In this document: piece after piece, positions 1 through 64,000 of the stretch
Layout: every line of letters starts with the position of its first letter
Position numbering within the stretch: the stretch's first letter is position 1
NCBI GenBank assembly: GCA_016124585.1
Contig: WGNL01000035.1
Coordinates: forward strand, 1 to 64,000
Origin: Bacteroidota bacterium
GTDB lineage: Bacteria > Bacteroidota > Bacteroidia > Chitinophagales > Saprospiraceae
Length of the DNA stretch: 64,000 nucleotides
Direction of reading: 5' to 3'
Position numbers and translations under genes: made by a program
The notes under the pieces: generated by a model
What the model saw: only the letters and a program-made list of their open reading frames with translations
What the model was told of the DNA's origin: nothing
Databases searched by the model: none

Positions 1-19
1 GCAGGCGTGAGGGCCAGGG

Positions 20-832
20 TCAGTAGGCTTGTACGAAAGGGGCTTTCATTCTCCAAGAAACTGGAAAACCATGTGGCTGCTTTACGATATTTCTTTTGGA
101 GATATAATTTAGAAAGGCAGCCTTACATTTGATACACCGCCCTATTTCTTTTTCCCAAAGAATTTGTCCATCTATATCAAGCTTAGTTAAAAGAGTCGAA
201 GCATCATCATCTGTACTCATGAAAATGACACCTCCATCATCGAGGGATAATATCGCATGACCTTGTTGAATGCCTGGCTCACTTGGCTGATAATACCAAA
301 TAACTTCTCCCGCCAAGTCAACTTTCACTACAGCCAAGTCAGTTTTATTATATAGCGAATCTTCATACACATCTCCAATTACTAAATAATTATTGTCAAT
401 ACTTCGTCTTATACAACGGTTATTGCCTATAGTCCTTAATGGCATATTGAAAGAATCAAGCCGAATGAAATTGCCATCAATATCAAAAATACTTGCATTA
501 AACAAACTATCATTAGCATATATTGAGTAAACGATAATAGTGTCTAAAACTTCATCAATATAAATATATCCTAGGGGAATATCACCTTGATGCATCCATA
601 AAACATTGCCCTGAAAGTCAGTTTTCATTAAAAAACATTCGTATTCACTGCTTACTGAATCAAGCGTTACTCCAACAACCAACAAACTACTATCAGGTGA
701 TGTGGCTACATCGTAGCTAATTGCGTGGTTATTTATGGGATATGCCCTTTCCCAAAACTGTCCAAAAATCTGGGTATTGAACAACAGCCCAACAACTACT
801 GTCAATAATGTTTTATAAATGTAATCGCACAT
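20..832 (-). CDS. Secreted beta-propeller-like (delta-60 repeat) protein, apparently truncated
   Basis: The 270-residue product starts with a Sec-type signal peptide (hydrophobic stretch about residues 8-24, ending IFGQ). Beta-propeller-like repeats follow, of the kind 'D.DG...LW' and 'LDDGGVIFMSTDDDASTLLTKLDIDGQILW', typical of secreted Bacteroidota proteins that normally carry a C-terminal T9SS sorting domain. Here the repeat pattern stops near residue 230. The last ~40 residues no longer look propeller-like and no sorting domain is present. Another minus-strand frame stays open from about position 120 to the window edge, so a frameshift or an internal deletion near the 3' end is possible. 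The start at 832 is supported by the signal peptide. The molecular role is unknown. Confidence 0.55.
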   Translation of the reverse strand: MCDYIYKTLLTVVVGLLFNTQIFGQFWERAYPINNHAISYDVATSPDSSLLVVGVTLDSVSSEYECFLMKTDFQGNVLWMHQGDIPLGYIYIDEVLDTIIVYSIYANDSLFNASIFDIDGNFIRLDSFNMPLRTIGNNRCIRRSIDNNYLVIGDVYEDSLYNKTDLAVVKVDLAGEVIWYYQPSEPGIQQGHAILSLDDGGVIFMSTDDDASTLLTKLDIDGQILWEKEIGRCIKCKAAFLNYISKRNIVKQPHGFPVSWRMKAPFVQAY

Positions 833-984
833 AAAAAAATTATTAGTTGTTCATTTAGTGAATCTCACAGTGCAAAGATGCTCCCAGTAATAAAAGACAT
901 CAAAGACAAAAAAATGCTTTTATCGAATAGAATTAAACTGAAAATTAGACATTTGCAATATCGATTAATATTTTTATCGAAAAA

Positions 985-2385
985 ATGAAATCCTCCGACC
1001 TCGTCCATCTCCTGCAAAAACTTCCCGCCGAAGACCGCCGGGCACTCCGAAAATTCGTCCGCTCGCCCTACCACAACTTGCGGGAGGACGTGCAACTCCT
1101 CTTCGAATTTCTGGACAAAAAACTGGAAAAGGATTTTGCAGGCATCAGCAACGAGCCGGCTTGGGCAGCAGTTTACGCTTCGCAACCATTTGACCATCAA
1201 CAGCTTAGATACTGCATGAGTTACCTCACCAAAGTTATTGAGGGGTACTTGACCATTAAGGAAGCCACTGCCGACCCAGTGCAATCACAGCTCCACCTTG
1301 CTGCCGCCTATCGCCGACTTGGACTGGAAAAAACTACACGCCGCAGCCTTGACCGGGCGGCCGAGTTGCACCAGCTCGCCGACCACCACGATCTGCATTT
1401 TTACGAAAAAAACTACCTACTGGAAGCAGAGACACTGGCTTTTTCCGAAGGAAACAAACGTACCGCACCCCGCAATCTACAAGCCGTGAACCACTCGCTT
1501 GACCTAGCTTTTCTGGCAAAAAAACTGCGCCAGAGCTGCATCGCCCTCTCGCATGGTGCCGTGGCTAATGTGGAATACGACACGGGCCTGCTCCCACTCG
1601 TCCTCGACTATCTCGAAAATGCTGATTGGCTGGATGCACATCCGGCTATTTCACTTTATTTTTACTACTACCAAGCTGCCACAACGGGCGATGTCGGTTA
1701 TTTTGAAAAACTGAAAAAGGGTATCCTGGAAAATGGGCAGGCGCTGTCGGATTCGGAGCTGCGGTCGGTCTATCTGCTGGCCATCAATTACGGCATCCAG
1801 CGATACAATAAGGGCGAGGGGCGCTACCTGCACGAGGTCTTCGAGCTGTACCGTTCTGCGCTGGAGCGGCAGGTTTTGCTTGAAAATAGCCAGCTCAGCC
1901 GCTATGCTTTCAAGAACATTGCGGGCATTGCTATCCGCCTCGGTGAGTACGATTGGACGGCGGATTTTATCGAAAAATTTGGCCCGACGGTGGAACCACG
2001 TCACCGCCGGAACTACACCGACTACAACCTCGCCAAGCTGCACCACGCCCGCCGGGAATACGACAAGGCCATGCGCCTGCTCCACAAGGTCGAATATGAA
2101 GACGTATTCCTGAACCTCGACGCCAAGGTTTTGCTCTTGAAAATCTACTTTGAGCAGGGCGAAACGGAGGTGCTGGATAGCTTCATCCAGAGCTTCCAAC
2201 GGTTTTTGCAGCGCAAAAGCAAGGAACTGGGCTACCACCGGGCGAACTACCTGAACACCCTCATTTTTACCAATAAATTATTGAATATCAATCAGTTGGA
2301 CAAAGTGGAAAAAGAACGCCTCCGTTCCGAAATCATCGAAGCGAAGGCGCTGGGTGAAAGGGAATGGCTGCTGGAACGGTTATAA
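985..2385 (+). CDS. Helical-repeat protein of unknown function
   Basis: This 466-residue protein has no signal peptide or membrane segment and is rich in Leu, Tyr and charged residues in a helix-turn-helix repeat pattern like TPR. Its N-terminus ('KSSDLVHLLQKL', then 'LRKFVRSPYHNLREDVQLLFEFLDKKL') resembles a family common in Saprospiraceae and relatives, whose members begin with a 'FxxSPYxNxxxxVxxLFxxL' signature. I know of no assigned function for it. It stands alone on the plus strand between two minus-strand genes. The upstream region is AT-rich, and the ATG at 985 is the first codon of a reading frame with strong codon bias. A scaffold or protein-interaction role is a guess from the fold. 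Confidence 0.75.
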   Translation: MKSSDLVHLLQKLPAEDRRALRKFVRSPYHNLREDVQLLFEFLDKKLEKDFAGISNEPAWAAVYASQPFDHQQLRYCMSYLTKVIEGYLTIKEATADPVQSQLHLAAAYRRLGLEKTTRRSLDRAAELHQLADHHDLHFYEKNYLLEAETLAFSEGNKRTAPRNLQAVNHSLDLAFLAKKLRQSCIALSHGAVANVEYDTGLLPLVLDYLENADWLDAHPAISLYFYYYQAATTGDVGYFEKLKKGILENGQALSDSELRSVYLLAINYGIQRYNKGEGRYLHEVFELYRSALERQVLLENSQLSRYAFKNIAGIAIRLGEYDWTADFIEKFGPTVEPRHRRNYTDYNLAKLHHARREYDKAMRLLHKVEYEDVFLNLDAKVLLLKIYFEQGETEVLDSFIQSFQRFLQRKSKELGYHRANYLNTLIFTNKLLNINQLDKVEKERLRSEIIEAKALGEREWLLERL

Positions 2386-2448
2386 GCTGGGTCCATTGCC
2401 GAAGAATCAATAGCCTATTACACAAGTCCATACAGCGCTAGCGCATCA

Positions 2449-3813
2449 TCACCCGTAAATATTCAAATCCAGGTAATCATTCCGAAACTTCCCTTCGGGG
2501 TCATAATTCTTTGCCAAGGTCAAGAAATCATTGAACCGTTCATATCTGGAATGAAGTTCGGCAGGAGCCATCGTGAAAAGCTTTCCCCAGTGCGGACGTG
2601 GGTTAAACGTTGCCAACTCCGCCTCAATCATTGTGACCAGTTTTGTCACTTCCGGTGTGTTCTGCTTCCAAGTGCAGTGGATGGCCACACTATCACGTTT
2701 GTAGTGTGGGCTCATCCAAAGTTCATCAGCGGCGATAGTCCGGATTTCTGAAATCATAAGTTGCGGGAAAATCAGGTCACCTTTTTTCTCCAAGGCCAGC
2801 AGGGCATCCACGGCGTTTTCCTTTGCAACGAAAAACTCTGATTGCAGTTCCTCGCCGCTGCTCGGCGTAAACCCCATTTTGAAATGCGGCAGGCGCTCGT
2901 ACCAAGGCCCTGGCACCCCCATCTGCTCGGTGCAATTTTCAGCAGAAAGACGGGTGATTGGGTGTAGATTTTTTGTAGCTGCTTTTGCTCCAAAAAAATC
3001 AGCATCCATCGGCTTTGTGTCCGCATCTACACGGCGTTTTACCCAAATTTGACTTATGTTTTTGTTTTGCCAATCGGTGAAGAGGCTAACGCTGTAACCA
3101 CTTGCCATGATTTCATCAAAATGGTCTTTCATCGATTCAAGGGGAAGGTCTTGAAAAAGGTCTTGTCGCACCTGAAAGCTCGGCAGCAGGTCGAGCGTCA
3201 ACTTCGTGACGATGCCGAGTGCACCCAATCCAACTACTACGCCGTTAAAAGTGTCACCATCCTTTTCCCGACTCAAGTTGACAATCTCACCACTTGGCGT
3301 CACCATTTCTATTGCCCGTACAGGCGAGGCAAGGTTGCCGTTTTTTACCCCTGAACCATGTGTCCCCGTTGCGCAAGCACCTGCCACTGAGATGTGAGGC
3401 AACGAAGCAAGATTATGCAGCGCAAAGCCCTTCTGGTCAAGTGCTGGGGCAATTTGGCCGTATCTGGCACCACCTTCCACCGTCAAGGTTTTGGCATTTT
3501 CATCAATGGCAACAACTTTATTCAGGTTGGCCGTGGAAATCTGGTTCAGCGGGCTGTCGGCAATATTGTTAAAGCAGTGCGTGGAACCAAGCGCCTTTTG
3601 CTTGCCCAGCTTTTTCACCAATGCTTGCAGTTCCTCGACGTTGTTGGGTGCATACAGGTTTTCGGCTTTGTACTGATAATTCCCAGCCCAATTCTTGCGG
3701 ATGGGTTTGTCCATTTTCACCTGTTTTTGATCTGTGTTGCAGCTGATCATAGGAGCCACGATGCTACCCGCTGCCACGACGGCTGTTGTTTTCAAGAATG
3801 TTTTACGTTTCAT
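2449..3813 (-). CDS. FAD-linked alditol/sugar-lactone oxidase family protein
   Basis: The 454-residue VAO-type flavoprotein probably oxidises an alditol or aldonolactone with FAD. The N-terminus has a twin-Arg-like/lipoprotein-like export signal (KRKTFLK, hydrophobic stretch, then ISCN), so it is likely exported. The FAD-binding part (about residues 45-220) contains 'LGSTHCFNNIADSP', which matches the alditol-oxidase motif LGTxHSFNxIADS; there the His carries covalent FAD. Here the residue after His is Cys instead of Ser. 'HNLASLPHISVAGACATGTHGSG' (quoted in part: NLASLPHISVAGA) is also typical of alditol/xylitol oxidases. The C-terminal half fits the D-arabinono-1,4-lactone oxidase domain ending in 'FRNDYLDLNIYG'. 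The substrate cannot be read from sequence. Confidence 0.85.
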   Translation of the reverse strand: MKRKTFLKTTAVVAAGSIVAPMISCNTDQKQVKMDKPIRKNWAGNYQYKAENLYAPNNVEELQALVKKLGKQKALGSTHCFNNIADSPLNQISTANLNKVVAIDENAKTLTVEGGARYGQIAPALDQKGFALHNLASLPHISVAGACATGTHGSGVKNGNLASPVRAIEMVTPSGEIVNLSREKDGDTFNGVVVGLGALGIVTKLTLDLLPSFQVRQDLFQDLPLESMKDHFDEIMASGYSVSLFTDWQNKNISQIWVKRRVDADTKPMDADFFGAKAATKNLHPITRLSAENCTEQMGVPGPWYERLPHFKMGFTPSSGEELQSEFFVAKENAVDALLALEKKGDLIFPQLMISEIRTIAADELWMSPHYKRDSVAIHCTWKQNTPEVTKLVTMIEAELATFNPRPHWGKLFTMAPAELHSRYERFNDFLTLAKNYDPEGKFRNDYLDLNIYG

Positions 3814-3917
3814 GTGTTTGACGTTTTGTGATGAAGTATTTAGCGGGAAAAATTGCTGAACAATTGTCGCACAATAAACGGAAAAACGAGAAACGGCAAG
3901 TAAAAAACATTAAAAAC

Positions 3918-3949
3918 AAGAAGGTAGATGTTGCAACATCTACCTTCTT
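3918..3949 (-). terminator. Perfect palindrome, terminator of the DUF4199-like gene
   Basis: Positions 3918-3949 form a perfect inverted repeat with 16-base arms centred on TTGCAA. Read on the minus strand it lies just past the stop of the gene ending at 4007 and is followed by a T-rich tract (GTTTTTAATGTTTTTT). This fits a rho-independent terminator. Confidence 0.7.
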
Positions 3950-4006
3950 AAAGCTTAGGAAAGCAGTATTTTCATTTACTATGTAGCCAGAATTAAGAAG
4001 AGAATC

Positions 4007-4483
4007 TTATTGGCCAGTCAAGCTCTGTGTCACTTTTCCTTCAGCAGGAGAATGGTCATACCGTGCATCTACAATTCTTGTAATGATGTAGGAACCAATT
4101 AGACTGACTACAATACCCTCTACTGCAATATATAGCGAGGCATTAAACGGCGTAAAATATTCAGGAAGCGGTGACTGATTGCGCAACTGTGCAAAAAAAT
4201 GTGGGTCGAGGTTCAAGGTGAAGAATATCATGGCAGTAAAAGCCAGTACACCCAACGTTGACGCCACCATACCAATGGCCACACCTGTCACATAATTATC
4301 TCGGGTTTCCGGATGCGCTCGCCTGTAAGCTCGAATAAGCATGTAAAGTACAGTCAAGTGTACAAAACCGTTTATCCAGCGCAGCTCAAAATTGGGGGCT
4401 AGACCAAGCATGAAGAAAACCAAGAACAAGGCGGCGAAACCGCCAAACATGATGACACCATACTTAATTGCTAGTTCTTTCAT
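4007..4483 (-). CDS. DUF4199-like four-helix membrane protein
   Basis: The 158-residue product has about four hydrophobic helices: residues ~7-30, ~35-48, ~65-92 and ~120-140. It resembles the DUF4199 family of small inner-membrane proteins in Bacteroidota, which typically open with a short cytoplasmic 'KxxIKYGxxxGG' segment as here (KELAIKYGVIMFGG). The reading frame extends 16 codons further upstream, but the ATG at 4483 gives the family-typical N-terminus and is preferred. The C-terminal tail is short and charged. The gene is monocistronic, with a strong palindromic terminator downstream. No biochemical role is known to me. Confidence 0.65.
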   Translation of the reverse strand: MKELAIKYGVIMFGGFAALFLVFFMLGLAPNFELRWINGFVHLTVLYMLIRAYRRAHPETRDNYVTGVAIGMVASTLGVLAFTAMIFFTLNLDPHFFAQLRNQSPLPEYFTPFNASLYIAVEGIVVSLIGSYIITRIVDARYDHSPAEGKVTQSLTGQ

Positions 4484-5499
4484 GATTAAGAGTTTTTGGT
4501 TAAGAAATAAAGCCGAATGTCGGATTGGCAATCAACTTAAAACCAATTCCAGCTTCGGAGTGATATTATCAAAACGCAGAACATATAATACTGTTCATTT
4601 TGACAAAACTTTTTAAATCAAAATTAAATAACGCAGAATATTGAAATTTCTTACTTGGTTCAGATGTATTTTTTTACTAAAACTTACTTACGAATCTAAG
4701 CTTAGGCAGCTTAAAGTACGGAAAGGCCAACTTGCGCTCGGTGCTAGAATGATGGGATCTGCAAACTTTTGATTTGAGAGACAAACGACAAGCCACCTAA
4801 GTTCCTGTACACGATTGATGGCCCTTAGACCTTGCTAACCTCAATTTGGATGGCAATACCAACTTAAATTTAGTAATTGTAGGTGGGTTAACTTCCGCCA
4901 ACGAAAATGTAAATGCCTATTAGCATCAAAGCAGTTTTGTTGTAAACTGAAATACAGGTTCAGTCATTGCGAAGCCAACTCTGCAATCTGATTAAGCCTA
5001 ACTGTAGCTAAAACTATTCACACGAAGATTGATAGCAGACTTGGCAGTTAACATCTTTAGTAGCAGCGCCAATTGCCCCTGAAAAACGTATTTAAACTAG
5101 GCGTAACAAGAATTACAGTTGATATTCTAATGATGCTTGATAAAGTTGACCATAGCGCTTTGCTATCCTAGCTTTTGACATTCATATTTGTTGTAGAAAA
5201 ATAAAAGTCAAGAAATCAAAACAAGATTCTTCATATCTATAGGTTTGGGATAAAACATCAACAAGAATTAACATTAGATGTGAAAGCCTCATATTTTGAT
5301 ATAATAATTTAAAATACAGTACTTTCAGGAATGCCATGACAAGAAAACGAACATTGACAAAGCAACCCTTGCAACCTTGCTACCTATTTGATTTATTATA
5401 TTATTTGTAAAAATAAGTTTGATAACTTTTTTTTAGTAGATTTTTTTTTGTTTCCAAATTAAATAAGCCATATAATTGCGGCAACCTATAACAAACTAA
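4484..5499. other. Gene-free interval of about 1 kb
   Basis: No open frame here has convincing codon use on either strand, and many stops occur in all frames. The interval is AT-rich toward 5300-5480, directly before the GTG of the sensor kinase, so it probably carries that gene's promoter. No clear TAnnTTTG/TTG pair, tRNA or terminator was recognised. It marks the left boundary of the AT-rich RiPP-like locus. Confidence 0.5.
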
Positions 5500-7350
5500 G
5501 TGAAACAAATAAATACAAACAATGTCGGACAGCCCGTGCTGGCTGTTATTACAATCGGCTGTATATGTTTTATTGCCATTTTACAGGAGAAAACACCCGG
5601 TCTTGAACTGAATACCATTAAAAGTGGGATTTTGTGCAGCGACTGGCGGATATATTTTTATTTTTTACCGCTATTAGGATTAGCACTATACATTTGGAAA
5701 AGCATTAAGTTTACTAATCTAAAAAGAAAAGCAATTACAGAGCTACTGAAGGATTCAGAAATGCTCAAAACAGATATCTACACAAATATTGCTCATGAAT
5801 TTCGTGCTCCTTTAGCGGTTATCATAAGCATGGCAGAAGCATTAGACAGGCAATCACCTGGAACTAAAGAAACAATAATTAGAAATGCCCATAATTTATT
5901 AAATCTTGTAAACCAAATACTTGATTTATCTAAGCTGGGGGGTGGCATGATGGGGCTACGTTGGCAAAAAGGTGACGTGGTCAGTTACCTGAAAAGCATT
6001 AATGATAATTTTTATTATTATGCAGAAAAAAAACAAATTCAACTGATTTTTTATTCTGAAATTCCATTTCTTGAAATGGATATAGATATAGAAAAATTAC
6101 AGAAAATAATCAACAACCTTCTTTTCAACGCTTTCAAATTCACGCCCAAGGGCGGGCAAGTTGTAATCCATATCGGTGAAATTTCTTCGAAAAGCAATGC
6201 TTTGGACAAACTGCTGCAGGTTAAAATATCCAATACAGGACCAGGCATCCTGCCCGAGCACCTTCACAAGATATTTAATCGTTTTTACAGCGTTGACGAT
6301 GATGGCCCACATAACTCGGAGGGGACTGGAATTGGGTTGACATTGACCAAAGAACTCCTTGAACTTATGGGTGGAAGTATTTCGGTGCAAAGCCAATTAG
6401 GATTGATAACAGTTTTTAAGGTATTGTTGCCTATCCATAATTTGGCATCCGAAATATTTGTAGTTCCGAACTCATCAACACATCTTCACGACACAGGGTT
6501 TGAGGCAGAAAACCCGAAAATAGGGGCTTGGAATGACGGAACTCTAGCAATGAATGATGCCCCTAACATACTAATAATTGAAGATAATCCTGACAATGCC
6601 ATGCACATTCGGAATTGCTTAGAGGGACAGTTCAATGTGCTTTGGGCCGAGAACGGGCCTGTTGGCATTGAAAAAGCTCTGGACGCCTTGCCAGACATTA
6701 TCATTTGTGATGTCGTAATGCCACTAAAGGATGGTTTTGAAGTAACACAGTACTTAAAAAATGATATCCGTACAAGCCATATCCCCATCATTTTGATTAC
6801 TGCCAAAGCAGAGCTCGATTTCAAGATTCGTGGGCTCGAAACTGGTGCTGACGCCTACCTTTCTAATCCTTTTGACAAGAAAGAACTTCAAATAAGGGTA
6901 AAACAACTCATATCGACACGAAAAAAATTAAAAGAACATTATATGGGAAATATATCAGTCGATAATTCCCAAGTAAGCTCGAAAAAGCCAAGTACCGAGA
7001 CAAAAAAAAATATTCATATCGAAGTTGATTTTTTGGAAAAGGTAAATACAGTTATAGAAAAACACCTCACTGACACAAAATTTGAAATCCCAGAACTTAG
7101 CCGTGAACTTCAATTGAGCCATTCACAATTATTTCGCAAAATCAAGGCCGTGACGGGCAAATCAATTGCAGCATATATACGTGGATACCGATTGCAACGT
7201 GGCCGTGATCTGTTACAGAATTCCGACATGAACTGCTCTGAAGTTGCTTACGCTGTGGGCTTTTCAGATCCTTCGTATTTTTCACACATGTTTTTACAAG
7301 AATATGGCGAATCCCCCACGGAATACCGCAGAGAATTGTCTGCCAAATAA
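5500..7350 (+). CDS. Hybrid sensor histidine kinase/response regulator with AraC output domain
   Basis: The 616-residue one-protein two-component system starts at a GTG. Two membrane helices (about residues 13-29 and 48-66) flank only a ~20-residue loop, so there is no classical periplasmic sensor domain. HisKA carries NIAHEFRAPL with phospho-acceptor His99. The ATPase domain has the N box (NNLLFNAFKF) and the GTGIGLTLTKELLELMGG glycine box. A receiver follows (about 353-475) with Asp404 in IIICDVVMPLKDG, and an AraC-type double helix-turn-helix fills residues ~510-616 (GKSIAAYIRGYRLQRGRDLL, then AYAVGFSDPSYFSHMF). It should phosphorylate itself and bind DNA directly. The next gene has three 21-bp direct repeats at its promoter, a typical AraC-family site. 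I infer that it controls the peptide locus. Confidence 0.93.
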   Translation: MKQINTNNVGQPVLAVITIGCICFIAILQEKTPGLELNTIKSGILCSDWRIYFYFLPLLGLALYIWKSIKFTNLKRKAITELLKDSEMLKTDIYTNIAHEFRAPLAVIISMAEALDRQSPGTKETIIRNAHNLLNLVNQILDLSKLGGGMMGLRWQKGDVVSYLKSINDNFYYYAEKKQIQLIFYSEIPFLEMDIDIEKLQKIINNLLFNAFKFTPKGGQVVIHIGEISSKSNALDKLLQVKISNTGPGILPEHLHKIFNRFYSVDDDGPHNSEGTGIGLTLTKELLELMGGSISVQSQLGLITVFKVLLPIHNLASEIFVVPNSSTHLHDTGFEAENPKIGAWNDGTLAMNDAPNILIIEDNPDNAMHIRNCLEGQFNVLWAENGPVGIEKALDALPDIIICDVVMPLKDGFEVTQYLKNDIRTSHIPIILITAKAELDFKIRGLETGADAYLSNPFDKKELQIRVKQLISTRKKLKEHYMGNISVDNSQVSSKKPSTETKKNIHIEVDFLEKVNTVIEKHLTDTKFEIPELSRELQLSHSQLFRKIKAVTGKSIAAYIRGYRLQRGRDLLQNSDMNCSEVAYAVGFSDPSYFSHMFLQEYGESPTEYRRELSAK

Positions 7351-7381
7351 TAGCAAGCCAATAAATACGCTTCATCAATCA

Positions 7382-7443
7382 TTTTGACCGATAATTCAAA
7401 GTTCTTGACCGATAATTTAATATTCTTGACCGATAATTCATTG
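7382..7443 (+). promoter_or_regulatory. Three 21-bp direct repeats, probable AraC-type operator
   Basis: TTGACCGATAATT[CT]A occurs at 7384-7398, 7405-7419 and 7426-7440, exactly 21 bp (two helical turns) apart. The third copy is followed at once by the TTG at 7441-7443 that serves as -33 element. Direct repeats at 21-bp spacing next to the promoter are the hallmark of AraC-family activator sites. The regulator encoded immediately upstream ends in an AraC domain. Confidence 0.75.
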
Positions 7444-7472
7444 CCTTTTGGGTGAAGAAGCACTCATATTTG
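7441..7472 (+). promoter_or_regulatory. Promoter of the PatA/PatG-like protease gene
   Basis: TTG at 7441-7443, 21 bases, then CATATTTG at 7465-7472. The Bacteroidota consensus is TTG-N19-21-TAnnTTTG, so the -7 element has one mismatch (C for T), as expected for an activator-dependent promoter. The transcript would start near 7479, leaving a leader of about 200 bases before the ATG at 7680. Confidence 0.6.
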
Positions 7473-7679
7473 CAGCAACAGAGGTCGAAATTTATCCAAA
7501 GAAAAATTAGACCTCCTCTTAAAATTACGCTATCCCACACTTTATATTTTATTCAAAAAAACCTTCCCCAATACTTAAGACCATTTGGATTATATCTTGC
7601 AAGAACTTTTGTCAAGCCCCATTCTTATAAGGATTTTAGTAATTTTTGATTTGGACACTTGTCCTTAAAACCCTCCATA

Positions 7680-9866
7680 ATGAAAACAATTACAGGTTTG
7701 CATGCATTGCAAAAACTGAGCTTTGGCAATGCTAAGATTAAAATAGCTATATTGGATGGGCCAGTTGATTTAGCACATCCATGTTTTAACACTTTAGATG
7801 GTAAATTGTCTCCGTGGCCACCTCGCCAGCAAATATTGCCATCCTCCCCACCTAATTTAGCCTTGAATCATGGCACTGCAGTTGCTAGCCTTATTTTCGG
7901 GCAACCCGGTAGCGGAGTAGAAGGTGTTGCACCAGGTTGTAGCGGCATTATTATACCGATATATTCCGAAGATAATAAAGGCAATTTTTCATCTGCCTCA
8001 CAGGTCGAATTGGCAAAATCCATCATCATTGCGATGGAACAGGGGGCCAATATTATAAATATAAGTGGTGGGCAGTTTTCAAAGACTGGAGATGCTGAGG
8101 TTTTCCTCAAAGACGCCATTGACAAATGCCACAAAGCAGGTGTTTTGATTGTAGCCGCTGCCGGAAACGAAGGCTGTAGATGCCTCCATGTCCCAGCCGC
8201 TGACCGTCAGGTGTTAGCGGTCGGTTCAATAGATGAAAACGGAGAGCCAACATCTAGGACAAATTTCGGAGATGCCTATAAAATGAATGGGATATTAGCG
8301 CAAGGAAAGAACCTGTTGGCGGCGAGCCCCGGTGGCGGCAGTTTCTTGACAGGTGAAGGAACAAGCTATGCAACCCCCATCGTGTCTGGAATCGTGGGGC
8401 TTTTAATGAGCCTTCAAATACACGAAGGCATTGAACCAGATGCCTATATTATTAAATCAATCCTAGAGCAGACAGCAATTCCCTGCATTGGGAATGGCAA
8501 AACAGACTGTAGGCGTTTCTTACGTGGCAAATTAAACCTACCTGCCGCTATAGCCGCCATCATGGAAAATCCTGGTGTCCTGGCATCTGGCCTCGATTTC
8601 ACCACTCCCAACCGTATTATTATGGCGATGCCAGAACCACAAGCTCCAATTCATGATGAAATGGCGTTTTCGGAGGTAAAGGCAGCCGTAGTGCCCGCCA
8701 ACGAAGCCCCAGGCCCAAAACTGGCTGAGGGCTCCACTGAGGTGCCTAAAATGCTCGAAATCGATACCATTAAACCTAATGAGCAAATAATGGAGCCTCC
8801 GTCCGTCAATACTATAGATTCTCATCTAGAAGTTCAGCCTGCGGACGATGTGGCTGAGCCAATTATAGATAACCCACCCCTGAAACCATCTGATATGGAA
8901 ACTACAGTCAACGGAGAATCCTCTCCAATTATTAATAATTCAAAAAATTCTAAAATGGAAAACATGATTAATGAGCAGAACATTCCTACGGAAGTTGCCG
9001 ACCCTACCAACGCTGGACCTCAGGTTCTTACACCTTCTGGCGAAATTGACCCTTCTGATTGCGGTTGTGGAGGTGGCAAAGCTAGTGCCCCTGCACTCGT
9101 ATATGCCTTGGGAACCATTGGCTACGATTTCGGAAGTGAGTCTCACCGAGATTCTTTTGTCCAGTCAATGGGCGGCGGAGACCCACACAACCCAGCGGCG
9201 CTGCTAGACTATTTAAGCAAAAACCCATGGGGTGCTGAAGAGCTGATTTGGACACTGAATATTGACCAAACACCGATTTATTCTTTAATTCCAAATGGCC
9301 CATACAGTACAGCAGGCTACGAACGGCTCCGTCATTTTTTACAGGACCAACAAAATGGCGCAATACAACGGATTTCAGTACCCGGCCTGACCAAAGGCTC
9401 TGCCACATTGCTAAATGGACAAAGTGTGTCCAATCTCTTTTTCCGTGTACGGGGAATGTATGCTTGGACAACAGAGGCTCTTGTCGGAGCTGCCACTACC
9501 GGTGCCAAAGGAACGTCAAAAGTATTGGCCGAAAATGTGGCCAACTTCTTGAACAGAATATACTATCAAATGCGCAACTTGGGTATCACAGCGGAAGAGA
9601 GGGCACTTAACTATGCCGCCACGAATGCATTTCAGGTGAGTACCGTATTTGCCTCTGCCCTCAAAGAAAACCTGGAGTTGAATGATATTTTCGCCACCAA
9701 AAGCCCAATATGCCGCCCTGGTTCCGACTGCTACGATGTAGTACTGAGCTTCTTTAATCCTAAGGAGCGCCTGACACAGGCTCGCAAAGAGTTCCGCTTC
9801 ACAATTGATGTAAGTGATGTCGTTCCGGTTACGGTTGGCGAGATTAGGACGTGGTCAGTATATTGA
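7680..9866 (+). CDS. PatA/PatG-family cyanobactin-like maturation protease (S8 subtilisin)
   Basis: The 728-residue subtilisin has a complete catalytic set: Asp26 (IAILDGPVDLAHPCF), His64 (NHGTAVASLIFGQ), oxyanion Asn163 (AAAGNEG) and Ser229 (GEGTSYATP). 'LDGPVDLxHPCF' and 'GVEGVAPGCSG' are characteristic of PatA/PatG proteases of cyanobactin pathways. A Pro/acidic linker (~305-455) leads to DPSDCGCGGG (457-466). A C-terminal domain of ~255 residues then matches the PatG C-terminal domain (LGTIGYDFG, LIWTLN, RGMYAW, FLNRIYYQMRNLG, ALNYAATNAFQ, FRFTIDVSDVVPVTVGE). No PatG-type oxidase domain is present, so the layout is PatA-like. No signal peptide is seen. The ATG at 7680 is preferred to an upstream TTG (7659). 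By analogy it removes leaders from the peptides encoded at 11236-13945. Confidence 0.9.
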   Translation: MKTITGLHALQKLSFGNAKIKIAILDGPVDLAHPCFNTLDGKLSPWPPRQQILPSSPPNLALNHGTAVASLIFGQPGSGVEGVAPGCSGIIIPIYSEDNKGNFSSASQVELAKSIIIAMEQGANIINISGGQFSKTGDAEVFLKDAIDKCHKAGVLIVAAAGNEGCRCLHVPAADRQVLAVGSIDENGEPTSRTNFGDAYKMNGILAQGKNLLAASPGGGSFLTGEGTSYATPIVSGIVGLLMSLQIHEGIEPDAYIIKSILEQTAIPCIGNGKTDCRRFLRGKLNLPAAIAAIMENPGVLASGLDFTTPNRIIMAMPEPQAPIHDEMAFSEVKAAVVPANEAPGPKLAEGSTEVPKMLEIDTIKPNEQIMEPPSVNTIDSHLEVQPADDVAEPIIDNPPLKPSDMETTVNGESSPIINNSKNSKMENMINEQNIPTEVADPTNAGPQVLTPSGEIDPSDCGCGGGKASAPALVYALGTIGYDFGSESHRDSFVQSMGGGDPHNPAALLDYLSKNPWGAEELIWTLNIDQTPIYSLIPNGPYSTAGYERLRHFLQDQQNGAIQRISVPGLTKGSATLLNGQSVSNLFFRVRGMYAWTTEALVGAATTGAKGTSKVLAENVANFLNRIYYQMRNLGITAEERALNYAATNAFQVSTVFASALKENLELNDIFATKSPICRPGSDCYDVVLSFFNPKERLTQARKEFRFTIDVSDVVPVTVGEIRTWSVY

Positions 9867-10104
9867 TACAGTCGCCTCCTGTTACTTTAACGCATTATCC
9901 CTAGTTAGGTCTTGTCTTGGTTTTTAGTTTCCATAGAACTTCATATGGACTTTAGCCAGCTATAAAGCTTGATATATGAGCACTGAGGTTGATGACTATC
10001 AACAGTATAATCATTCCTTTATGACAGTATCATGATAGCAGTTGGCAGAGGCATATTTTGTTCAAAGGAAACTAAATCCTTGACAAGCAAAAAAAGATAT
10101 TATT

Positions 10105-11073
10105 ATGCAATCATATCAAGGAAGTTTCGATTATCCCAAATTGGTCAAACAGTTGGAAGGCAAGGTTTTCCGTAGGACTTTCATCAAATCTATGGTTGGC
10201 ATTTACTCCGCTTCTATGACATTGAAATCATTTGAATATGGAGCACCCATCGCCAGCAGCAATATATATAGAAAATTTGTTTACAACAAATTTGGGCAGG
10301 TAGTACAAAAATATTATTTCGATGACAATGGTGCCTTGGAGATGAAAGAAAAATACAGTTTTGATAACAAGGGGAAAATCTTGCACAGTGAGTTCATAAA
10401 ATCCAATTCCTTTTTGGAAGAAAAATTTGAAAACAATGAGGATGGGAACGTACATATTTATCAATTGATAAATCCAATTTGGAAAACAGAGGGCAAGCAT
10501 AACAAACGGGAGGTTTATTCATTTGATAAACAAAGGCGAAAGGTCAAAAAAATAAGCTATGGCTTTTTAGGTTCCGTTGAATTAATTACGCATTACCTAT
10601 ATGAAGGTGATTCAGAAAAATACAGCTTCCGCCACGTTACCGACCCTGACGGCGAACTGATATTGACCTTGCTTTATACTTATGACAGCAAATTCAACCA
10701 GACTGGCTTGTACAGTTTTTTCCTCACACCTAGTGCCGTGAAAGACCTACTCAATAAGCAAAAAGATTGGAAATCTGAGAGCTTGTCAGCCAGCAATTGG
10801 GAGTATGACGCCAAGGGAAACGCAATTGGTTTTGTAAGTGATATAGCCGAACAATTGTTCCACTATAAATTCCAAAATGCTGACATGGGAGTCCCTAGAG
10901 GTGGACGTGTAGTCACGCAGCAATCCAAGTCAGAATTTGAACTTATCAATGGGAAATATTACTTAGTCAAAACCACTGAATACTGGCCAAAATTTGATGA
11001 GCCAAAAGAACTGAAAGAATACACCTATTTTGATAAAAGTGGAAAACAAATCTACCCGCCGCCCTCAAAATAG
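10105..11073 (+). CDS. Unknown YD-repeat-like protein with twin-arginine motif
   Basis: I cannot assign this 322-residue protein to a function. Residues 23-29 read RRTFIKS, a match to the twin-arginine consensus (RRxFLK), followed by a weakly hydrophobic stretch (SMVGIYSASMTL), so Tat export is possible although a 22-residue N-region precedes it. The rest is built of beta-rich units with Tyr/Phe-Asp-x-x-Gly turns (KYYFDDNGALEMKEKYSFDNKGKI quoted in part: YYFDDNGAL, YSFDNKGKI, WEYDAKGN, TYFDKSGK), resembling YD/RHS-like or MORN-like repeats. It sits between the PatA-like protease and the first precursor peptide, same strand, with ~240 bases upstream and ~160 downstream. A tailoring, export or immunity role is only suggested by position. 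Confidence 0.6.
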   Translation: MQSYQGSFDYPKLVKQLEGKVFRRTFIKSMVGIYSASMTLKSFEYGAPIASSNIYRKFVYNKFGQVVQKYYFDDNGALEMKEKYSFDNKGKILHSEFIKSNSFLEEKFENNEDGNVHIYQLINPIWKTEGKHNKREVYSFDKQRRKVKKISYGFLGSVELITHYLYEGDSEKYSFRHVTDPDGELILTLLYTYDSKFNQTGLYSFFLTPSAVKDLLNKQKDWKSESLSASNWEYDAKGNAIGFVSDIAEQLFHYKFQNADMGVPRGGRVVTQQSKSEFELINGKYYLVKTTEYWPKFDEPKELKEYTYFDKSGKQIYPPPSK

Positions 11074-11235
11074 CTTCGGATAAATCGGTTTTAGGGCGAG
11101 TAGTTGAAGGGCTTTAAAATCTCAAAATAATTCAAAAGATATTAGGTGTTTAATTGATGGTGATGAAATGGCATACATTCCATTTTCAGCAATTACCCTA
11201 ATAGCTTTATTTTTTCACTTTTAAATTTATTTATC

Positions 11236-11454
11236 ATGAATTTACCAAATTTGTCTGCACCAGTTGTAAGGACATCCTTTGCCACAGCAGGACATGAAGG
11301 CGTCATGCCTTCTGTGGATATTGGATGTGTTATCTCCAACTGCGGTTTGGGAGCCGTAAAATGCATTGCAGCCTATTTTGCGGGTGGATTACCAGCCGCA
11401 CTTGCGTGTCTAGGCAACGCTGCCCCAGCATGTATTGGCTGCTTTACCTCCTAG
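11236..11454 (+). CDS. Cyanobactin-like precursor peptide 1
   Basis: The 72-residue peptide has a Cys-free leader (1-26) and a core (27-72) with six Cys. The leader begins NLPNLSAPVVR, close to the cyanobactin PatE start (NxLPxxGxPVIR), and ends GVMPS, which matches the RSII-type protease site G-[LV]-[ED]-[AP]-S. The predicted core begins VDIGCVISNCG, is Ala/Gly-rich and hydrophobic, and ends ACIGCFTS. The PatE helix LAELSEEAL used by YcaO enzymes is missing, as is a C-terminal AYDGE-type site. Cleavage by the upstream protease is inferred. It could alternatively be a bacteriocin without modifications other than disulfides. Confidence 0.75.
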   Translation: MNLPNLSAPVVRTSFATAGHEGVMPSVDIGCVISNCGLGAVKCIAAYFAGGLPAALACLGNAAPACIGCFTS

Positions 11455-11562
11455 ATGAATAAGTTTATGCATTGTACACCCTTGGTACATTATTGAACTA
11501 TTTTATTGCTTCAATTAATTGGTGTCAAGCGATGTTCTCCGCAAAAACTTAATTACTGGATT

Positions 11563-11593
11563 TGCCTGTGTGTCCATCATGGACATGCAGGCA
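11563..11593. other. Stable hairpin between precursor genes 1 and 2
   Basis: TGCCTGTGTGTCC (11563-11575) pairs with GGACATGCAGGCA (11581-11593) over 13 positions, two of them G-U, around the loop ATCAT. There is no following T-tract, so it may be an RNA-processing or partial termination element that sets the ratio of downstream peptides instead of a true terminator. Confidence 0.5.
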
Positions 11594-11741
11594 TACAGTA
11601 AAATTTATGTAATCGCAACGATAGCTATAACCAAGGTTAGAAAAGAGGGCTAAAACTGTTTAGTTTATGACAATAAGGAAAGTTTGATAATGGCAAACAA
11701 TTGATTATTCATGATTTTTTAACCATCTAAATATTTTTAAA

Positions 11742-11963
11742 ATGAATCTACCAATTTTGTCAGAGCCAGTAATTCATGAATTTCTTGGCAAAGGTCACAC
11801 AGGGCATGTTAACCCATCATCTTGTGCCGGAGTGCCAACCAATATAATTGGCGCATGCTTCGGGGCCAATGGCCCGATACCAGGAAAATTTAACTGCCAA
11901 GCTTGCTGCGCTTTACGGGGCGCTATTTCATGGCAAGGAGGCGGCTACGCAGTAGCCTGTTGA
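11742..11963 (+). CDS. Cyanobactin-like precursor peptide 2
   Basis: The 73-residue peptide has the leader NLPILSEPVIH and an RSII-like HVNPS ending at residue 26. The core of 47 residues begins SCAGVPTNII and ends GGGYAVAC. Six Cys are all in the core, including a CxxCC-like cluster (NCQACC). The leader aligns position by position with peptide 1 (L3 P4, S7, P9 V10, P25 S26), although the cores share no similarity. This conserved leader with a variable core is the typical RiPP precursor pattern. An AT-rich gap of 287 bases with a hairpin precedes it. Confidence 0.75.
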   Translation: MNLPILSEPVIHEFLGKGHTGHVNPSSCAGVPTNIIGACFGANGPIPGKFNCQACCALRGAISWQGGGYAVAC

Positions 11964-12113
11964 ACCGTTTTAACTAAAGTGAGTTATGGCAAGCCCAAAC
12001 TGTTTATATTAAGCGCATACTACATTAATTATTACCTGTATGGTATTTATTGCCATAACTTACTTCTATCATCTTTTGCAACAATCATTTCATTCACACT
12101 AAATAATAAAACT

Positions 12114-12461
12114 ATGATTTTGCCAAATCAATCCTCGCCTATCATTCGGGGCTCAAAATCTTTTACTTACCATGATAATGCGGTCAACCCAAGCGGGTTG
12201 TTTTGTTCGCCATGCAAATCCATTATAGGTGCCGTAGGAAATGCGCTAATAGGAGCTGGCTGCGTAGAAGCTGTAGCAGCTTTTGAAGTCGCATGCAATG
12301 CTGCGCTGGACTTGATTCCCATAGTCGGCGAAGGACCATCAGAGATAGCATGCGGCCTTGGCGGAGCTGCTTTGGGCGTGGCATGCAAGGCGGCCGGAGG
12401 TACCGTGACAAAAGAAGTCATAACAGCAGCCCAAAATGCAGTATGTGGCTATTTCTGCTAA
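12114..12461 (+). CDS. Cyanobactin-like precursor peptide 3 (long, helical, eight Cys)
   Basis: The frame is open from 11979, but the ATG at 12114 gives the leader ILPNQSSPIIRG seen in the other precursors (and in PatE, LLPNQGAPVIRG), so it is taken as the start. The 115-residue product has AVNPS at 23-27 and a core of 88 residues that begins GLFCSPCKSIIGAVGNAL. The core carries eight Cys and alternates Ala/Gly-rich hydrophobic helices with small loops, ending AVCGYFC. Its layout recalls halocin C8-type antimicrobial peptides, also Cys-rich, helical and cut from a larger precursor; this is a pattern resemblance only. The gene lies only 50 bases upstream of the unknown 350-residue protein, so the two are probably cotranscribed. 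Confidence 0.72.
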   Translation: MILPNQSSPIIRGSKSFTYHDNAVNPSGLFCSPCKSIIGAVGNALIGAGCVEAVAAFEVACNAALDLIPIVGEGPSEIACGLGGAALGVACKAAGGTVTKEVITAAQNAVCGYFC

Positions 12462-12511
12462 ATGCCTATATCATCACCTTTTTGGCTTGGCCATTAAATC
12501 AATTTAATAAA

Positions 12512-13564
12512 ATGAAAAATATTCAAAGCGCAACTATTCCACCTGGATGGGTAGGCGGGTTTGAAGAATCAAACCCAGCATTTGCTTATCCGGACCCTAA
12601 TCTTTCATCATTGCCCATGTTGGACAACATGGCCAATATTGGATTGCTTCAACGCCAACAAGCAGTGAGATGGCCGGAATTCAGCTGGCAGACTATACCC
12701 GGAAATGAAAACTCAAGGTGCTTCCAAATGTTTGCACCTGATATTTCTAGACTTGGATACACGGACACAGGAAGGGTGTACTCAATTATTTGCCCACAGC
12801 AAGGAGCTTGCTCTCCAACCTTTGGTTGCCTAAACGTGGAAGTTACCGTAACTGGGCAGCGAGGTTGGGCAAACGAGACCGATCAGGAAATGGCAGCTGA
12901 TATGACTGTGGAGGGCAAGATTTGGTTCAGTCCCAGTTCACTAGAAAATTGGAAGACCATCTTACTGTGGAACTTATTCAACAGCCTCAACCTACCTTTC
13001 CCATCCGACAAAACCCATGCTATTAGGGTCACTACGCATTGCCCTGGGCTACCCGACCAGCCAATATTTTTTGTTCGTAAAGGTGAGACTACGCTGTTTA
13101 AAAGTCCAGCCTTTGCCCAGCATTATGATACGGCTTGGGCTATTGGGAACTTATCGGTAGAGATTGGGCCGATTTTGTCAACTGGAAACTCTATTGCCGA
13201 TGAATTCAATACGCTTGTGATGGAGATATTCAATTTCGCTAAAGGCAATATACTTCAAGCTGGAAATATCCTTACTTGGAATCTTTGGTTTCAACCACCC
13301 ACATTGGTGAACCAAGAAGAATGGAGAAACCATGCTGAAAAATGGAGGCAGTCAATTGATGCTGACCATGGAAGTCCCGATGGCAATGGTACTGAACCAA
13401 GATATTTTAATGGAGAACCATTTAATCCTTTTGGCGGAGATGGTGAAAAACACTTGCAAGCAGAAGAGGATAAAGTAAATGCTTTTATTAAAAAATATGT
13501 GAGCAAGGATGCCTTGAGAAAAGCCAAGTTGCCACGCAATGCTTTTCTGCTAATGGACAAATAG
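12512..13564 (+). CDS. Unknown 350-residue protein of the peptide locus
   Basis: No known domain was recognised. The frame is open from 12293 (423 codons), but the first 73 codons overlap peptide 3 in another frame, so the ATG at 12512 (MKNIQSATIPPGW) is preferred. There is no signal peptide or clear membrane helix. Notable segments are 'YSIICPQQGACSPTFGC' (Cys-x4-Ala-Cys-x4-Cys), 'VTVTGQRGWANETDQEMA' and several Trp-rich stretches (residues ~90-125 and ~140-160). The C-terminus is charged and helical (KHLQAEEDKVNAFIKKYV). Its place between precursors 3 and 4, 50 bases after precursor 3, suggests a locus-specific role such as tailoring, immunity or carrier. No catalytic motif supports a choice. 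Confidence 0.7.
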   Translation: MKNIQSATIPPGWVGGFEESNPAFAYPDPNLSSLPMLDNMANIGLLQRQQAVRWPEFSWQTIPGNENSRCFQMFAPDISRLGYTDTGRVYSIICPQQGACSPTFGCLNVEVTVTGQRGWANETDQEMAADMTVEGKIWFSPSSLENWKTILLWNLFNSLNLPFPSDKTHAIRVTTHCPGLPDQPIFFVRKGETTLFKSPAFAQHYDTAWAIGNLSVEIGPILSTGNSIADEFNTLVMEIFNFAKGNILQAGNILTWNLWFQPPTLVNQEEWRNHAEKWRQSIDADHGSPDGNGTEPRYFNGEPFNPFGGDGEKHLQAEEDKVNAFIKKYVSKDALRKAKLPRNAFLLMDK

Positions 13565-13681
13565 TTGGATTAAATACAGCCGATATTATTCCCATAACAT
13601 CTATACTCATGGTTATAGTATCAGTTTATCATCCAAATATATACTGACAAGTATTTTTTTAATTTTTTAAACCTAAATATC

Positions 13682-13945
13682 ATGAATTTACCAATTCAAT
13701 CACAACCCGTATTTCGAAATTATGCGCCTTCCATACAAATGGTATTGGCTGGCGGCATCAATCCATCTGCATGTGGCGGTTACAAGACTTGTGCCTCCAT
13801 GACCTGCAATGCCCAGACTTGCACCTCCTATGGAAAAACATTTTCCAACCCATTTAACGGGTCAACTGGAACTGGCGAGTGCTGCGCAAATATCTTTACC
13901 AGAAAAGGATGCTGCTGCCTGAATGGCCAAACGGTTTGCAAATAA
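13682..13945 (+). CDS. Cyanobactin-like precursor peptide 4 (ten Cys)
   Basis: The 87-residue peptide has the leader NLPIQSQPVFR and GGINPS ending at residue 29. The core of 58 residues begins ACGGYKTCASMTC and ends NGQTVCK. Ten Cys, all in the core, include CC and CCC clusters (GECCAN, KGCCCLNG), an unusually dense arrangement suggestive of a knotted disulfide or thioether-crosslinked product. Unlike peptides 1 and 3 the core is polar (Thr, Ser, Asn, Lys). A long hairpin (14009-14079) follows the stop codon. Confidence 0.75.
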   Translation: MNLPIQSQPVFRNYAPSIQMVLAGGINPSACGGYKTCASMTCNAQTCTSYGKTFSNPFNGSTGTGECCANIFTRKGCCCLNGQTVCK

Positions 13946-14264
13946 ACATTGCAGCTGAAGCATTATAAGTCTAATCACAGAAATTTAGAGATGAGCTTAT
14001 TTGAAGAAGTTGATGTGGTTTTTACAGGTTCATCAAGTCAGAAATTCACCAAACATCAACCTTTAACAACCACATCAACATCATTATACTTTATAATTTC
14101 AATTTAAGATTATCTCATTATTACTAACGTCCACGATGTTAGGCTGGGTTATAATGCAATCAATAAAATCAAATGAAAAAGTGGAGACCAGAAACCACTT
14201 ATAAAAACGGGGCGTCATTCCGAAAAGCCATACGAGTAGGAAATAACATTTAAACATTTTAATT
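13946..14264. other. Non-coding gap with 12-bp inverted repeat
   Basis: GTTGATGTGGTT (14009-14020) and AACCACATCAAC (14068-14079) are perfect inverted repeats separated by 47 bases, about 65 bases after the end of precursor 4. They could fold in the transcript as a 3' stabilising or terminating structure. The rest of the gap is AT-rich and probably holds the 5' region of the first AidA-like gene. No gene is seen. Confidence 0.5.
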
Positions 14265-14684
14265 ATGGCATTAGGTATTAATCCGAGTAGCTGTACGACT
14301 TTTGTTCAAATTTGGGTGGATGTCAATGACCTCACCGTCAACCAAATTACTGGCTGTTATGCCGTTGACAATATGGTGGCCAACGGGAGTACAAATGAAG
14401 GGAGCAACAGTTTGATTACCGTTGTTTCTCCCAATACTAAAATCTGTTGGCAGGTTTTGCCAATTGATCCACAGTATGCAGGAACCCTTTCCATTACTGC
14501 AATTGATGCGCCGAGTGGTTGGGCAACACCACCCGCAGCTTACTCGGCAAATGACGACACATGGACTGGCCAGGTAGGCCCATCCTCCACCGGAGGTTCT
14601 ATCGTCCAGGATGTTACTGTGAATTTCAATCAAGGTTCACTGAGCTGGACGGGAACGCTGCCAGTTAGTATCAAATTCAAGTAA
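14265..14684 (+). CDS. AidA/PixA-like protein 1, with RSII-like N-terminus
   Basis: The 139-residue protein is a divergent AidA/PixA (inclusion-body family) relative. It shares with its two neighbours the order 'VxVDxxxV...CYAVDNMVANGSTNEG...VVSP..KICWQVLPIDP'. Known AidA/PixA proteins are small beta-rich cytoplasmic or secreted proteins, regulated by quorum sensing in Burkholderia/Ralstonia and forming inclusions in Xenorhabdus; their biochemical function is not established. The N-terminus MALGINPSSC repeats the GINPS-x-C motif of precursor peptide 4, which is odd and may tie this protein to the local protease. Six bases after the start codon the sequence already enters this motif, so no LPxxSxPVxR leader is present. 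Confidence 0.65.
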   Translation: MALGINPSSCTTFVQIWVDVNDLTVNQITGCYAVDNMVANGSTNEGSNSLITVVSPNTKICWQVLPIDPQYAGTLSITAIDAPSGWATPPAAYSANDDTWTGQVGPSSTGGSIVQDVTVNFNQGSLSWTGTLPVSIKFK

Positions 14685-14858
14685 TTCAGCTTGAAAAAGG
14701 TTTTATTTAACAAAGTTAGTGGAGCTAAATAAGTTGTCATTGAATATATACTTTTATTGCCAGATAAATAAACTCAATCTTATGCAGAGAGCAAAGCTGA
14801 AATAGCAAAAGAGCAATGAAAAATTATTTTGTCATCACTAACATAAAAATTTATTAAA

Positions 14859-15311
14859 ATGAGCAATACAACCAATTTTGCTAATGTAATAATCAATATT
14901 GCCGTTGACGCTTCTCAAGTATATGGGACGCAGCCAGGCATGTACAAAGGTAATGGCATATATATGATGGACAATAATGCTGCTAGCGGCAGTTCAGGTG
15001 AAGGAAATTTGGAGCTGAGCTCAGTAGCACAGGTTGGGCAATCGGTCGGGTTCAACGTCTTCGTAATCAATGAGAAAATGGGCAACGGCGCTGCTGCTGT
15101 CATCGAAGGCTTTGAGTTATCCAATGGCACTAATGTGTTTGGAAATCAAGGCTGGCCAAGTGAGCAACCAGCTGGCAGCACAATCCAATGGCTGGGCTAT
15201 GTGAAAACAGCAGGCCAAATGACGTATCAAATTAAGATTGGTGTCAAGAGTTCAGCACAATTCCCAATGCAATATTATACTTGGGATCCTTTTTTCAACA
15301 CACAGTCATAA
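14859..15311 (+). CDS. AidA/PixA-like protein 2
   Basis: The 150-residue protein shows the clearest AidA/PixA pattern of the three: 'VIINIAVDASQVYG', then 'GNGIYMMDNNAASGSSGEG', 'VGQSVGFNVFVINEKMG' and a C-terminal 'YQIKIGVKSSAQFPMQYYTWDPFF'. In this family the central YMxDN...GSxGEG and GQxVxWxVxxINP segments are conserved. There is no signal peptide and no Cys. The gene is followed by a hairpin (15333-15362) before the third copy. The three genes lie in tandem on one strand with gaps of 174 and 126 bases and differ strongly in sequence, so the duplications are old. Confidence 0.75.
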   Translation: MSNTTNFANVIINIAVDASQVYGTQPGMYKGNGIYMMDNNAASGSSGEGNLELSSVAQVGQSVGFNVFVINEKMGNGAAAVIEGFELSNGTNVFGNQGWPSEQPAGSTIQWLGYVKTAGQMTYQIKIGVKSSAQFPMQYYTWDPFFNTQS

Positions 15312-15332
15312 TTTCTTGCAGTATTATTGAGC

Positions 15333-15362
15333 ATAAGTGGGTTGAATATTCAGCCCACTTAT
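15333..15362 (+). terminator. Hairpin between AidA-like genes 2 and 3
   Basis: ATAAGTGGG (15333-15341) pairs perfectly with CCCACTTAT (15354-15362), with GAATATTC in the loop able to extend the stem. It is followed by TTAAAATTTATG. The weak T-tract suggests partial termination. Confidence 0.5.
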
Positions 15363-15437
15363 TTAAAATTTATGATGCTTCGATTTAAGCAAACTTTGAG
15401 AATTATTTTCAAAACAACAAGCTGCCAAATGGAATAA

Positions 15438-15926
15438 ATGCAATTTTACCCCAACAATATGGTCGTCCGTCAAGCCCAATCACAGGCAATGCCAGTGGCC
15501 GGGGCAGAATTAACACCCAATATCTATATTACGATAGCAGTGGATGTTGCCTATGTGATAAGCCAACAAGGGCAATCTATTTCCAAAGGCATCTATTTGA
15601 TGGACAATATGATAGCTAATGGAAGTATGGGGGAAGGGACTATGGAAATCACTACAATTGGCAATGCTGGCCAAGTAGTTGGCTGGAATATTGTGCCCAT
15701 CAACCCCTACCTGAACAACCAAACTGTTGAAATCACATTCATTCAAATATGCCTTGGAACTGTTTTTGGCTCTCCGCCAGTCCAAGCTGATGGAAATGGC
15801 TTTTCATGGGTAGCACAATTGATATATTCGGGGAAGCAAGCCTATGCTATTCAAATAAAAGTCACAGAAGGGCTAACACCAGTAAGCTATTATGTCAATT
15901 GGGAAGCTATCATGGTTTCCATATAG
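15438..15926 (+). CDS. AidA/PixA-like protein 3
   Basis: The 162-residue AidA/PixA relative carries 'NIYITIAVDVAYVISQQG', 'GIYLMDNMIANGSMGEGTMEI', 'AGQVVGWNIVPINPY' (each quoted in part) and a C-terminal 'QAYAIQIKVTEGLTPVSYYVNW'. It has a ~28-residue N-terminal extension that starts QFYPNNMVVRQ and is loosely similar to the LPNxxxPVVR leader of the precursor peptides; this may be coincidence. It is the last recognisable gene of the locus; about 820 non-coding bases follow. Confidence 0.73.
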   Translation: MQFYPNNMVVRQAQSQAMPVAGAELTPNIYITIAVDVAYVISQQGQSISKGIYLMDNMIANGSMGEGTMEITTIGNAGQVVGWNIVPINPYLNNQTVEITFIQICLGTVFGSPPVQADGNGFSWVAQLIYSGKQAYAIQIKVTEGLTPVSYYVNWEAIMVSI

Positions 15927-16748
15927 CTTTAGAAGCTAGCGACGAATGGCTAGTTTATCTAAATAAATCAACGCATATCCCGCCATTTTGCGCTTCGCAA
16001 ATTACCATTGTCACATCCTGAGGGCAAGCCGACACCCTTTCAATTCCGAGAATCTTTTCAAAACCTATTTTTATCGCAGTTTTTTCTTTTTTTTCCATCA
16101 AAAATTGTACTATTGCATTTGAAGAAGGAATTTGCCAATCAATACTCAACCTCTTCAGAAAAAATTAAGTGGTTGATTTTGATAGGTTTCTTTTTTACCG
16201 CCTCCCACACGATGTTTTTTTTGGCAAGCGTATTCATTCCGATTACAACTGCTTTTTCATTTACAACCCAAATTACAAACACAATTGCCGAATGTATCCC
16301 TGCGAAGGTGGATACTTAACATCCAGTGAAAATAAGGAATAGAATAGGCAGAGCAGAAATTTAAAGTTTGCAATTTCGAACCAAATAACAATCGAATGAA
16401 AAGAAAATTTACATCACCATTATTAGGGAATTGCTTAAAACCCTTCCAACTTATTAGCTCTCATCCAACCCAGTTAGGTTTTTACCCCTTTGAATTGATT
16501 CCGCACTACAAACTGTCTTGGTGGTCATGACTCTTGGCTATGCTTTTGGGCTTTGCCAAGCTTTTGTAGAATTCCCATCGTAAGCCTGCCGATTTAAAAT
16601 TGAAGTTTCAAAATCAATACCCCGTCTAGCTTAGGCGCATAACTTATTGGTTGCCAGATGATTGTACACAGGAAAACAGGCGTCGGCAATTAAAGGAAAT
16701 GTAGGCTAATCCTGCACGGATTCATTAACCTTTATAATCATTTTGTCA
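15927..16748. other. Non-coding interval of about 820 bases
   Basis: Two short frames occur here (plus 16008-16319 from a TTG, minus 15955-16149), but neither has supporting signals, so I leave them out. No terminator with a T-tract follows the last AidA-like gene. The interval marks the right border of the AT-rich locus and should contain the promoter of the secreted metalloprotease. Confidence 0.45.
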
Positions 16749-19700
16749 ATGCAGAACAACGAAATTTACCCAACCAACTTGGCTGCGAAACCGATGCAGC
16801 AGTCATGGCTGGAACGGCATTCCCAGCAGTTGCCAAAGCATAAGCAGAGAACTAGAAGCCTATTTGCTAGGTGGGCGGAAGGTCTTTTTCAATCAAGCAC
16901 GCAGCTTCCGGCTGTCCTGGGCATGGCATTCCTCCTAAGCCTGTTTGCCAGTGCTCAGGTGCAAGCGCAAAAGGCAACGATTAGCTGCAAGCCCGTTGCT
17001 TTGGATAATAAAAACTTAGCGGAAAACTTCTCAGCTTACGAAGTGTACGAAGTTCCTGTGGACAAAATTTTGGAAGTGAAAACCAAGCAGCAACAATTTG
17101 ATTTTGTGCTAAAGCTTGGGGATAAGCACATTTGGAACCTCAACCTTTACGAAAGCGGCATCATGGGGCCAAACTACCAAGAGGTAATTGGTACAGAAAA
17201 TGGCCGGGTCGTGCTTCCAAAACGTGACAATATTTCCTTTTTCGGCTACTCCAACCCAGGTGGAAGGGAAGTAGCCCTTACAATTGACAAAGACTGGATA
17301 ATGGGCTTTGTCGAAATTCAGAATGGCCAACGGTACTATATTGAGCCACTGACCTACACCGTACCTGGTGCTGAGAAAAACCGCTACCTCGTATATCGGG
17401 CGGAGGACATCATCAACCCGCAGAACGTAAACTGTGGGTATATCGAAACGGAGCAGAGAGCGCCCTCGCTCAATGAATATAGCCATGACATGATGCATGA
17501 CGGCGATGGGGGTGAAAAAATGCTGGCTTGCCATGTCGTTGACTTTTCCGTAGCCTCGACCTTTGACATGATCAATGCGGCGCACAACTCTGCCGCTCTG
17601 GTAATGAACCACGTGGTTTCTATCACCACCATGATGGAAGTATTTTACAGCTACCATGCTATCACGTTTCAGATAAATGAGAACTATGTGGCATCGAGTG
17701 TCCCTAATGACCCTCTGCTACCAGTTGTTGCTACGGCAAATGTTGACACACTGCTACCAAACTTTATGGCTTGGGCACAAGGTGGAGGTTTTGGAAATCA
17801 TGACCTTGGCCAGATGTGGACGGCAAGGAATATCTATGGGTGCGGTGGCACCAATAACTTCGGCCTTGTTGGTTGTGCTTACATTGCAGGAACCTGTGGT
17901 AATTTCAGGTACAACGTCTGTGAAGACTTTGCGCCAGCAAACCTTGGCTATACCTCTATTTTGAGTGCCCACGAAATCGGGCACAATTTCAGTGCGCTAC
18001 ACTCCGATAGCGACCCTGCACCGAACAATATCATGGATGGCACACTTGACCCAAATGCAACAGGATTTGGGACAATGAGCCGTGCCAAAATAGACGCTCA
18101 TACCGATGGTGCAAGCGGGTCTTGTTTGTCAGCTTGTCCTTCCGGTATCGCCAACGACAACTGCGCTGATGCCATTACCGCTGTCTGCGGCAATTTCTTC
18201 AGTGGGACTACCGTAAATGCCAACATTGACGGGCCAGGGACTAGTTGCACGGGTGGAAGCGTAGGGCCTGACGTTTGGTACACTATAGTAGGCACAGGTG
18301 GTCTTATCCGAGCGTCCTTGTGCTTTGGCACAAACTATGATTCCAAATTGGATATTTACACCGGCAGTTGCGGTTCGTTCACCAGCGTTGCCTGTGATGA
18401 TGATTTTTGTTCATTTGTTGGCCCTTCACAGGTTACTTGGGCCTCTACACTGGGCACCACTTACTATGTCCGGGTACATGGCTTTAGTGGGTCTTCCGGC
18501 GATTATGGAATTTCTTTCTCCTGCTCGGCTATTTTGACCTGCCCGACCAATACGACTACTGCTGCCTGCCAGACGCAGGCACAAGTTAATGCAGCCTTCA
18601 CCGCATGGCTTGCTACTGCGAGCGTCAACGAGAGCTGTGGTGAAACGATTTCCAACAACAACACTGGTGCACCTTCCAATTGTGGTGGTTCCACGACAGT
18701 TACATTCACCTATGCAAGTGATTGCTCCCCAGTGGAAACTTCGTGCTCGGCGACCTTCACAGTGGCAGCACCACCGCCGGTGGTCTTGACCTGCCCAGTA
18801 AATATGACAGTAGCTTCCTGCCAGACGCAAACAACGGTGGACGGCCAGTTTGACGCATGGTTGGCTTCTGCCTCGGCCAGTGGCGGCTGCAATGGTGTTT
18901 TGACCAACAACAACACAGGTGCACCTTCCATCTGTGGTGGTGCAACTACCGTGACATTCACCTACACCAGCACTTGTGCACCGTTTACAACGACTTGCAA
19001 TGCCACCTTCACTGTGAATGCACCGCCGACAGTTGTTTTGACTTGTCCAGTGAACACAACGGTGGCTTCCTGCCAGACGCAGACAGCGGTGGACGGCCAG
19101 TTTGACGCATGGCTGGCTTCTGCCTCGGCCAGTGGCGGCTGCAATGGTGTTTTGACGAACAACAACACAGGTGCACCTTCCAGTTGCGGTGGCTCGACAA
19201 CCGTAACCTTTACCTACACCAGCACTTGTGCACCGTTTACAACGACTTGCAATGCCACCTTCACTGTGAATGCACCGCCGCCAGTGGTTTTGACTTGTCC
19301 AGTAAATACAACGGTTAGCCCATGTTTGACGCAGGCACAAGTGAACTCCGCTTATGCCTCCTGGCTCGCCAGCGCATCGGGGTCTGGTGGCTGCAATGGT
19401 GTTTTGACAAACAACAACCCAGGGCCGCCCACCATTTGTAACCCCAATGCTGTGACTCAAACGGTGACGTTCACTTACACCAGCACTTGCGCACCGTTTA
19501 CAACGACCTGTACTGCCACTTTCACGTTGCCAGCATATCCGGATTTCACGGTTCCGGCAAATGGAGCTGCCACAGTGCCTTGTCCAGCAAATGCTACTAC
19601 GCCAACACCGCCAGTGGTGTTGGACGCCTGTGGTAAGACAACGACCCGTACGGGGCCTGTCATTACCAACAACCCGAACCCGCTCGTCTGTGAGGGTACC

Positions 19701-21776
19701 CGGACATATACTTATACCTATACCGATTGCGCCGGGCATTCGCACCAGTGGAGCTTTGTTTATACAGTGATAAGGTTGGATTTCGGCGTTCCGCCAAATG
19801 GTGGCAGCACCGTGGACTGTCCAGATGATACGGATGCACAGCCAACACCGCCAGTTGTTTTCAGCAATTGCGGGGAACTGCTGACACCTGTCTTGACCAA
19901 TGTGACACCTAAGCCCGGTTGCGAAGGCAACCGCAACTACGTCTGGACCTATACGGACTGCGCAGGTCACTCCCACGATTGGACTTATATCTACACCGTG
20001 GAATATGAGGATTTCGTAGTGCCGCCGAGCGAGGTAAACGATGTGGAATGTCCATTGAATGCCATCCAACCGACACCACCAGTCGTGTATGACAATTGCG
20101 GGAAACTGCTGACGCCATCAGGCCCAGTCATTTCCACCACCAACAATGCCTACGGATGTGAAGGCAGCCGCAAATACGAATGGACTTACAAGGATTGCGA
20201 AGGCAATACCAACCTCTGGAGCAAGACCTTTAATTTCCTCTACACTGCCGACTTCTTTGTTTATCCGGACGGTGAGGACTTCGTAGCTTGTGTCAGCTAT
20301 GCCCAGCCGCCAATACCTCCAGCCATCTACGACATCTGTGGCCAGCCCATCAAAGTAACTGGCCCTACCACCACGGAAAGCCTATCGGCTTTGGGTTGCA
20401 CTGGCTGGCGGAAGTTCGTGTACGTGTACAGCGATTGTGGTGGCCACAGCCATCCTTGGACATATACCTACTATATCAACGACAACCAAGCGCCATTGGG
20501 AACTTGCCCAAGCAGCAACAGCAGCAGCGGCCCAATAGCAGTCAGCGTGACAGATCTCTCCTGCATCAGCGAAGTGCCTTGCCCCGATGATTACGATTTC
20601 AGCACCAAAGTGGAAGAAATGCTGGAAGCAGGCAACTACTTCGACGTTTGCAGCGGCAACGACCTCGTGGTGACAATGGACAGCTACACCGACCTTTGGG
20701 ACTGCTCCGACCCTGATGGCGATGGGGTTTACACCTTTGGCCGTACTTTCTATTTCAGCATAGCCGACCCTTGCGGCAACGTATATCCCGACCTCTGTGC
20801 CGTGACCTTCTCCGGCGAATGCCTACCTATTCAGACATTTGCCCAAAAAGATTGGGGTAATGAGGGAGACATGCCAGGTGCTCCATTGGGTCTCACAGAC
20901 CTAGCGGTTATCCAGTCTTTGTTGACAGACCCAATCAAAATTGGCGGCACCAACCGTTCCATGTCTCTTGATGACGCACAGTGCATCATGGACATGCTCC
21001 CGGCCACTGGCGGACCAAACCGTTTGCGCAACTGCCACCAAGTCAACTGCACGGGCTGTAACCCAATGGTCAACGGCGGCTTGCAGAACAGCCTTGCCGG
21101 AGGCTTGATTTCCCTCCACCTCAACCTGCGGTACAGCGAGGTTTATGAAGGTGTGAGCATGAGCGACCTACTCGACCAAAGCCTCGACTGTATTGATGTA
21201 CACCCTTGCATCAGCAGTTGCGAAGGTGGTAATTGCGAGCTTCGCATATTTGACGGTGCAGGCAATCCACTCGTTTATCCGTACACCATTGGCGGCCTGA
21301 TAAGCCTTACCAACCTTTACCTGGATGGAAATCTCGGCCTCAGCCCTGGCTTTATGACCTTGTACGGCACAGCGCTGAACCAAGCCGTGAACGCTACCAA
21401 TGACTATTGGAGCGGCAACAGCAGTTTGGCTGCAAATGCTTGCGCTGATGGCCTACAGTCGGGCGGTGATGGCGGCGAAAAACGGATCGTGCCGATTGGC
21501 AAGTTCACGAACAAGGATGGCATGAGCTATCTACTGGCTCCGAACCCAGCCAGCGATGAAGTGACCTTCACTTTCCGCCAGCAGGAAGCGCCAGAAGCCG
21601 TTTCGATTGAAATCTACAATGGAATTGGCCAGCAGATGCTCCGCAAGGAATATGGTGCAGTTGCCAATATCAGCGAGCGGATATCCCTCGGCCATTTTGG
21701 TACCGGTATCTATTTCGTAAGGATAAAAGCAGGTGATGCATATTACCAGCAAAAACTCATTATTTCGAAAGATTAA
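16749..21776 (+). CDS. Secreted metzincin metalloprotease with tandem repeats and T9SS type A domain
   Basis: The 1675-residue exported protease starts at ATG 16749 (an upstream in-frame TTG is less likely). A ~55-residue charged N-region precedes the signal hydrophobic core (AVLGMAFLLSLFASAQ). The zinc site HEIGHNFSALH and Met-turn NIMDG (residues ~409-436) are those of reprolysin/adamalysin-type metzincins. A PPC-like domain follows (NDNCADAI...YYVRVHGFSG). Four ~84-residue Cys-rich repeats (LTCPxNTTVxxCQTQ..., DNA period 252 bp, from 18534) and four ~85-residue repeats (DFxVPxNG...TPPVV..CG...CEG.R.Y.WTYxDCxGHSH.W) come next. A T9SS type A sorting domain closes it (YLLAPNPASDEVTF... GIYFVRIKAG...QKLIIS). 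It should be secreted through the T9SS and degrade extracellular protein. Confidence 0.9.
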   Translation: MQNNEIYPTNLAAKPMQQSWLERHSQQLPKHKQRTRSLFARWAEGLFQSSTQLPAVLGMAFLLSLFASAQVQAQKATISCKPVALDNKNLAENFSAYEVYEVPVDKILEVKTKQQQFDFVLKLGDKHIWNLNLYESGIMGPNYQEVIGTENGRVVLPKRDNISFFGYSNPGGREVALTIDKDWIMGFVEIQNGQRYYIEPLTYTVPGAEKNRYLVYRAEDIINPQNVNCGYIETEQRAPSLNEYSHDMMHDGDGGEKMLACHVVDFSVASTFDMINAAHNSAALVMNHVVSITTMMEVFYSYHAITFQINENYVASSVPNDPLLPVVATANVDTLLPNFMAWAQGGGFGNHDLGQMWTARNIYGCGGTNNFGLVGCAYIAGTCGNFRYNVCEDFAPANLGYTSILSAHEIGHNFSALHSDSDPAPNNIMDGTLDPNATGFGTMSRAKIDAHTDGASGSCLSACPSGIANDNCADAITAVCGNFFSGTTVNANIDGPGTSCTGGSVGPDVWYTIVGTGGLIRASLCFGTNYDSKLDIYTGSCGSFTSVACDDDFCSFVGPSQVTWASTLGTTYYVRVHGFSGSSGDYGISFSCSAILTCPTNTTTAACQTQAQVNAAFTAWLATASVNESCGETISNNNTGAPSNCGGSTTVTFTYASDCSPVETSCSATFTVAAPPPVVLTCPVNMTVASCQTQTTVDGQFDAWLASASASGGCNGVLTNNNTGAPSICGGATTVTFTYTSTCAPFTTTCNATFTVNAPPTVVLTCPVNTTVASCQTQTAVDGQFDAWLASASASGGCNGVLTNNNTGAPSSCGGSTTVTFTYTSTCAPFTTTCNATFTVNAPPPVVLTCPVNTTVSPCLTQAQVNSAYASWLASASGSGGCNGVLTNNNPGPPTICNPNAVTQTVTFTYTSTCAPFTTTCTATFTLPAYPDFTVPANGAATVPCPANATTPTPPVVLDACGKTTTRTGPVITNNPNPLVCEGTRTYTYTYTDCAGHSHQWSFVYTVIRLDFGVPPNGGSTVDCPDDTDAQPTPPVVFSNCGELLTPVLTNVTPKPGCEGNRNYVWTYTDCAGHSHDWTYIYTVEYEDFVVPPSEVNDVECPLNAIQPTPPVVYDNCGKLLTPSGPVISTTNNAYGCEGSRKYEWTYKDCEGNTNLWSKTFNFLYTADFFVYPDGEDFVACVSYAQPPIPPAIYDICGQPIKVTGPTTTESLSALGCTGWRKFVYVYSDCGGHSHPWTYTYYINDNQAPLGTCPSSNSSSGPIAVSVTDLSCISEVPCPDDYDFSTKVEEMLEAGNYFDVCSGNDLVVTMDSYTDLWDCSDPDGDGVYTFGRTFYFSIADPCGNVYPDLCAVTFSGECLPIQTFAQKDWGNEGDMPGAPLGLTDLAVIQSLLTDPIKIGGTNRSMSLDDAQCIMDMLPATGGPNRLRNCHQVNCTGCNPMVNGGLQNSLAGGLISLHLNLRYSEVYEGVSMSDLLDQSLDCIDVHPCISSCEGGNCELRIFDGAGNPLVYPYTIGGLISLTNLYLDGNLGLSPGFMTLYGTALNQAVNATNDYWSGNSSLAANACADGLQSGGDGGEKRIVPIGKFTNKDGMSYLLAPNPASDEVTFTFRQQEAPEAVSIEIYNGIGQQMLRKEYGAVANISERISLGHFGTGIYFVRIKAGDAYYQQKLIISKD

Positions 21777-21811
21777 CGGGAAATCTAGTCGTTTATCATT
21801 TGATTAAAAGC

Positions 21812-21853
21812 AGCGCCAGTCGCCATATATGGGCGGCTGGCGCTTTTTATTTT
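21812..21853 (+). terminator. Rho-independent terminator of the metalloprotease gene
   Basis: AGCGCCAGTCGCC pairs with GGGCGGCTGGCGCT as a 13-bp stem (one G-U) around ATATAT, followed by TTTTTATTTT. It lies 36 bases past the stop codon. Confidence 0.88.
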
Positions 21854-22054
21854 ATAAAATAACGGAGTCATTTCTACAAAGAGAAAAGCCCTAAGGACTT
21901 AATCACCAAACACTTATTGCCGTACCTCACTTTATAATATAGAAATGAAGTTGCAAAGGCACCATACATCCATATAAAGGCGCTTTTAAATCAATAAACA
22001 ATCAAGCCATAAGCCGCCCTTTGTCCATTATAGGATTTACATAAAAAATAAAAA

Positions 22055-22083
22055 GCCGTATTGTTTATTGATTACAATACGGC
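22055..22083 (-). terminator. Terminator of the minus-strand FN3-like gene
   Basis: GCCGTATTGT (22055-22064) pairs perfectly with ACAATACGGC (22074-22083). On the minus strand the stem is followed by TTTTTATTTTTTA, giving a classic terminator about 45 bases past the stop of the gene ending at 22130. Confidence 0.85.
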
Positions 22084-22129
22084 CAAACAATTTAATTAAA
22101 AGTATGATAAGACAAGATTCTGAGATAAG

Positions 22130-22825
22130 CTATGCGGTTTTTGTCAGCGTGACTATACTGGAAAAATCGGTCACAGGCACGTTGTCATCACCAATAAGGC
22201 GCACCTGATAATCATATTGCACAGCAGCAAGGCCATCCGGCAGACTGGAATCATCGGTATAGGTATTGCCAGCACTGCGGTCAAAATAGGCGAAGCTGGG
22301 TGTACCCGTCACACGGCGCCATATTTCAAACCCCTTTTGGCCATATAGCGTAGCTGTAAGCACAGGCTGACCGTTCACCACCGAGCCTTTCAGTATTGCC
22401 TGGGCCTCAGGCGTCGTTCTCGGTTTTGGCAATACGCCCATCTCCTTTTTCTTCATTTCCGACAAGGCCGGGCATGCACGGGTACGTACCACGAGATTTT
22501 GAATAAAGGCCTTGACATTGGCGGGAGCGGGGTCAGGTGCCACCACTACGGCAGGTTGCTGTTCCCAATCCACTGTGGCCAATACAGGATTGGTCTCATC
22601 GCCGTTCAGGATGACCTGACGGGTGCGGATAAAATCGAAGCGGGCAGTCTCATAAGCCCCAGCACGTTCATCGGAAAACACAAGGGCATTGGTAATAAGC
22701 GTGAGCTTGTCGGTCTCTTGGCTGCTAAACCCGATAGTGGCAGCAAGTTCAATCGCTTTTGGCGTGTAGTTTTGGAGCCATTTGGAATAATGGCTGTCAG
22801 ACGGAGGATAATTGTACTCTTCCAT
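22130..22825 (-). CDS. Fibronectin type III-like small protein of unknown function
   Basis: The 231-residue product has no signal peptide. It starts MEEYNYPPSDSHYSKWLQNY and has a helical N-terminal half rich in Ala (residues ~10-120). A Pro-rich joint (LPKPRTTPEAQ) leads to a C-terminal fibronectin III-like beta domain (FEIWRRVTG, 'YDYQVRLIGDDNVP', FSSIVTLTKTA). Similar proteins of the type 'YxPxxDxxxxxWxxN...FIxxLVxRxxAxPxxxxxxKxxMGV' are found in several phyla without known function. An ATG at 22858 is also in frame, but the predicted transcription start near 22854 lies inside that extension, so 22825 is chosen. The gene has its own repeat-array promoter and a strong terminator. Confidence 0.75.
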   Translation of the reverse strand: MEEYNYPPSDSHYSKWLQNYTPKAIELAATIGFSSQETDKLTLITNALVFSDERAGAYETARFDFIRTRQVILNGDETNPVLATVDWEQQPAVVVAPDPAPANVKAFIQNLVVRTRACPALSEMKKKEMGVLPKPRTTPEAQAILKGSVVNGQPVLTATLYGQKGFEIWRRVTGTPSFAYFDRSAGNTYTDDSSLPDGLAAVQYDYQVRLIGDDNVPVTDFSSIVTLTKTA

Positions 22826-22860
22826 GCGTGAATAGGTTTGGTGATGAATGAATTTCACCG

Positions 22861-22892
22861 TAAATGTAGGAGGTGTACTATCTCAAATCCAG
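22861..22892 (-). promoter_or_regulatory. Promoter of the FN3-like gene
   Basis: On the minus strand CTG (22892-22890), 21 bases, then TACATTTA (22868-22861), near the Bacteroidota TTG-N21-TAnnTTTG pattern with one mismatch in each element. It directly follows three 21-bp direct repeats, the same layout as the PatA-like protease promoter. Confidence 0.45.
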
Positions 22893-22894
22893 TA

Positions 22895-22952
22895 TGAATG
22901 TAGGAAGCAAGGAGATGACTGAACGAAGCAAGCGTTTGACTGAACGAAGCAA
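22895..22952 (-). promoter_or_regulatory. Second array of three 21-bp direct repeats
   Basis: Read on the minus strand, TTGCTTCGTTCAGTCA occurs at 22952-22937 and 22931-22916, and a degenerate copy TTGCTTCCTACATTCA at 22910-22895, each 21 bp from the next. The block ends two bases before the predicted -33 element. This fits an activator binding on one face of the helix. Confidence 0.6.
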
Positions 22953-23233
22953 AAAAAAAAGCCTCACAAACTGTTTTCAAAACAACTTGAATTAGGCCAT
23001 TCTGTCAAAGAAAAATCGGGTTTTGCAGCGGATGAGGTGGCATTTGTCAGCGACAAACCGGGCTTTGTATTTGGAGAAATTGGATGCTGCGGGTGCTGGA
23101 GATTAGTCCTTCTAAGAGTTTGAAGCTTGGAGGGACTGTTGTAGAAATTCACTGTTAACCTTATTGTCTTAGAGTTTTTTTTCTAAAATATATTAATCCT
23201 TACGTTACTTTTACGCAAAAACCAGAAATCCTT

Positions 23234-26200
23234 ATGTCCGCATTCTTGGGAGGCATCGCTGTCAATATCATCAGCAGTTTGATTGACAAAGCTGGCACCT
23301 TCGTCGCAGGGCAGGCTGGCAACCGCATTGATTGGAAGGTTTGGAAAATCGAACACAAATTCAGCGAAAACGAAAGCGATTTTCTTGACCGCTATGCGGA
23401 AGCGTTGATAGCCTTAAACGAAGCAGGCAAGCCCAAGGAATTACTCCAATTTTATGGCCGTGAGCATGTTATTCAAATCATCCATGATTACTGGTACGGG
23501 GAGCTTGACACACCCAATTTTGAAAAAGAATTCAATGACCTTATCCATTGGTTTACTATTGATGCACAACTTGCTGATTTCAATGCACCCAAAGAAGTAT
23601 TTTTCTTCCTTACCCATTACCGTAAAGCGGTAAATGAAAACCGTACGGCAGGTGAAACTGAAGTGTACCAGCTTTTGCTGGAAATACTCAAAGAAATAAG
23701 GCTGGGAAACCCAAAAAACACCAGCGAACTATACGACCAAGTTTTCATCTACGCCAACCGCTCCGATCAAGCTTGGGTAGAGCGGGAACTACTGCCTCGA
23801 CTGGATGAAATCGGGTGGAAATACCATACGGACTTTCGGCTTTATAGTATAGACGACTTCACTAATTGGAAGGAAAAAGTAAAGACTTGCCGAAATACCA
23901 TCGTCATCTATTCCCAAAACCTATCGGAAGACGAACGCCGATTGGTAGATGGCTTCATAAGCTTGGAACGCCCCGAAGTCGTGGCCGATAAACTGTTGCC
24001 CTTCAAGCTGGCCGATGTGCAAGTCCCTGAAAAACTGAGGGAAGCCTACGATTTTACCAATGCAGCAAGCAGCACTGCCGCTTGGCAAAGGCTCGACGTT
24101 TCTTTTGCACAAATAGCAGTTGAAGCCCCCAAAACTTACCCGCCGCTTGCCTCCAACCTTATAGACATCACCAGCCTACCCAATGGCGGCATCCCCGGCC
24201 TCCTGTTTGGCAGACAAACCGAATTGGCCTTGCTGGACAAAGCTTGGGAAGACCCCAACTGCCATGTTATCTGTTTTACGGCACAGGGCGGACAGGGCAA
24301 GTCGGCGCTTATCAATCGCTGGCTAGACGAGATGGGCAAGGACAACTATCGGGGCGCAGAACGGGTATTCGCCACTTCATTTTATAGCCAAGGTACGGGC
24401 GAGCGGGTCACCTCCGCTGACCAGTTCATCAATGCCGCCTTGAAATGGTTAGAGGAACGGGCGGCAAGTGAGGGCGGCACTCGAAATGACACCCTCACTA
24501 CGACCGACACCCCAACCTCCCCTTGGGAAAAAGGCAAGCGCCTCGCCCGCCTGGTAGCCGAGCGCCGCTGCCTGCTCATCCTTGATGGACTGGAACCCCT
24601 CCAAGAAGGCGGTGTGGTGGATACGGGTAAAATCAAAGACCCGGCCCTTTTTGTACTGGTACGGGAACTCGCCCGGCGCAACAACGGCGGGCTTTGCATT
24701 ATTACCAGTCGTCTGCCACTTGGCGGCTTGAAGAGATTTACTGCTACAATTGGTCAAATTAATCTGGAAAATATTTCTGATGAGGCTGGTAGGTTTATAC
24801 TTCGTTTCAATAATATTCGTGGAAGTGATTTAGAACTTGTATCTGCCGTTCAAAAGTTTGGCAACCACGCATTCGCTGTAAATCTTTTAAGCTCATGGTT
24901 GTTTGCTCAACCTGGTCATAATATATCTGAAATAGCTAGAATGCCTCATCTATTTGAAGACATAGTTGGTGCAGAAAATATACACATTAAGCGCGTCATA
25001 GTAAGTTTTGAAAAATTTCTTAATGTACAAAAAGAATTTGAAGCAATTCGACTACTGCGTTTTATGGGTTTATTTAACAAGCCGATATCGGAAGACATTA
25101 TTCAATTACTTTATGATTTTAAAGATTTAAGTTCTGCAATAAAGACGCTAAGACGATACCGGCTGTTATATAAAGAAAGCTGGCATGCAATCGGAGAAAT
25201 AGATTGCCATCCCCTTATCAGAGAGCATTTTGAAAAAGTATTGATATGGGAAGAGCCACTCGTTAGGCTCAAGAGTCACAGCATATTGTTTGAATACTAT
25301 CAAAAATTACCAGAAAAATTATTTGGTAAAATCTTGCCGGAAACACCAGAAGAAAAGGATGTGTTGTATTTGGCCATTACCCACGGATGCAAGGCAGAGA
25401 GATTTGAAGAATCTTTATACTATGTATTTTATGAGAGAATTAGAGGGAGCGAGATTGGTTTTTCAGAAAATACAACCCCCACTTTTAATGCGAACATTAC
25501 TGCTCTTTCTCATTTTTACAAAATACCTTGGAGTGAAATACACAATAAGCTAACACAGCGTGATAATGCTATAATCTTAAATTGGGTAGGTTACAATTTA
25601 AGGGCAATAGGTCAATTAGATGAAGCAATAAATGTTGTGATGGAAAGTTTTAAAATTCACGAAAGGCTATATAATTGGAATGAACTTGCGCTAAATGCGA
25701 TTGCTTTGTGCGAATTATATATATTAACTGGGCAGGTGAAAAATGCAATATATTATGGAAAAAGATGCGTAGAAATTGCTATGGCAAGCAAAAGAAAAAA
25801 CGTTTTGACTGACGCTAAAGCTGTATATGCGCATGCATTACACCAAAATGGTTTGTTTAAAAAAGCAAAACACACATTTCAGCAATCTGAAATAATCCAG
25901 CAGACTGAAGAACCCTGGAGTGAATATTTATACTCAATTAGAGGATTTAGATTTAACCAGCTTTTATTGGATATTGAATTATCTATGGAGGTGGCAGTTA
26001 GATCTAAATACATGACTACATTAACTAAAGATAAACTTGATGCACTTAACCATGCTATAAACTACCTTGGAATTAGTGTCGTGTTGCTGCATTTATCAAG
26101 AACCCTTTATTCTCAAAATACATTAGATACAACTATATCAAATTTAAATCATGCTATAAGCTATTTCACAATGGCAGGTAGGCAGGATTATCTTCCTGTA

Positions 26201-26470
26201 GGGTTATTATTTAGGGCATCTTATTATCGATTTGTTGAAAAGTTTCTATTTGCCGAAGAAGACCTAGAAGAAGTCCTTGACATTGCCGAGCCGTCGGGCA
26301 TGAGGCTCCACCTCACCGACTACCACCTCGAAATGGCCCGACTGCGCAATGATATGGGCCGATTGGAAGAAGCCAAGGACAATATGGAAAAGGCTGCAAA
26401 GCTTATTGAAGAGACGGGGTATCATAGAAGGGACAAGGAGTTGGCGGAATTGCAAGCGGTGCTAGGGTAG
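23234..26470 (+). CDS. TIR-like/STAND NTPase (NB-ARC type)/TPR protein, candidate defence or signalling ATPase
   Basis: The 1078-residue multidomain protein has an N-terminal helical region (1-165) and a TIR-like domain (~166-290: 'DQVFIYANRSDQAWVERELLPRL', then FRLYSIDDFTNWKEKVK, CRNTIVIYSQNLSEDE). A STAND NTPase follows (~310-520) with P-loop CFTAQGGQGKSALI (~350), Walker B LLILDGLE (~448) and the 'CIITSR' sensor motif (~490), then a winged-helix region and about 500 residues of TPR-like helices. Such proteins (Avs/bNACHT/NB-ARC type) sense phage or cellular triggers through the C-terminal repeats and activate the N-terminal effector; TIR domains often degrade NAD+. I infer a defence or signalling role. 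Residues ~500-1010 are encoded by AT-rich DNA unlike both ends. Confidence 0.82.
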   Translation: MSAFLGGIAVNIISSLIDKAGTFVAGQAGNRIDWKVWKIEHKFSENESDFLDRYAEALIALNEAGKPKELLQFYGREHVIQIIHDYWYGELDTPNFEKEFNDLIHWFTIDAQLADFNAPKEVFFFLTHYRKAVNENRTAGETEVYQLLLEILKEIRLGNPKNTSELYDQVFIYANRSDQAWVERELLPRLDEIGWKYHTDFRLYSIDDFTNWKEKVKTCRNTIVIYSQNLSEDERRLVDGFISLERPEVVADKLLPFKLADVQVPEKLREAYDFTNAASSTAAWQRLDVSFAQIAVEAPKTYPPLASNLIDITSLPNGGIPGLLFGRQTELALLDKAWEDPNCHVICFTAQGGQGKSALINRWLDEMGKDNYRGAERVFATSFYSQGTGERVTSADQFINAALKWLEERAASEGGTRNDTLTTTDTPTSPWEKGKRLARLVAERRCLLILDGLEPLQEGGVVDTGKIKDPALFVLVRELARRNNGGLCIITSRLPLGGLKRFTATIGQINLENISDEAGRFILRFNNIRGSDLELVSAVQKFGNHAFAVNLLSSWLFAQPGHNISEIARMPHLFEDIVGAENIHIKRVIVSFEKFLNVQKEFEAIRLLRFMGLFNKPISEDIIQLLYDFKDLSSAIKTLRRYRLLYKESWHAIGEIDCHPLIREHFEKVLIWEEPLVRLKSHSILFEYYQKLPEKLFGKILPETPEEKDVLYLAITHGCKAERFEESLYYVFYERIRGSEIGFSENTTPTFNANITALSHFYKIPWSEIHNKLTQRDNAIILNWVGYNLRAIGQLDEAINVVMESFKIHERLYNWNELALNAIALCELYILTGQVKNAIYYGKRCVEIAMASKRKNVLTDAKAVYAHALHQNGLFKKAKHTFQQSEIIQQTEEPWSEYLYSIRGFRFNQLLLDIELSMEVAVRSKYMTTLTKDKLDALNHAINYLGISVVLLHLSRTLYSQNTLDTTISNLNHAISYFTMAGRQDYLPVGLLFRASYYRFVEKFLFAEEDLEEVLDIAEPSGMRLHLTDYHLEMARLRNDMGRLEEAKDNMEKAAKLIEETGYHRRDKELAELQAVLG

Positions 26471-26545
26471 GTAGGAAGCTGCCGTTCCAACTATTGCTTC
26501 GCACATTCTCCCACCATTTTCCCTACCTTCGCCCAAAAGCATTAC

Positions 26546-27916
26546 ATGAAACAAGTCCTATTTCTACTCCTTTTTTTCGTAGCACAAACAGCCACAGCAC
26601 AGTCGGATGGCTGGCAGCAACTCTTCAACGGCACCGACTTCACTGGCTGGACGCTTAAGGGCGGCACAGCCACCTATCGGCCAGAGAATGGCGAAATCGT
26701 GGGCATGGCGAAGATGAACACGCCCAATTCCTTCCTCTGCACCACCCAGAACTACAGCGATTTTATCCTCGAACTGGAGGTGAAGGTGGACCCCTCGCTG
26801 AACTCCGGCATCCAGTTCCGCAGCGAGAGCCTGCCCAGCTACCAGAACGGCCGGGTGCATGGCTATCAGGCGGAGATTGACCCCAGCCCAAGAGCCTACA
26901 GCGGCGGCATCTACGATGAAGCCCGACGGGGCTGGTTGGCCGGCCTTGCCGAAAACGGGACAGGACAACGGGCCTTCAAGAACGGCGACTGGAACCTGTA
27001 CCATATCGAGGCCATCGGCCACGAGCTGCGCATCTGGGTGAACGGCGTGCAGACCGCCAACGTGCTTGACGATATGACAGCTTCGGGTTTCATCGGACTG
27101 CAAGTACACAGCATCGGCAACCAAGCCGACGAGTGGAAGCAGGTGCGCTGGCGCAATATCCGCATCAAGACCACGGGCCTGGAGGCCGACCGCTGGCGGG
27201 TGGAGCCGACCTGTCCCGAAGAAAACTACATCGCCAACACCCTCACCCCCAACGAACTGCGCCACGGCTGGCGCCTCCTCTGGGACGGCAAGACCTCCGA
27301 CGGTTGGCGCTCTGCCCGCTCCAATGATTTTCCCGCCAAGGGCTGGAAAATGAAGGACGGTGTGCTCACCGTAGAACCATCAACTGGTGGCGAGAGCACG
27401 GGCGGCGGCGACATCGTGACGAGGGAGCAGTTCAGCAGCTTTGAACTGAAATTGGAATTTAAAATCACCGAAGGTGCCAACAGCGGCGTGAAATACTTTG
27501 TGCAGCCCGACCTGAACCAAGGCGCTGGCTCGGCCATCGGCTGCGAGTTCCAAATCCTTGACGACGCCAAACACCCTGACGCCAAGCTGGGTGTGGCGGG
27601 CAACCGGACGCTAGGTTCGCTCTACGACCTCATTTCTGCCGCCAACCTATCCACTCCTGACCGGAGTAAGGTATTTCGTGGCATTGGCGAGTGGAACCAA
27701 GCCCGTATCGTGGTGCGTGGCAACCATGTTGAGCACTGGCTGAACGGCTTCAAGACGCTGGAATATGAGCGCAATACGCCGATGTTCGATGCGCTCGTCG
27801 CCTACTCTAAGTACAAGGACTGGCCGAACTTCGGTAACTGGGTGCAGGGCCATATCCTGCTGCAAGACCACGGGAACGAGGTGTCGTTTCGGAGTGTGAA
27901 GGTGCGGGAGTTGTAG
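26546..27916 (+). CDS. Secreted protein with two DUF1080 (3-keto-disaccharide hydrolase) domains
   Basis: The 456-residue product has a signal peptide (residues 1-18, ending ATAQ) and two DUF1080 concanavalin-like domains. The first spans ~20-220 ([24 protein letters not shown], '[20 protein letters not shown]' in part). The second spans ~235-456 ([55 protein letters not shown]). DUF1080 enzymes include 3-keto-glycoside hydrolases that cleave oxidised disaccharides, and tandem copies are common in Bacteroidota and Planctomycetes. It is probably periplasmic or on the cell surface. It follows the STAND gene by 75 bases, with no sign of a functional link. Confidence 0.85.
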
Positions 27917-27943
27917 TTGTTTTATCCTGTAAAAAATACAATC

Positions 27944-28246
27944 ATGAAGAACTGCCATTTTAATAAACCGATTATTTTAACAGGCTTAGCGGTCGTGATT
28001 TTCACCCTAGCTTCCTGTGCCAATGTGGAGCCAGTTCAGGAGTGCTTGAAGGGAGACCAGTATGGCTTTTTCTTTGGCCTACTGCATGGCTTCATCACCC
28101 CGATAAGTTTTATTGCCAGTTTATTTGACAATAATGTAGCTATCTACGCCGTAAACAATACGGGCGGCTGGTACGACTTCGGCTTCCTACTCGGCTCTGG
28201 TGGATGGGGCATTTTGGCAGGCAATAAATCGAAGAAGAGGAAATAG
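27944..28246 (+). CDS. Small lipoprotein-like membrane protein
   Basis: The frame opens at 27917 from a non-ATG codon; the ATG at 27944 (MKNCHFNKPIIL) gives a 100-residue product with an N-terminal hydrophobic segment and lipobox-like LASC at residues ~21-24. Two further hydrophobic patches follow. The sequence 'YGFFFGLLHGFITPISFIASLFDNNVAIYAVNNTGGWYDFGFLLG' (quoted in part: FGLLHGFITPISFIASLF) matches a widespread family of ~100-residue bacterial lipoproteins/membrane proteins with a conserved GLxHGxIxPxxFIxSLF motif. The function is not known. Confidence 0.75.
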   Translation: MKNCHFNKPIILTGLAVVIFTLASCANVEPVQECLKGDQYGFFFGLLHGFITPISFIASLFDNNVAIYAVNNTGGWYDFGFLLGSGGWGILAGNKSKKRK

Positions 28247-28304
28247 AATGTTGAATTGTTATATTGTTACCCGTATAACGACAACAATATAACAATCCAA
28301 CATT
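28247..28304. repeat. Intergenic palindrome, ATTGTT family
   Basis: Positions 28247-28268 and 28283-28304 are 22-base inverted repeats with 21 of 22 positions matching, around a 14-base loop. The arms consist of ATTGTT-type units. A related element lies at 54460-54517. Confidence 0.75.
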
Positions 28305-28318
28305 TTAACAATATAACC

Positions 28319-28858
28319 ATGCTTTTCCAGAACGAACAAATATCCATTGCTGGATTGCCGCAGGCAGAGGCGGTGGATTTCCATAAATTATCACCTTCCT
28401 ATCGGTTGGTGGAGGTGATAGCTACCTGTTTGCTTTTTGCTTTTCTGCTGTTGGGTTGGGTGTTCTTTTACCTTATTAATCCTTTGAAAATAGCATGGCT
28501 GAACTGGGGACTGCTATCCTTTTGGGCAGTACTTTTTATTTTGAGTTTAGTCGTCGCTTTGAAACGCTTCGCTGCCGAGGGTTATGCCCTTCGGGAACAT
28601 GACATCCTACACAAACACGGCGTATGGTGGCGCAGCCTCACAGCCATCCCCTTCAGCCGGATGCAGCACTGTGAAATCAGCCGAGGACCTGTGGAGAGTG
28701 CATTCGGACTGGCTACGCTGAAGGTTTACACGGCAGGGGGCAGTGGCAGCGATATCAGCATCAGCGGGCTGCCGATGGCGGAGGCGCAACGGGTAAAGGA
28801 GTTTGTAACTCGAAAAATTGGCGATAACGAGAGAATTGAAAATTTGGAGGTTGATTGA
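28319..28858 (+). CDS. PH domain (bPH2, YdbS-like) membrane protein
   Basis: The 179-residue protein starts at the ATG at 28319; an upstream extension would be encoded by the intergenic palindrome. Two membrane helices (residues ~37-60 and ~66-85) are followed by a bacterial PH domain of YdbS type: 'YALREHDILHKHGVWWRSLTAIPFSRMQHCEISRGPVESAFGLATLKVYTAGG' (in part: IPFSRMQHCEISRGPVES, FGLATLKVYTAGG), ending in 'ISGLPMAEAQRVKEFV'. YdbS/YdbT pairs form membrane complexes of unclear role. The partner YdbT-like gene begins 58 bases downstream, so the two are likely cotranscribed. Confidence 0.87.
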   Translation: MLFQNEQISIAGLPQAEAVDFHKLSPSYRLVEVIATCLLFAFLLLGWVFFYLINPLKIAWLNWGLLSFWAVLFILSLVVALKRFAAEGYALREHDILHKHGVWWRSLTAIPFSRMQHCEISRGPVESAFGLATLKVYTAGGSGSDISISGLPMAEAQRVKEFVTRKIGDNERIENLEVD

Positions 28859-28916
28859 CGAGGTTTAGATTGATTTTACACTTAAACTTCTAAACTTTCA
28901 AACCCTCATCATTAAA

Positions 28917-30482
28917 ATGACCGAACAGCACTCATTTTCACAACCTACCCGCCAGTCGCCAGCAGCGATTGTGTTCATATTGGGCAGGGTGCTTAGGATG
29001 CTGATTCGACAGGTTTGGTATATCATACCAATTTTATTGTTTGGCAAAAAGGGCAATATAAGTGGCTTTACGATATTCTTTCTCGGCTTAGCATTGGTGA
29101 GCGCCACCATGTCGCTGCTTAATTATTTCAAGCTCTATTTTTATATCAAAGATGGTGAGTTGGTGCTCGAAAAAGGCGTTTTCAGAAAGTCCAAAATCAC
29201 TGTACCACTTGAACGCATACAGACCGTCAATTTCAAGCAAAACATCCTCCATCAGGTATTCAACGTAGTCGCTGTGGACATTGACACAGCAGGCTCATCT
29301 GCCAAAGAATTCAGCCTGCATGCCATCAGTAAGCCCTTGGCCGAAGCACTCCGGGAGGAGGTCGGAAGAAGTTCGACAGTTCGACAGTCAGTGGTTGACA
29401 GTCAGGGTGGAGTTGGTAGTTCGACCCCGGTTTCGGACATGGGCAGTTTGCAGTCTAATGACGAGGCGCATGAATCCCAACATTCTCAATTATCCACTGT
29501 CAATTCTCAACTGATATTCCATCTTCGCCCCCTCGACCTTGTGAAAATCGGCGCCAGCCAAAACCACTTCCGTACTGCGGGTATCATCATGGCCTTCTTT
29601 CTTGGCTTCGCCGACGATTTGGAGCAGGCAATGGGCATTGATTTGGAGAAAAAACTGAACTGGTGGCTCGGCACCACGGACGGCTCTGACTTATTGAATT
29701 GGTTGTTCATTGGCATCCCTTTTTTACTGTTTGTTTCATTTGTTGGCACCTTGTTTCGCACAGTTTTGCAGTATTTCGACCTGCGTTTTTGGCGGACGGA
29801 ACGGGGCTTCAAAATCGTGAGCGGACTGTTCACGAGGCAGGAGGTTTCAGCTATTTTGACCAAAATCCAATACGTCGAATGGAGTAGCAGCCCGCTCATG
29901 CGGCTGTTCAAAATGGTAAAAGTGCGCCTCCCACAAGCTTCCAGTGTGGAAATGACGGGCAAACTCTCAGTTGGTCTGCCCGGTTGCTACGAACCACAAC
30001 TGACGGCCGTGCGGGCCGCCTATTTCCCCGAAGAAAGTGAGCAAACATGGACACGGCACGGCATCGCTGGCTTCAATATTTGGTTGCGGTTCCTGACTAT
30101 TGGCCCGCTGCCCTCCCTTGTTTTGGTGCTGATTACGAAGTCATGGCTGGGGGCTTGGGTGCATATCTGGTGGGCGTGGCTACTACTGGCTGCGCTGCTG
30201 GCGTGGCAATGGCAGCGCACTTGGTATTGGCATGTCAGCGAGGAAGGGCTGCGGGCAGAATGGGGCGTCTGGCAACGAAAATCGGTGCTGCTGCAATGGC
30301 ATAAAGTACAGTCCGTGAGCACCCACTGGGGATTTTTTAGCTCCCCAACGGGCCGTTCCAAATTGTCGTTTTACACGGCGGCTGGGGTCGTGCATATCCC
30401 CTACATCTCCGTAGCAATGGCCGCTGCGATGCAGGATTTTGTGCTGTATAAAGTGGAAACGGACGAGCGGGAGTGGATGTAG
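28917..30482 (+). CDS. PH domain (bPH2, YdbT-like) membrane protein
   Basis: The 521-residue multi-span membrane protein contains repeated bPH2 domains: 'YIKDGELVLEKGVFRKSKITVPLERIQTVNFKQNILHQVFNVVAVDIDTAG' (in part: VPLERIQTVNFKQNILH, ~residues 98-118), a second 'ERGFKIVSGLFTRQEVSAIL' near 290, and a third 'EEGLRAEWGVWQRKSVLLQWHKVQSV' near 440. About six hydrophobic helices separate them. It is the YdbT partner of the preceding gene. Residues ~148-198 are an unusual Ser/Gln/Val-rich insertion (TVRQSVVDSQGGVG...HSQLSTVNSQL) whose DNA contains repeated GACAGT/ACTGTC units, suggesting a palindromic repeat inserted in frame. Confidence 0.87.
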   Translation: MTEQHSFSQPTRQSPAAIVFILGRVLRMLIRQVWYIIPILLFGKKGNISGFTIFFLGLALVSATMSLLNYFKLYFYIKDGELVLEKGVFRKSKITVPLERIQTVNFKQNILHQVFNVVAVDIDTAGSSAKEFSLHAISKPLAEALREEVGRSSTVRQSVVDSQGGVGSSTPVSDMGSLQSNDEAHESQHSQLSTVNSQLIFHLRPLDLVKIGASQNHFRTAGIIMAFFLGFADDLEQAMGIDLEKKLNWWLGTTDGSDLLNWLFIGIPFLLFVSFVGTLFRTVLQYFDLRFWRTERGFKIVSGLFTRQEVSAILTKIQYVEWSSSPLMRLFKMVKVRLPQASSVEMTGKLSVGLPGCYEPQLTAVRAAYFPEESEQTWTRHGIAGFNIWLRFLTIGPLPSLVLVLITKSWLGAWVHIWWAWLLLAALLAWQWQRTWYWHVSEEGLRAEWGVWQRKSVLLQWHKVQSVSTHWGFFSSPTGRSKLSFYTAAGVVHIPYISVAMAAAMQDFVLYKVETDEREWM

Positions 30483-30530
30483 AACGTTACTTTTTTAAGA
30501 TTTAATATTATTTGGGTAAAACAATATTGG

Positions 30531-32378
30531 ATGAATAATTGGCGCATAATTCTCTTCTTTTTCATAGTGAAATGGGTTCCCAGCTTTGCCCAAAATCTCG
30601 TTCAAAATCCCAGTTTTGAAGAACATTTGCCTATAAATGGAGCTACCTACGATATCCGAGATGATAATTTTACCACCACCATGAAAGGATGGCGGATATT
30701 GAATTCACCAACCCATATATGCGAGTGCAATCAAAAAATAATGACCGATGGGTTGCGTAGCAGAATATGCAGTCACGATAATGTAAAAGCCCATAAGGGT
30801 TGCACGATGATGGAATTGCAGTATATGCCGAATTGCCCCAATCAAGAAATGAATACTCGAGGCTGCGCCTCCTATCTCGGCACCAAATTGGCCGCACCGC
30901 TTGAATTGGGTAAGGTTTACGAAGTGTCTTTTTGGCTAAATATTCAACCGCCCGGCGTCGTGGATTATCCCCAGCATATTGGTTTTGCATTGTATCCTGA
31001 TATTATTCGAAAACCTCCAAATTATACCTTGGAAGGCTCCAGTTTTTTAATTGATACGGTCATGATAGACCAATGGTATCAGGTAAAATGGCTGGTCAGG
31101 CCGATTTGCAATCTACAGTTTTTATTATTTGGCGTATTTAAAAATGCAGAAGGCCCAGCCTATCATTTTGATGATTTATGGGAGGATGTTTATTACATAG
31201 ATGATGTGATGATAAGGGAAGTAAAAGATGGCGAAATGGAAGGTGTTGCCATCATTCCCCACTGCAAATACAAGCCAGAAGAATCGGACTTTTCAGTCGA
31301 AATACCCGGTGCAAGCTGTTATTTTGAAACAGGGGATAGCACGCTGACTGAAGTTGCAAAAATCGAATTGGATTCCTTTGCCCTACGGGCAAAAGTCAAC
31401 CCCAAGACTGCTTTCCTCATCACGGGGCACACGGATAGTATCGGTGAAAATCACCAGCAATTATCAGCGGCGAGGGTGGAAGCAGTGCTGCAATATTTGG
31501 AGGAAAAACACCGGATTCCCCGTATCCGTTTTGCGAGATATGGCCGTGGCGCTTCGGAACCCGCAGCCACCAACTCGACTGCGGTTGGCCGCCACCAAAA
31601 CCGACGAGTTTCCATCACTCAAATGGATTTGGATATTGATATGGTCATCTATCGGCATTTATTGGAAGCTGTTTTTGACGAAAAAAAAGAAGAAGCATAC
31701 AAGACCTTGAACACATGGCTGCTCATTGCTCCCGATCGCAAAAAGATTTCGGTATTGAATGACCCTCGCTTGGCCATTTTAAAGAACGACCAACGATGGA
31801 ACGCTGTTTATAAAAAAATTAAAAGCAGTTATGCGCAATATAAAAAACCGGAAATAGCTTTTCAATTGGACTCGCTTTGGGCAGAAGACCAAAAGCCCCG
31901 GACGCTGCCATATTATATTGAAAACATGAACAGCTATTATGCGCAGATAGACAGCACCGACAAGCGTTGGGACGTTGATTTTCCAAATGAAAAAAACCAT
32001 GTATCAGAGAATGATGAGGCGCATTTTGCCCTATTAAATAAAATAATGGACAAATATGGCTGGCCAAAATCCTCGGAAGTGGGCGAACGTGCCGCCAAAG
32101 CTGCTTTCTTGATTGTTGACCATCATTTGGATACGACCACGCTTGCACATTTTATCCCCATCGTAGAGGCTCGCTGCATGGAAGGCGAAGCGGAATGGAT
32201 ATATTATGCCACGATGTATGACCGTTTGCAAATATTGCTCAATAACCCGCAGCGATATGGGACACAATATAAGGTGCTGGACAATGCTGGTGAAAAACTG
32301 GAATTATATCCCCTTGAAGACAAGTTGCAAGTAAACGCTTGGCGACAACGCTTCGGCCTTTCCCCAATAACCCAATAA
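30531..32378 (+). CDS. Outer-membrane OmpA-family protein with N-terminal jelly-roll-like and C-terminal DUF6624-like domains
   Basis: The 615-residue protein has a signal peptide (1-20, ending SFAQ). A beta-rich N-terminal region starts 'NLVQNPSFEEHLP', common in Bacteroidota surface proteins (~21-235). The OmpA peptidoglycan-binding domain (~258-365) carries 'YFETGDSTLTEVAKIELD', 'LITGHTDSIGENHQQLSAAR' (in part) and the anchoring 'GRHQNRRVSI'. The C-terminal part (~500-600: 'KIMDKYGWPKSSEVGERAAK', 'FLIVDHHLD', 'YATMYDRLQI') resembles DUF6624. It probably anchors the cell surface to peptidoglycan. There is no T9SS domain. Confidence 0.83.
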   Translation: MNNWRIILFFFIVKWVPSFAQNLVQNPSFEEHLPINGATYDIRDDNFTTTMKGWRILNSPTHICECNQKIMTDGLRSRICSHDNVKAHKGCTMMELQYMPNCPNQEMNTRGCASYLGTKLAAPLELGKVYEVSFWLNIQPPGVVDYPQHIGFALYPDIIRKPPNYTLEGSSFLIDTVMIDQWYQVKWLVRPICNLQFLLFGVFKNAEGPAYHFDDLWEDVYYIDDVMIREVKDGEMEGVAIIPHCKYKPEESDFSVEIPGASCYFETGDSTLTEVAKIELDSFALRAKVNPKTAFLITGHTDSIGENHQQLSAARVEAVLQYLEEKHRIPRIRFARYGRGASEPAATNSTAVGRHQNRRVSITQMDLDIDMVIYRHLLEAVFDEKKEEAYKTLNTWLLIAPDRKKISVLNDPRLAILKNDQRWNAVYKKIKSSYAQYKKPEIAFQLDSLWAEDQKPRTLPYYIENMNSYYAQIDSTDKRWDVDFPNEKNHVSENDEAHFALLNKIMDKYGWPKSSEVGERAAKAAFLIVDHHLDTTTLAHFIPIVEARCMEGEAEWIYYATMYDRLQILLNNPQRYGTQYKVLDNAGEKLELYPLEDKLQVNAWRQRFGLSPITQ

Positions 32379-32413
32379 CTCAATATCTCAATTCCCCAAT
32401 TCCCCCCAATGTT

Positions 32414-32421
32414 TACCTTTG
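32414..32421 (+). promoter_or_regulatory. -7 promoter element TACCTTTG of purK
   Basis: An exact TAnnTTTG box ends only 5 bases before the ATG at 32427, so transcription would start at or beside the start codon and the mRNA would be leaderless or nearly so. This also argues against an in-frame ATG at 32409. The -33 element is weak. Confidence 0.5.
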
Positions 32422-32426
32422 CCGCC

Positions 32427-33575
32427 ATGAACACGACACGAACAAAAGTAGGAATACTCGGCGGCGGTCAATTGGGCAAGATGTTCGCCCTCGCCGCCCA
32501 TAACTGGGACGTGGAGACATGGGCGCTCGACGCCTCCCGCAGCTTCCCGACAGGCCCTGTCTGCTCCCATTTTGTGGAGGGAAATTTCAAGGATTACGAC
32601 GATGTCTATGCCTTCGGCAAACAGGTGGACGTGCTGACCATCGAAATTGAGCATGTGAACACGGAGGCGTTGTTGCAGTTGGAAGCGGAGGGCGTGAAGG
32701 TACATCCCTCCCCGGCAGCGCTCAATATCATCAAGGACAAAGGGCTTCAGAAGGAGTTTTATCGTAAAAACAAGCTGCCTAGCTCTGATTTTAAATTGTA
32801 TGAAAGCGGCGAAGCCATCAAGGCGGCAATTGAAACTGGCGATTTAACATATCCATTTGTACAAAAATCACGCACAGCAGGCTATGACGGTAAAGGCGTT
32901 GCAGTGATAAAATCCGCCGCCGACTTGCCGCTGTTGCTCCCCGATGCCTCCGTGGTAGAGGATTTGGTGGACATCCAAAAAGAAATCGCCGTAGTGGTGG
33001 CCCGCAACGAACAGGGCGAGGTCAAGGCATTCCCCGCCGTGGAAATGGAATTCAACCCTGTTGCCAATCTCGTGGAGTTCCTCGTCTGCCCCGCCGACCT
33101 CGACCCTGCTATCGAGCAGGCTGCCGAAAAACTGGCCTTGGACTGTGTTTCTGCCTACGGCCTCTGCGGGCTGCTGGCCGTCGAACTATTTTTGACGAAG
33201 GATAACCAACTGTTAATCAACGAGGTAGCCCCAAGGCCGCACAACAGCGGACACCACACGATTGACAGTTGCTATACTTCGCAATTTGAGCAGCACCTGC
33301 GGGGAATCCTCAACCTGCCGTTGGGCAGCACGAGGATGAAAACCGCCTCCGTCATGGTCAACCTGCTCGGCGAACCTGGTCACAGCGGCCCCGTCCGCTA
33401 TGCTGGCTTTGAGGAGGCAGTGGCGATGGAAGGCGTGAAAGTACACCTGTACGGCAAGGCCGAAACGAAGCCGTACCGCAAAATGGGTCACGTCACCGTC
33501 TTGGCTGAGGATGCGGAAGCGGCGAAGGCGAAGGCGAGGAAAGTGCAGCGGACAATTAAGGTGATTTCAGAATGA
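32427..33575 (+). CDS. purK: 5-(carboxyamino)imidazole ribonucleotide synthase
   Basis: The 382-residue ATP-grasp enzyme makes N5-CAIR from AIR, bicarbonate and ATP in purine biosynthesis. The N-terminus KVGILGGGQLGKMFALAA is the PurK dinucleotide-like motif. The ATP-grasp core has 'FVQKSRTAGYDGKGVAVI', EDLVDIQKEIAVVVARN and the metal-binding 'LLINEVAPRPHNSGHHTID' (E and N residues present). The C-terminus has 'HLYGKAETKPYRKMGHVTVL'. The length is normal. purE lies 160 bases downstream on the same strand, separated by a large palindrome. Confidence 0.97.
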   Translation: MNTTRTKVGILGGGQLGKMFALAAHNWDVETWALDASRSFPTGPVCSHFVEGNFKDYDDVYAFGKQVDVLTIEIEHVNTEALLQLEAEGVKVHPSPAALNIIKDKGLQKEFYRKNKLPSSDFKLYESGEAIKAAIETGDLTYPFVQKSRTAGYDGKGVAVIKSAADLPLLLPDASVVEDLVDIQKEIAVVVARNEQGEVKAFPAVEMEFNPVANLVEFLVCPADLDPAIEQAAEKLALDCVSAYGLCGLLAVELFLTKDNQLLINEVAPRPHNSGHHTIDSCYTSQFEQHLRGILNLPLGSTRMKTASVMVNLLGEPGHSGPVRYAGFEEAVAMEGVKVHLYGKAETKPYRKMGHVTVLAEDAEAAKAKARKVQRTIKVISE

Positions 33576-33586
33576 GTGGTTTTTTG

Positions 33587-33676
33587 ATATAAGATTGGAG
33601 ATTACATGATTTAAGATTTTAGATTTATTGCACGTCCCCAAAAATCTTAAATCTTAAATCATGTAATCTTATATCG
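33587..33676. repeat. Intergenic palindrome between purK and purE
   Basis: GATATAAGATT...TTACATGATTTAAGATTT on the left mirrors AAATCTTAAATCATGTAATCTTATATC on the right (arms of about 30-38 bases with a 3-base insertion, loop near 33630-33640). The arms are made of short ATTTAAG-type units. Confidence 0.75.
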
Positions 33677-33737
33677 TCAATCAAATTCCATAAGTTTTGA
33701 ATAAAGCTATACTAGTAAAACAACCAACAATAACGCA

Positions 33738-34232
33738 ATGAAACAAGTAAGTATAATCATGGGAAGCGACTCCGACCTGCCAGTCATGCGGCAGGCAGTG
33801 GATATACTGAAAGAACTCGGCATCGAAACGGAAGTGACCATCGTGTCAGCGCATCGGACGCCGGAGCGGATGTTCGATTTTGCCAAAAACGCCCATGGAC
33901 GAGGCGTGAAAGTCATCATCGCAGGAGCAGGTGGTGCAGCGCATTTGCCGGGAATGGTGGCATCGTTGTCGCCATTGCCAGTCATCGGCGTGCCTGTAAA
34001 ATCCAGCAATTCCATTGATGGTTGGGACTCCATCCTGTCCATCCTCCAGATGCCGAACGGCGTACCGGTTGCCACCGTGGCACTGAACGCTGCGAAAAAT
34101 GCAGGGATTTTGGCGGCGCAAATCATCGGGACGCATGATGCAGAAGTGCTGGAAAGGATTGTGCAGTACAAGAAAAAACTGGAGGCGGAGGTGATGGTGA
34201 AGGTGGAGCGGTGGGACAAGGAGGGGATATAA
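33738..34232 (+). CDS. purE: N5-carboxyaminoimidazole ribonucleotide mutase
   Basis: The 164-residue class I PurE converts N5-CAIR to CAIR, the step after PurK. Diagnostic motifs are all present: [12 protein letters not shown] at the N-terminus, SAHRTPERM (catalytic His), [14 protein letters not shown], '[20 protein letters not shown]' and [12 protein letters not shown]. The length and domain are typical of the octameric bacterial enzyme. The start at 33738 is supported by the family N-terminus ([13 protein letters not shown]). Confidence 0.97.
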
Positions 34233-34301
34233 CATTGAGCTAATTTTTCTGTAGTACTCAATAGATTACTCTTTACCTTAGCACCTTAAATCCATTCCAC
34301 C

Positions 34302-35110
34302 ATGAAAAAAAATGCGCTAGTACTCTTTTCCATACTCACCGTTCTATTTTCCTCCTATCATGCTTCTTCCCAAAACCTACTTATTCCGAAGGAAAAAAAG
34401 GGCAAATGGGGTTATACCACCCGGAATGGTGATGTGGTCATTCCCTACCAATTCGAGCTGGCCAAATCGTTCCTCCATTCAGTAGCCTGCGTGAAACTGA
34501 ACGGCAAGTATGGCCTCATTGACGAAAGGGGGAAGTTCCTTGTCGAGCCGAGCTATGACTCACTTGCTAGTAAGGCCAATATTGTGTCGTATGTGCAGGA
34601 TGGGCTATTTGGCATTATGGACACCTTGGGTCAACTCGTCACTGAGCCTATCTATCAACGGTTGGAGGCAGGCTTTAAGGATACCCTCAACGTGAAGTGG
34701 GATGGCCAATGATACCAGCGCTTCGGGGCTGATGAAACCCTTGCCGAGCTGGCCAATTTGGTGTTTTCCACCGCAGAAGAGATCCCAGGTTTTCTGGCTG
34801 CAAAGCCAGTGGTGACAAGTCGGAACTAAAGACGTGTTCGGAGACCAAGATGCTCCAATTCATTTACAGCAATATCAAATACCCAGTAGAGGCAAGAACC
34901 AACGGGGTGGAAGGCACGGTGTACGTGTCCTTCATCATTACGAAGGAAGGCCGGGTGACTGACATCGAGATAGTAAGGAATATAGGCGCTGGTACTGGCG
35001 AGGAGGCTGTGCGTGTCGTGCGGCTGATGCCGCAGTGGGTGCCGGGCAGGGTAGAGGACGTCCCGGTGACTTGCAAGTTCAACCTTCCGGTGAAGTATAG
35101 GCTGGAATAA
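34302..35110 (+). pseudogene. Disrupted WG-repeat/TonB C-terminal domain gene
   Basis: Two open frames (34302-34712 and 34850-35110) look like halves of one gene. The first has a signal peptide (ending SSQN) and WG repeats (GKWGYTTRNGDVVIPYQF, GKYGLIDERGKFLVEPSY, 'GLFGIMDTLGQLVTEPIY'). It ends at TGA (34710-34712) where a Trp would fit (KWDGQ*YQRFGADETL). The frame then stays open through VFSTAEEIPGFL, the usual TonB-partner motif. It must shift by one base near the T-run at 34795-34798 to read GCKASGDKSELKTCSETK and join MLQFIYSNIKYP, a TonB_C domain. So there is one nonsense change plus one 1-base deletion. Confidence 0.75.
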
Positions 35111-35158
35111 TACCGCCGAACTAATGCCACATCAACTTTTTCTAAACAATATCTAATC

Positions 35159-35914
35159 ATGAAAAAAAACTTACTAATCCTCTATGCGCTCTTGGTCTGT
35201 GCCAAGCTCTCAGCCCAGCAGTATTACGGCAACGAGGTGAAACTGCTCGACAGCACCGTACCGCACCCGACAGAACTGGTGGTGAAGGAACCCATACTTG
35301 GCAAGGCATGGCTAAAAGTGGATGGTCAGCGCTACGAGTTCAAGGACGTGCTGCATTATCAGGACAAAAACGGCTATTTTAAAGTGGAACAGTCGCAATT
35401 GGGGACTGGTGCCTTCCCCACAATCTATAAGCTGGAAAAAAAGGGCAGCCGCATAGACCTCTATTCCAGGGAATCATGGGCACAGTCTGCACCTATGTAC
35501 TCGCCCGGCATTGGCGGGGCGGGCGGCTGGACGGGCGGCTACGGGTACAAGGTCAAGGCCTGGTACTACGCCAAGGGAGCGGGCAAAATCTGGCCATTGA
35601 AGATGAACAATATCGGAGCCGCAGTTGGCGACAACCCGGATGCGATGGCAAGGGTGGAAAAGGCAAGAAAGGCAAGAAAAACCGGAACAATATTGACAGT
35701 CGTCGGGGTTGCTGCGACGATAACAGGCACTGCCCTTACCAGCAAGAACATAAAGGAAGAGAACAGCAAGCCGCCACCGTATGACACCAAAAACCCGCTC
35801 AAAGTGGTTTCGCCCATGTTTTTTGTGGGGATTGCCCTAGTGCCGGGTGCTGCTTACTTCAAGAAAGGCAACGACAGAAAGCTGCGGGAGGCCATTGACA
35901 TCTACAACCGTTAA
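35159..35914 (+). CDS. Exported membrane protein of unknown function
   Basis: The 251-residue protein has a signal peptide (1-19, ending LSAQ) and a beta-rich periplasmic part with 'KAWLKVDGQRYEFKDVLHYQDKNGYFK' (in part: LKVDGQRYEFKDVLHYQDK). A Gly-rich stretch follows (YSPGIGGAGGWTGGYGY), then a basic segment (KARKARKTGTI) and two hydrophobic helices (about residues 179-195 and 222-238). I do not recognise the family. The stop lies one base before the stop of the convergent T9SS gene, so the two transcripts overlap at their ends. Confidence 0.65.
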   Translation: MKKNLLILYALLVCAKLSAQQYYGNEVKLLDSTVPHPTELVVKEPILGKAWLKVDGQRYEFKDVLHYQDKNGYFKVEQSQLGTGAFPTIYKLEKKGSRIDLYSRESWAQSAPMYSPGIGGAGGWTGGYGYKVKAWYYAKGAGKIWPLKMNNIGAAVGDNPDAMARVEKARKARKTGTILTVVGVAATITGTALTSKNIKEENSKPPPYDTKNPLKVVSPMFFVGIALVPGAAYFKKGNDRKLREAIDIYNR

Positions 35915-35915
35915 A

Positions 35916-37328
35916 CTACTTTATCACATCAATATATCCCTCTTCCCTGCCATCCCGGTAACTGACGATAAAATAGTAAGTACCCGAAGGCACATCCTCC
36001 GCCCCCCAAGGCGTGGAGGATGTGCTGCTTTCAAAAAGCAGATTCCCCCAGCGGTTGAATATTTTGATGTTCAATGGCTCTCCACAGATAGCCAAACGGT
36101 CGAAGGGCAGTTCCTCGTTTTGGCCATCGCCATTGGGTGTAATGGCATTGAATATCATACGATTGGAGCAGGCGACGTAAATATCCTGAAAAGTGCTATC
36201 AGCACAGCCAAGCTCATTGGATGCAATCAGTTTGATGCGGAAATTGCCGACTGTATCGAAAGCATGAACAGGCATTTCTTCACTTGATAAGGTACTATCC
36301 CCGAAATCCCAGAAAAATTGCGTGGCGTTGTCGCTCAGGTTCCGAAAATGGATGTCTTTTTTCATGCCCCGTTTATTTTCCTCGATTTCAAAATCGGCGA
36401 TGGGTGCTAACGGCATGTCAATAACAATTTCTTTTTCGATACTGTAGGGGACGGTATTGTGGGTTACGGTGAGCTTGACAGTGTAGGTGCCGCTCTGCTC
36501 AAATGCCCGATGTGGGTGCTCGCCACTTTGAACTACCCCATCGCTCCAGGTCCAAGTCAGGTCATCGCCAGGGAAAAAGGAGTAGCCAGTGAGGTTCACG
36601 GTAGCAGGCAGGCAGGTGCCTAGAATTTCATAGTCGAATTTTGCGTCTCGATTTATCAATTTAACGGAGAAGTCATCCCAGTAATAAGTGGCAGTAGAGG
36701 CAAACAGTTCAAATTCCTGAGTAGTTTGGAATGGTGGCGATTCACCGTAGAAATTCCCTACGGTCATCACTTTATAGGGCTTGTCCGTCACGAAAGTGCC
36801 ACCAATCTTTACCCAATCCACGGTGTCCCGAATTATTTCAAGGTTGTTGACCTGTGGTATCATATATTCAATGAAGCCATAGTCCGTAAAAGCAGCCTCC
36901 GTGAACAGGAAGCCTTGACAATTTGAGGCATGATTTGAATATGTAGCCTTGTTTACCCACGCTGAAACATCATATTCTCGTTGCGGCAGCATTGGCGCTG
37001 TCAGATCGACCTGTGCGTATTCTATTTCTTGATACTGGGCAGTCCACATATGCAACACCAAATATCCTTTCCCGGTACGAGGATATTGATATCCCCAATA
37101 ATTACTGGGAATCGTAGCTCTGAACTGACCAGTCGTTGTACAGTTCTCGTGCATGAAGTCCGGTGTGGCGGAGGTGGGGTTCCTCCAAGGAACTGCTCTG
37201 TCCACTTGATCCCATGACGATGGGATAATTGAATACTCCTCAAAACTTGGATTGGGCACCAAATTTTGCGCAGTAAGCACCACCGAACAGTAAAACAGCA
37301 TGAAAACGAAAGCGGGAATATTCTTCAT
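35916..37328 (-). CDS. PKD-domain surface protein with T9SS type B sorting domain
   Basis: The 470-residue exported protein has a signal peptide (ending LTAQ) and a jelly-roll-like N-terminal domain (NLVPNPSFEEYSIIP..., ~20-235), similar in opening to the OmpA protein at 30531. Two PKD-like domains follow ('LTWTWSDGVVQSGEHPHRAFEQSGTYTVKLTV' in part; 'FFWDFGDSTLSSEEMPVHAF'). The C-terminal type B sorting domain (gliding-motility-associated) reads 'FNAITPNGDGQNEELPFDRL', IKIFNRWGNLLFES and SGTYYFIVSYRDG. It should cross the outer membrane through the T9SS and remain on the surface or be released. Confidence 0.88.
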   Translation of the reverse strand: MKNIPAFVFMLFYCSVVLTAQNLVPNPSFEEYSIIPSSWDQVDRAVPWRNPTSATPDFMHENCTTTGQFRATIPSNYWGYQYPRTGKGYLVLHMWTAQYQEIEYAQVDLTAPMLPQREYDVSAWVNKATYSNHASNCQGFLFTEAAFTDYGFIEYMIPQVNNLEIIRDTVDWVKIGGTFVTDKPYKVMTVGNFYGESPPFQTTQEFELFASTATYYWDDFSVKLINRDAKFDYEILGTCLPATVNLTGYSFFPGDDLTWTWSDGVVQSGEHPHRAFEQSGTYTVKLTVTHNTVPYSIEKEIVIDMPLAPIADFEIEENKRGMKKDIHFRNLSDNATQFFWDFGDSTLSSEEMPVHAFDTVGNFRIKLIASNELGCADSTFQDIYVACSNRMIFNAITPNGDGQNEELPFDRLAICGEPLNIKIFNRWGNLLFESSTSSTPWGAEDVPSGTYYFIVSYRDGREEGYIDVIK

Positions 37329-37432
37329 CGGAGCAGCGAATTTTGGAGCAAAATAACGGCAGAAAAGTATTCGGCGCTCAAGATTTTTTAAAACCTAACT
37401 CATGAATGGATGAAGTAATAAAATCACTTACT

Positions 37433-39010
37433 TTAAGCCCTCGGTATCATCAGCTCAACCTTCTTTTTTTTTGTCCTGATATTTTCCGGTGCAATTATGC
37501 CATCAGGTTTATCTATCAATTTTATCATTCTTTTGGCATTTTTTGCTTTTTCATTAATTTCCAACTTGTCCATTCCATTTCCACCTTGAAAATTAATTGG
37601 TATAGGAATATTGCTAGCTACATATAATAAATCATCCCCGTCCAAAGCAAAAATATGTATAGCTTTGGTTTCTTCTTTTGAAAATATGCGCTTATAGGTT
37701 TGTATATATTCGCCGTTTTTATTGCGGGAGTGGACTTCCACAACTACTTGATTTTGAGTAGCTTGAGACACTGAAAAACTATCCACGCCATTCGTGCCTA
37801 GTATCTGCGGAGACTCGGCCAAGTAATCATAAAATATATCCGCAAATTCAGTCAGCTTGTTTCTCCGCTCAATTATTTTGTTAATAATAGCCGGAGCGTT
37901 CAATTTATATATTGTATCCGGCCAAACTTCAAATGCTGCCTGAATACACTTATCGGTCAGTCTTTGTTGGAGTTCGGTGGCAGCATTCATAAAATCCGCT
38001 TTCGTCATTTCATTCAAAAATGCGGGGTCAATAAAACGAGCTTTATTAAAAGCCGCTTTTAGATAATTCTTGCTCCGAAAGTATCTCCTGAACTTTCCCA
38101 TAGCGCCATTTCTATTGTAAATCCAAGGTGCGACCCCGTTTTCTGCGTAAAATGCCATATCCCTATCCACTGGAAAAGGGATATAATTCACCCCATCCTT
38201 ATTTTTTTGCTTCACCCATCCCCAGTTGCCAGGGTGCCTGTCCCAGTCATAAATTATTAAATCCAAGAGCCGTGCAGTGAGGAAGGTTTTCTGGTCAACT
38301 TCATAATTTGGATGCTCCAATAGCCCCTCCAATACCGCTTCGGACTCAATCGTGGCACTGGCATTTTTAATATTTGTCCAGTCGGCATTTTTGCTTTCCT
38401 GCTCATATTCCAAGGTATAGAGTCGATTGGCAAATTCCGAATTAAAACTATCCAAAACCGATTGTTCAGGCAAGAAAACCAAAGTGGGTTGGGTGTGCAG
38501 CAGTCCGGCCGCCTCACATAATTTTGCGACGGACAATGAAGCATATGGATGCCCGGCAGATATACCATCAATTACCATATTTTTCAACCCTAATATTTTA
38601 CCAAAACTCGGCATGCTGTGTACGGCGTCCTTGCAAACGGTGCGCAATGCAAACCGATGTCCATGCTCATCTTCTAACACTAGGGAATGGGTTTGGCCAC
38701 CACCACCGGCTCTCACAGGTTTTACGCCACCATGCAAGGTATCCAACCATATAACCGGTACTTTAATCGGTGAATCCCATGCTTCCCGATAGTTTTTACC
38801 CAATATAAATTTGCGATATGCGCTAGTAGTATAAGTGTCGCTGGCTTTTATTAGGACTGAATCCACACCTTTAAAATCAGAATTTTTATCAGGGAATAGT
38901 AGGACATTATCAGGCATGCCCTCCTCCATTCTAAAGCTCTTGATAGAAATATAAACAATAGTAATAACCAATAGCACTGTCGCTAGCGCAAGGAGTATTT
39001 TTCGAATCAC
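37433..39010 (-). CDS. Membrane-anchored protein with kinase-like DRHxxN motif
   Basis: The 525-residue protein has one N-terminal membrane helix (~residues 5-24) and a large domain presumably outside the cytoplasm. 'LIIYDWDRHPGNWGW' (~257-271) followed by PFPVDRDMAFY (~286-296) resembles the catalytic HRD/DRHxxN and metal-binding D-x-D region of PI3K/FAM20/HipA-type kinase folds. An N-lobe-like Lys/Glu region may be 'HRFALRTVCKDAV'. The C-terminal ~110 residues are beta-rich (SRNKNGEYIQTYKRIF, FALDGDDLLYV). A secreted small-molecule or protein kinase is possible, but I cannot confirm the ATP-binding residues. It sits between two T9SS type B genes on the same strand. Confidence 0.6.
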   Translation of the reverse strand: MIRKILLALATVLLVITIVYISIKSFRMEEGMPDNVLLFPDKNSDFKGVDSVLIKASDTYTTSAYRKFILGKNYREAWDSPIKVPVIWLDTLHGGVKPVRAGGGGQTHSLVLEDEHGHRFALRTVCKDAVHSMPSFGKILGLKNMVIDGISAGHPYASLSVAKLCEAAGLLHTQPTLVFLPEQSVLDSFNSEFANRLYTLEYEQESKNADWTNIKNASATIESEAVLEGLLEHPNYEVDQKTFLTARLLDLIIYDWDRHPGNWGWVKQKNKDGVNYIPFPVDRDMAFYAENGVAPWIYNRNGAMGKFRRYFRSKNYLKAAFNKARFIDPAFLNEMTKADFMNAATELQQRLTDKCIQAAFEVWPDTIYKLNAPAIINKIIERRNKLTEFADIFYDYLAESPQILGTNGVDSFSVSQATQNQVVVEVHSRNKNGEYIQTYKRIFSKEETKAIHIFALDGDDLLYVASNIPIPINFQGGNGMDKLEINEKAKNAKRMIKLIDKPDGIIAPENIRTKKKKVELMIPRA

Positions 39011-39071
39011 AAGCTGAAATTTTACTTAAAAGGTGAGAAGCTTTTCTAAGTTCAATCCAGCTAAAAACTAT

Positions 39072-42000
39072 TTACCTCATTAGCGTCACATCCCCATAAA
39101 AGACTTTACTTGTTCCATCCATAAATTCCATATCAGCCTTCCATACAAACACGGCGGGATCCATCGCTTGGCCATCTAAACTGCCGTCCCAACCAAATTG
39201 TGGTGCATTGGGTTGGAAATCCTTTTCAAAGAAAACGAGGTTGCCCCAGCGGTCGAAGATTCGGAAAGACCGAACCTTGGCCACCTCTGGTCCTGCGTAT
39301 ATCAGGAAACGGTCGTTGGTTCCATCTCCATTCGGGGAGAAGGCAGTGGGCACATAAAAAGGATTTTCCTTTGACACCACAATGGTCACAGCATCCATCG
39401 CTGCACAGCCGTTCGTGTCAATGACATGGATGCGGTAGGTCGTCGTTTCAATAGGGGACACAGACTGCTCCAGACAAGTCGGGCACTCGATAGAGTCTGG
39501 TAGGTTCGTCCACCAAATCGTATCCACCTCACTCATAGGGATGCTTAATTGTGCCTGCAAAAGGAGATTTTCCCCTTGCGTGAGCGTTACATCTGGACCA
39601 AGGTTTACAAGTATTTCGCCAGGACCTAGCAAAGTCACGGTATCCGTCCAATAACAGCCATTGCCGTCCTTCACCACTACCGTATGCTGCCCCTCGGTAA
39701 GGTAGCTGAACTGCGGGTATGTGATAAAAATATCACCATCCACCGAATAAAAATAAGGTGGCAAACCGCCAAAAACCGAATCAACATAGATATACCCATC
39801 GGGGTCAAGACAATCGGGATGCTCCAGTGTAAGCAACACATTTTCAATGGGTTGTGCTGTCGCAATCACCTCTGTAGAATCAATTGCAGTGCAGCCGTTA
39901 TCCAGTCTCTTCACTAAAATAAAATACCAACCCGAAGCATCCACGGTGGTAGTCAGGGCATCTGGTTGGGCAATATTACCTGTGCTGGTGGTCGTCCAAA
40001 AATAGCTCACCCCAGTGGTCGCCGAACCCTCCCCACTCACAGTCGCCGTCAGATTTTCGCAGTCCAGTTTTCCAATGGAGACTGCCTCAGCCACAGGTTT
40101 TTGAGTATTTTGTGAAACAACCAAACTGCTGTCGTGCTCACATCCGTTCGCTGGATCAGTGACGGTCACGCTGAAAATTCCGGGCTGATCCACCGTTGGC
40201 ATCGGGGTCGTTCCTCCAAGGATGGTTCCGGGCCCCGACCACTGGTAGCTATAGTTCGGTGTGCCGGGCAATACCGAAAGCTCTGCCGTGACGGAATCAC
40301 AAGTTAGAAGTGGTGACAGTCCGAAACTGAGCGGTGGTGGCACACGGTTTTCAGCCACAGCAATACTAGCCGTGTCTGTGCATCCATTCTGCATGAGTGT
40401 AACTGTGAGAAGGTAGATTCCAGCACTATCCACAGTGGCATTTTGGCCGGTCGTTCCGAAAACAAAATGCCCGTCCTGTGTTTCCCACAAATAACCTAAC
40501 TGACCCTGTGTGCCACCATTACTCAGCAATTGTACCTGGGGCGTGGAACAAGTGATAATCGGCGTTTGTGAAGCGACAACAGCTGCTACAGGCGGCACCG
40601 TATCCATCGTGACCAGCATAGTGTCCATCACAACACATCCAGTATTGGCATCTGAGACGGTTAGCACGTAACTACCAGGAGCATCAATAGTGGGGTTCAA
40701 AATGGTTGGATCACCGAGGATATTCCCATCCATCGTCGTCCAAAGATAACCGATGCTTGCACCTGTTGTTGACCCTACCCCACTCAAAGTCAAGCTGTTG
40801 CGGGTGCAGCTCAAGGTGGAATCTATTCCAGCATTTACAACAGGAACATTTGAATCCATCGTCACCATCAAGCTGCCAGAGGCCGTACAATGTGTTACTT
40901 GGTTGGTGACAACAACGGTATAAGTTCCCGCTGTATCCACTTGTGGTGTGGCAGTATTTTGCCCAGAAACGAAGTGGCCATCCAGCGTTGACCAGGCAAA
41001 ATCAAGCTGCCCAGCTGGCATTGAGCCACTGGCATTGAGACTCACAATTGGGGTTTGACAGTTGATATGCGGCGCATTTCCAAGTTGTAAGTTGGGAGGA
41101 GATGTAGCATCCAGCACCTGCATCTGCGAGACACCAGAACAGCCCGTCAATTGGTCCGTGGCAGTAAGGCTATATGTTCCAGGGCAAGCAACGGTTGGCT
41201 GCAGCACATCCGTAGGGCCAATGAAGCAGCCTCCGTTTGTAGCGGTCCACTGATAATCAAGCACAGTACCGCCAGTGGCGGTGGAATTCAAGATAAAAAT
41301 AGTATCCGAACAAGTGTAGTTCAAATTTGGCCCGGCATCAGGATTCGGAAGATTGGAATCGATGCTAACGCTTGTCAAATCTGAATCCGTACAGCCATTG
41401 GCAATAACGGTTACGGTAAGAATATAGGTTCCAGCATCGCAAATGACAGGATTGGGTGTGTTGTCACCTGCACAAATATCGCCATCAGGCGTCGTCCAGA
41501 GATAGCTTACATTGGCGGGGGCGGCACTTCCCATCAACACCACTGTGTTATTGTTGCAAGAAAGCATTTGGCTGGGCCCAGCTTCAGCGACCGGATGCAA
41601 CGTATCTAGTCCAATTGCCACAGCGTCCATTGCAGAGCATCCCGTCAAAAGATTGGTAACCAACAAGTTATAAATACCTGGCTCGTCCACGCAGGTCGTG
41701 ATTTGATTGGTGCTGCCGCAAAAATTACCCATGGAAGTTGACCACTGGTAGCTGATGTTTGAACCAGTGGCGGAGCCAGCACCATTCAAGGTTAGGGTTT
41801 GGTCCATGCAATTGAGGTCATCGTCAAAACCAGCATTGACGGCTGGCGGCTGGCTATTGTCGAGCACTTGAACCTGACAGGTAGTATTGAAGACTGCCCC
41901 ACTGGCATAAGTTCGGGTAACGGTGAGTTCGTAAATGCCGGGGGCATCCGCACAGGTAGTAGCCAAATTTTGCGGAGCACAAAAACTCCCTCCAACGCTA

Positions 42001-45000
42001 CTCCAAGCATAAGAAATACCGGGCCCTGTGGAGGAACCCGTTGAAACCAACGTCACCGAATTATTGCTGCAATCAAGCGTGTCGGTCACTGATGCGCCAC
42101 AAGTTGGGTTGCAGTTGACGGGTGCAAAAATCACCACTTGGTCAGTATCCTGGCAAAGGTTCAGCGAATTGCTCACCACAAGCGTGAATGTATCACTGGG
42201 GTTATTTGGCATCACTTCCGGCATTAGGGTCTGACCATTTGCAACGATGTCTCCTCCAAAAGAGAACCACTGGTAAGTGTAAGTCGTACCGCCCACAGAA
42301 GAGCCATTGCCGTTGAGAATCGTTGTCGTCGAATCGCAAGGAATCTGGTAATCCGAACCGGCAACTGCAGTTGGCTGGAAATCGAGCAATTGAACCAACA
42401 CGGCAGCTTCAGCCTGGCAACCGTTGAGGAGGCTGGTGACAGTCAGCGTGTACACATCAGGGCCTTGAACTTCTGCGTTAAGTTGGGTAGGGTCAGTGCA
42501 AATATTGCCAGTCGTTCCTGTTTCCCAAAAATAACTGTAAGCTGGCCCTGTGGAAGTTCCAGTGGCATCGATCGGGGTACAACTTGCCAGCGCTGGGCAA
42601 GTGAGCGACAAAATATTCGAGTCAATAACCACAATGGGTGTAAGTGTGTCAGCCATCACTAAAACTGTGTCGGTGGCGCTCAGCCCCACGGCAATATTCG
42701 TCACTGTAAATATGTATTCCCCCGCAGTCACCATTGGGGCAAATGGGTCATTTTGATTTAAAACGTTACCCGAAACTGCCGTCCAGTTGTAAGCCATCTC
42801 AGGGCCGACAGTTCCACTGGCCTGCAATGTGTCGGTAAAAGTGGCAGAAAAACAATTGATTAGGCCATCCGCCCCAGCATTGGCAAGCGGTGTACAAGCC
42901 AAAGTATCCAAGGAGACCAGCACCGTATCAAAACTTACACATCCAGTTCCGAGGTTTGTCACTTGCAGGAGGTATTCGCCAGGTTCGTCTACGATGGGTG
43001 TAGTCGTCATTTCACCTGATAAAACATGGCCACTCAGTGCCGTCCATTTTAAGTCAAAACCAAAACCAGAATCCGAGCCCGTCCCATCCAAAGTGGCTTG
43101 ACCAGTCAGGCAGTCAAGTAGTTGGTCTGCCCCGGCATTTGCCGAAGGTGCAGCAGTTCCTTCCGTTACGATGACCGTATCAGTGCTGGCGCAAAAGGCC
43201 AGTTCAATGTGGAAATAAAAAGTATCGGGGTAGTCCACGGTTAACTGCACATCATTGGACAGGAGCGTACCGCTTGAATTTGTCCACTCAAAAACCGCAA
43301 ATGGAACGATGGTCGAATTGCTGGCGTCAAGCACAACAGAAGTGTCCGTACAGTTCAACACCAAATCCGGGCCGGCGTCGGCCACAGGTGGGATTTCGTT
43401 CCGGATAATAATGGTAAAATCAGAACTAGTACACCCGTTCGTGGTGTCTGTGACGGTCAACAAGTAACTAGCAGGCTCGTTCACTGACACAATGGGCTGG
43501 TCGGTGGGGTCGAGGAAGGAACCTCCAGGCGATGCCGTCCATTCATAGGTAAAATCAGGGCCACTAGAGGTGCCATTGCCTCCAATCATCACCGATAATT
43601 CTGTGCATGAAAGTGAATCATCCGGCCCAGCGTCCACATTAGGAATTGCAAAGTCGGAGCCAATGTTCACGCTGGTCGAGTCAATACAGCCGTTGGAAGT
43701 GTCAGTTAGTTTTAGGGTAACTATACCGGGTGTGGCAGTGTGCGCAATTGGTGTCCCTTGCTGGTTGAAAATATCCCCAATCCATTGATAAACAATAAAC
43801 TGCGAGCCCGTTGAACCACTGCCATCAAGTGTAAGCGTGTCAAAATTACAGTTGAGCGTACCACCTTCCGGCAAGGCGATTTGTGCATTTGGCGTCAAGG
43901 TGTCCACTGTTACTAGGACGATATCAGTGTCACGACAGCCATTCGCCAAGTCCTCAACCACGAGTTGGTAGGTGCCTGGGGCATCGGCAGTTACAGTACT
44001 GGTATTGGTCGGTGGCAAAATATTGCCCGTGCCGCTCGTACTCCAGTCAAAGGAGATACCACCGTTAGGCGTGGATCCAGTACCGATGAGGGTCACAGTC
44101 GGCATGGTACAGGAGAGTTGAAGGTCCTGTCCCGCATTTGCCGTAGGCAGCGAAATATTTTCATCAATAACAATGGTCGCCGTGTCCTTACAAAAATTAG
44201 TGACATCCGTGATGATGAGCCGGTAAGTGTCGGGCTCGGTGATGGTCACGATGAGCGTGTTGGGATTGGAAATCGGACTACCTCCAAGCGCTGTCCACAC
44301 CCAGTTAAAATTGCTGGTGGGCGTTGAGTTGTTGCCGTTCAACAAAATCAATGAATTGGCACAAGTCAACGTCATTGCTGAAGGAACGATGTTGGCATTC
44401 GGCATTGCTGCATCTTGCAAAACCGTCACTGTGGCACTGCTGCTGCATCCTGCGGCAGTCACTGTCAAAATGTATTCGCCAGGAGCAGTTGCGGTGGCAT
44501 TAGGCTGATCGGTTGCCCCACTGAAACTACCACCATTGGTGGTCCACTGGTAAGTCAAAGCTCCGAAGGAAGTTGAAGCAGTGGAGGTTAGCGCCACGCT
44601 GTTTTGGGCGCAAGTCAAAGTGTCTGGAGAGACAATGCTGACGCTCGTTTCCACTACAGTCAGGTTCAAAGTAATGGTGCTATCGCAATTTTGCCATGAA
44701 TTCAACACATCTACGTAAGTGCCTGTGGATGAATAGTTGATGTTGCCAATGGCAAAACTTTCTCCTTCGCAAATGATTTCATTGAGAGTGACCGCATTTT
44801 CAGGCAAAACGGTTAGTTCCAACGTCACCATGCTGTCACAGCCAAAGCTTGTCAGCAAGTTCTCGACAAACGTGCCGCTTGTCGTGTAGGGATTTCCTCC
44901 AACCCAAACTGTGTCACCAAAACATAAGGTTTCGAAAAGTTTGGTATCCACGTTGGGCATGACGGTTAGAATTAAGTTAACCAAGCTGTCGCAACCAAAA

Positions 45001-46079
45001 AATGAAGCTAAAGTATCGGCGTAGGTGCCAGGGCTACCAATGTTTTGCCCATCAAAAACAACAGTTTGTCCATCACAAATCGTGTCTCGCAAAATTGTCA
45101 GAGGAGGCGGTGCTCCGATGTTTACCACTACGCAATTCAGGCCAATGTCCCCACAAAATGGTGGGGTAGCGCCGTGCAGGTCGGCGTCAAGAGACTGAGG
45201 TGTCATCACCGTGCCGGGTGTTGGCAAGCTTGATTCATCAGCCAACAAATAACTTAAACCACAGACCGTGTAGGTACCCACTGGGTAGCTAGTGAAATTG
45301 TCCGTCGTATCAATATCGTAGAGTTGCCCATTGTGAAAAACGGTGAACGTGTAACCGTATTCAGTGGGGTCTGGAACGATAGCCCCGTAAACGGGGTCAA
45401 GGTCAAGGTCAAGCGCTGGGTCGCCAATGCAAGCCGTGACGTTGGGATCTGGGATATTTCCAGCATCAGCGTCGCAGCAGAGAATGCCAGATTGGTCGCA
45501 GAGGATGATTTCAAAATCGAGGATGGAGCCGCCGTTGAATGGTGCCCCGTTGGCGATGTCTATGCACCATTGGCCGTTGACGACGCCCGTGTTGAAGTCT
45601 TCGAGGCAGCCGCTGTAAGGATGGTACTCGCCGCTGTAAGTGCCGCTTCCCCAAGGGCAGGTCGTCGGGCAGTTGTCAAAAGTGCAAGGGTAAATGCAGT
45701 TGCCAACCGTGTCGGGATGGCAAGTGGCGGCGCAAGGTACGAAGACGACGTCCCATGTAGCCAACGGCGTGAAAGTGTTGCAGTTCAAGGCCGAGCCAGT
45801 GAGCTGCACCGATTGTCCGGCAGGGGAAGTGAGCGTCAGGTCTAGGTCACCGATATGCCCATCCCGGAACTTGATATAAACCCCGCAGACACCCTGCGTG
45901 GGGCTTGCCAAATCATTATTGAATGCATCAGTGAAATCGTAACAGACTTGGGTATTGGCGCCAGGCATGAACTGGAACGGGCAGTTGCCAGCGTCTGCAC
46001 AGCCGCAGTTCTGCGCCCAAATTGCGGAAGCAAAACAAGAAAAAACAGCAAGGAATATGAGCCTTGGGATTATGCGCAT
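39072..46079 (-). CDS. Giant adhesin with P-domain, 19 PKD/Ig-like repeats, SprB-like repeat and T9SS type B domain
   Basis: The frame opens at 46187, but the ATG at 46079 (MRIIPRLIFLAVFSCFASAIWAQ) starts a proper signal peptide, giving 2335 residues. A proprotein-convertase-like P domain follows (HIGDLDLTLTSPAGQ ... NGQWCIDIANG), then three short 'DTICDGQTVVFDG...'-type segments. Next come 19 repeats of ~80-95 residues with a 'LxCxxxxVxLxGxGSxxGxxxxYxWTxxxG' pattern ending 'PGxYxLxVTxxxxGCxxxDxVxVxxD'. A SprB-like repeat (YIYVDSVFGGLPPYFYSVDG) and a type B sorting domain (FYVPTAFSPNGDGTNDRFLI, FRIFDRWGNLVF) finish it. It is a cell-surface adhesin, probably used in gliding, attachment or aggregation. 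Confidence 0.92.
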   Translation of the reverse strand: MRIIPRLIFLAVFSCFASAIWAQNCGCADAGNCPFQFMPGANTQVCYDFTDAFNNDLASPTQGVCGVYIKFRDGHIGDLDLTLTSPAGQSVQLTGSALNCNTFTPLATWDVVFVPCAATCHPDTVGNCIYPCTFDNCPTTCPWGSGTYSGEYHPYSGCLEDFNTGVVNGQWCIDIANGAPFNGGSILDFEIILCDQSGILCCDADAGNIPDPNVTACIGDPALDLDLDPVYGAIVPDPTEYGYTFTVFHNGQLYDIDTTDNFTSYPVGTYTVCGLSYLLADESSLPTPGTVMTPQSLDADLHGATPPFCGDIGLNCVVVNIGAPPPLTILRDTICDGQTVVFDGQNIGSPGTYADTLASFFGCDSLVNLILTVMPNVDTKLFETLCFGDTVWVGGNPYTTSGTFVENLLTSFGCDSMVTLELTVLPENAVTLNEIICEGESFAIGNINYSSTGTYVDVLNSWQNCDSTITLNLTVVETSVSIVSPDTLTCAQNSVALTSTASTSFGALTYQWTTNGGSFSGATDQPNATATAPGEYILTVTAAGCSSSATVTVLQDAAMPNANIVPSAMTLTCANSLILLNGNNSTPTSNFNWVWTALGGSPISNPNTLIVTITEPDTYRLIITDVTNFCKDTATIVIDENISLPTANAGQDLQLSCTMPTVTLIGTGSTPNGGISFDWSTSGTGNILPPTNTSTVTADAPGTYQLVVEDLANGCRDTDIVLVTVDTLTPNAQIALPEGGTLNCNFDTLTLDGSGSTGSQFIVYQWIGDIFNQQGTPIAHTATPGIVTLKLTDTSNGCIDSTSVNIGSDFAIPNVDAGPDDSLSCTELSVMIGGNGTSSGPDFTYEWTASPGGSFLDPTDQPIVSVNEPASYLLTVTDTTNGCTSSDFTIIIRNEIPPVADAGPDLVLNCTDTSVVLDASNSTIVPFAVFEWTNSSGTLLSNDVQLTVDYPDTFYFHIELAFCASTDTVIVTEGTAAPSANAGADQLLDCLTGQATLDGTGSDSGFGFDLKWTALSGHVLSGEMTTTPIVDEPGEYLLQVTNLGTGCVSFDTVLVSLDTLACTPLANAGADGLINCFSATFTDTLQASGTVGPEMAYNWTAVSGNVLNQNDPFAPMVTAGEYIFTVTNIAVGLSATDTVLVMADTLTPIVVIDSNILSLTCPALASCTPIDATGTSTGPAYSYFWETGTTGNICTDPTQLNAEVQGPDVYTLTVTSLLNGCQAEAAVLVQLLDFQPTAVAGSDYQIPCDSTTTILNGNGSSVGGTTYTYQWFSFGGDIVANGQTLMPEVMPNNPSDTFTLVVSNSLNLCQDTDQVVIFAPVNCNPTCGASVTDTLDCSNNSVTLVSTGSSTGPGISYAWSSVGGSFCAPQNLATTCADAPGIYELTVTRTYASGAVFNTTCQVQVLDNSQPPAVNAGFDDDLNCMDQTLTLNGAGSATGSNISYQWSTSMGNFCGSTNQITTCVDEPGIYNLLVTNLLTGCSAMDAVAIGLDTLHPVAEAGPSQMLSCNNNTVVLMGSAAPANVSYLWTTPDGDICAGDNTPNPVICDAGTYILTVTVIANGCTDSDLTSVSIDSNLPNPDAGPNLNYTCSDTIFILNSTATGGTVLDYQWTATNGGCFIGPTDVLQPTVACPGTYSLTATDQLTGCSGVSQMQVLDATSPPNLQLGNAPHINCQTPIVSLNASGSMPAGQLDFAWSTLDGHFVSGQNTATPQVDTAGTYTVVVTNQVTHCTASGSLMVTMDSNVPVVNAGIDSTLSCTRNSLTLSGVGSTTGASIGYLWTTMDGNILGDPTILNPTIDAPGSYVLTVSDANTGCVVMDTMLVTMDTVPPVAAVVASQTPIITCSTPQVQLLSNGGTQGQLGYLWETQDGHFVFGTTGQNATVDSAGIYLLTVTLMQNGCTDTASIAVAENRVPPPLSFGLSPLLTCDSVTAELSVLPGTPNYSYQWSGPGTILGGTTPMPTVDQPGIFSVTVTDPANGCEHDSSLVVSQNTQKPVAEAVSIGKLDCENLTATVSGEGSATTGVSYFWTTTSTGNIAQPDALTTTVDASGWYFILVKRLDNGCTAIDSTEVIATAQPIENVLLTLEHPDCLDPDGYIYVDSVFGGLPPYFYSVDGDIFITYPQFSYLTEGQHTVVVKDGNGCYWTDTVTLLGPGEILVNLGPDVTLTQGENLLLQAQLSIPMSEVDTIWWTNLPDSIECPTCLEQSVSPIETTTYRIHVIDTNGCAAMDAVTIVVSKENPFYVPTAFSPNGDGTNDRFLIYAGPEVAKVRSFRIFDRWGNLVFFEKDFQPNAPQFGWDGSLDGQAMDPAVFVWKADMEFMDGTSKVFYGDVTLMR

Positions 46080-46287
46080 AAAATTTTTGTAATCGGTGTC
46101 CGCATAGGTAAAAGTCTGGTGTACGTAAGAAAAAGCAACGGCTGCTGGTTGCCAGTGTTTCGCCCCCAACGAGGGAATTTTCTTCAAAATTACACGAAAA
46201 AAAGGAAAGGACTTGAGCGGCGTTTGGGAATTTTAGGTTTTGTCGGAAATCGGCGGAGCACTATTCTTTTTACTGAATTTTTCCGAT

Positions 46288-46320
46288 TGTCAATTTTAAG
46301 CCAAGCTTTTACATCTTTGT
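46288..46320 (+). promoter_or_regulatory. Promoter of the esterase gene
   Basis: TTG at 46288-46290, 22 bases, then CATCTTTG at 46313-46320, close to the Bacteroidota TTG-N21-TAnnTTTG consensus. The predicted transcription start lies about 10 bases before the ATG at 46336. Confidence 0.55.
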
Positions 46321-46335
46321 AAAAAATACAAGCGC

Positions 46336-47256
46336 ATGAAACTTCAACAGTACATTTTCCTTTCTTTCATTTTTCTTTTCTGCTTCGCAAACATGAATGC
46401 CCAGCAAACTTTCCCGCTCTACGGCAACGACCCCATCCCCAATTCCAAGCCTGCCGAGAATCGGGAAAAAACCGAAATCAACGACTGGAAAATTGAATTC
46501 ACTACGGAGACATCCGAGCCAACTTTAACCTATTTCAAGCCAGCAAAATCCAATGGCACGGCCGTCATCGTCTGTCCAGGTGGCGGTTACTCTGGCACAG
46601 CGGGCGACCACGAAGGCCGTCAAATTGCCAAGGCGCTCAACGAGGCTGGCATCGCCGCCTTTGTGCTGAAATACCGCATCCCTAATGACCGCTACTGCGT
46701 GGATAAATCACTCGCACCACTACAAGATGCTCAGCAGGCCATCCGCACCGTTCGCAAACGGGCAAAGGAATGGGGCATTTTCCCCCACCGAATTGGCATC
46801 ATGGGCTTCTCGGCTGGTGGCCACCTCGCCGCTTCCGCAGCCACGCATTTTGATTTTACGGCTGACGCAACTTGCAAGGACACCACCTCCGTTCGCCCCG
46901 ATTTTGTGGGGCTGATTTACCCAGTCATCAGCTTTCGGGACGGGGTTGGGCATGATGGCTCCATGGAGAATCTGATTGGCAAAGAGGCATCGTTGCAACA
47001 GGTGGCATTCTTCTCAAACGAGCTTAGGGTTACGCCCCAGTCGCCGCCAGCCTTCCTCGTACATGCGCAGGACGATTGGGTAAAAGTCCAGAACAGTATG
47101 CTTTACCAGCAGGCTTGCATCGAAAATGGCGTACCCGTGGAGGCACATTTTTGGGCAAACGGCGGACATGGCTTTGGCCTGAAAAACCCCGTGAACGGGC
47201 AGGAATGGATGCCGTGGTTGGTGGCTTGGGTGAACCAGCTTCCTTCTCCCAACTAA
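46336..47256 (+). CDS. Secreted alpha/beta hydrolase (acetyl-xylan-esterase/lipase-like)
   Basis: The 306-residue protein has a signal peptide (1-21, ending MNAQ). The hydrolase fold shows the oxyanion motif VIVCPGGGYSGTAGDHEG, nucleophile Ser in IGIMGFSAGGHLAAS (~residue 160), Asp in VHAQDDWVKV (~245) and His in GGHGFGL (~280), a complete catalytic triad. This set is typical of the acetyl esterase/BD-FAE/HSL-like group that removes acyl groups from plant or algal polysaccharides. It stands alone in a promoter-to-gene unit; the adjacent acyl-CoA synthetase gene, 130 bases downstream, could use released acetate, which is speculative. Confidence 0.88.
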   Translation: MKLQQYIFLSFIFLFCFANMNAQQTFPLYGNDPIPNSKPAENREKTEINDWKIEFTTETSEPTLTYFKPAKSNGTAVIVCPGGGYSGTAGDHEGRQIAKALNEAGIAAFVLKYRIPNDRYCVDKSLAPLQDAQQAIRTVRKRAKEWGIFPHRIGIMGFSAGGHLAASAATHFDFTADATCKDTTSVRPDFVGLIYPVISFRDGVGHDGSMENLIGKEASLQQVAFFSNELRVTPQSPPAFLVHAQDDWVKVQNSMLYQQACIENGVPVEAHFWANGGHGFGLKNPVNGQEWMPWLVAWVNQLPSPN

Positions 47257-47386
47257 TTGGATTTCCAAGGCGATTTTTCTCTCACGATTCACTGATTTTT
47301 GTCAGTCGGCTGGGTTATTCCCCTCAGCTAATTTTGCCGCCGTATTCATTTCCTACCAAGTAGAACCGCCAAAAATCACCCGAATC

Positions 47387-50101
47387 ATGGTACATCAACT
47401 CGATAAAATCTTCAAACCCCAATCCATCGCCGTCATCGGCGCTTCCACCCGGGAAAACACCGTCGGCAATTCCCTTTTCAAAAACCTGATTGACAGTGGC
47501 TACCAAGGCGGGCTTTACCCCGTCAACCCCAAAAGCAAGGAAGTGCTGGGGATTACAGCCTTTGAAAACATAGCTGCAGTGCCAGCTCCCGTTGATTTGG
47601 CGGTCATTATTTTACCCGCAAAATTCGTCCCCAGCGTGGTGGAGGAATGTGGCCAAGCGGGCGTCGGTGGGCTGCTCATCATCTCCGCTGGCTTTCAGGA
47701 AGCAGGGGAGGACGGTAAAAAAATGGTCGCTGAAATCCTGAAAACCAGCCGCAAATACGGGATGCGCATCGTCGGCCCGAACTGCCTCGGCATCATCAAC
47801 CCGAAACTGTGCATGAACGCCACCTTTGCGAAGCGGATGGCCCTGCCGGGTAATATCGCCTTCATTTCGCAGAGCGGTGCGCTTTGCTCCTCCATCCTCG
47901 ACTGGGCTGCCGAACAGAACGTCGGCTTCAGCCACTTCGTCTCCATCGGTTCGATGGTGGACATCGGCTTTGCGGAGCTGATTGATTATTTCGGGATGAA
48001 CCAAGAGACCTCGTGTATCCTCATTTACATGGAGTCACTCACGAATGCCCGCCAGTTCATGAGCGCCGCCCGTGCCTTTGCCCGCACGAAGCCGATCATC
48101 ATTTTGAAATCGGGACAAAGCACGGCGGGCACCAAGGCCGCCATGTCCCACACGGGCACCTTGGCTGGCAACGATGCCGCTTTTGAGGCGGCATTCCGAC
48201 GGGCAGGCTGTGTGCGGGTGGAGCGGATTTCACAACTTTTCAACTGTGCCCAAGCGCTCAGTATGCAGCCCCGGCCGAAGGGCAACCGCCTCGCCATCGT
48301 GACGAATGCGGGTGGCCCCGGTGTGTTGGCCACCGATTATTTGACAAACAGGGGCGGCGTATTGGCGGAACTTTCGGAGGAAAGCATTGCGAAGCTGAAC
48401 GAGGTGCTGCCCGCTCACTGGAGCCACGGCAACCCGGTGGATGTGCTCGGTGACGCCTCCCCGACCGAGTACCGGAAGGCCGTCGAAATCTGCCTCGAAG
48501 ACCCAGGTGTGGACGGCGTTTTGACCATCCTCACCGCCCAAACCGTCACCGATACGGATGGGACAGCGGAGGCGCTCGTTGCCGAAGGCACCAAAAGCCG
48601 GAAGCCGCTTCTGGCCTCGTGGATGGGCGAGCGGGACGTGTGGGCCGCCCGTGAAACTTTGGACAAAGGCAAAATCCCGAACTACCGCTACCCGGAGAGC
48701 GGCGTGGATGCTTTTTTGCAAATGTGGCAACACGCCAGCAACCTGGCGCTGCTCTACGAAACGCCGCCCGCAGCACCCCGCCGTTTTTCACCGGAACGGG
48801 ATGCCGCTTGGCATATCATGCGCAACGCATTGGCCGAAGGCCGACACTACCTCTTGGAAAATGAAGCGAAGGCGCTGCTCGCCTGCTACGAGATACCTGT
48901 CGGCGGGAATTTCGTGGCAACGAACGCCAAGGAGGCGGGCGTTTTTGCGGAGCAAACTGGCTTCCCGGTGGTAATGAAAATCATGTCGCCGGATGCGCTG
49001 CACAAGACGGACGTGGGCGGCGTGAAGCTGAATATCACCTCCAAAGCGGCGGCTGAGAAAGCTTACGAAGTCATCATTTCTTCGGTAAAAAAACATAAAC
49101 CGGACGCTGACATCAAGGGTGTTTTGGTGGAAAAAATGCAGAAGAAACGCTACGAACTGCTACTCGGTGCGATGCGTGACCCCATCTTCGGGCCGCTGAT
49201 AGTGTTTGGGCAAGGCGGAGTGGCAGTCGAGGTCATTAAGGACACCAGCTTTGGCTTGCCGCCATTCAATTTGGCCTTGGCAAAACGGGCCATCGAACGC
49301 ACCCGCATTTACCAGCAACTGAAGGGCTTCCGTGGAATTCCCGGCGTTGACCTTGACGACTTGGCTTTTACTTTGCAAAAATTCGCCTACATCCTGATGG
49401 ATTTTCCAGAGGTGCGGGAGATGGACATCAACCCCTACCTCGTGGATGAAACGGGCGGCATCGTTGTGGATGCCCGAATCCTGCTCGACGACTACCACCC
49501 TCGCCGCAAGGGACATCCTTACCAACACCTCGTCATTTCACCGTACCCGGAGAAATATGAGAAGCATATCCACCTGAAAGACGGTAGGGAGGCGCTGCTC
49601 CAGCCCATCCGACCAGAGGATGAGCCGTTGTTGGGCGATATGTTCAACTACCTTTCCGACCAGTCGCTGTACTTCCGGTTTTTCGGTTATATTCCGAAGG
49701 TGACGCACGATTTTTTGAGCCGTTTGGCACAGATTGACTACGATAGGGAAATGGCTTTGGCAGTGAAAATCGAGGAAGACGGAAAAGCTCAGTTTGCAGG
49801 TGTGGTGCGCATCATCGCCGATGCGTGGGGCGAAAACGCTGAGTTTGCCATCATCGTAGCAGACCCTTGGCAGAACCAAGGGCTGGGCAGCCTGATGATG
49901 GATTATATGCTGGAAATTGCTAGGGACAAAGGCATCAAATTGATTAAGGCTTCGGTGCTGCGCAACAATTCACACATGATTAAGATGTTCCAACACCGTG
50001 GGTTCGAACTGACGGTGGAGGACAGTGGGGTATTTTCAGCAAGGCTGGATTTGGAACATGCGCTGCCGTTTGTGGCAGAGCTGCCGTTTGAGCCGAGGTA
50101 A
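47387..50101 (+). CDS. Bifunctional ADP-forming acyl-CoA synthetase/GNAT acetyltransferase
   Basis: The 904-residue fusion begins with a CoA-binding domain (IAVIGASTRENTVGNSLFKN). Succinyl-CoA-ligase-like domains follow with the phospho-His motif AAMSHTGTLAGND (~residue 260). An ATP-grasp domain comes next (~480-710: FPVVMKIMSPDALHKTDVGG, PIFGPLIVFGQGG, 'VREMDINPYLVD'), and a GNAT acetyltransferase ends it (~730-900: 'WQNQGLGSLMMDYMLEIARD'). Proteins of this layout include ADP-forming acetyl-CoA synthetases and the Pat/PatZ protein acetyltransferases that modify acetyl-CoA synthetase. The ATP-grasp and His motifs are kept, so both activities may be present. A TAATTTTG -7 box lies at 47329-47336. 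Confidence 0.93.
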   Translation: MVHQLDKIFKPQSIAVIGASTRENTVGNSLFKNLIDSGYQGGLYPVNPKSKEVLGITAFENIAAVPAPVDLAVIILPAKFVPSVVEECGQAGVGGLLIISAGFQEAGEDGKKMVAEILKTSRKYGMRIVGPNCLGIINPKLCMNATFAKRMALPGNIAFISQSGALCSSILDWAAEQNVGFSHFVSIGSMVDIGFAELIDYFGMNQETSCILIYMESLTNARQFMSAARAFARTKPIIILKSGQSTAGTKAAMSHTGTLAGNDAAFEAAFRRAGCVRVERISQLFNCAQALSMQPRPKGNRLAIVTNAGGPGVLATDYLTNRGGVLAELSEESIAKLNEVLPAHWSHGNPVDVLGDASPTEYRKAVEICLEDPGVDGVLTILTAQTVTDTDGTAEALVAEGTKSRKPLLASWMGERDVWAARETLDKGKIPNYRYPESGVDAFLQMWQHASNLALLYETPPAAPRRFSPERDAAWHIMRNALAEGRHYLLENEAKALLACYEIPVGGNFVATNAKEAGVFAEQTGFPVVMKIMSPDALHKTDVGGVKLNITSKAAAEKAYEVIISSVKKHKPDADIKGVLVEKMQKKRYELLLGAMRDPIFGPLIVFGQGGVAVEVIKDTSFGLPPFNLALAKRAIERTRIYQQLKGFRGIPGVDLDDLAFTLQKFAYILMDFPEVREMDINPYLVDETGGIVVDARILLDDYHPRRKGHPYQHLVISPYPEKYEKHIHLKDGREALLQPIRPEDEPLLGDMFNYLSDQSLYFRFFGYIPKVTHDFLSRLAQIDYDREMALAVKIEEDGKAQFAGVVRIIADAWGENAEFAIIVADPWQNQGLGSLMMDYMLEIARDKGIKLIKASVLRNNSHMIKMFQHRGFELTVEDSGVFSARLDLEHALPFVAELPFEPR

Positions 50102-50158
50102 AGGTTGGAAATTAGAAATTGGAAATTGAGAAATTGGGAAGTCTGGGTTGGGAGAATA

Positions 50159-50692
50159 TTAGTTTTTGAAGTGTTCATTGAAGGTGCTTTCCATCATTTC
50201 GATGTACCAGGATTCTACCCTGAGGCGGTATTTGAAGAGGGCTTCGCAACGTTCTAGGAAGAGGTCTTCCAGCTTGTGCAGGGCCATCAATTCCACGGCT
50301 TTTTTGAAAGCGTTGTAGCTGGCTTTGTAATTCGCTTCCGATAGTCTTCCGAGTCTGGCGGCGTAAGCCGTGGTCACTTCCACCCGGTACAGCAGCAGGT
50401 CAATCACCTCGGAAGGAAAGACCGAGACCTTCTCGTAATTGCCAATCAATTCCCGCAACTTGGCATTGCTGGGCCGCTTGCGGTTGCCCGTTCTTGTCCA
50501 GAAAAAGCTGTAGATTTTTTGGCGGTATGATTCGAGCATTTCCTTGCGCTCTTCGGTGGTCATGAGTTCCTGGGCGTAGAACTCCTGCACCTGCGTCAGC
50601 TTGCCGAAAAGCTTGAGCAATTCTTCCCGCAGCTCGGCTTCGTTGAGGGTGTCGAGGTAGGTGCGGAGGGATTTGAGTTTGGGTTTGGCCAT
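50159..50692 (-). CDS. DUF6155-like helical protein
   Basis: The 177-residue, fully helical soluble protein starts MAKPKLKSLRTYLDTLNEAELREELLKLF (quoted in part: LKSLRTYLDTLNEAELREE). This pattern 'LKxYLxxLxxxELxxElxxLxxKFxxVxxxY' fits DUF6155, a family of unknown function in Bacteroidota and Firmicutes. The protein is basic at both ends and has no Cys-rich or catalytic motif. It follows the membrane protein gene at 50695 by only two bases and is very likely in the same operon. Confidence 0.7.
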   Translation of the reverse strand: MAKPKLKSLRTYLDTLNEAELREELLKLFGKLTQVQEFYAQELMTTEERKEMLESYRQKIYSFFWTRTGNRKRPSNAKLRELIGNYEKVSVFPSEVIDLLLYRVEVTTAYAARLGRLSEANYKASYNAFKKAVELMALHKLEDLFLERCEALFKYRLRVESWYIEMMESTFNEHFKN

Positions 50693-50694
50693 GT

Positions 50695-52167
50695 TTAGTT
50701 CTTGTTCAAGTTTTGATATTTTTTTGGAATAAGCCGATAGTAATATTTGTTCAAATCCTCTTTTTCAAAAACCTTATGAAAAGGCGAAAAGAACACATCC
50801 TCCCTTCCCATTTTATCCTCAAACCATTGAAAATCAGGCAGAACTAGCAGCGTCTTCGCCGAGTCGGGGCTTTCGAGTGCAGTCAGGTGCATGGTGGTGA
50901 ACGGCACGCCCCAAGTCATCAGTACCGTGTCGAGCGGGGCTTGGTTTTCGGGAAGAAGGAAGCGGTTGCCGGGGTGGGCGACCTGTTTTTCAATCCAAGC
51001 GAACTGGCCAGCCACCGTGCGGTGGTTCCAGGCGATGGTGGCGAGGCGGAGGAGCAATATAGCACCCACCGTCGAGGCAAGCCCAACCCTAACAGGGTTC
51101 CGAAACCATGTTAGGGTTGGGCTTGCCTTGATGGTGGGCAGTACATCAAAGAAAAAAGGCGTCGCCACGAAAATGCTCAATGGCAGGTACGATACCTCGG
51201 AGTAAAATCGGTACTGCGCTTGCGGGTCGGCGATATTGTACAGCAGCAGGTAACCCAGCGAAAATGACCAGACCAGTGCTAGTCGCAGCCACGCTTTTTT
51301 CCGAAGATAAAAAATACTCACCACGCAGAGCAACAGCGGCCACATATAATAATAGTGTAGGCACCGCTCCGCAAAAACGAGGTTGGAGGGAATGCTCCAC
51401 AGTTTGGGGAAATATTGCTGGAGGTTCACGGCGAACTCGGCTTGCTTGGCAGCCTCGTACCAATTGGTAAAAAAAGCGGATTTGATGCCAGTCGCCACCA
51501 TGAAAATGCCGAGTAACAGTCCGTATCGCCAATGCCGCAGTTCCTTGTTTTTTATGAAGAAAAATAACCAAAGAAACACCGTGAAGATAATGCTCAATTT
51601 ATGCGAAAAACCTATCGTGGCTATGAGCGGGAGCAGGCAGACCCATTGCCAAGTTTTATTCAATGCCTCATTACGAAGCACGATTCCGAAGGCCAAAAGC
51701 AGCAGCGCTAAGCCCAAGTTGAACTCGCTTTGGATATGATAAAAGCCATCGTAGGTCATCAGCAACATCAGAGAAAGCAGCACCCAGCCGAGCGCATCGC
51801 ATCGCAAGTGCCGGACGAGCAGGTGCCAAATTGCAAAGTAAAAAAGGATGTAGGCCGCCGAGAATCCAATTGCCAGCGCCCAAAGCGGAGCACCTATTTT
51901 CATCAATAAAAACGGCATGACCTGCGGCACAGCAGTCACGAAACGATAGTGGTAAATCTGGATTTTTTGTTCGTTAATGAGGTTGAACAATTGGAATCCA
52001 GCGTCCATAAAGAAGGCCCGCTCACGGTAGAAGATGAGGGAAAGGAGGAGGAGAAGTGCCCATGTTGAATAACCTAGAAATTGGGGAATTGGGAAATTGG
52101 GAAATTGCGAGGTGCCCGAATTTCCCAATTTCCCAATTTCCCAATTTCCATTTTCAGCTGATGGCAT
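50695..52167 (-). CDS. Polytopic membrane protein, glycosyltransferase 39-like layout
   Basis: The product has about 10-11 membrane helices and a C-terminal soluble tail of ~110 residues (residues ~385-490). That is the layout of GT39/ArnT-like enzymes or of uncharacterised Bacteroidota membrane proteins. An acidic residue in the first loop ('FFMDAGFQLFNLINEQ') could be the catalytic Asp/Glu position, but no firm motif was found. The first ~32 residues (NGNWEIGKLGNSGTSQFPNF) are encoded by a palindromic repeat built of AATTGGGA units, so the true start may be further downstream. The gene overlaps the end of the S24 repressor gene by 14 bases. Confidence 0.6.
   Translation of the reverse strand: MPSAENGNWEIGKLGNSGTSQFPNFPIPQFLGYSTWALLLLLSLIFYRERAFFMDAGFQLFNLINEQKIQIYHYRFVTAVPQVMPFLLMKIGAPLWALAIGFSAAYILFYFAIWHLLVRHLRCDALGWVLLSLMLLMTYDGFYHIQSEFNLGLALLLLAFGIVLRNEALNKTWQWVCLLPLIATIGFSHKLSIIFTVFLWLFFFIKNKELRHWRYGLLLGIFMVATGIKSAFFTNWYEAAKQAEFAVNLQQYFPKLWSIPSNLVFAERCLHYYYMWPLLLCVVSIFYLRKKAWLRLALVWSFSLGYLLLYNIADPQAQYRFYSEVSYLPLSIFVATPFFFDVLPTIKASPTLTWFRNPVRVGLASTVGAILLLRLATIAWNHRTVAGQFAWIEKQVAHPGNRFLLPENQAPLDTVLMTWGVPFTTMHLTALESPDSAKTLLVLPDFQWFEDKMGREDVFFSPFHKVFEKEDLNKYYYRLIPKKYQNLNKN
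52077..52149. repeat. Palindrome of AATTGGGA units overlapping a gene start
   Basis: Left arm 52077-52107 (repeated GAAATTGGG units) and right arm 52118-52149 (repeated TTTCCCAA units) are inverted copies. The element lies between the end of the S24 repressor gene and the first membrane helix of the next gene. Related half-arms occur near 50104-50140 and 32372-32410. Confidence 0.75.
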
Positions 52168-52858
52168 AAGTTGTTAGTCGGCACTTCACCCGCAGCACCT
52201 GCCGGATGTCCTCCAAGTCAACTTCATAGGGTTTGTAAACATTGCCGTTGTCGGAGATGAGGCGGAGTTGGTTACCTTCCCGGAGCTGTTGTACTCGCTT
52301 GGCGACCACGACGTCCGTAACGACGACGTACACGTTGTTGTCCCGCATGGGGTCGCCCCGTTCGAGGGGTTCGCAGACGACAATGTCGCCGTTGGTAATG
52401 GTGGGGTACATGCTATCGCCCGTGATTTCGAAGGCGATGAGGTTGCCGTCGAGGTTGGGGATGGAAAACTTGGGCAGTTCAGCGAGGTAGCTGTTGTCGG
52501 AGTGCTCAAGGGCATAGCCGGCCATGGCTCGGTTGGGGACAAGCGTGATATTGAGGCGACCACCAAACTGCCGCTCATCGAGGGAACGGACGGGGATGGC
52601 GGTATCCGCTTGCCGCTTGAACATCTGATTGGAAAACCCAAACACGTAGTTGGCGTCCACGCCGTAAATTTCAAACAATTTGTGCAATTGTTCGACCGTG
52701 ATATTGCGGTCGCCTTTTAGAATACTGTTCACAACATGGTTGTAAGTACCCAATTGCTTCGCAATGTCCGATTTACCTTTAATCAAATTGTTTTTTTCCA
52801 AGGTTTCAAACACTTCGCTAAAGCGCTGATTCACAATGTTTTCTGAGAAAATTCCCAT
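52154..52858 (-). CDS. LexA-like repressor with XRE helix-turn-helix and S24 peptidase domain
   Basis: The 234-residue protein has an N-terminal XRE-type helix-turn-helix (~10-70: 'GKSDIAKQLGTYNHVVNSILKGDRNITVEQLHKLFEIYGVDANYVF' in part) and a C-terminal S24 self-cleavage domain. The Ser is in EITGDSMYPTI (~150) and the Lys in VVVAKRVQQL (~190). A possible self-cleavage Ala-Gly lies in NRAMAGYALEH (~110). Such regulators respond to DNA damage (RecA) or other signals by autoproteolysis. It is divergent from the glucosaminidase gene, and a perfect 10-bp inverted repeat in the shared region is the likely operator. Confidence 0.88.
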   Translation of the reverse strand: MGIFSENIVNQRFSEVFETLEKNNLIKGKSDIAKQLGTYNHVVNSILKGDRNITVEQLHKLFEIYGVDANYVFGFSNQMFKRQADTAIPVRSLDERQFGGRLNITLVPNRAMAGYALEHSDNSYLAELPKFSIPNLDGNLIAFEITGDSMYPTITNGDIVVCEPLERGDPMRDNNVYVVVTDVVVAKRVQQLREGNQLRLISDNGNVYKPYEVDLEDIRQVLRVKCRLTTYAIS

Positions 52859-52878
52859 GATTTATGAAAATAAATTAA

Positions 52879-52915
52879 AAAATGTTTTAAAAATGCTTGG
52901 AATAAAAAACATTTT
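52879..52915. promoter_or_regulatory. Inverted repeat, probable operator of the S24 repressor
   Basis: AAAATGTTTT (52879-52888) and AAAACATTTT (52906-52915) are perfect inverted copies separated by 17 bases. The spacer contains the -33 TTG (52897-52899) of the rightward promoter, so a bound dimer pair would block it. The repeat lies 21 bases upstream of the repressor's own start codon. Confidence 0.6.
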
Positions 52916-52928
52916 GTGTTTATATTTG
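52897..52928 (+). promoter_or_regulatory. Promoter of the glucosaminidase gene
   Basis: TTG (52897-52899), exactly 21 bases, then TATATTTG (52921-52928), a full match to the Bacteroidota consensus. The transcript would start near 52935, 75 bases before the ATG at 53010, which rules out the in-frame ATG at 52836. Confidence 0.75.
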
Positions 52929-53009
52929 CACCATCAGATTGCGCAAGCAACAAGGACGTGCAAAAAGAAGGCTCGCAAGATACAAATAGTTTTCAAAAAC
53001 AACTTAGCC

Positions 53010-53906
53010 ATGCGTACCAACCAACAAAAAAATTTCGATTCTGAATACGGTCATGCCCGTTACAGCAGTGACGGCGGCGTTACTTACAGCCATCACCAGC
53101 CTTTTTCACCAGGTGCGGCGGCAGTTTGGGTGCTGCGAAGATTGGCGCTGGTCATTGAGCGATTGTTCGTGATTGGGAAATATCAGTTTTATAAAAAAAC
53201 TGCTGTTGCGCCGAGCGCCATGCGGATGCCAGTGGCGAAAGTGGCCATTTTGGGAGCCTTTGCATTTTTTGTTTTCCGTAAGGATGCTAGTTTGGAAATG
53301 GGCATGGGTTCCCGCAAACGGGCCGAAATGGGTGGCCGACCAGTAGCCGAAACGGTTTCTTACGAAGAGCCAAAATCCACTAAAAAACTGTCGCCGTGGG
53401 GTGGCCTAACCTCCATTTTTGAATCAAAAGATTATTTCGCTGATGAGCCTGGCGACGATGCCGAGGCCAAGCGCACCAAGGAATACATTCGCCGCTTCAA
53501 GGACATTGCTGTGGCGGAATCAGAGCGCTACGGCATCCCAGCAAGCATTAAAATGGCACAGGGGATACTTGAAACCAATGCTGGGAGCAGCCAATTAGCG
53601 AAGAAAAACAACAACCATTTCGGTGTGAAATGCTTCAGCCGTACCTGCAAAAAAGGTCACTGCTCCAATTTCGGAGACGACAGCCACAAGGATTTTTTCA
53701 GAAAATATGGCAGCCCGTGGGAGAGCTGGCGGGCACACAGCAAAATGATAGTCAGTGGCAAATACAAGTCCCTACTCAAATACGGGAATGACTATGAGAA
53801 GTGGGCAGAGGGTTTGAAAAAACTTGGCTACGCCACCGCCAAGCACTATGATAAAACTTTGATTGACCTCATCGAGAAGTACCACTTAGATGAACTCGAC
53901 AAATAA
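53010..53906 (+). CDS. Membrane-anchored N-acetylglucosaminidase (GH73/FlgJ-like)
   Basis: The 298-residue protein starts at 53010. An N-terminal cytoplasmic part (~1-70) is followed by a weak hydrophobic segment (VAKVAILGAFAFFVF) and a linker. The C-terminal GH73 glucosaminidase domain (~155-298) has 'YGIPASIKMAQGILETNAGSSQLAKKNNNHFGVKC' (in part: MAQGILETNAGSSQLA, catalytic Glu in LETNAG) and 'WESWRAHSKMI'. It should cleave peptidoglycan between GlcNAc and MurNAc. The Cys-rich insertion CFSRTCKKGHC is typical of Bacteroidota members. The operator shared with the S24 repressor suggests stress- or damage-controlled wall turnover. A strong terminator follows at 54101. Confidence 0.87.
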   Translation: MRTNQQKNFDSEYGHARYSSDGGVTYSHHQPFSPGAAAVWVLRRLALVIERLFVIGKYQFYKKTAVAPSAMRMPVAKVAILGAFAFFVFRKDASLEMGMGSRKRAEMGGRPVAETVSYEEPKSTKKLSPWGGLTSIFESKDYFADEPGDDAEAKRTKEYIRRFKDIAVAESERYGIPASIKMAQGILETNAGSSQLAKKNNNHFGVKCFSRTCKKGHCSNFGDDSHKDFFRKYGSPWESWRAHSKMIVSGKYKSLLKYGNDYEKWAEGLKKLGYATAKHYDKTLIDLIEKYHLDELDK

Positions 53907-54100
53907 ATAGGTCTGCTGGTTGAGGTTTCAGGGAGGACCAGTGCGTGAAACACTCAACCAATCCCCTAAGCAAAAATTGAAAGAACTATCCTTGAACCAT
54001 AATCACCCGACTGTTCCGCGCTCTCACTATGGATGCCCCAATTAACCAGCCCCAAATCACCACGATATTTTAGTAGTTTTCTCATGTATGTTCTGGGTGC

Positions 54101-54139
54101 GACCGCCAGCTGTGAACGGCAGCTTGGCGGTCTTTTTTT
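54101..54139 (+). terminator. Terminator of the glucosaminidase gene
   Basis: GACCGCCAGCTG pairs with CAGCTTGGCGGTC (one bulge), followed by TTTTTTTG. It lies about 195 bases downstream of the stop codon. Confidence 0.8.
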
Positions 54140-54193
54140 GCCCCTGACCCCTAAAGGGGAACCTATGAACAAAAGAATCTGGTAAAAATCAGA

Positions 54194-54436
54194 CTACTTA
54201 TACCGCTCCGCAATGGCGTCAATTGCTTTGGCCAATTTGTGGTCACGATCGGTAACCGTTCCGCCTGCATCGTGGGTGTTCAGCTTAAAATTGACGGTGT
54301 TCCAAACATTTGACCAATCAGGATGATGGTTCATTTTTTCAGCGGCGAAAGCCACTTCGGTCATGAAGGCAAAGGCTTGGGTGAAATTTTTAAATTGGAA
54401 AGTAGCTTGGAGGGAATTGTCTTTTTCGGTCCACAT
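54194..54436 (-). CDS. phhB: Pterin-4a-carbinolamine dehydratase
   Basis: The 80-residue enzyme dehydrates 4a-hydroxytetrahydrobiopterin, recycling the cofactor of aromatic amino acid hydroxylases. The family core [20 protein letters not shown] (conserved His-His-Pro-Asp-Trp) and the end [20 protein letters not shown] are complete. It is slightly shorter than most relatives (about 95-110 residues) at the N-terminus. No phenylalanine hydroxylase gene is seen nearby. An ATTGTT-type palindrome (54460-54517) lies upstream. Confidence 0.92.
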
Positions 54437-54459
54437 GGTAGTGATTGCTAGATTGTTTT

Positions 54460-54517
54460 ATTGTTGAATTGTTCCGATGCGCAATTTAGAATCAATGCAG
54501 CAACGAAACAATTCAAC
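54460..54517. repeat. Intergenic palindrome, ATTGTT family
   Basis: TATTGTTGAATTGTTCCG on the left matches the reverse complement of CGAAACAATTCAACAATA on the right in 17 of 18 positions. The core TTGTTGAATTGTT resembles the element at 28247-28304. Confidence 0.7.
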
Positions 54518-54536
54518 AATATAGCAATTCAAACCA

Positions 54537-55151
54537 TCATTTGTTCTCCTCCGGTTGGGAAAGGATGAAATCCTCCAGAACGGCGTCAAGGATTGGGTCT
54601 TCACCTTCAATATAACCGTGCTTCAGGTCGTAGCCCCAGAATTTGCTGGCCGTGTTCCAGTAGCCAGCAGTCATGCCGCCTCGATATGTTTTTATAAGGT
54701 CGTAAAGCGGGGTATCAAGTTCACGTTCCACCATCTTTACCAAAATTTTACCTTGGGTTTTGGTCAAATTCTTCAACGGTTCCTCAAACTTGTCGTCAAG
54801 ATCTTTTTGCAAATGCTTGGCGTAGCGCTTCCGCTTTCCCTTCCGCATTTCATTGGTTTCCTCATTTAATTGGCGAAAAGTAGCAATTGCTTCTTTGGCG
54901 TAAGGATAAACGATAGCTGCATAGCGCAAATATTTACGGTAACGATTGTACTCGTCCACACTTTTAAATTTGCGTGGGGAAGTGAGCGAAACAGTAGTTA
55001 GCTCTTGGGCCACATATAAAGTGTCGCCATTTTTATCCAGCAGCAAAGTGAACAATTGGCCATTTATGGAAGCTGTGCCGATGCTGGTTTGCGCTGAGCC
55101 TAGTGTAGCCGCACAAATAAATAGCAAAATGACAATGCTTTTAATTTTCAT
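54537..55151 (-). CDS. DUF4294 family exported protein
   Basis: The ATG at 55151 begins a signal peptide (MKIKSIVILLFICAATLGSAQ), giving 204 residues; an upstream in-frame start at 55238 is not supported. The rest is the DUF4294 pattern of Bacteroidota: 'NGDTLYVAQELTTVSL', 'RKYLRYAAIVYPYAKEAIAT', 'LTKTQGKILVKMVERELD' and 'TYRGGMTAGYWNTASKFWGYDLKHGY' (in part). The conserved Tyr/Arg-rich helices suggest a protein-binding periplasmic role, but the function is unknown. Confidence 0.88.
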   Translation of the reverse strand: MKIKSIVILLFICAATLGSAQTSIGTASINGQLFTLLLDKNGDTLYVAQELTTVSLTSPRKFKSVDEYNRYRKYLRYAAIVYPYAKEAIATFRQLNEETNEMRKGKRKRYAKHLQKDLDDKFEEPLKNLTKTQGKILVKMVERELDTPLYDLIKTYRGGMTAGYWNTASKFWGYDLKHGYIEGEDPILDAVLEDFILSQPEENK

Positions 55152-55330
55152 GTATTGAGAATTTGGTGCAAAGTTAAGAGGCGGTTCAATTTGAGCATCA
55201 TTGATTATTTCAAATACTGGTCGCCAATTTTGATCCATCCAACACTAAGACGCAGAAACGCAGAAAATAGATGTTAAGGTATTGCAAAACTTGCCCCAAA
55301 GTTTTTCCAAAAAAGCTTTTCCAAAGAAAA

Positions 55331-55360
55331 AGCCTGCCTCGGAATGACACCGGGCAGGCT
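55331..55360 (-). terminator. Bidirectional-type terminator
   Basis: AGCCTGCC (55331-55338) pairs with GGCAGGCT (55353-55360). On the minus strand it is followed by TTTTTCTTTGG, about 25 bases past the stop of the gene ending at 55386; on the plus strand TCTTTTTTC follows, so it could act in both directions. Confidence 0.75.
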
Positions 55361-55385
55361 TCTTTTTTCTTCGTAAACAGGTCGG

Positions 55386-55616
55386 TTAATTACTTGCCTT
55401 TTTCAGGCGGTACTCATAGAGCTGTACAATTTTTGCCTGATGATCGGCCACTTTGTTGAGCAATTTCAGCTCTTGTTTAATGGCTTGATCCGCTTTTTCT
55501 TCCTTGCTCTTTCGCACAGATTTTAGTTGGCGGTTCAGGTCAAGAATTTTTTGGATGGTGGCTGTCAAAGAGTCCTTTGCATTGAACAGCCGCTGAATCA
55601 TTGAATGTTCATTCAT
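55386..55616 (-). CDS. Small coiled-coil protein of unknown function
   Basis: The 76-residue, highly charged helical protein (MNEHSMIQRLFNAKDSL..., 'LNRQLKSVRKSKEEKADQAI', ending EYRLKKASN) should form a coiled coil. No known family was recognised. It has a well-matched promoter (TTG 55710-55708, 21 bases, TATATTTG 55686-55679 on the minus strand) and a strong terminator, so it is probably a real, separately transcribed gene. Confidence 0.65.
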   Translation of the reverse strand: MNEHSMIQRLFNAKDSLTATIQKILDLNRQLKSVRKSKEEKADQAIKQELKLLNKVADHQAKIVQLYEYRLKKASN

Positions 55617-55678
55617 TCTTAACTGGTTTGGTATAGGCGAAAAAAATCAACATTTATTTCAAGGGAAGTAAGGTGTGA

Positions 55679-55710
55679 CAAATATAGTTTTTTGAAACTG
55701 AACTTTTCAA
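55679..55710 (-). promoter_or_regulatory. Promoter of the coiled-coil gene
   Basis: On the minus strand TTG (55710-55708), 21 bases and TATATTTG (55686-55679) match the Bacteroidota consensus exactly. The predicted start is near 55672, about 56 bases before the ATG. Confidence 0.75.
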
Positions 55711-55843
55711 ATTTATTGGTCATCAATTTTATAAAAAATGATGAGCAATATTATTACGTTTCTGGATAAATTGGGATGAGATATCACAGCTTGATAACTA
55801 ACTGAATTAACGAAAGGGGTATGTAAATGTTTGATGCTGAATG

Positions 55844-56332
55844 TTAATTCCCCAAGATTTTTTCCTCAATTTTAGTCGTTGAAAAACCCTCCACAAACGG
55901 AAGGCTATGAACTTCCCCACCTTCTCCTAATACTAGGTCGGCACCCACAATCTGAGACACTTCCCAGTCTCCCCCTTTTACCAATATATCCGGATGAATT
56001 GCTGAAATTAGTTCATACGGTGTCTCTTCCTCAAAGAGTACTACTGCATCCACACAAGCCAGTGAAGCCAACACATGCAGCCGACTTTGTTCATCTTGAA
56101 TGGGGCGTGTTGGCCCTTTCAATTTCCGCACTGATGCATCTGAATTAATGCCAATGATTAATCGATGGCCAAGATCACGGGCCTCGGCGAGGTAGTGGAC
56201 ATGCCCGAAATGTAGGATGTCAAAACAGCCGTTGGTGAAAACGATGCGCTCGCCTTGTGACCGCCAATGTTTGACCGTTTCAAGCGACTGCGAGAGGTCT
56301 TGAATTTTCGATTGAATTTTTTCGAAGAACAT
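55844..56332 (-). CDS. rfaE2: D-glycero-beta-D-manno-heptose 1-phosphate adenylyltransferase
   Basis: The 162-residue nucleotidyltransferase has 'IVFTNGCFDILHFGHVHYL' with the HxGH adenylyltransferase motif (~residues 33-46), 'IIGINSDASVRKLKGPTRP' and the C-terminal EGFSTTKIEEKI that fits the RfaE2/HldE-C family. It activates heptose-1-phosphate with ATP or makes a similar NDP-sugar precursor for lipopolysaccharide. In Bacteroidota it is usually a stand-alone gene, as here. The UPF0104 membrane protein gene lies 51 bases upstream on the same strand. Confidence 0.93.
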   Translation of the reverse strand: MFFEKIQSKIQDLSQSLETVKHWRSQGERIVFTNGCFDILHFGHVHYLAEARDLGHRLIIGINSDASVRKLKGPTRPIQDEQSRLHVLASLACVDAVVLFEEETPYELISAIHPDILVKGGDWEVSQIVGADLVLGEGGEVHSLPFVEGFSTTKIEEKILGN

Positions 56333-56383
56333 CAGGATGGAATAATTTACAAAATAGAATTTTCAACCCACAAAATAAGAAAA

Positions 56384-57457
56384 TCAGGCTTGAGTTGGCT
56401 GTGGGTGATAGCCCTTGTTGTAAATCGGTAAAATAAGAAGGGCCGCAATGCCGAGCAAGGAAGTCAACCCGATTTGAATTGTAAAGAAAATGATATTGGC
56501 GACCGAAAATGCATCATCGCCCCGAATCCCGTAGAAAGTGGTGAGAGAGGTGATGACCAAAAAATGGAAAGTGCCCATACCGCCTGGGGAGGGAATTACC
56601 ATGCCCAAAGTACCAAATGCGAAGACCGTTAATGCGGCCAACAAACCAAGATGGGCTGTGGGGCCGAACGCCTGAAATCCAAGCCACGTCATGACAAAGT
56701 ACATCACCCAAATATTCAGGCTGTGAAGCACGAACAGCCAAGGTTTGCGCAAATTGGCCACTGCTTTTATGCCTTCCCAAAAGCCTTTCACCATTCCGAA
56801 TATCTTTTGGAAAATGGCGGTTTGGGCCAGCCTCTTTCTTGCGAAAAACATACCGACGGCGCCAACCAACATAAATCCTAAAATCCACCATTTGGCAGGA
56901 TTTGATGTCTGAACCGTTTCTGGATTAGTGTTTTGCCCAATAAAATCATTGTAATTCAGCAACTTATCTCCTTCCAGCAAAACCGCCAGCAAGAAGACCA
57001 AACCAAGGCAAAGCACGTCCACCACCCGGTCAACGACGATGGTGCCCATCACCTTCTCAGGTGGCAGGTTTTCATATTTTGACAGGACGCCAGCACGTAC
57101 CACTTCCCCCATTCGGGGCAGACCAAGGTTGGCAAAATAGGCAACCAAAATACTCAAGTAGCCATTGAGGAAGCGGGGCCGGTAGCCCAAAGGCGCCAAC
57201 AACATTTGCCATTTTGCAGTCCGACTGTAATTACTAACTAGGAAAGCCAACGCAACCAATGCCATCCAACCAAAATTGGTGCTTTTGAAATCGTTGAAGA
57301 GTTTTTCCAAAAGGTTGCACTCAGCTCCAGGAATGCCACGCTGGGCACAATCGGCGAGGTAGGCTGTGTTTTGGCTACGATAAACCAAGTAAAGAATGAT
57401 GGCACCAATGCCAAGGAACAGCAGGAATTGGAAAATGCTCTTTACAAGTTTATTCAT
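56384..57457 (-). CDS. UPF0104/lysylphosphatidylglycerol synthase-like flippase domain protein
   Basis: The 357-residue membrane protein has about 8-9 helices and the UPF0104 pattern: 'NGYLSILVAYFANLGLPRMGEVVRAGVLSKYENLPPEKVMGTIVVDRVVDVLCL' (in part: NLGLPRMGEVVRAGVLSKYE, VVDRVVDVLCLGL). The C-terminal part has IPSPGGMGTFHFL. This family shares the membrane domain of MprF and is thought to move lipids or lipid-linked molecules. It lies nine bases downstream of panD, so the two are probably one operon with rfaE2. Confidence 0.9.
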   Translation of the reverse strand: MNKLVKSIFQFLLFLGIGAIILYLVYRSQNTAYLADCAQRGIPGAECNLLEKLFNDFKSTNFGWMALVALAFLVSNYSRTAKWQMLLAPLGYRPRFLNGYLSILVAYFANLGLPRMGEVVRAGVLSKYENLPPEKVMGTIVVDRVVDVLCLGLVFLLAVLLEGDKLLNYNDFIGQNTNPETVQTSNPAKWWILGFMLVGAVGMFFARKRLAQTAIFQKIFGMVKGFWEGIKAVANLRKPWLFVLHSLNIWVMYFVMTWLGFQAFGPTAHLGLLAALTVFAFGTLGMVIPSPGGMGTFHFLVITSLTTFYGIRGDDAFSVANIIFFTIQIGLTSLLGIAALLILPIYNKGYHPQPTQA

Positions 57458-57466
57458 AGGGCAAGC

Positions 57467-57817
57467 TTAGGCGGGCAGTCTGTTATTCTCATCTGGAAAA
57501 ACGGTGGCTGGCCTGAAATCTTTAGCCTCTTCTGGAGCCATCAGGGCGTAGGCGATGATGATAACGATGTCCCCGGGCTGGCATTTACGGGCAGCGGCGC
57601 CATTGAGGCAGATGACACCAGAGTTGCGCTCCCCACGGATAGCATAAGTCTCAATTCTCTCACCATTATTGTTGTTCACAATTTGCACTTTCTCGCCTTC
57701 CATGATATTGGCGGCTTCGAGCAATGCCTCATCAATGGTGATACTACCTACGTAGTTCAGGTTGGCTTCCGTGATTTTAGCCCGATGAATTTTTGATTTG
57801 AAGATGGTTAGAAACAT
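57467..57817 (-). CDS. panD: Aspartate 1-decarboxylase
   Basis: The 116-residue proenzyme makes beta-alanine for pantothenate and coenzyme A. The self-cleavage Gly-Ser is in [13 protein letters not shown] (Ser~25), the pyruvoyl-forming site. '[41 protein letters not shown]' is typical (in part: [18 protein letters not shown]). The length is normal. A TATTTTTG box (minus strand 57832-57825) ends only seven bases before the ATG, suggesting a very short mRNA leader. Confidence 0.96.
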
Positions 57818-58423
57818 AGCGGCGCAAAAATAAGAAAATGCAGGGTTTGGCGCATTTTTTTGGACATCCTGACGAAATGCACCGGGAAAGTAACCCGTAA
57901 AGGCAGCACAAGTTCAATCGGACTTAAATGAACAATCTTGAAAAAAATGCCCTGATTTTTGGTGAATCAAGAATCTTACTGAGGCAAAATAAAGTCATGT
58001 CAAGATTTTTTCAGTAAGAACTTTTTTATCTATATTGCTGAAAATCAATTATTTGCAAATTATTTAAGAATAAATATTTATAAACTATTCAGTAGCGGCC
58101 TGATTTTTGGCAAATGGGTAGTATCGTTCGACTGTGAACGGTGACCCACTTAGCGGAGCGGCAAGAACAGCAAATTGTGCCGTCAAAATGATTTCGAATT
58201 CCGCTAGCACTTAAGCCCGTCTGAATCCCTTCCAAGGGCACTATTCCCACTAGTAAACAAGACTGAAGACTGACTTCTTGAAACCACAAGGTTTCTCTAA
58301 ATGGTAATTCTATACCCCTAATCCACATAGGCCCCCTTCTAATTAAAAGAAAAATGAAAAAAGGCAAAAACTACGAATTTGACTTAAGGGACTAAAACAA
58401 AAACGAACACAAACGAACACACT
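57818..58423. other. Non-coding divergent region between panD and the transglycosylase
   Basis: No supported gene lies in these 606 bases. A minus-strand frame at 58089-58367 has no codon bias or start signal and is left out. The right end, AT-rich with ACGAACACAAACGAACACAC just before the ATG at 58424, should hold the transglycosylase promoter. Confidence 0.45.
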
Positions 58424-59365
58424 ATGAGACGGATTCCATGTACATTGGCGGCAGCCTGGTTGGGCATTTTGCACTCCCAGGCTGTCGCAGAAACGGATTT
58501 TGCACCTGGTAATTTCTTCACTCCTGCTGGCACTAGCCTTCCTGATGAATCTGATGTGAAGCTTAGGATGGAAATGATGTGCAGCCCAGTGGCAACAGTT
58601 TTCGACGAAGATGTGAAGGCATACCTTACTCGCTACCTTACCTACGGCATCCGGGAGACGGAGGCCATGCTTGGCCGAGGCATAATTTACCTACCTACTA
58701 TTGAGCATTACCTCGACATGAACGGCCTGCCAAAGCAGTTGAAATACCTGCCAATGATAGAATCCGAGATGTTGCCCTATGCTGTTTCGACACGTGGGGC
58801 GGCCGGCTTGTGGCAGCTCGTGCCAGCAACAGGTCGTGCACTCGGCTTGGTAGTGGATAACAAATTGGATGAAAGGAAAGACCCACACCGCTCTACCGAA
58901 GCGGCAGCTAAATACTTGAAACGACTTCACAAACGATTTGGAACTTGGGAGTTAGCACTGGTAGCTTACAACTGTGGCCCAGGGCGCCTGAACCGGGCCA
59001 TCCAAGCGGCTGGAAGCCGGAAATACGAACGTGTAAAGCCCTATTTGCCGAAGGAAACGCAACTCTATATTGCCCGTTACCTGGCTGCAGCCTATATCGG
59101 CAGCCATTTTGAACAGCATAATATTGCACCTGCATTGCCCGACCCAGAATTGTACAACGGGATGGCAGCAAGGGTTTACGAGTCGATTTCACTCAAAAAA
59201 ATTGCTGACATTACAGGGGTTGACCTGCCAATCTTGCGTCGACTAAATCCTGGTTTCATAAGCGACTATTTACCTGCACAACAAAACGGCGTTTTCTTGA
59301 CCTTGCCGAGAGAGGTTTGGGTAAGCTACTTGGATGCAACAAGAAAGCCCAAGCTCCGGCCGTAA
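58424..59365 (+). CDS. Periplasmic lytic transglycosylase (MltD/SLT-like, GH23) with LysM-like end
   Basis: The 313-residue protein has a signal peptide (1-22, ending AVAE). The GH23 lytic transglycosylase core (~95-240) contains 'LPKQLKYLPMIESEMLPYAVS' (in part: YLPMIESEMLPYA, catalytic Glu), AAGLWQLVPATGRALGL and LALVAYNCGPGRLNRAI. A LysM-like segment ends the protein ('SLKKIADITGVDLPILRRLNP'). It should cleave peptidoglycan to anhydro-muropeptides. The domain order matches MltD of Bacteroidota, although with a single LysM copy. Confidence 0.92.
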   Translation: MRRIPCTLAAAWLGILHSQAVAETDFAPGNFFTPAGTSLPDESDVKLRMEMMCSPVATVFDEDVKAYLTRYLTYGIRETEAMLGRGIIYLPTIEHYLDMNGLPKQLKYLPMIESEMLPYAVSTRGAAGLWQLVPATGRALGLVVDNKLDERKDPHRSTEAAAKYLKRLHKRFGTWELALVAYNCGPGRLNRAIQAAGSRKYERVKPYLPKETQLYIARYLAAAYIGSHFEQHNIAPALPDPELYNGMAARVYESISLKKIADITGVDLPILRRLNPGFISDYLPAQQNGVFLTLPREVWVSYLDATRKPKLRP

Positions 59366-59756
59366 TAACCTAGTTGGTATTCTTTTTCTTGGACCATTCT
59401 AACAACCTAAAATCTAGGCTTGGGCGGCTCGTCATTCCCATTCAGCAAATTTTTCACTACATTTGCTTTGAGAATAAAAGCTGTTGTATAGTTTTGCAGC
59501 ACAACCCGCCGAACATATTTTGCACTTCGAACCAAAGTGAAGGCAAAATTTTCAACTATCCCATTTATCAAGTCCCTGTTCAATCCGAAAGTGAAGATCG
59601 CGGCATCTTTTCCCATCCCATACCTATTGGTATCCCTGAGAACATAGATTGTTTTTCTTAATTTTTTTGCGTTGCAAAAAGAAGCTACACTATTGGCCTG
59701 TCAGCTAATAGTGATGGTTGGTTTTTGAATCGCAATAACCAAAAACTGCGTGTGCC
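59366..59756. other. Non-coding gap between transglycosylase and DUF6089 genes
   Basis: Two overlapping short frames on opposite strands (59374-59661 plus, 59407-59616 minus) have no supporting signal. A small imperfect hairpin (CACTATT...AATAGTG, about 59688-59714) lies shortly before the DUF6089 gene. Nothing else is seen. Confidence 0.4.
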
Positions 59757-60545
59757 ATGAAAAAGGGATTTTTACAAATTGTTTTCTGCCTGTTTGTTTT
59801 GCCTTTCGTCTGCAAGGCCCAATTCGATGAGGTTGGGACCATCTTTGGTTGCTCCAATTATAGTGGAGACCTAACCGAACGTGACATTGAACCCCTGGAA
59901 TGCAACCTAGCCAACGGGATTTTTGTACGGAGGAACTTAAGTAGCCAACTTAGCCTGAAGCTCCAGTTTTCAAGAATGGTGCTTTCTGGCAATGACGCCA
60001 ACAACACGGCGGAAGGTGGCCTCTGGAAACGAAACCTGAATTTTCGCTCCGACCTGTACGAGTTTGCTGCACAGGCCGAGTGGGTGCCCATTAGCCTGCA
60101 AACGGGCGACAACCAGTTCCAGCCCTATCTATTTACAGGTTTAGCGGCTTTCTATTTCAATCCGCAAACTGAAATGAACGGAAAATATTACAACCTCCAC
60201 CATTACCAGACCGAGGGGGTCGAATACAGTCAGTTCCAGTTTGCAATACCTTTTGGCGCTGGTGTCCGCCTCAATTTGCGCAACCGAGGCAGCCTTGGCT
60301 TCGAATTTGGTCTTCGGAAAACATTCACCGACTACCTCGACGATGTCAGCAACACCTATCGCAGCGACCTCCGCCAACTAGGGGAAGTGCACAACCTAGC
60401 TGCCCAGCTCAGTTATCGTGGCATTGAGGAGCACTCCTCCGACACTCCGAATTACCCAAAAGCTGGCACCAAGCGGGGAAACCCTGACAAAAAAGATTGG
60501 TACGGTCTGTTCGGAATGACACTAGCCATCAAAATTCACCGATGA
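59757..60545 (+). CDS. DUF6089 outer-membrane beta-barrel protein
   Basis: The 262-residue protein has a signal peptide (1-21, ending CKAQ) and an alternating beta pattern of an 8-stranded barrel. The opening 'DEVGTIFGCSNYSGDLTE' and 'RRNLSSQLSLKLQFSRM', 'YLFTGLAAFYFNPQ', 'FAIPFGAGVRLNL' and 'LGFEFGLRKTFTDYLDDVS' match DUF6089. This family is common next to envelope genes in Bacteroidota and is predicted to sit in the outer membrane. A strong terminator follows at 60570. Confidence 0.88.
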   Translation: MKKGFLQIVFCLFVLPFVCKAQFDEVGTIFGCSNYSGDLTERDIEPLECNLANGIFVRRNLSSQLSLKLQFSRMVLSGNDANNTAEGGLWKRNLNFRSDLYEFAAQAEWVPISLQTGDNQFQPYLFTGLAAFYFNPQTEMNGKYYNLHHYQTEGVEYSQFQFAIPFGAGVRLNLRNRGSLGFEFGLRKTFTDYLDDVSNTYRSDLRQLGEVHNLAAQLSYRGIEEHSSDTPNYPKAGTKRGNPDKKDWYGLFGMTLAIKIHR

Positions 60546-60569
60546 AATACAATTTAATGCCTTGAACTA

Positions 60570-60615
60570 ATGGGCAGTTGCTGGCATTCGGTGTCGGGAC
60601 TGCCCATGTTTTTTT
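60570..60615 (+). terminator. Terminator of the DUF6089 gene
   Basis: ATGGGCAGT (60570-60578) pairs perfectly with ACTGCCCAT (60599-60607), followed by GTTTTTTTA. Confidence 0.82.
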
Positions 60616-60669
60616 AGGTTGGAACAAAACCGTTCTCTAAGAAATACGCTACTATTCGTAACAAGGAAC

Positions 60670-60677
60670 TAGCTTTG
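60670..60677 (+). promoter_or_regulatory. -7 promoter element TAGCTTTG of the DUF1015 gene
   Basis: An exact TAnnTTTG box lies 33 bases before the ATG at 60711; no good -33 TTG was found at the expected distance. Confidence 0.45.
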
Positions 60678-60710
60678 CCGCTCTTTTAAAAAACATAAAT
60701 ACTGCCATCA

Positions 60711-61937
60711 ATGAGCAAATTCATACCGTTCCGTGCCTACCGCCCAACCAAAGAAAACGCCAAAGCTGTGGCTAGTCGACCCTACGATGTACTGAATCGG
60801 GAAGAAGCACTGGAAGAATGTGACGGAAACCCATTGTCTTTTTACCATGTCATCAAACCTGAGATAGATTTTCCGAAGGAACACGACCACTACGCTCCGG
60901 AAATTTATGAGAAAGGCAAGGAAAACTTCGACAAGCTCGTCAACGATGGCGTTATTTTTCAAGATGAAAATGCCCTTTTTTATGCCTACCAAATCAAGAT
61001 GGGCGATCATGTACAGACGGGCTTAGTTGGCTGCTGTGCAATAGACGACTATTTCAACAATATCATCAAAAAGCACGAACTCACCCGCCCTGACAAGGAG
61101 GAGGACCGTAAAAACCATATCCGTTACAGCCGCTTGAACTACGAACCAGTTTTGTTCAGTTACCCGCATGTAGCTGCCTTGGATCAGCTGGTTGAGAGTG
61201 TGCTTGCACAAGCCCCAGCATACGATTTCACGTCTGACGATGGCATCCAGCACAAGTTGTGGCCCATCACCGACGAGGCGCTCAATGCTAAAATCGAGGT
61301 ACTTTTCGAGACGGATGTACCTAAAATCTACATTGCTGATGGCCACCACCGAACCTCTGCTGGGGCACTCGTGGGCCGTGAACTTAGCAACGGCCAACCT
61401 AGCGGGGCCGATTATTTCATGGCAGTAGTATTTCCCGATAACCAGTTGGCGATTCAGGATTATAACCGGGTAGTTGCGGATTTGAACGGCTTAGACGAGG
61501 AAGAATTAGTAGAGAAAATAGAGGAGAAATTCGAAGTGAAAGCCATGGACGATGCCTATCGCCCAGAAGTATTGCACAATTTTGGCATGTATGTCGGTGG
61601 CAACTGGTACCGGCTCATCGCAAAGCCAGGCACCTATGACGACAGTCCCATCGGCCAGTTGGATGTGACCATCCTGACCAACCATATTCTCGCCCCGCTA
61701 CTAGGCATTGGCGACCTTCGTACGGACAAGCGCATAGATTTTGTGGGTGGTATTCGGGGCCTTGGCGAACTGGAACGTCGGGTGGACAGTGGTGAAATGG
61801 CCGTTGCCTTTGCACTCTTCCCCGTCAGTATGGCACAGCTCATCAATATTGCAGACAATGACCTCATCATGCCACCTAAAGTGACTTGGTTTGAGCCCAA
61901 ATTGCGGAGTGGTTTGTTTGTGTATAGTTTGGATTAA
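60711..61937 (+). CDS. DUF1015 family protein
   Basis: The 408-residue cytoplasmic protein matches DUF1015 over its full length: 'FRAYRPTKENAKAVASRPYDVLNREEA' (in part), 'LSFYHVIKPEIDF', KKHELTRPDKEEDR, VPKIYIADGHHRTSAGA (conserved Asp-Gly-His-His-Arg) and 'FALFPVSMAQLINIADNDLIMPPKVTWFEPKLRSGL' (in part). In many bacteria the gene neighbours serine-biosynthesis genes (serA/serC), and a kinase/phosphotransferase-like serine-metabolism role has been proposed. No such neighbour is present here. Confidence 0.93.
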   Translation: MSKFIPFRAYRPTKENAKAVASRPYDVLNREEALEECDGNPLSFYHVIKPEIDFPKEHDHYAPEIYEKGKENFDKLVNDGVIFQDENALFYAYQIKMGDHVQTGLVGCCAIDDYFNNIIKKHELTRPDKEEDRKNHIRYSRLNYEPVLFSYPHVAALDQLVESVLAQAPAYDFTSDDGIQHKLWPITDEALNAKIEVLFETDVPKIYIADGHHRTSAGALVGRELSNGQPSGADYFMAVVFPDNQLAIQDYNRVVADLNGLDEEELVEKIEEKFEVKAMDDAYRPEVLHNFGMYVGGNWYRLIAKPGTYDDSPIGQLDVTILTNHILAPLLGIGDLRTDKRIDFVGGIRGLGELERRVDSGEMAVAFALFPVSMAQLINIADNDLIMPPKVTWFEPKLRSGLFVYSLD

Positions 61938-61943
61938 GCGTAA

Positions 61944-62561
61944 TTAGTGTTTTATATTTAAAGCAATTACTATTCTCAGCACTGCCACCCCAAGCACCAA
62001 CATCATCCACGGCACATATTCCATTTCGCCATGCAGCACCCTCTTGAAATAACTGTTGGCAAATATTGTCCAAATCCACCAGCCACCCACTGTGTGCAGG
62101 AGCTTCCATTGCTTTTGGGTTAAATATTTTGAAAAACGTTTGAATGAAGTGAACAGCATAAGCACCAGAAACAAATAAGCAATACCGCCAGCTATCAAGG
62201 AATAAGTTTTCGCCAAGGTAAAAACTGGATGGAAGTATCGTTGCAAAAGCACTAAAAAGGCGAGGTGAAGCAGATGGATAATAGCAAAGGAAATCCCGAA
62301 GAACTTGCGGTTCATTCGCCACCAGAATGTGAAGGAATTGCGGAACAAAGCCTGCACTGCCGAGGCAGAAAAAGCCATTGAAAACAAAATCAAACTTGAC
62401 TTGGCAGAAAAACGGATGCACTGGCGTGTACTTTCCTCCGTGAATCCACCGATGGCATAAAATATTACGAAACAAAGCAGCGAAAGCCCTACAGTGAGTT
62501 GGACAATTCGCCAATGCCAGAAGCCATTGGAGGTATCATCATTGCTAATATTCTCAGGCAT
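61944..62561 (-). CDS. Ferric-reductase-like/MsrQ-like haem membrane protein
   Basis: The 205-residue integral membrane protein has six helices and His residues placed as in ferric-reductase-like transmembrane domains: 'FGISFAIIHLLHLAFLVLLQRYFHP' (in part: IIHLLHLAFL) and 'KQWKLLHTVGGWWIW' (HTxG). These probably bind b-type haem and pass electrons across the inner membrane, as MsrQ does for MsrP. No MsrP or flavin-binding domain is encoded beside it. It is convergent with the DUF1015 gene, with only six bases between the stops. Confidence 0.8.
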   Translation of the reverse strand: MPENISNDDTSNGFWHWRIVQLTVGLSLLCFVIFYAIGGFTEESTRQCIRFSAKSSLILFSMAFSASAVQALFRNSFTFWWRMNRKFFGISFAIIHLLHLAFLVLLQRYFHPVFTLAKTYSLIAGGIAYLFLVLMLFTSFKRFSKYLTQKQWKLLHTVGGWWIWTIFANSYFKRVLHGEMEYVPWMMLVLGVAVLRIVIALNIKH

Positions 62562-62704
62562 TATTTTATTGGAATATGATGATTAATGATTCAGGATATA
62601 TAAAGTCATATTTAGGAATTAACGAACAAAAACTCAATCAAAACCCCAACTGTTTATGTCCTGAATCAGTAATCCATAACAAAGACCATATATTAAGACA
62701 TAAG

Positions 62705-64000
62705 TCAAAGCCTGATATTATTTGCTAAATTCCACGGGCTCAACCTTGCTAAATCCAATGTAAATGAAACACGCTCCAAGAACTTATCCCGCCCACTTGA
62801 ATCATACAGTCCTGGCAAGCTGTCCGTACCCCGAAGTGTTTTCGAATTTACGATAGGAATATACACGCCAAATATACCATTGCCAAACTCCAACGCTACC
62901 CCACCCTGCCACCAAACTTGGTCAGAGAAGCTAAGTTCATTGGATATAGGGCGGGCATCGTCATAATAACCGAAGTCAAAATAAGGCTTGAGTGGTAGTT
63001 TCAGTGGTAAGTCCTGCGGCAAGTCAGCTTTCAAGTTGATCGAAAAAATATAATTATTGCTACGTCCTTCACTGAACGGACTACCCAGTGGTACTTTCAG
63101 GCCACCTTCCCGGTTTGTAGTGATTTGTTGGGAATATGAACCTGTAGTCTCCGTACGCCCAAAATAGTAATCGTCATATCGGTAGTCGTTGAAGCCCTGA
63201 CCAGTTAGGTTATAGGCACCTGGGGCAATGGTTCCACGTTTGCGGTAATCGTTCTTCAAAAAGCCCCCAAAGAAAAAGCGCATATAGATTTTGCGTTTTC
63301 GCTCATATGCCAATGCAGTGTTTGCTTCCAATGAGAGCCGCATATAGCTGCTCTTTATTTTTGAATTAAAAATATCATCATAACTGCGTTGTTCCAACAC
63401 CAATCGTAAACTGTAAGGATTCAATGCCCGGCGGTCGCCAATCTCCCAACTGGCTTCGTTGATGGTGGCATCTGACCAATCAACGGTGTAGCCCACCGAG
63501 CCGCCTCCCAGCAGCAGTTGCTCCTGCAAAAAGATACTGCGCAATTGGAATTCCTGATAAAACTGCCGATTGGCGGCTCCCATCAATTCCAAACGAACAA
63601 ACGGCACAATGCGGCGGTACTGCAACAGTTCCTTTTCAACCTCGCCGTCAACTTGTGTGTACATTGCCTCTCGATAGTTGAACGCCTTAGAGTTCACCCC
63701 AAAGCTCAGCTGTTTTATTTTTTCCGCCTTTGGGTAGATATTGTACTGCATGTTCGCCATGCCAGCGAGGTCTTTCGATTGGAAGCCGTACATCGTCGCC
63801 AATTGGTACTCAAACTTGCGAGCAGGTAGAATGCCGTTGTGCAGCAGCAGGCCCGCCATCAAGCCATCATATTTGTTCCAGCCAATGATAGGCATGAAGT
63901 TTAGCGTCGTGTTTTTGGAAGTTTCAAACGGGCCGAGCAAACGCAGTTTCAATGGCTCCACTGTTTTCAGGACACCGCTCGTTTTGATGGTATTGTTTTT
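62705..64000 (-). CDS. C-terminal beta-barrel of a large outer-membrane protein (partial)
   Basis: The frame is open to the right edge of the window (an internal GTG at 63961 is not the start), so only the C-terminal ~430 residues are present. The alternating hydrophobic/Gly-aromatic pattern and the segments 'LRLLGPFETSKNTTLNFMPIIGWNKYDGLMAGLLLHNG' (in part: FMPIIGWNKYDGLMAGLLL), 'YQLATMYGFQSKDLAGMANMQYNIYP' (in part) and LPLKPYFDFGYYDDA fit a 16-stranded Omp85-like barrel. In Saprospiraceae such barrels form the C-terminus of large proteins that include M1-type peptidase or calcineurin-like domains upstream. Which one applies cannot be told here. Confidence 0.75.
   Translation of the reverse strand, partial: KNNTIKTSGVLKTVEPLKLRLLGPFETSKNTTLNFMPIIGWNKYDGLMAGLLLHNGILPARKFEYQLATMYGFQSKDLAGMANMQYNIYPKAEKIKQLSFGVNSKAFNYREAMYTQVDGEVEKELLQYRRIVPFVRLELMGAANRQFYQEFQLRSIFLQEQLLLGGGSVGYTVDWSDATINEASWEIGDRRALNPYSLRLVLEQRSYDDIFNSKIKSSYMRLSLEANTALAYERKRKIYMRFFFGGFLKNDYRKRGTIAPGAYNLTGQGFNDYRYDDYYFGRTETTGSYSQQITTNREGGLKVPLGSPFSEGRSNNYIFSINLKADLPQDLPLKLPLKPYFDFGYYDDARPISNELSFSDQVWWQGGVALEFGNGIFGVYIPIVNSKTLRGTDSLPGLYDSSGRDKFLERVSFTLDLARLSPWNLANNIRL

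Follow-up and report, generated by a model that had tools for sequence, protein, structure and literature searches.

A PatA-type protease locus encoding cysteine-rich peptides with cyanobactin-like leaders in a Bacteroidota genome

The locus and its genes

The window (the whole stretch of DNA analysed, 64,000 nucleotides) carries at 5500..15926 a gene set that an earlier note had described as a hybrid kinase/AraC regulator, a protease, four short genes, two proteins without a family and three AidA/PixA-like proteins. The regulator, the protease, the short genes and the two family-less proteins were all found, all on the + strand, and the observation of this gene set is confirmed. The locus is AT-rich only in a relative sense, its GC content being 41.1%, where the remainder of the window has 47.7%.

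5500..7350, + strand: hybrid regulator with histidine kinase, response-regulator and AraC parts (Pfam HisKA, HATPase_c, Response_reg, HTH_18)
7659..9866, + strand: PatA-type subtilisin with a C-terminal PatG_D/PatG_C domain, putative leader peptidase (Pfam Peptidase_S8, PatG_D, PatG_C; TIGR03895)
9042..9068, + strand: linker motif EIDPSDCGC, a site-like xxPS with CxC after it, between the protease and PatG_D domains (translation, linker statistics)
10105..11073, + strand: protein without a Pfam family above cut-off, directly 3' of the protease gene (homologues in L082, L083, L084)
11236..11454, + strand: precursor P1, 72 aa, site GVMPS, core 46 aa with 6 Cys
11742..11963, + strand: precursor P2, 73 aa, site HVNPS, core 47 aa with 6 Cys
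12114..12461, + strand: precursor P3, 115 aa, site AVNPS, core 88 aa with 8 Cys
12512..13564, + strand: 350-aa protein without a family above cut-off, between P3 and P4, linked to the system by position only
13682..13945, + strand: precursor P4, 87 aa, site GINPS, core 58 aa with 10 Cys
14265..14684, + strand: PixA/AidA-like protein (NF049870, E 2e-11, below cut-off)
14859..15311, + strand: PixA-like protein (PF12306, 22.2 bits against a cut-off of 21; NF049870, E 5e-13, below cut-off)
15438..15926, + strand: PixA-like protein (NF049870, E 1e-14, below cut-off)

The hybrid kinase/AraC protein is likely the locus regulator. In L067, L078 and L145, too, genes that read by eye as AraC-like or response-regulator-like precede the protease gene. 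The protein at 10105..11073 is kept in the clade of the window protease (homologues at E 8e-32 to 2e-58), and the one at 12512..13564 has no family above cut-off in Pfam, NCBIfam or PHROGs and no homologue among the other loci.

The protease is, as had been proposed, a PatA/PatG-type subtilisin with the PatG C-terminal domain: it scores 608 bits against the curated TIGR03895 cut-off of 421. Its closest solved structures are the PatA-type proteases 4h6v, 3zxx and 4h6w (E 8e-74 to 5e-71); the PatG DUF structure 4uvq matches at E 5e-59 and the PatG macrocyclase structure more weakly, at E 2e-39. D33, H71, S236 and N170, which we take from subtilisins to be the catalytic residues, are invariant across six aligned Bacteroidota proteases. 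By eye the protease has no evident signal peptide, so that it probably acts in the cytosol. The earlier note had reported neither YcaO nor a macrocyclase, and the genome bears this out: it contains no PF02624 match and a single TIGR03895 match at E up to 1e-20, all 15 candidates having been scored, no second PatA/PatG-type protease was found, and the cyclase tail is absent from the four window precursors. In the linker, a site followed by CxC occurs in 42/83 proteases, against 0.3 in shuffled sequence, which suggests that the protease may process itself there.

The leader said to be shared by the four short genes, LPxxSxPVxR, is present in all four ORFs, except that the second (P2) ends in PVIH rather than PVxR. 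The PatE-like leader consensus is LPxxGxPVIR, and a motif like it is found in 4/4 precursors, one with H for R; the cyanobactin leader model TIGR03678 matches three of them below cut-off (E 0.05-0.22) and the fourth not at all. The sites at the leader ends are exactly those quoted earlier. P3 was listed from a GTG at 11979, and its leader itself starts at the ATG at 12114. Searches of Pfam, NCBIfam and PHROGs gave no family above cut-off for P1-P4, NCBIfam names 0/7 precursors from other loci, and the P2 and P3 families have no meaningful match among PDB sequences. Cys, Ser and Thr abound in the cores, which also contain CxC and CxxC motifs.

Relatives of the precursors lie in distant bacteria. 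P1 is 37-42% identical to peptides of the Acidobacteriota loci L118 and L140, and P2 is 61% and 63% identical to precursors of an Oxalobacteraceae (L146) and an Acidobacteriaceae (L150) locus; all six Cys of the P2 core are invariant in six sequences from Bacteroidota, Acidobacteriota, Pseudomonadota and one cyanobacterium. For P3, relatives occur in Terriglobia (L134, 40%) and in Bacteroidota (L065, 27%), and AlphaFold, given a three-row alignment, returned an all-helical model of five helices at low confidence (pLDDT 51.6). A likeness of P3 to halocin C8 or saposins was considered and is backed by no search result.

The three proteins called AidA/PixA-like all match NF049870 (MakCD) at the E-values given, each below cut-off, and PF12306 is just above cut-off for one of the three. 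The first begins MALGINPSSC, which carries the site motif without a leader, and in Shewanella hanedai (L137) its homologue starts with MANIQPSEC; the third also has a homologue there (E 8e-37). In this Shewanella locus, PatA is accompanied by a P2-type peptide and two PixA-like genes, and their relative order matches that in the window. The start of the third PixA-like protein (MQFYPNNMVVRQA) could be read as a decayed leader, but the Shewanella homologue has no such segment, and this reading was given up. Among the literature matches listed, in the parts of the sources available, no role of PixA-like proteins alongside PatA peptides is described.

Related loci in other phyla

The comparison covers 86 loci including the window, for which 80 of 421 protease relatives were kept; L154, taken to be the same contig as L066 because their lengths are equal, stays in the 86-locus counts and is left out of the tree, linker and 70-locus counts. 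A leader matrix scored 162 short ORFs in these loci against 5 in the same DNA reversed, a contrast that is partly circular because the matrix was trained on regex matches from the same loci. Away from the neighbourhood of the protease, 793 kb contain only 8/162 matches, and 150/162 are on the protease strand. Among the 70 YcaO-less loci with room, 54 have a leader peptide within 4 kb downstream of the protease; the other 16 have no matrix-scoring leader there, and in four of them divergent leaders were seen by eye. This count leaves out five loci with less than 1.5 kb downstream (among them L086, where a leader ORF is present) and L124, where BLAST found no protease.

The earlier note had held that related proteases never found beside such peptides would speak against it. 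In 8/8 distinct Bacteroidota genomes in which a PatG_C protein was found, leader-like peptides adjoin the protease, their leaders being divergent, as judged by eye, in four (G406, G661, G703, G763). Further Bacteroidota loci have leader ORFs (L083, L084, L148) or a divergent one seen by eye (L145); the sequence of L085 ends after the protease. The arrangement is no speciality of Bacteroidota: it also occurs in bacteria of several other phyla. Once matches from the nine YcaO loci, off-strand matches, within-locus duplicates, X-containing sequences and the GANYNDP type were removed from the 162, YcaO-less loci gave 129 leader peptides in 57 loci from 8 phyla. The site motif [VIL]x[PA]S is found in 67/129 of these, against 12.6 in shuffles, and a looser form in 85/129, against 36.4, being absent from 44/129.

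Among ORF clusters of 45 aa and longer, the protease alone occurs in nearly all loci (85/86). YcaO was called in 9/86 loci by a custom HMM built from 20 PF02624 matches, and 77/86 show none in the stretch available, which reached up to about 10 kb on each side and often stopped at contig ends, so that some of the YcaO-less loci may have a YcaO gene further off. No shared exporter or disulfide catalyst was read among the 45 largest ORF clusters. A C39-like start was seen in an ORF of two loci (L110 and L135, by a crude signature), and ORF cluster 18, from four cyanobacterial loci, reads like a C39-type transporter; none of the ten window-locus proteins scanned with Pfam matched the C39 family. 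In a 78-row protease tree (rows under 500 aa left out), the proteases of all nine YcaO loci sit in one 18-row clade and the window protease lies apart from it, in a Bacteroidota clade. The tree is quick and midpoint-rooted, with 27/75 branches weakly supported, and therefore does not give the order in which cyanobactins would be derived.

Cores with at least three cysteines have an even number in 81/84 cases (61/64 after similarity reduction; 51/51 outside cyanobacteria). Among the remaining short ORFs in these loci the figure is 82/215 (131/272 before 57 precursors were taken out). The even numbers of the cores point to disulfides. They would also suit metal binding by Cys pairs. Since 27/129 cores are Cys-free, some of them short and helix-like, disulfides are not the sole output. 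In a genome of the same genus as the window, a divergent leader-like segment and a GILPS site precede a Kunitz/BPTI core (PF00014, E 2.6e-15; best PDB chain, 7e-25). The core contains 7 Cys rather than 6, and the leader retains LPIQA without PVxR. One further core weakly resembles ICK toxins (PDB matches, E 0.001-0.04). A Pfam scan of 76 Cys-rich cores gave nine families, each matched by one core and all weakly, the best being Toxin_7 (E 0.0018).

A proposed pathway and its alternatives

We propose, with a probability of roughly 0.8, that PatA-type leader removal releases peptides that are rich in disulfides and probably antagonistic; that they are cleaved, exported and active is a prediction from sequence. 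Each peptide would be translated with the cyanobactin-like leader; the subtilisin, probably in the cytosol, would cleave after the xVxPS site and free a core of 46-88 residues with 6, 8 or 10 cysteines, which would fold with all cysteines paired on reaching an oxidising place. Heterocyclisation, oxidation and macrocyclisation would not occur. The peptides would most likely target other cells, in the manner of bacteriocins, inhibitors or toxins; the hybrid kinase/AraC protein would probably govern the locus, and the PixA-like proteins would form part of the same module. The sequences themselves show the anatomy of the locus, the conserved leader and site, the association across phyla and the even cysteine numbers; we infer cleavage by this particular protease, disulfide formation, export and biological activity. 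Counting against the proposal are the lack of a common exporter among the clusters read, the precursors with no site motif, the Cys-free cores, the loci with no scoring leader, the 7 Cys and divergent leader of the Kunitz protein, the fit of even Cys numbers to metal binding, and the weak matches to the cyanobactin leader model. The earlier reading, of protease-matured Cys-rich peptides that use a cyanobactin leader without a heterocyclase, is supported.

Alternatively, an enzyme whose gene lies elsewhere in the genome might modify the cores, by lanthionine, sactionine, azole or other chemistry, and the system would then be an ordinary RiPP whose cluster is split. Their wealth of Cys, Ser and Thr and the two proteins without an assigned family (10105 and 12512) would suit such a scheme, which we nevertheless consider unlikely: these chemistries need no paired cysteines, yet the numbers are even in 81/84; YcaO is absent from the genome; and the protease is the sole ORF cluster common to nearly all loci. 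Still less probable are intracellular metal-binding or storage peptides of metallothionein type, in which the leader would set location rather than mark a propeptide. The CxC and CxxC motifs fit them, as does the leaderless xxPSxC in the protease linker and at the N-terminus of the first PixA-like protein, so that this motif may be more than a cleavage site; however, the BPTI-fold core and the weakly ICK-like one indicate extracellular disulfide folds, and Cys-free helix-like cores carry the same leader. That the locus is a cyanobactin cluster from cyanobacteria, decayed by loss of PatD, PatF and PatG and without a working product, seems very improbable. Its protease and leader are indeed homologous to those of cyanobactin loci, but the protease belongs to the Bacteroidota clade with its catalytic residues intact, P2 is kept at 61-63% with betaproteobacterial and acidobacterial precursors, and most loci show no YcaO in the stretch examined.

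Beyond the proposed release of disulfide-rich peptides, it is tempting to speculate, at somewhat less than even odds, that PatA and the LPxxSxPVxR leader together form an ancient route, spread across bacteria, to disulfide-rich peptides of defence or attack, among them Kunitz- and knottin-like folds that are familiar chiefly from animals, and that cyanobactins are a derived branch that added YcaO and the macrocyclase. The LPxxxxPVxR half of the leader would then be the part that belongs with PatA, whereas LAELSEE would belong with the heterocyclase, and the protease would cleave itself at its own linker site before the C-terminal domain. If the proposed release of peptides holds, the family that NCBI models call cyanobactin maturation protease would mark a wide and largely unannotated class of disulfide-rich peptides in bacteria, a possible origin of cyanobactins would be suggested, the N-terminal stretch conserved in their leaders would gain a role, and the PatA/PatG C-terminal domain and its linker would become testable.

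Comparison with known systems

Class II (unmodified) bacteriocins have their leader cut by a C39 peptidase/transporter. They follow the logic proposed for the window system, with a leader, a peptidase and a disulfide-bonded unmodified core; their leader and peptidase are unrelated to those seen here, no C39 gene was read in the window locus, and the window-type system extends across phyla. The window leaders also end in xVxPS or xINPS, unlike the GG-type leaders of double-glycine (C39) bacteriocins. The label RiPP, used in the earlier note, fits only if disulfides plus leader removal are counted as modification.

With cyanobactins the window system shares the PatA-family subtilisin with PatG_D/PatG_C and an N-terminal leader segment resembling LPxxxxPVxR, and lacks their YcaO and PatG macrocyclase. 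The LAELSEE-type element, which is the heterocyclase recognition element, occurs in 0/129 YcaO-less precursors (those of the window included) against 8/12 in YcaO loci, and the C-terminal cyclase tail in 4/129 against 9/12. The x-P/A-S site resembles the cyanobactin cleavage site G(L/V)E(A/P)S, as given in the available part of PMC10885120. Cyanobactin cores have 3-5 residues if linear and 7-20 if heterocycle-free (PMC4663559, available part), whereas those of the window run to 46, 47, 88 and 58 residues beyond the site, with Cys predicted to pair. By the tests made, the window locus is not a cyanobactin locus: macrocyclase, cyclase tail, LAELSEE element and short core are all missing.

Absence of YcaO alone is not new, because the anacyclamide, prenylagaramide and piricyclamide clusters have no heterocyclase, and a disulfide is possible in a piricyclamide, according to the same part of PMC4663559. 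Among the titles and abstract openings listed, none described PatA-type loci that lack YcaO as well as the macrocyclase, which is weak evidence of absence. The heterocyclase-free cyanobactins resemble the window system in lacking that enzyme; as far as the available part of the source goes, theirs are 7-20-residue macrocycles made by a G protease, in contrast to the long cores of the window, where a second such protease was not found. The unusual part is the absence of macrocyclase and tail together with cores of 46-88 residues whose cysteines are predicted to pair.

Composition of the locus and linkage of leader to protease

Family searches recovered every element that the earlier note had listed for the locus at 5500-15926, all encoded on the + strand: one hybrid kinase/AraC regulator, one PatA-type protease, four short leader-bearing genes, two function-unassigned proteins and three PixA-like proteins. 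The protease is indeed a PatA/PatG-type subtilisin with a PatG C-terminal domain: it scores 608 bits on TIGR03895, the curated PatA-type model (cut-off 421), and contains Peptidase_S8, PatG_D and PatG_C domains. Its closest solved structures are PatA-type proteases (E 8e-74 to 5e-71), with the PatG macrocyclase at 2e-39. It is the single TIGR03895 protein of this 6.6 Mb genome, and the genome's four leader precursors, with 6, 6, 8 and 10 Cys in their cores (the residues after the xVxPS-like site), all lie inside the locus.

PatG_C is rare in Bacteroidota, being found in 2/395 genomes drawn across the phylum, 7/396 of the window's order and 2/14 of its genus. The neighbourhood of protease and leader peptides, which the earlier note had proposed to count in Bacteroidota, holds in all eight distinct PatG_C genomes of these pooled samples, four of which (G406, G703, G763 and G661) have divergent leaders recognized by eye only. 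More widely, 421 relatives of the protease were found among 84,980 species genomes; 80 of these loci were kept and, with five further loci and the window, give the 86 examined here. A 10-residue leader matrix retrieved 162 short ORFs in the 86 loci vs 5 in reversed DNA, a contrast that is partly circular because the matrix was trained on regex matches from the same loci. The position of the leaders near the protease is evidence independent of this training: 150 of the 162 share the protease strand, 69 begin ≤500 bp downstream and only 8 fall outside the near zone, across 793 kb. A leader peptide occurs ≤4 kb downstream in 54 of the 70 YcaO-less loci with room, and divergent leaders are visible by eye in four of the 16 matrix misses (L066, L078, L080 and L145).

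A leader without its heterocyclase

YcaO lies within the stretch examined (up to ~10 kb on each side of the protease, often ended by the contig) in 9/86 loci, and any YcaO occurs in 24/49 whole genomes with protease relatives. A quick tree built from 78 proteases, from which neither root nor direction was inferred, places the nine YcaO-linked rows together in one 18-row clade (SH-aLRT 99). The remaining nine members of this clade were scored as YcaO-less, and none of the 60 rows outside it, which represent several phyla, has YcaO in the stretch examined. The window protease sits in a 5-row Bacteroidota clade (support 100).

The earlier reading of a cyanobactin-like leader and protease without heterocyclase is supported: a family search of the window's whole genome found no YcaO, and the LAELSEE-type heterocyclase recognition element is present in 0/129 precursors of YcaO-less loci vs 8/12 of YcaO loci. 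Cyclase-like tails follow the same trend (4/129 vs 9/12), two of the four being in L110, which by reading looks like a macrocyclic cyanobactin cluster. In view of these counts, the leader appears to have two parts, an LPxxxxPVxR half associated with the protease and a LAELSEE half associated with the heterocyclase. A conserved GANYNDP-like small protein, which we take to be perhaps PatB/PatC, is encoded near the protease in all nine YcaO loci and in L101, L103, L110, L111 and L136; it bears an LPxxSxPVKR-like leader itself.

The protease linker, joining subtilisin and PatG_D, contains a site of the kind seen in the precursors. Its last 60 residues contain [VIL]x[PA][SQ] in 77/83 proteases (28.5 after shuffling; 17-25 of 80-82 in four control regions of the protein), [VI]xPS in 61/83 (6.9 after shuffling) and a site with CxC directly behind it in 42/83 (0.3 after shuffling); the corresponding counts in YcaO loci are 9/9, 6/9 and 0/9. 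In G661, subtilisin and PatG_D are on separate genes, the second with ISPQCGCG near its N-terminus. The simplest reading of these motifs would be self-cleavage or a built-in pseudo-substrate. A simple leader-binding role of the C-terminal domain is disfavoured by the NMR result that isolated PatG-DUF showed no precursor binding (PMC4259220).

Core peptides and accessory genes

An even number of Cys is found in 81/84 cores with ≥3 Cys from the 129 YcaO-less precursors (p 5e-21 vs one half), and in 61/64 after similarity reduction, compared with 82/215 for the remaining short ORFs in these loci. All three odd cores come from one cyanobacterial locus, L091; non-cyanobacterial cores are even in 51/51 cases. 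Among 11 extra precursors counted by hand, mostly ones that the matrix had not detected (five in L066, two each in L078 and L145, one each in L080 and L148), 10 are even and the odd one is a Kunitz core with seven Cys. Azoles, lanthionines or sactionines would not enforce Cys pairing; disulfides do. Cores free of Cys, which by reading look like short amphipathic helices, exist in Streptomyces L119 and cyanobacterial L101 and L103; therefore disulfide peptides are not the pathway's sole output. Leader peptides with short cores of 0 or 2 Cys occur in actinobacterial loci, from Streptomyces and relatives (L119, L112, L116, L127, L184; one on a plasmid). Strongly acidic cores with 0 or 1 Cys occur in leader peptides of L083 (6063-6278), L084 (13258-13488) and L152 (4452-4661), possibly as partners of the Cys-rich peptide of the same locus.

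Some cores resemble known folds. In L066, from the window's genus, a 93-residue precursor (15438-15719) starts with MNLPIQAK, in a leader-like segment missing PVxR, and continues with a GILPS site and a Kunitz/BPTI domain (PF00014, E 2.6e-15; best PDB chain, 6.8e-25). The cyanobacterial L123 core weakly matches small toxins (Xt3a, E 0.001; tau-theraphotoxin and agelenin, ~0.01; tachystatin-B2, 0.02). The core pattern of P2, the window precursor at 11742..11963, is common to precursors of Oxalobacteraceae, Acidobacteriaceae, Shewanella, Symploca and an alphaproteobacterium, with all six Cys invariant. Because the proteases of these loci are scattered over different parts of the tree, the peptide genes probably moved horizontally. 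A 740-residue protein of L148 (12437-14659) has a leader-like start, MKNPPLAEPVRR, and a weak, below cut-off OmpA match at its end; the leader may thus be fused to large proteins too.

Shewanella hanedai L137 shares with the window the relative order of PatA, P2-type peptide and two PixA-like genes, which suggests that the PixA-like genes are module members in two phyla. The N-terminus of the first PixA-like protein reads MALGINPSSC in the window; its Shewanella counterpart begins MANIQPSEC. The 10105 protein is kept in three relatives of the window's protease clade; a search of the other loci found no relatives of the 12512 protein. Features near the peptides include:

Window 14265-14300 and L137 12950-12980: PixA-like N-termini, xxPSxC site motif without leader
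L067 15065-16397: gene resembling an endonuclease/exonuclease/phosphatase protein
L143 13291-14163: gene with a weak, below cut-off Scabin-like domain
L078 10089-11399: gene resembling a class 3 lipase

Relation to cyanobactins

Annotations in public plasmid records call two of these proteases cyanobactin maturation protease and a third, from Streptomyces, S8 family serine peptidase; precursors in the two records with matrix matches are 'hypothetical protein' or absent from the PLSDB gene table, itself incomplete. The earlier designation, a cyanobactin-like RiPP locus, holds for the protease, which is of cyanobactin type, and for the resemblance of the leader, but by the tests applied the locus falls outside the cyanobactins and its product is read as unmodified disulfide peptides. 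Judged from sequence, the locus would use cyanobactin parts to release such peptides, unmodified and disulfide-bonded, by way of a leader peptidase.
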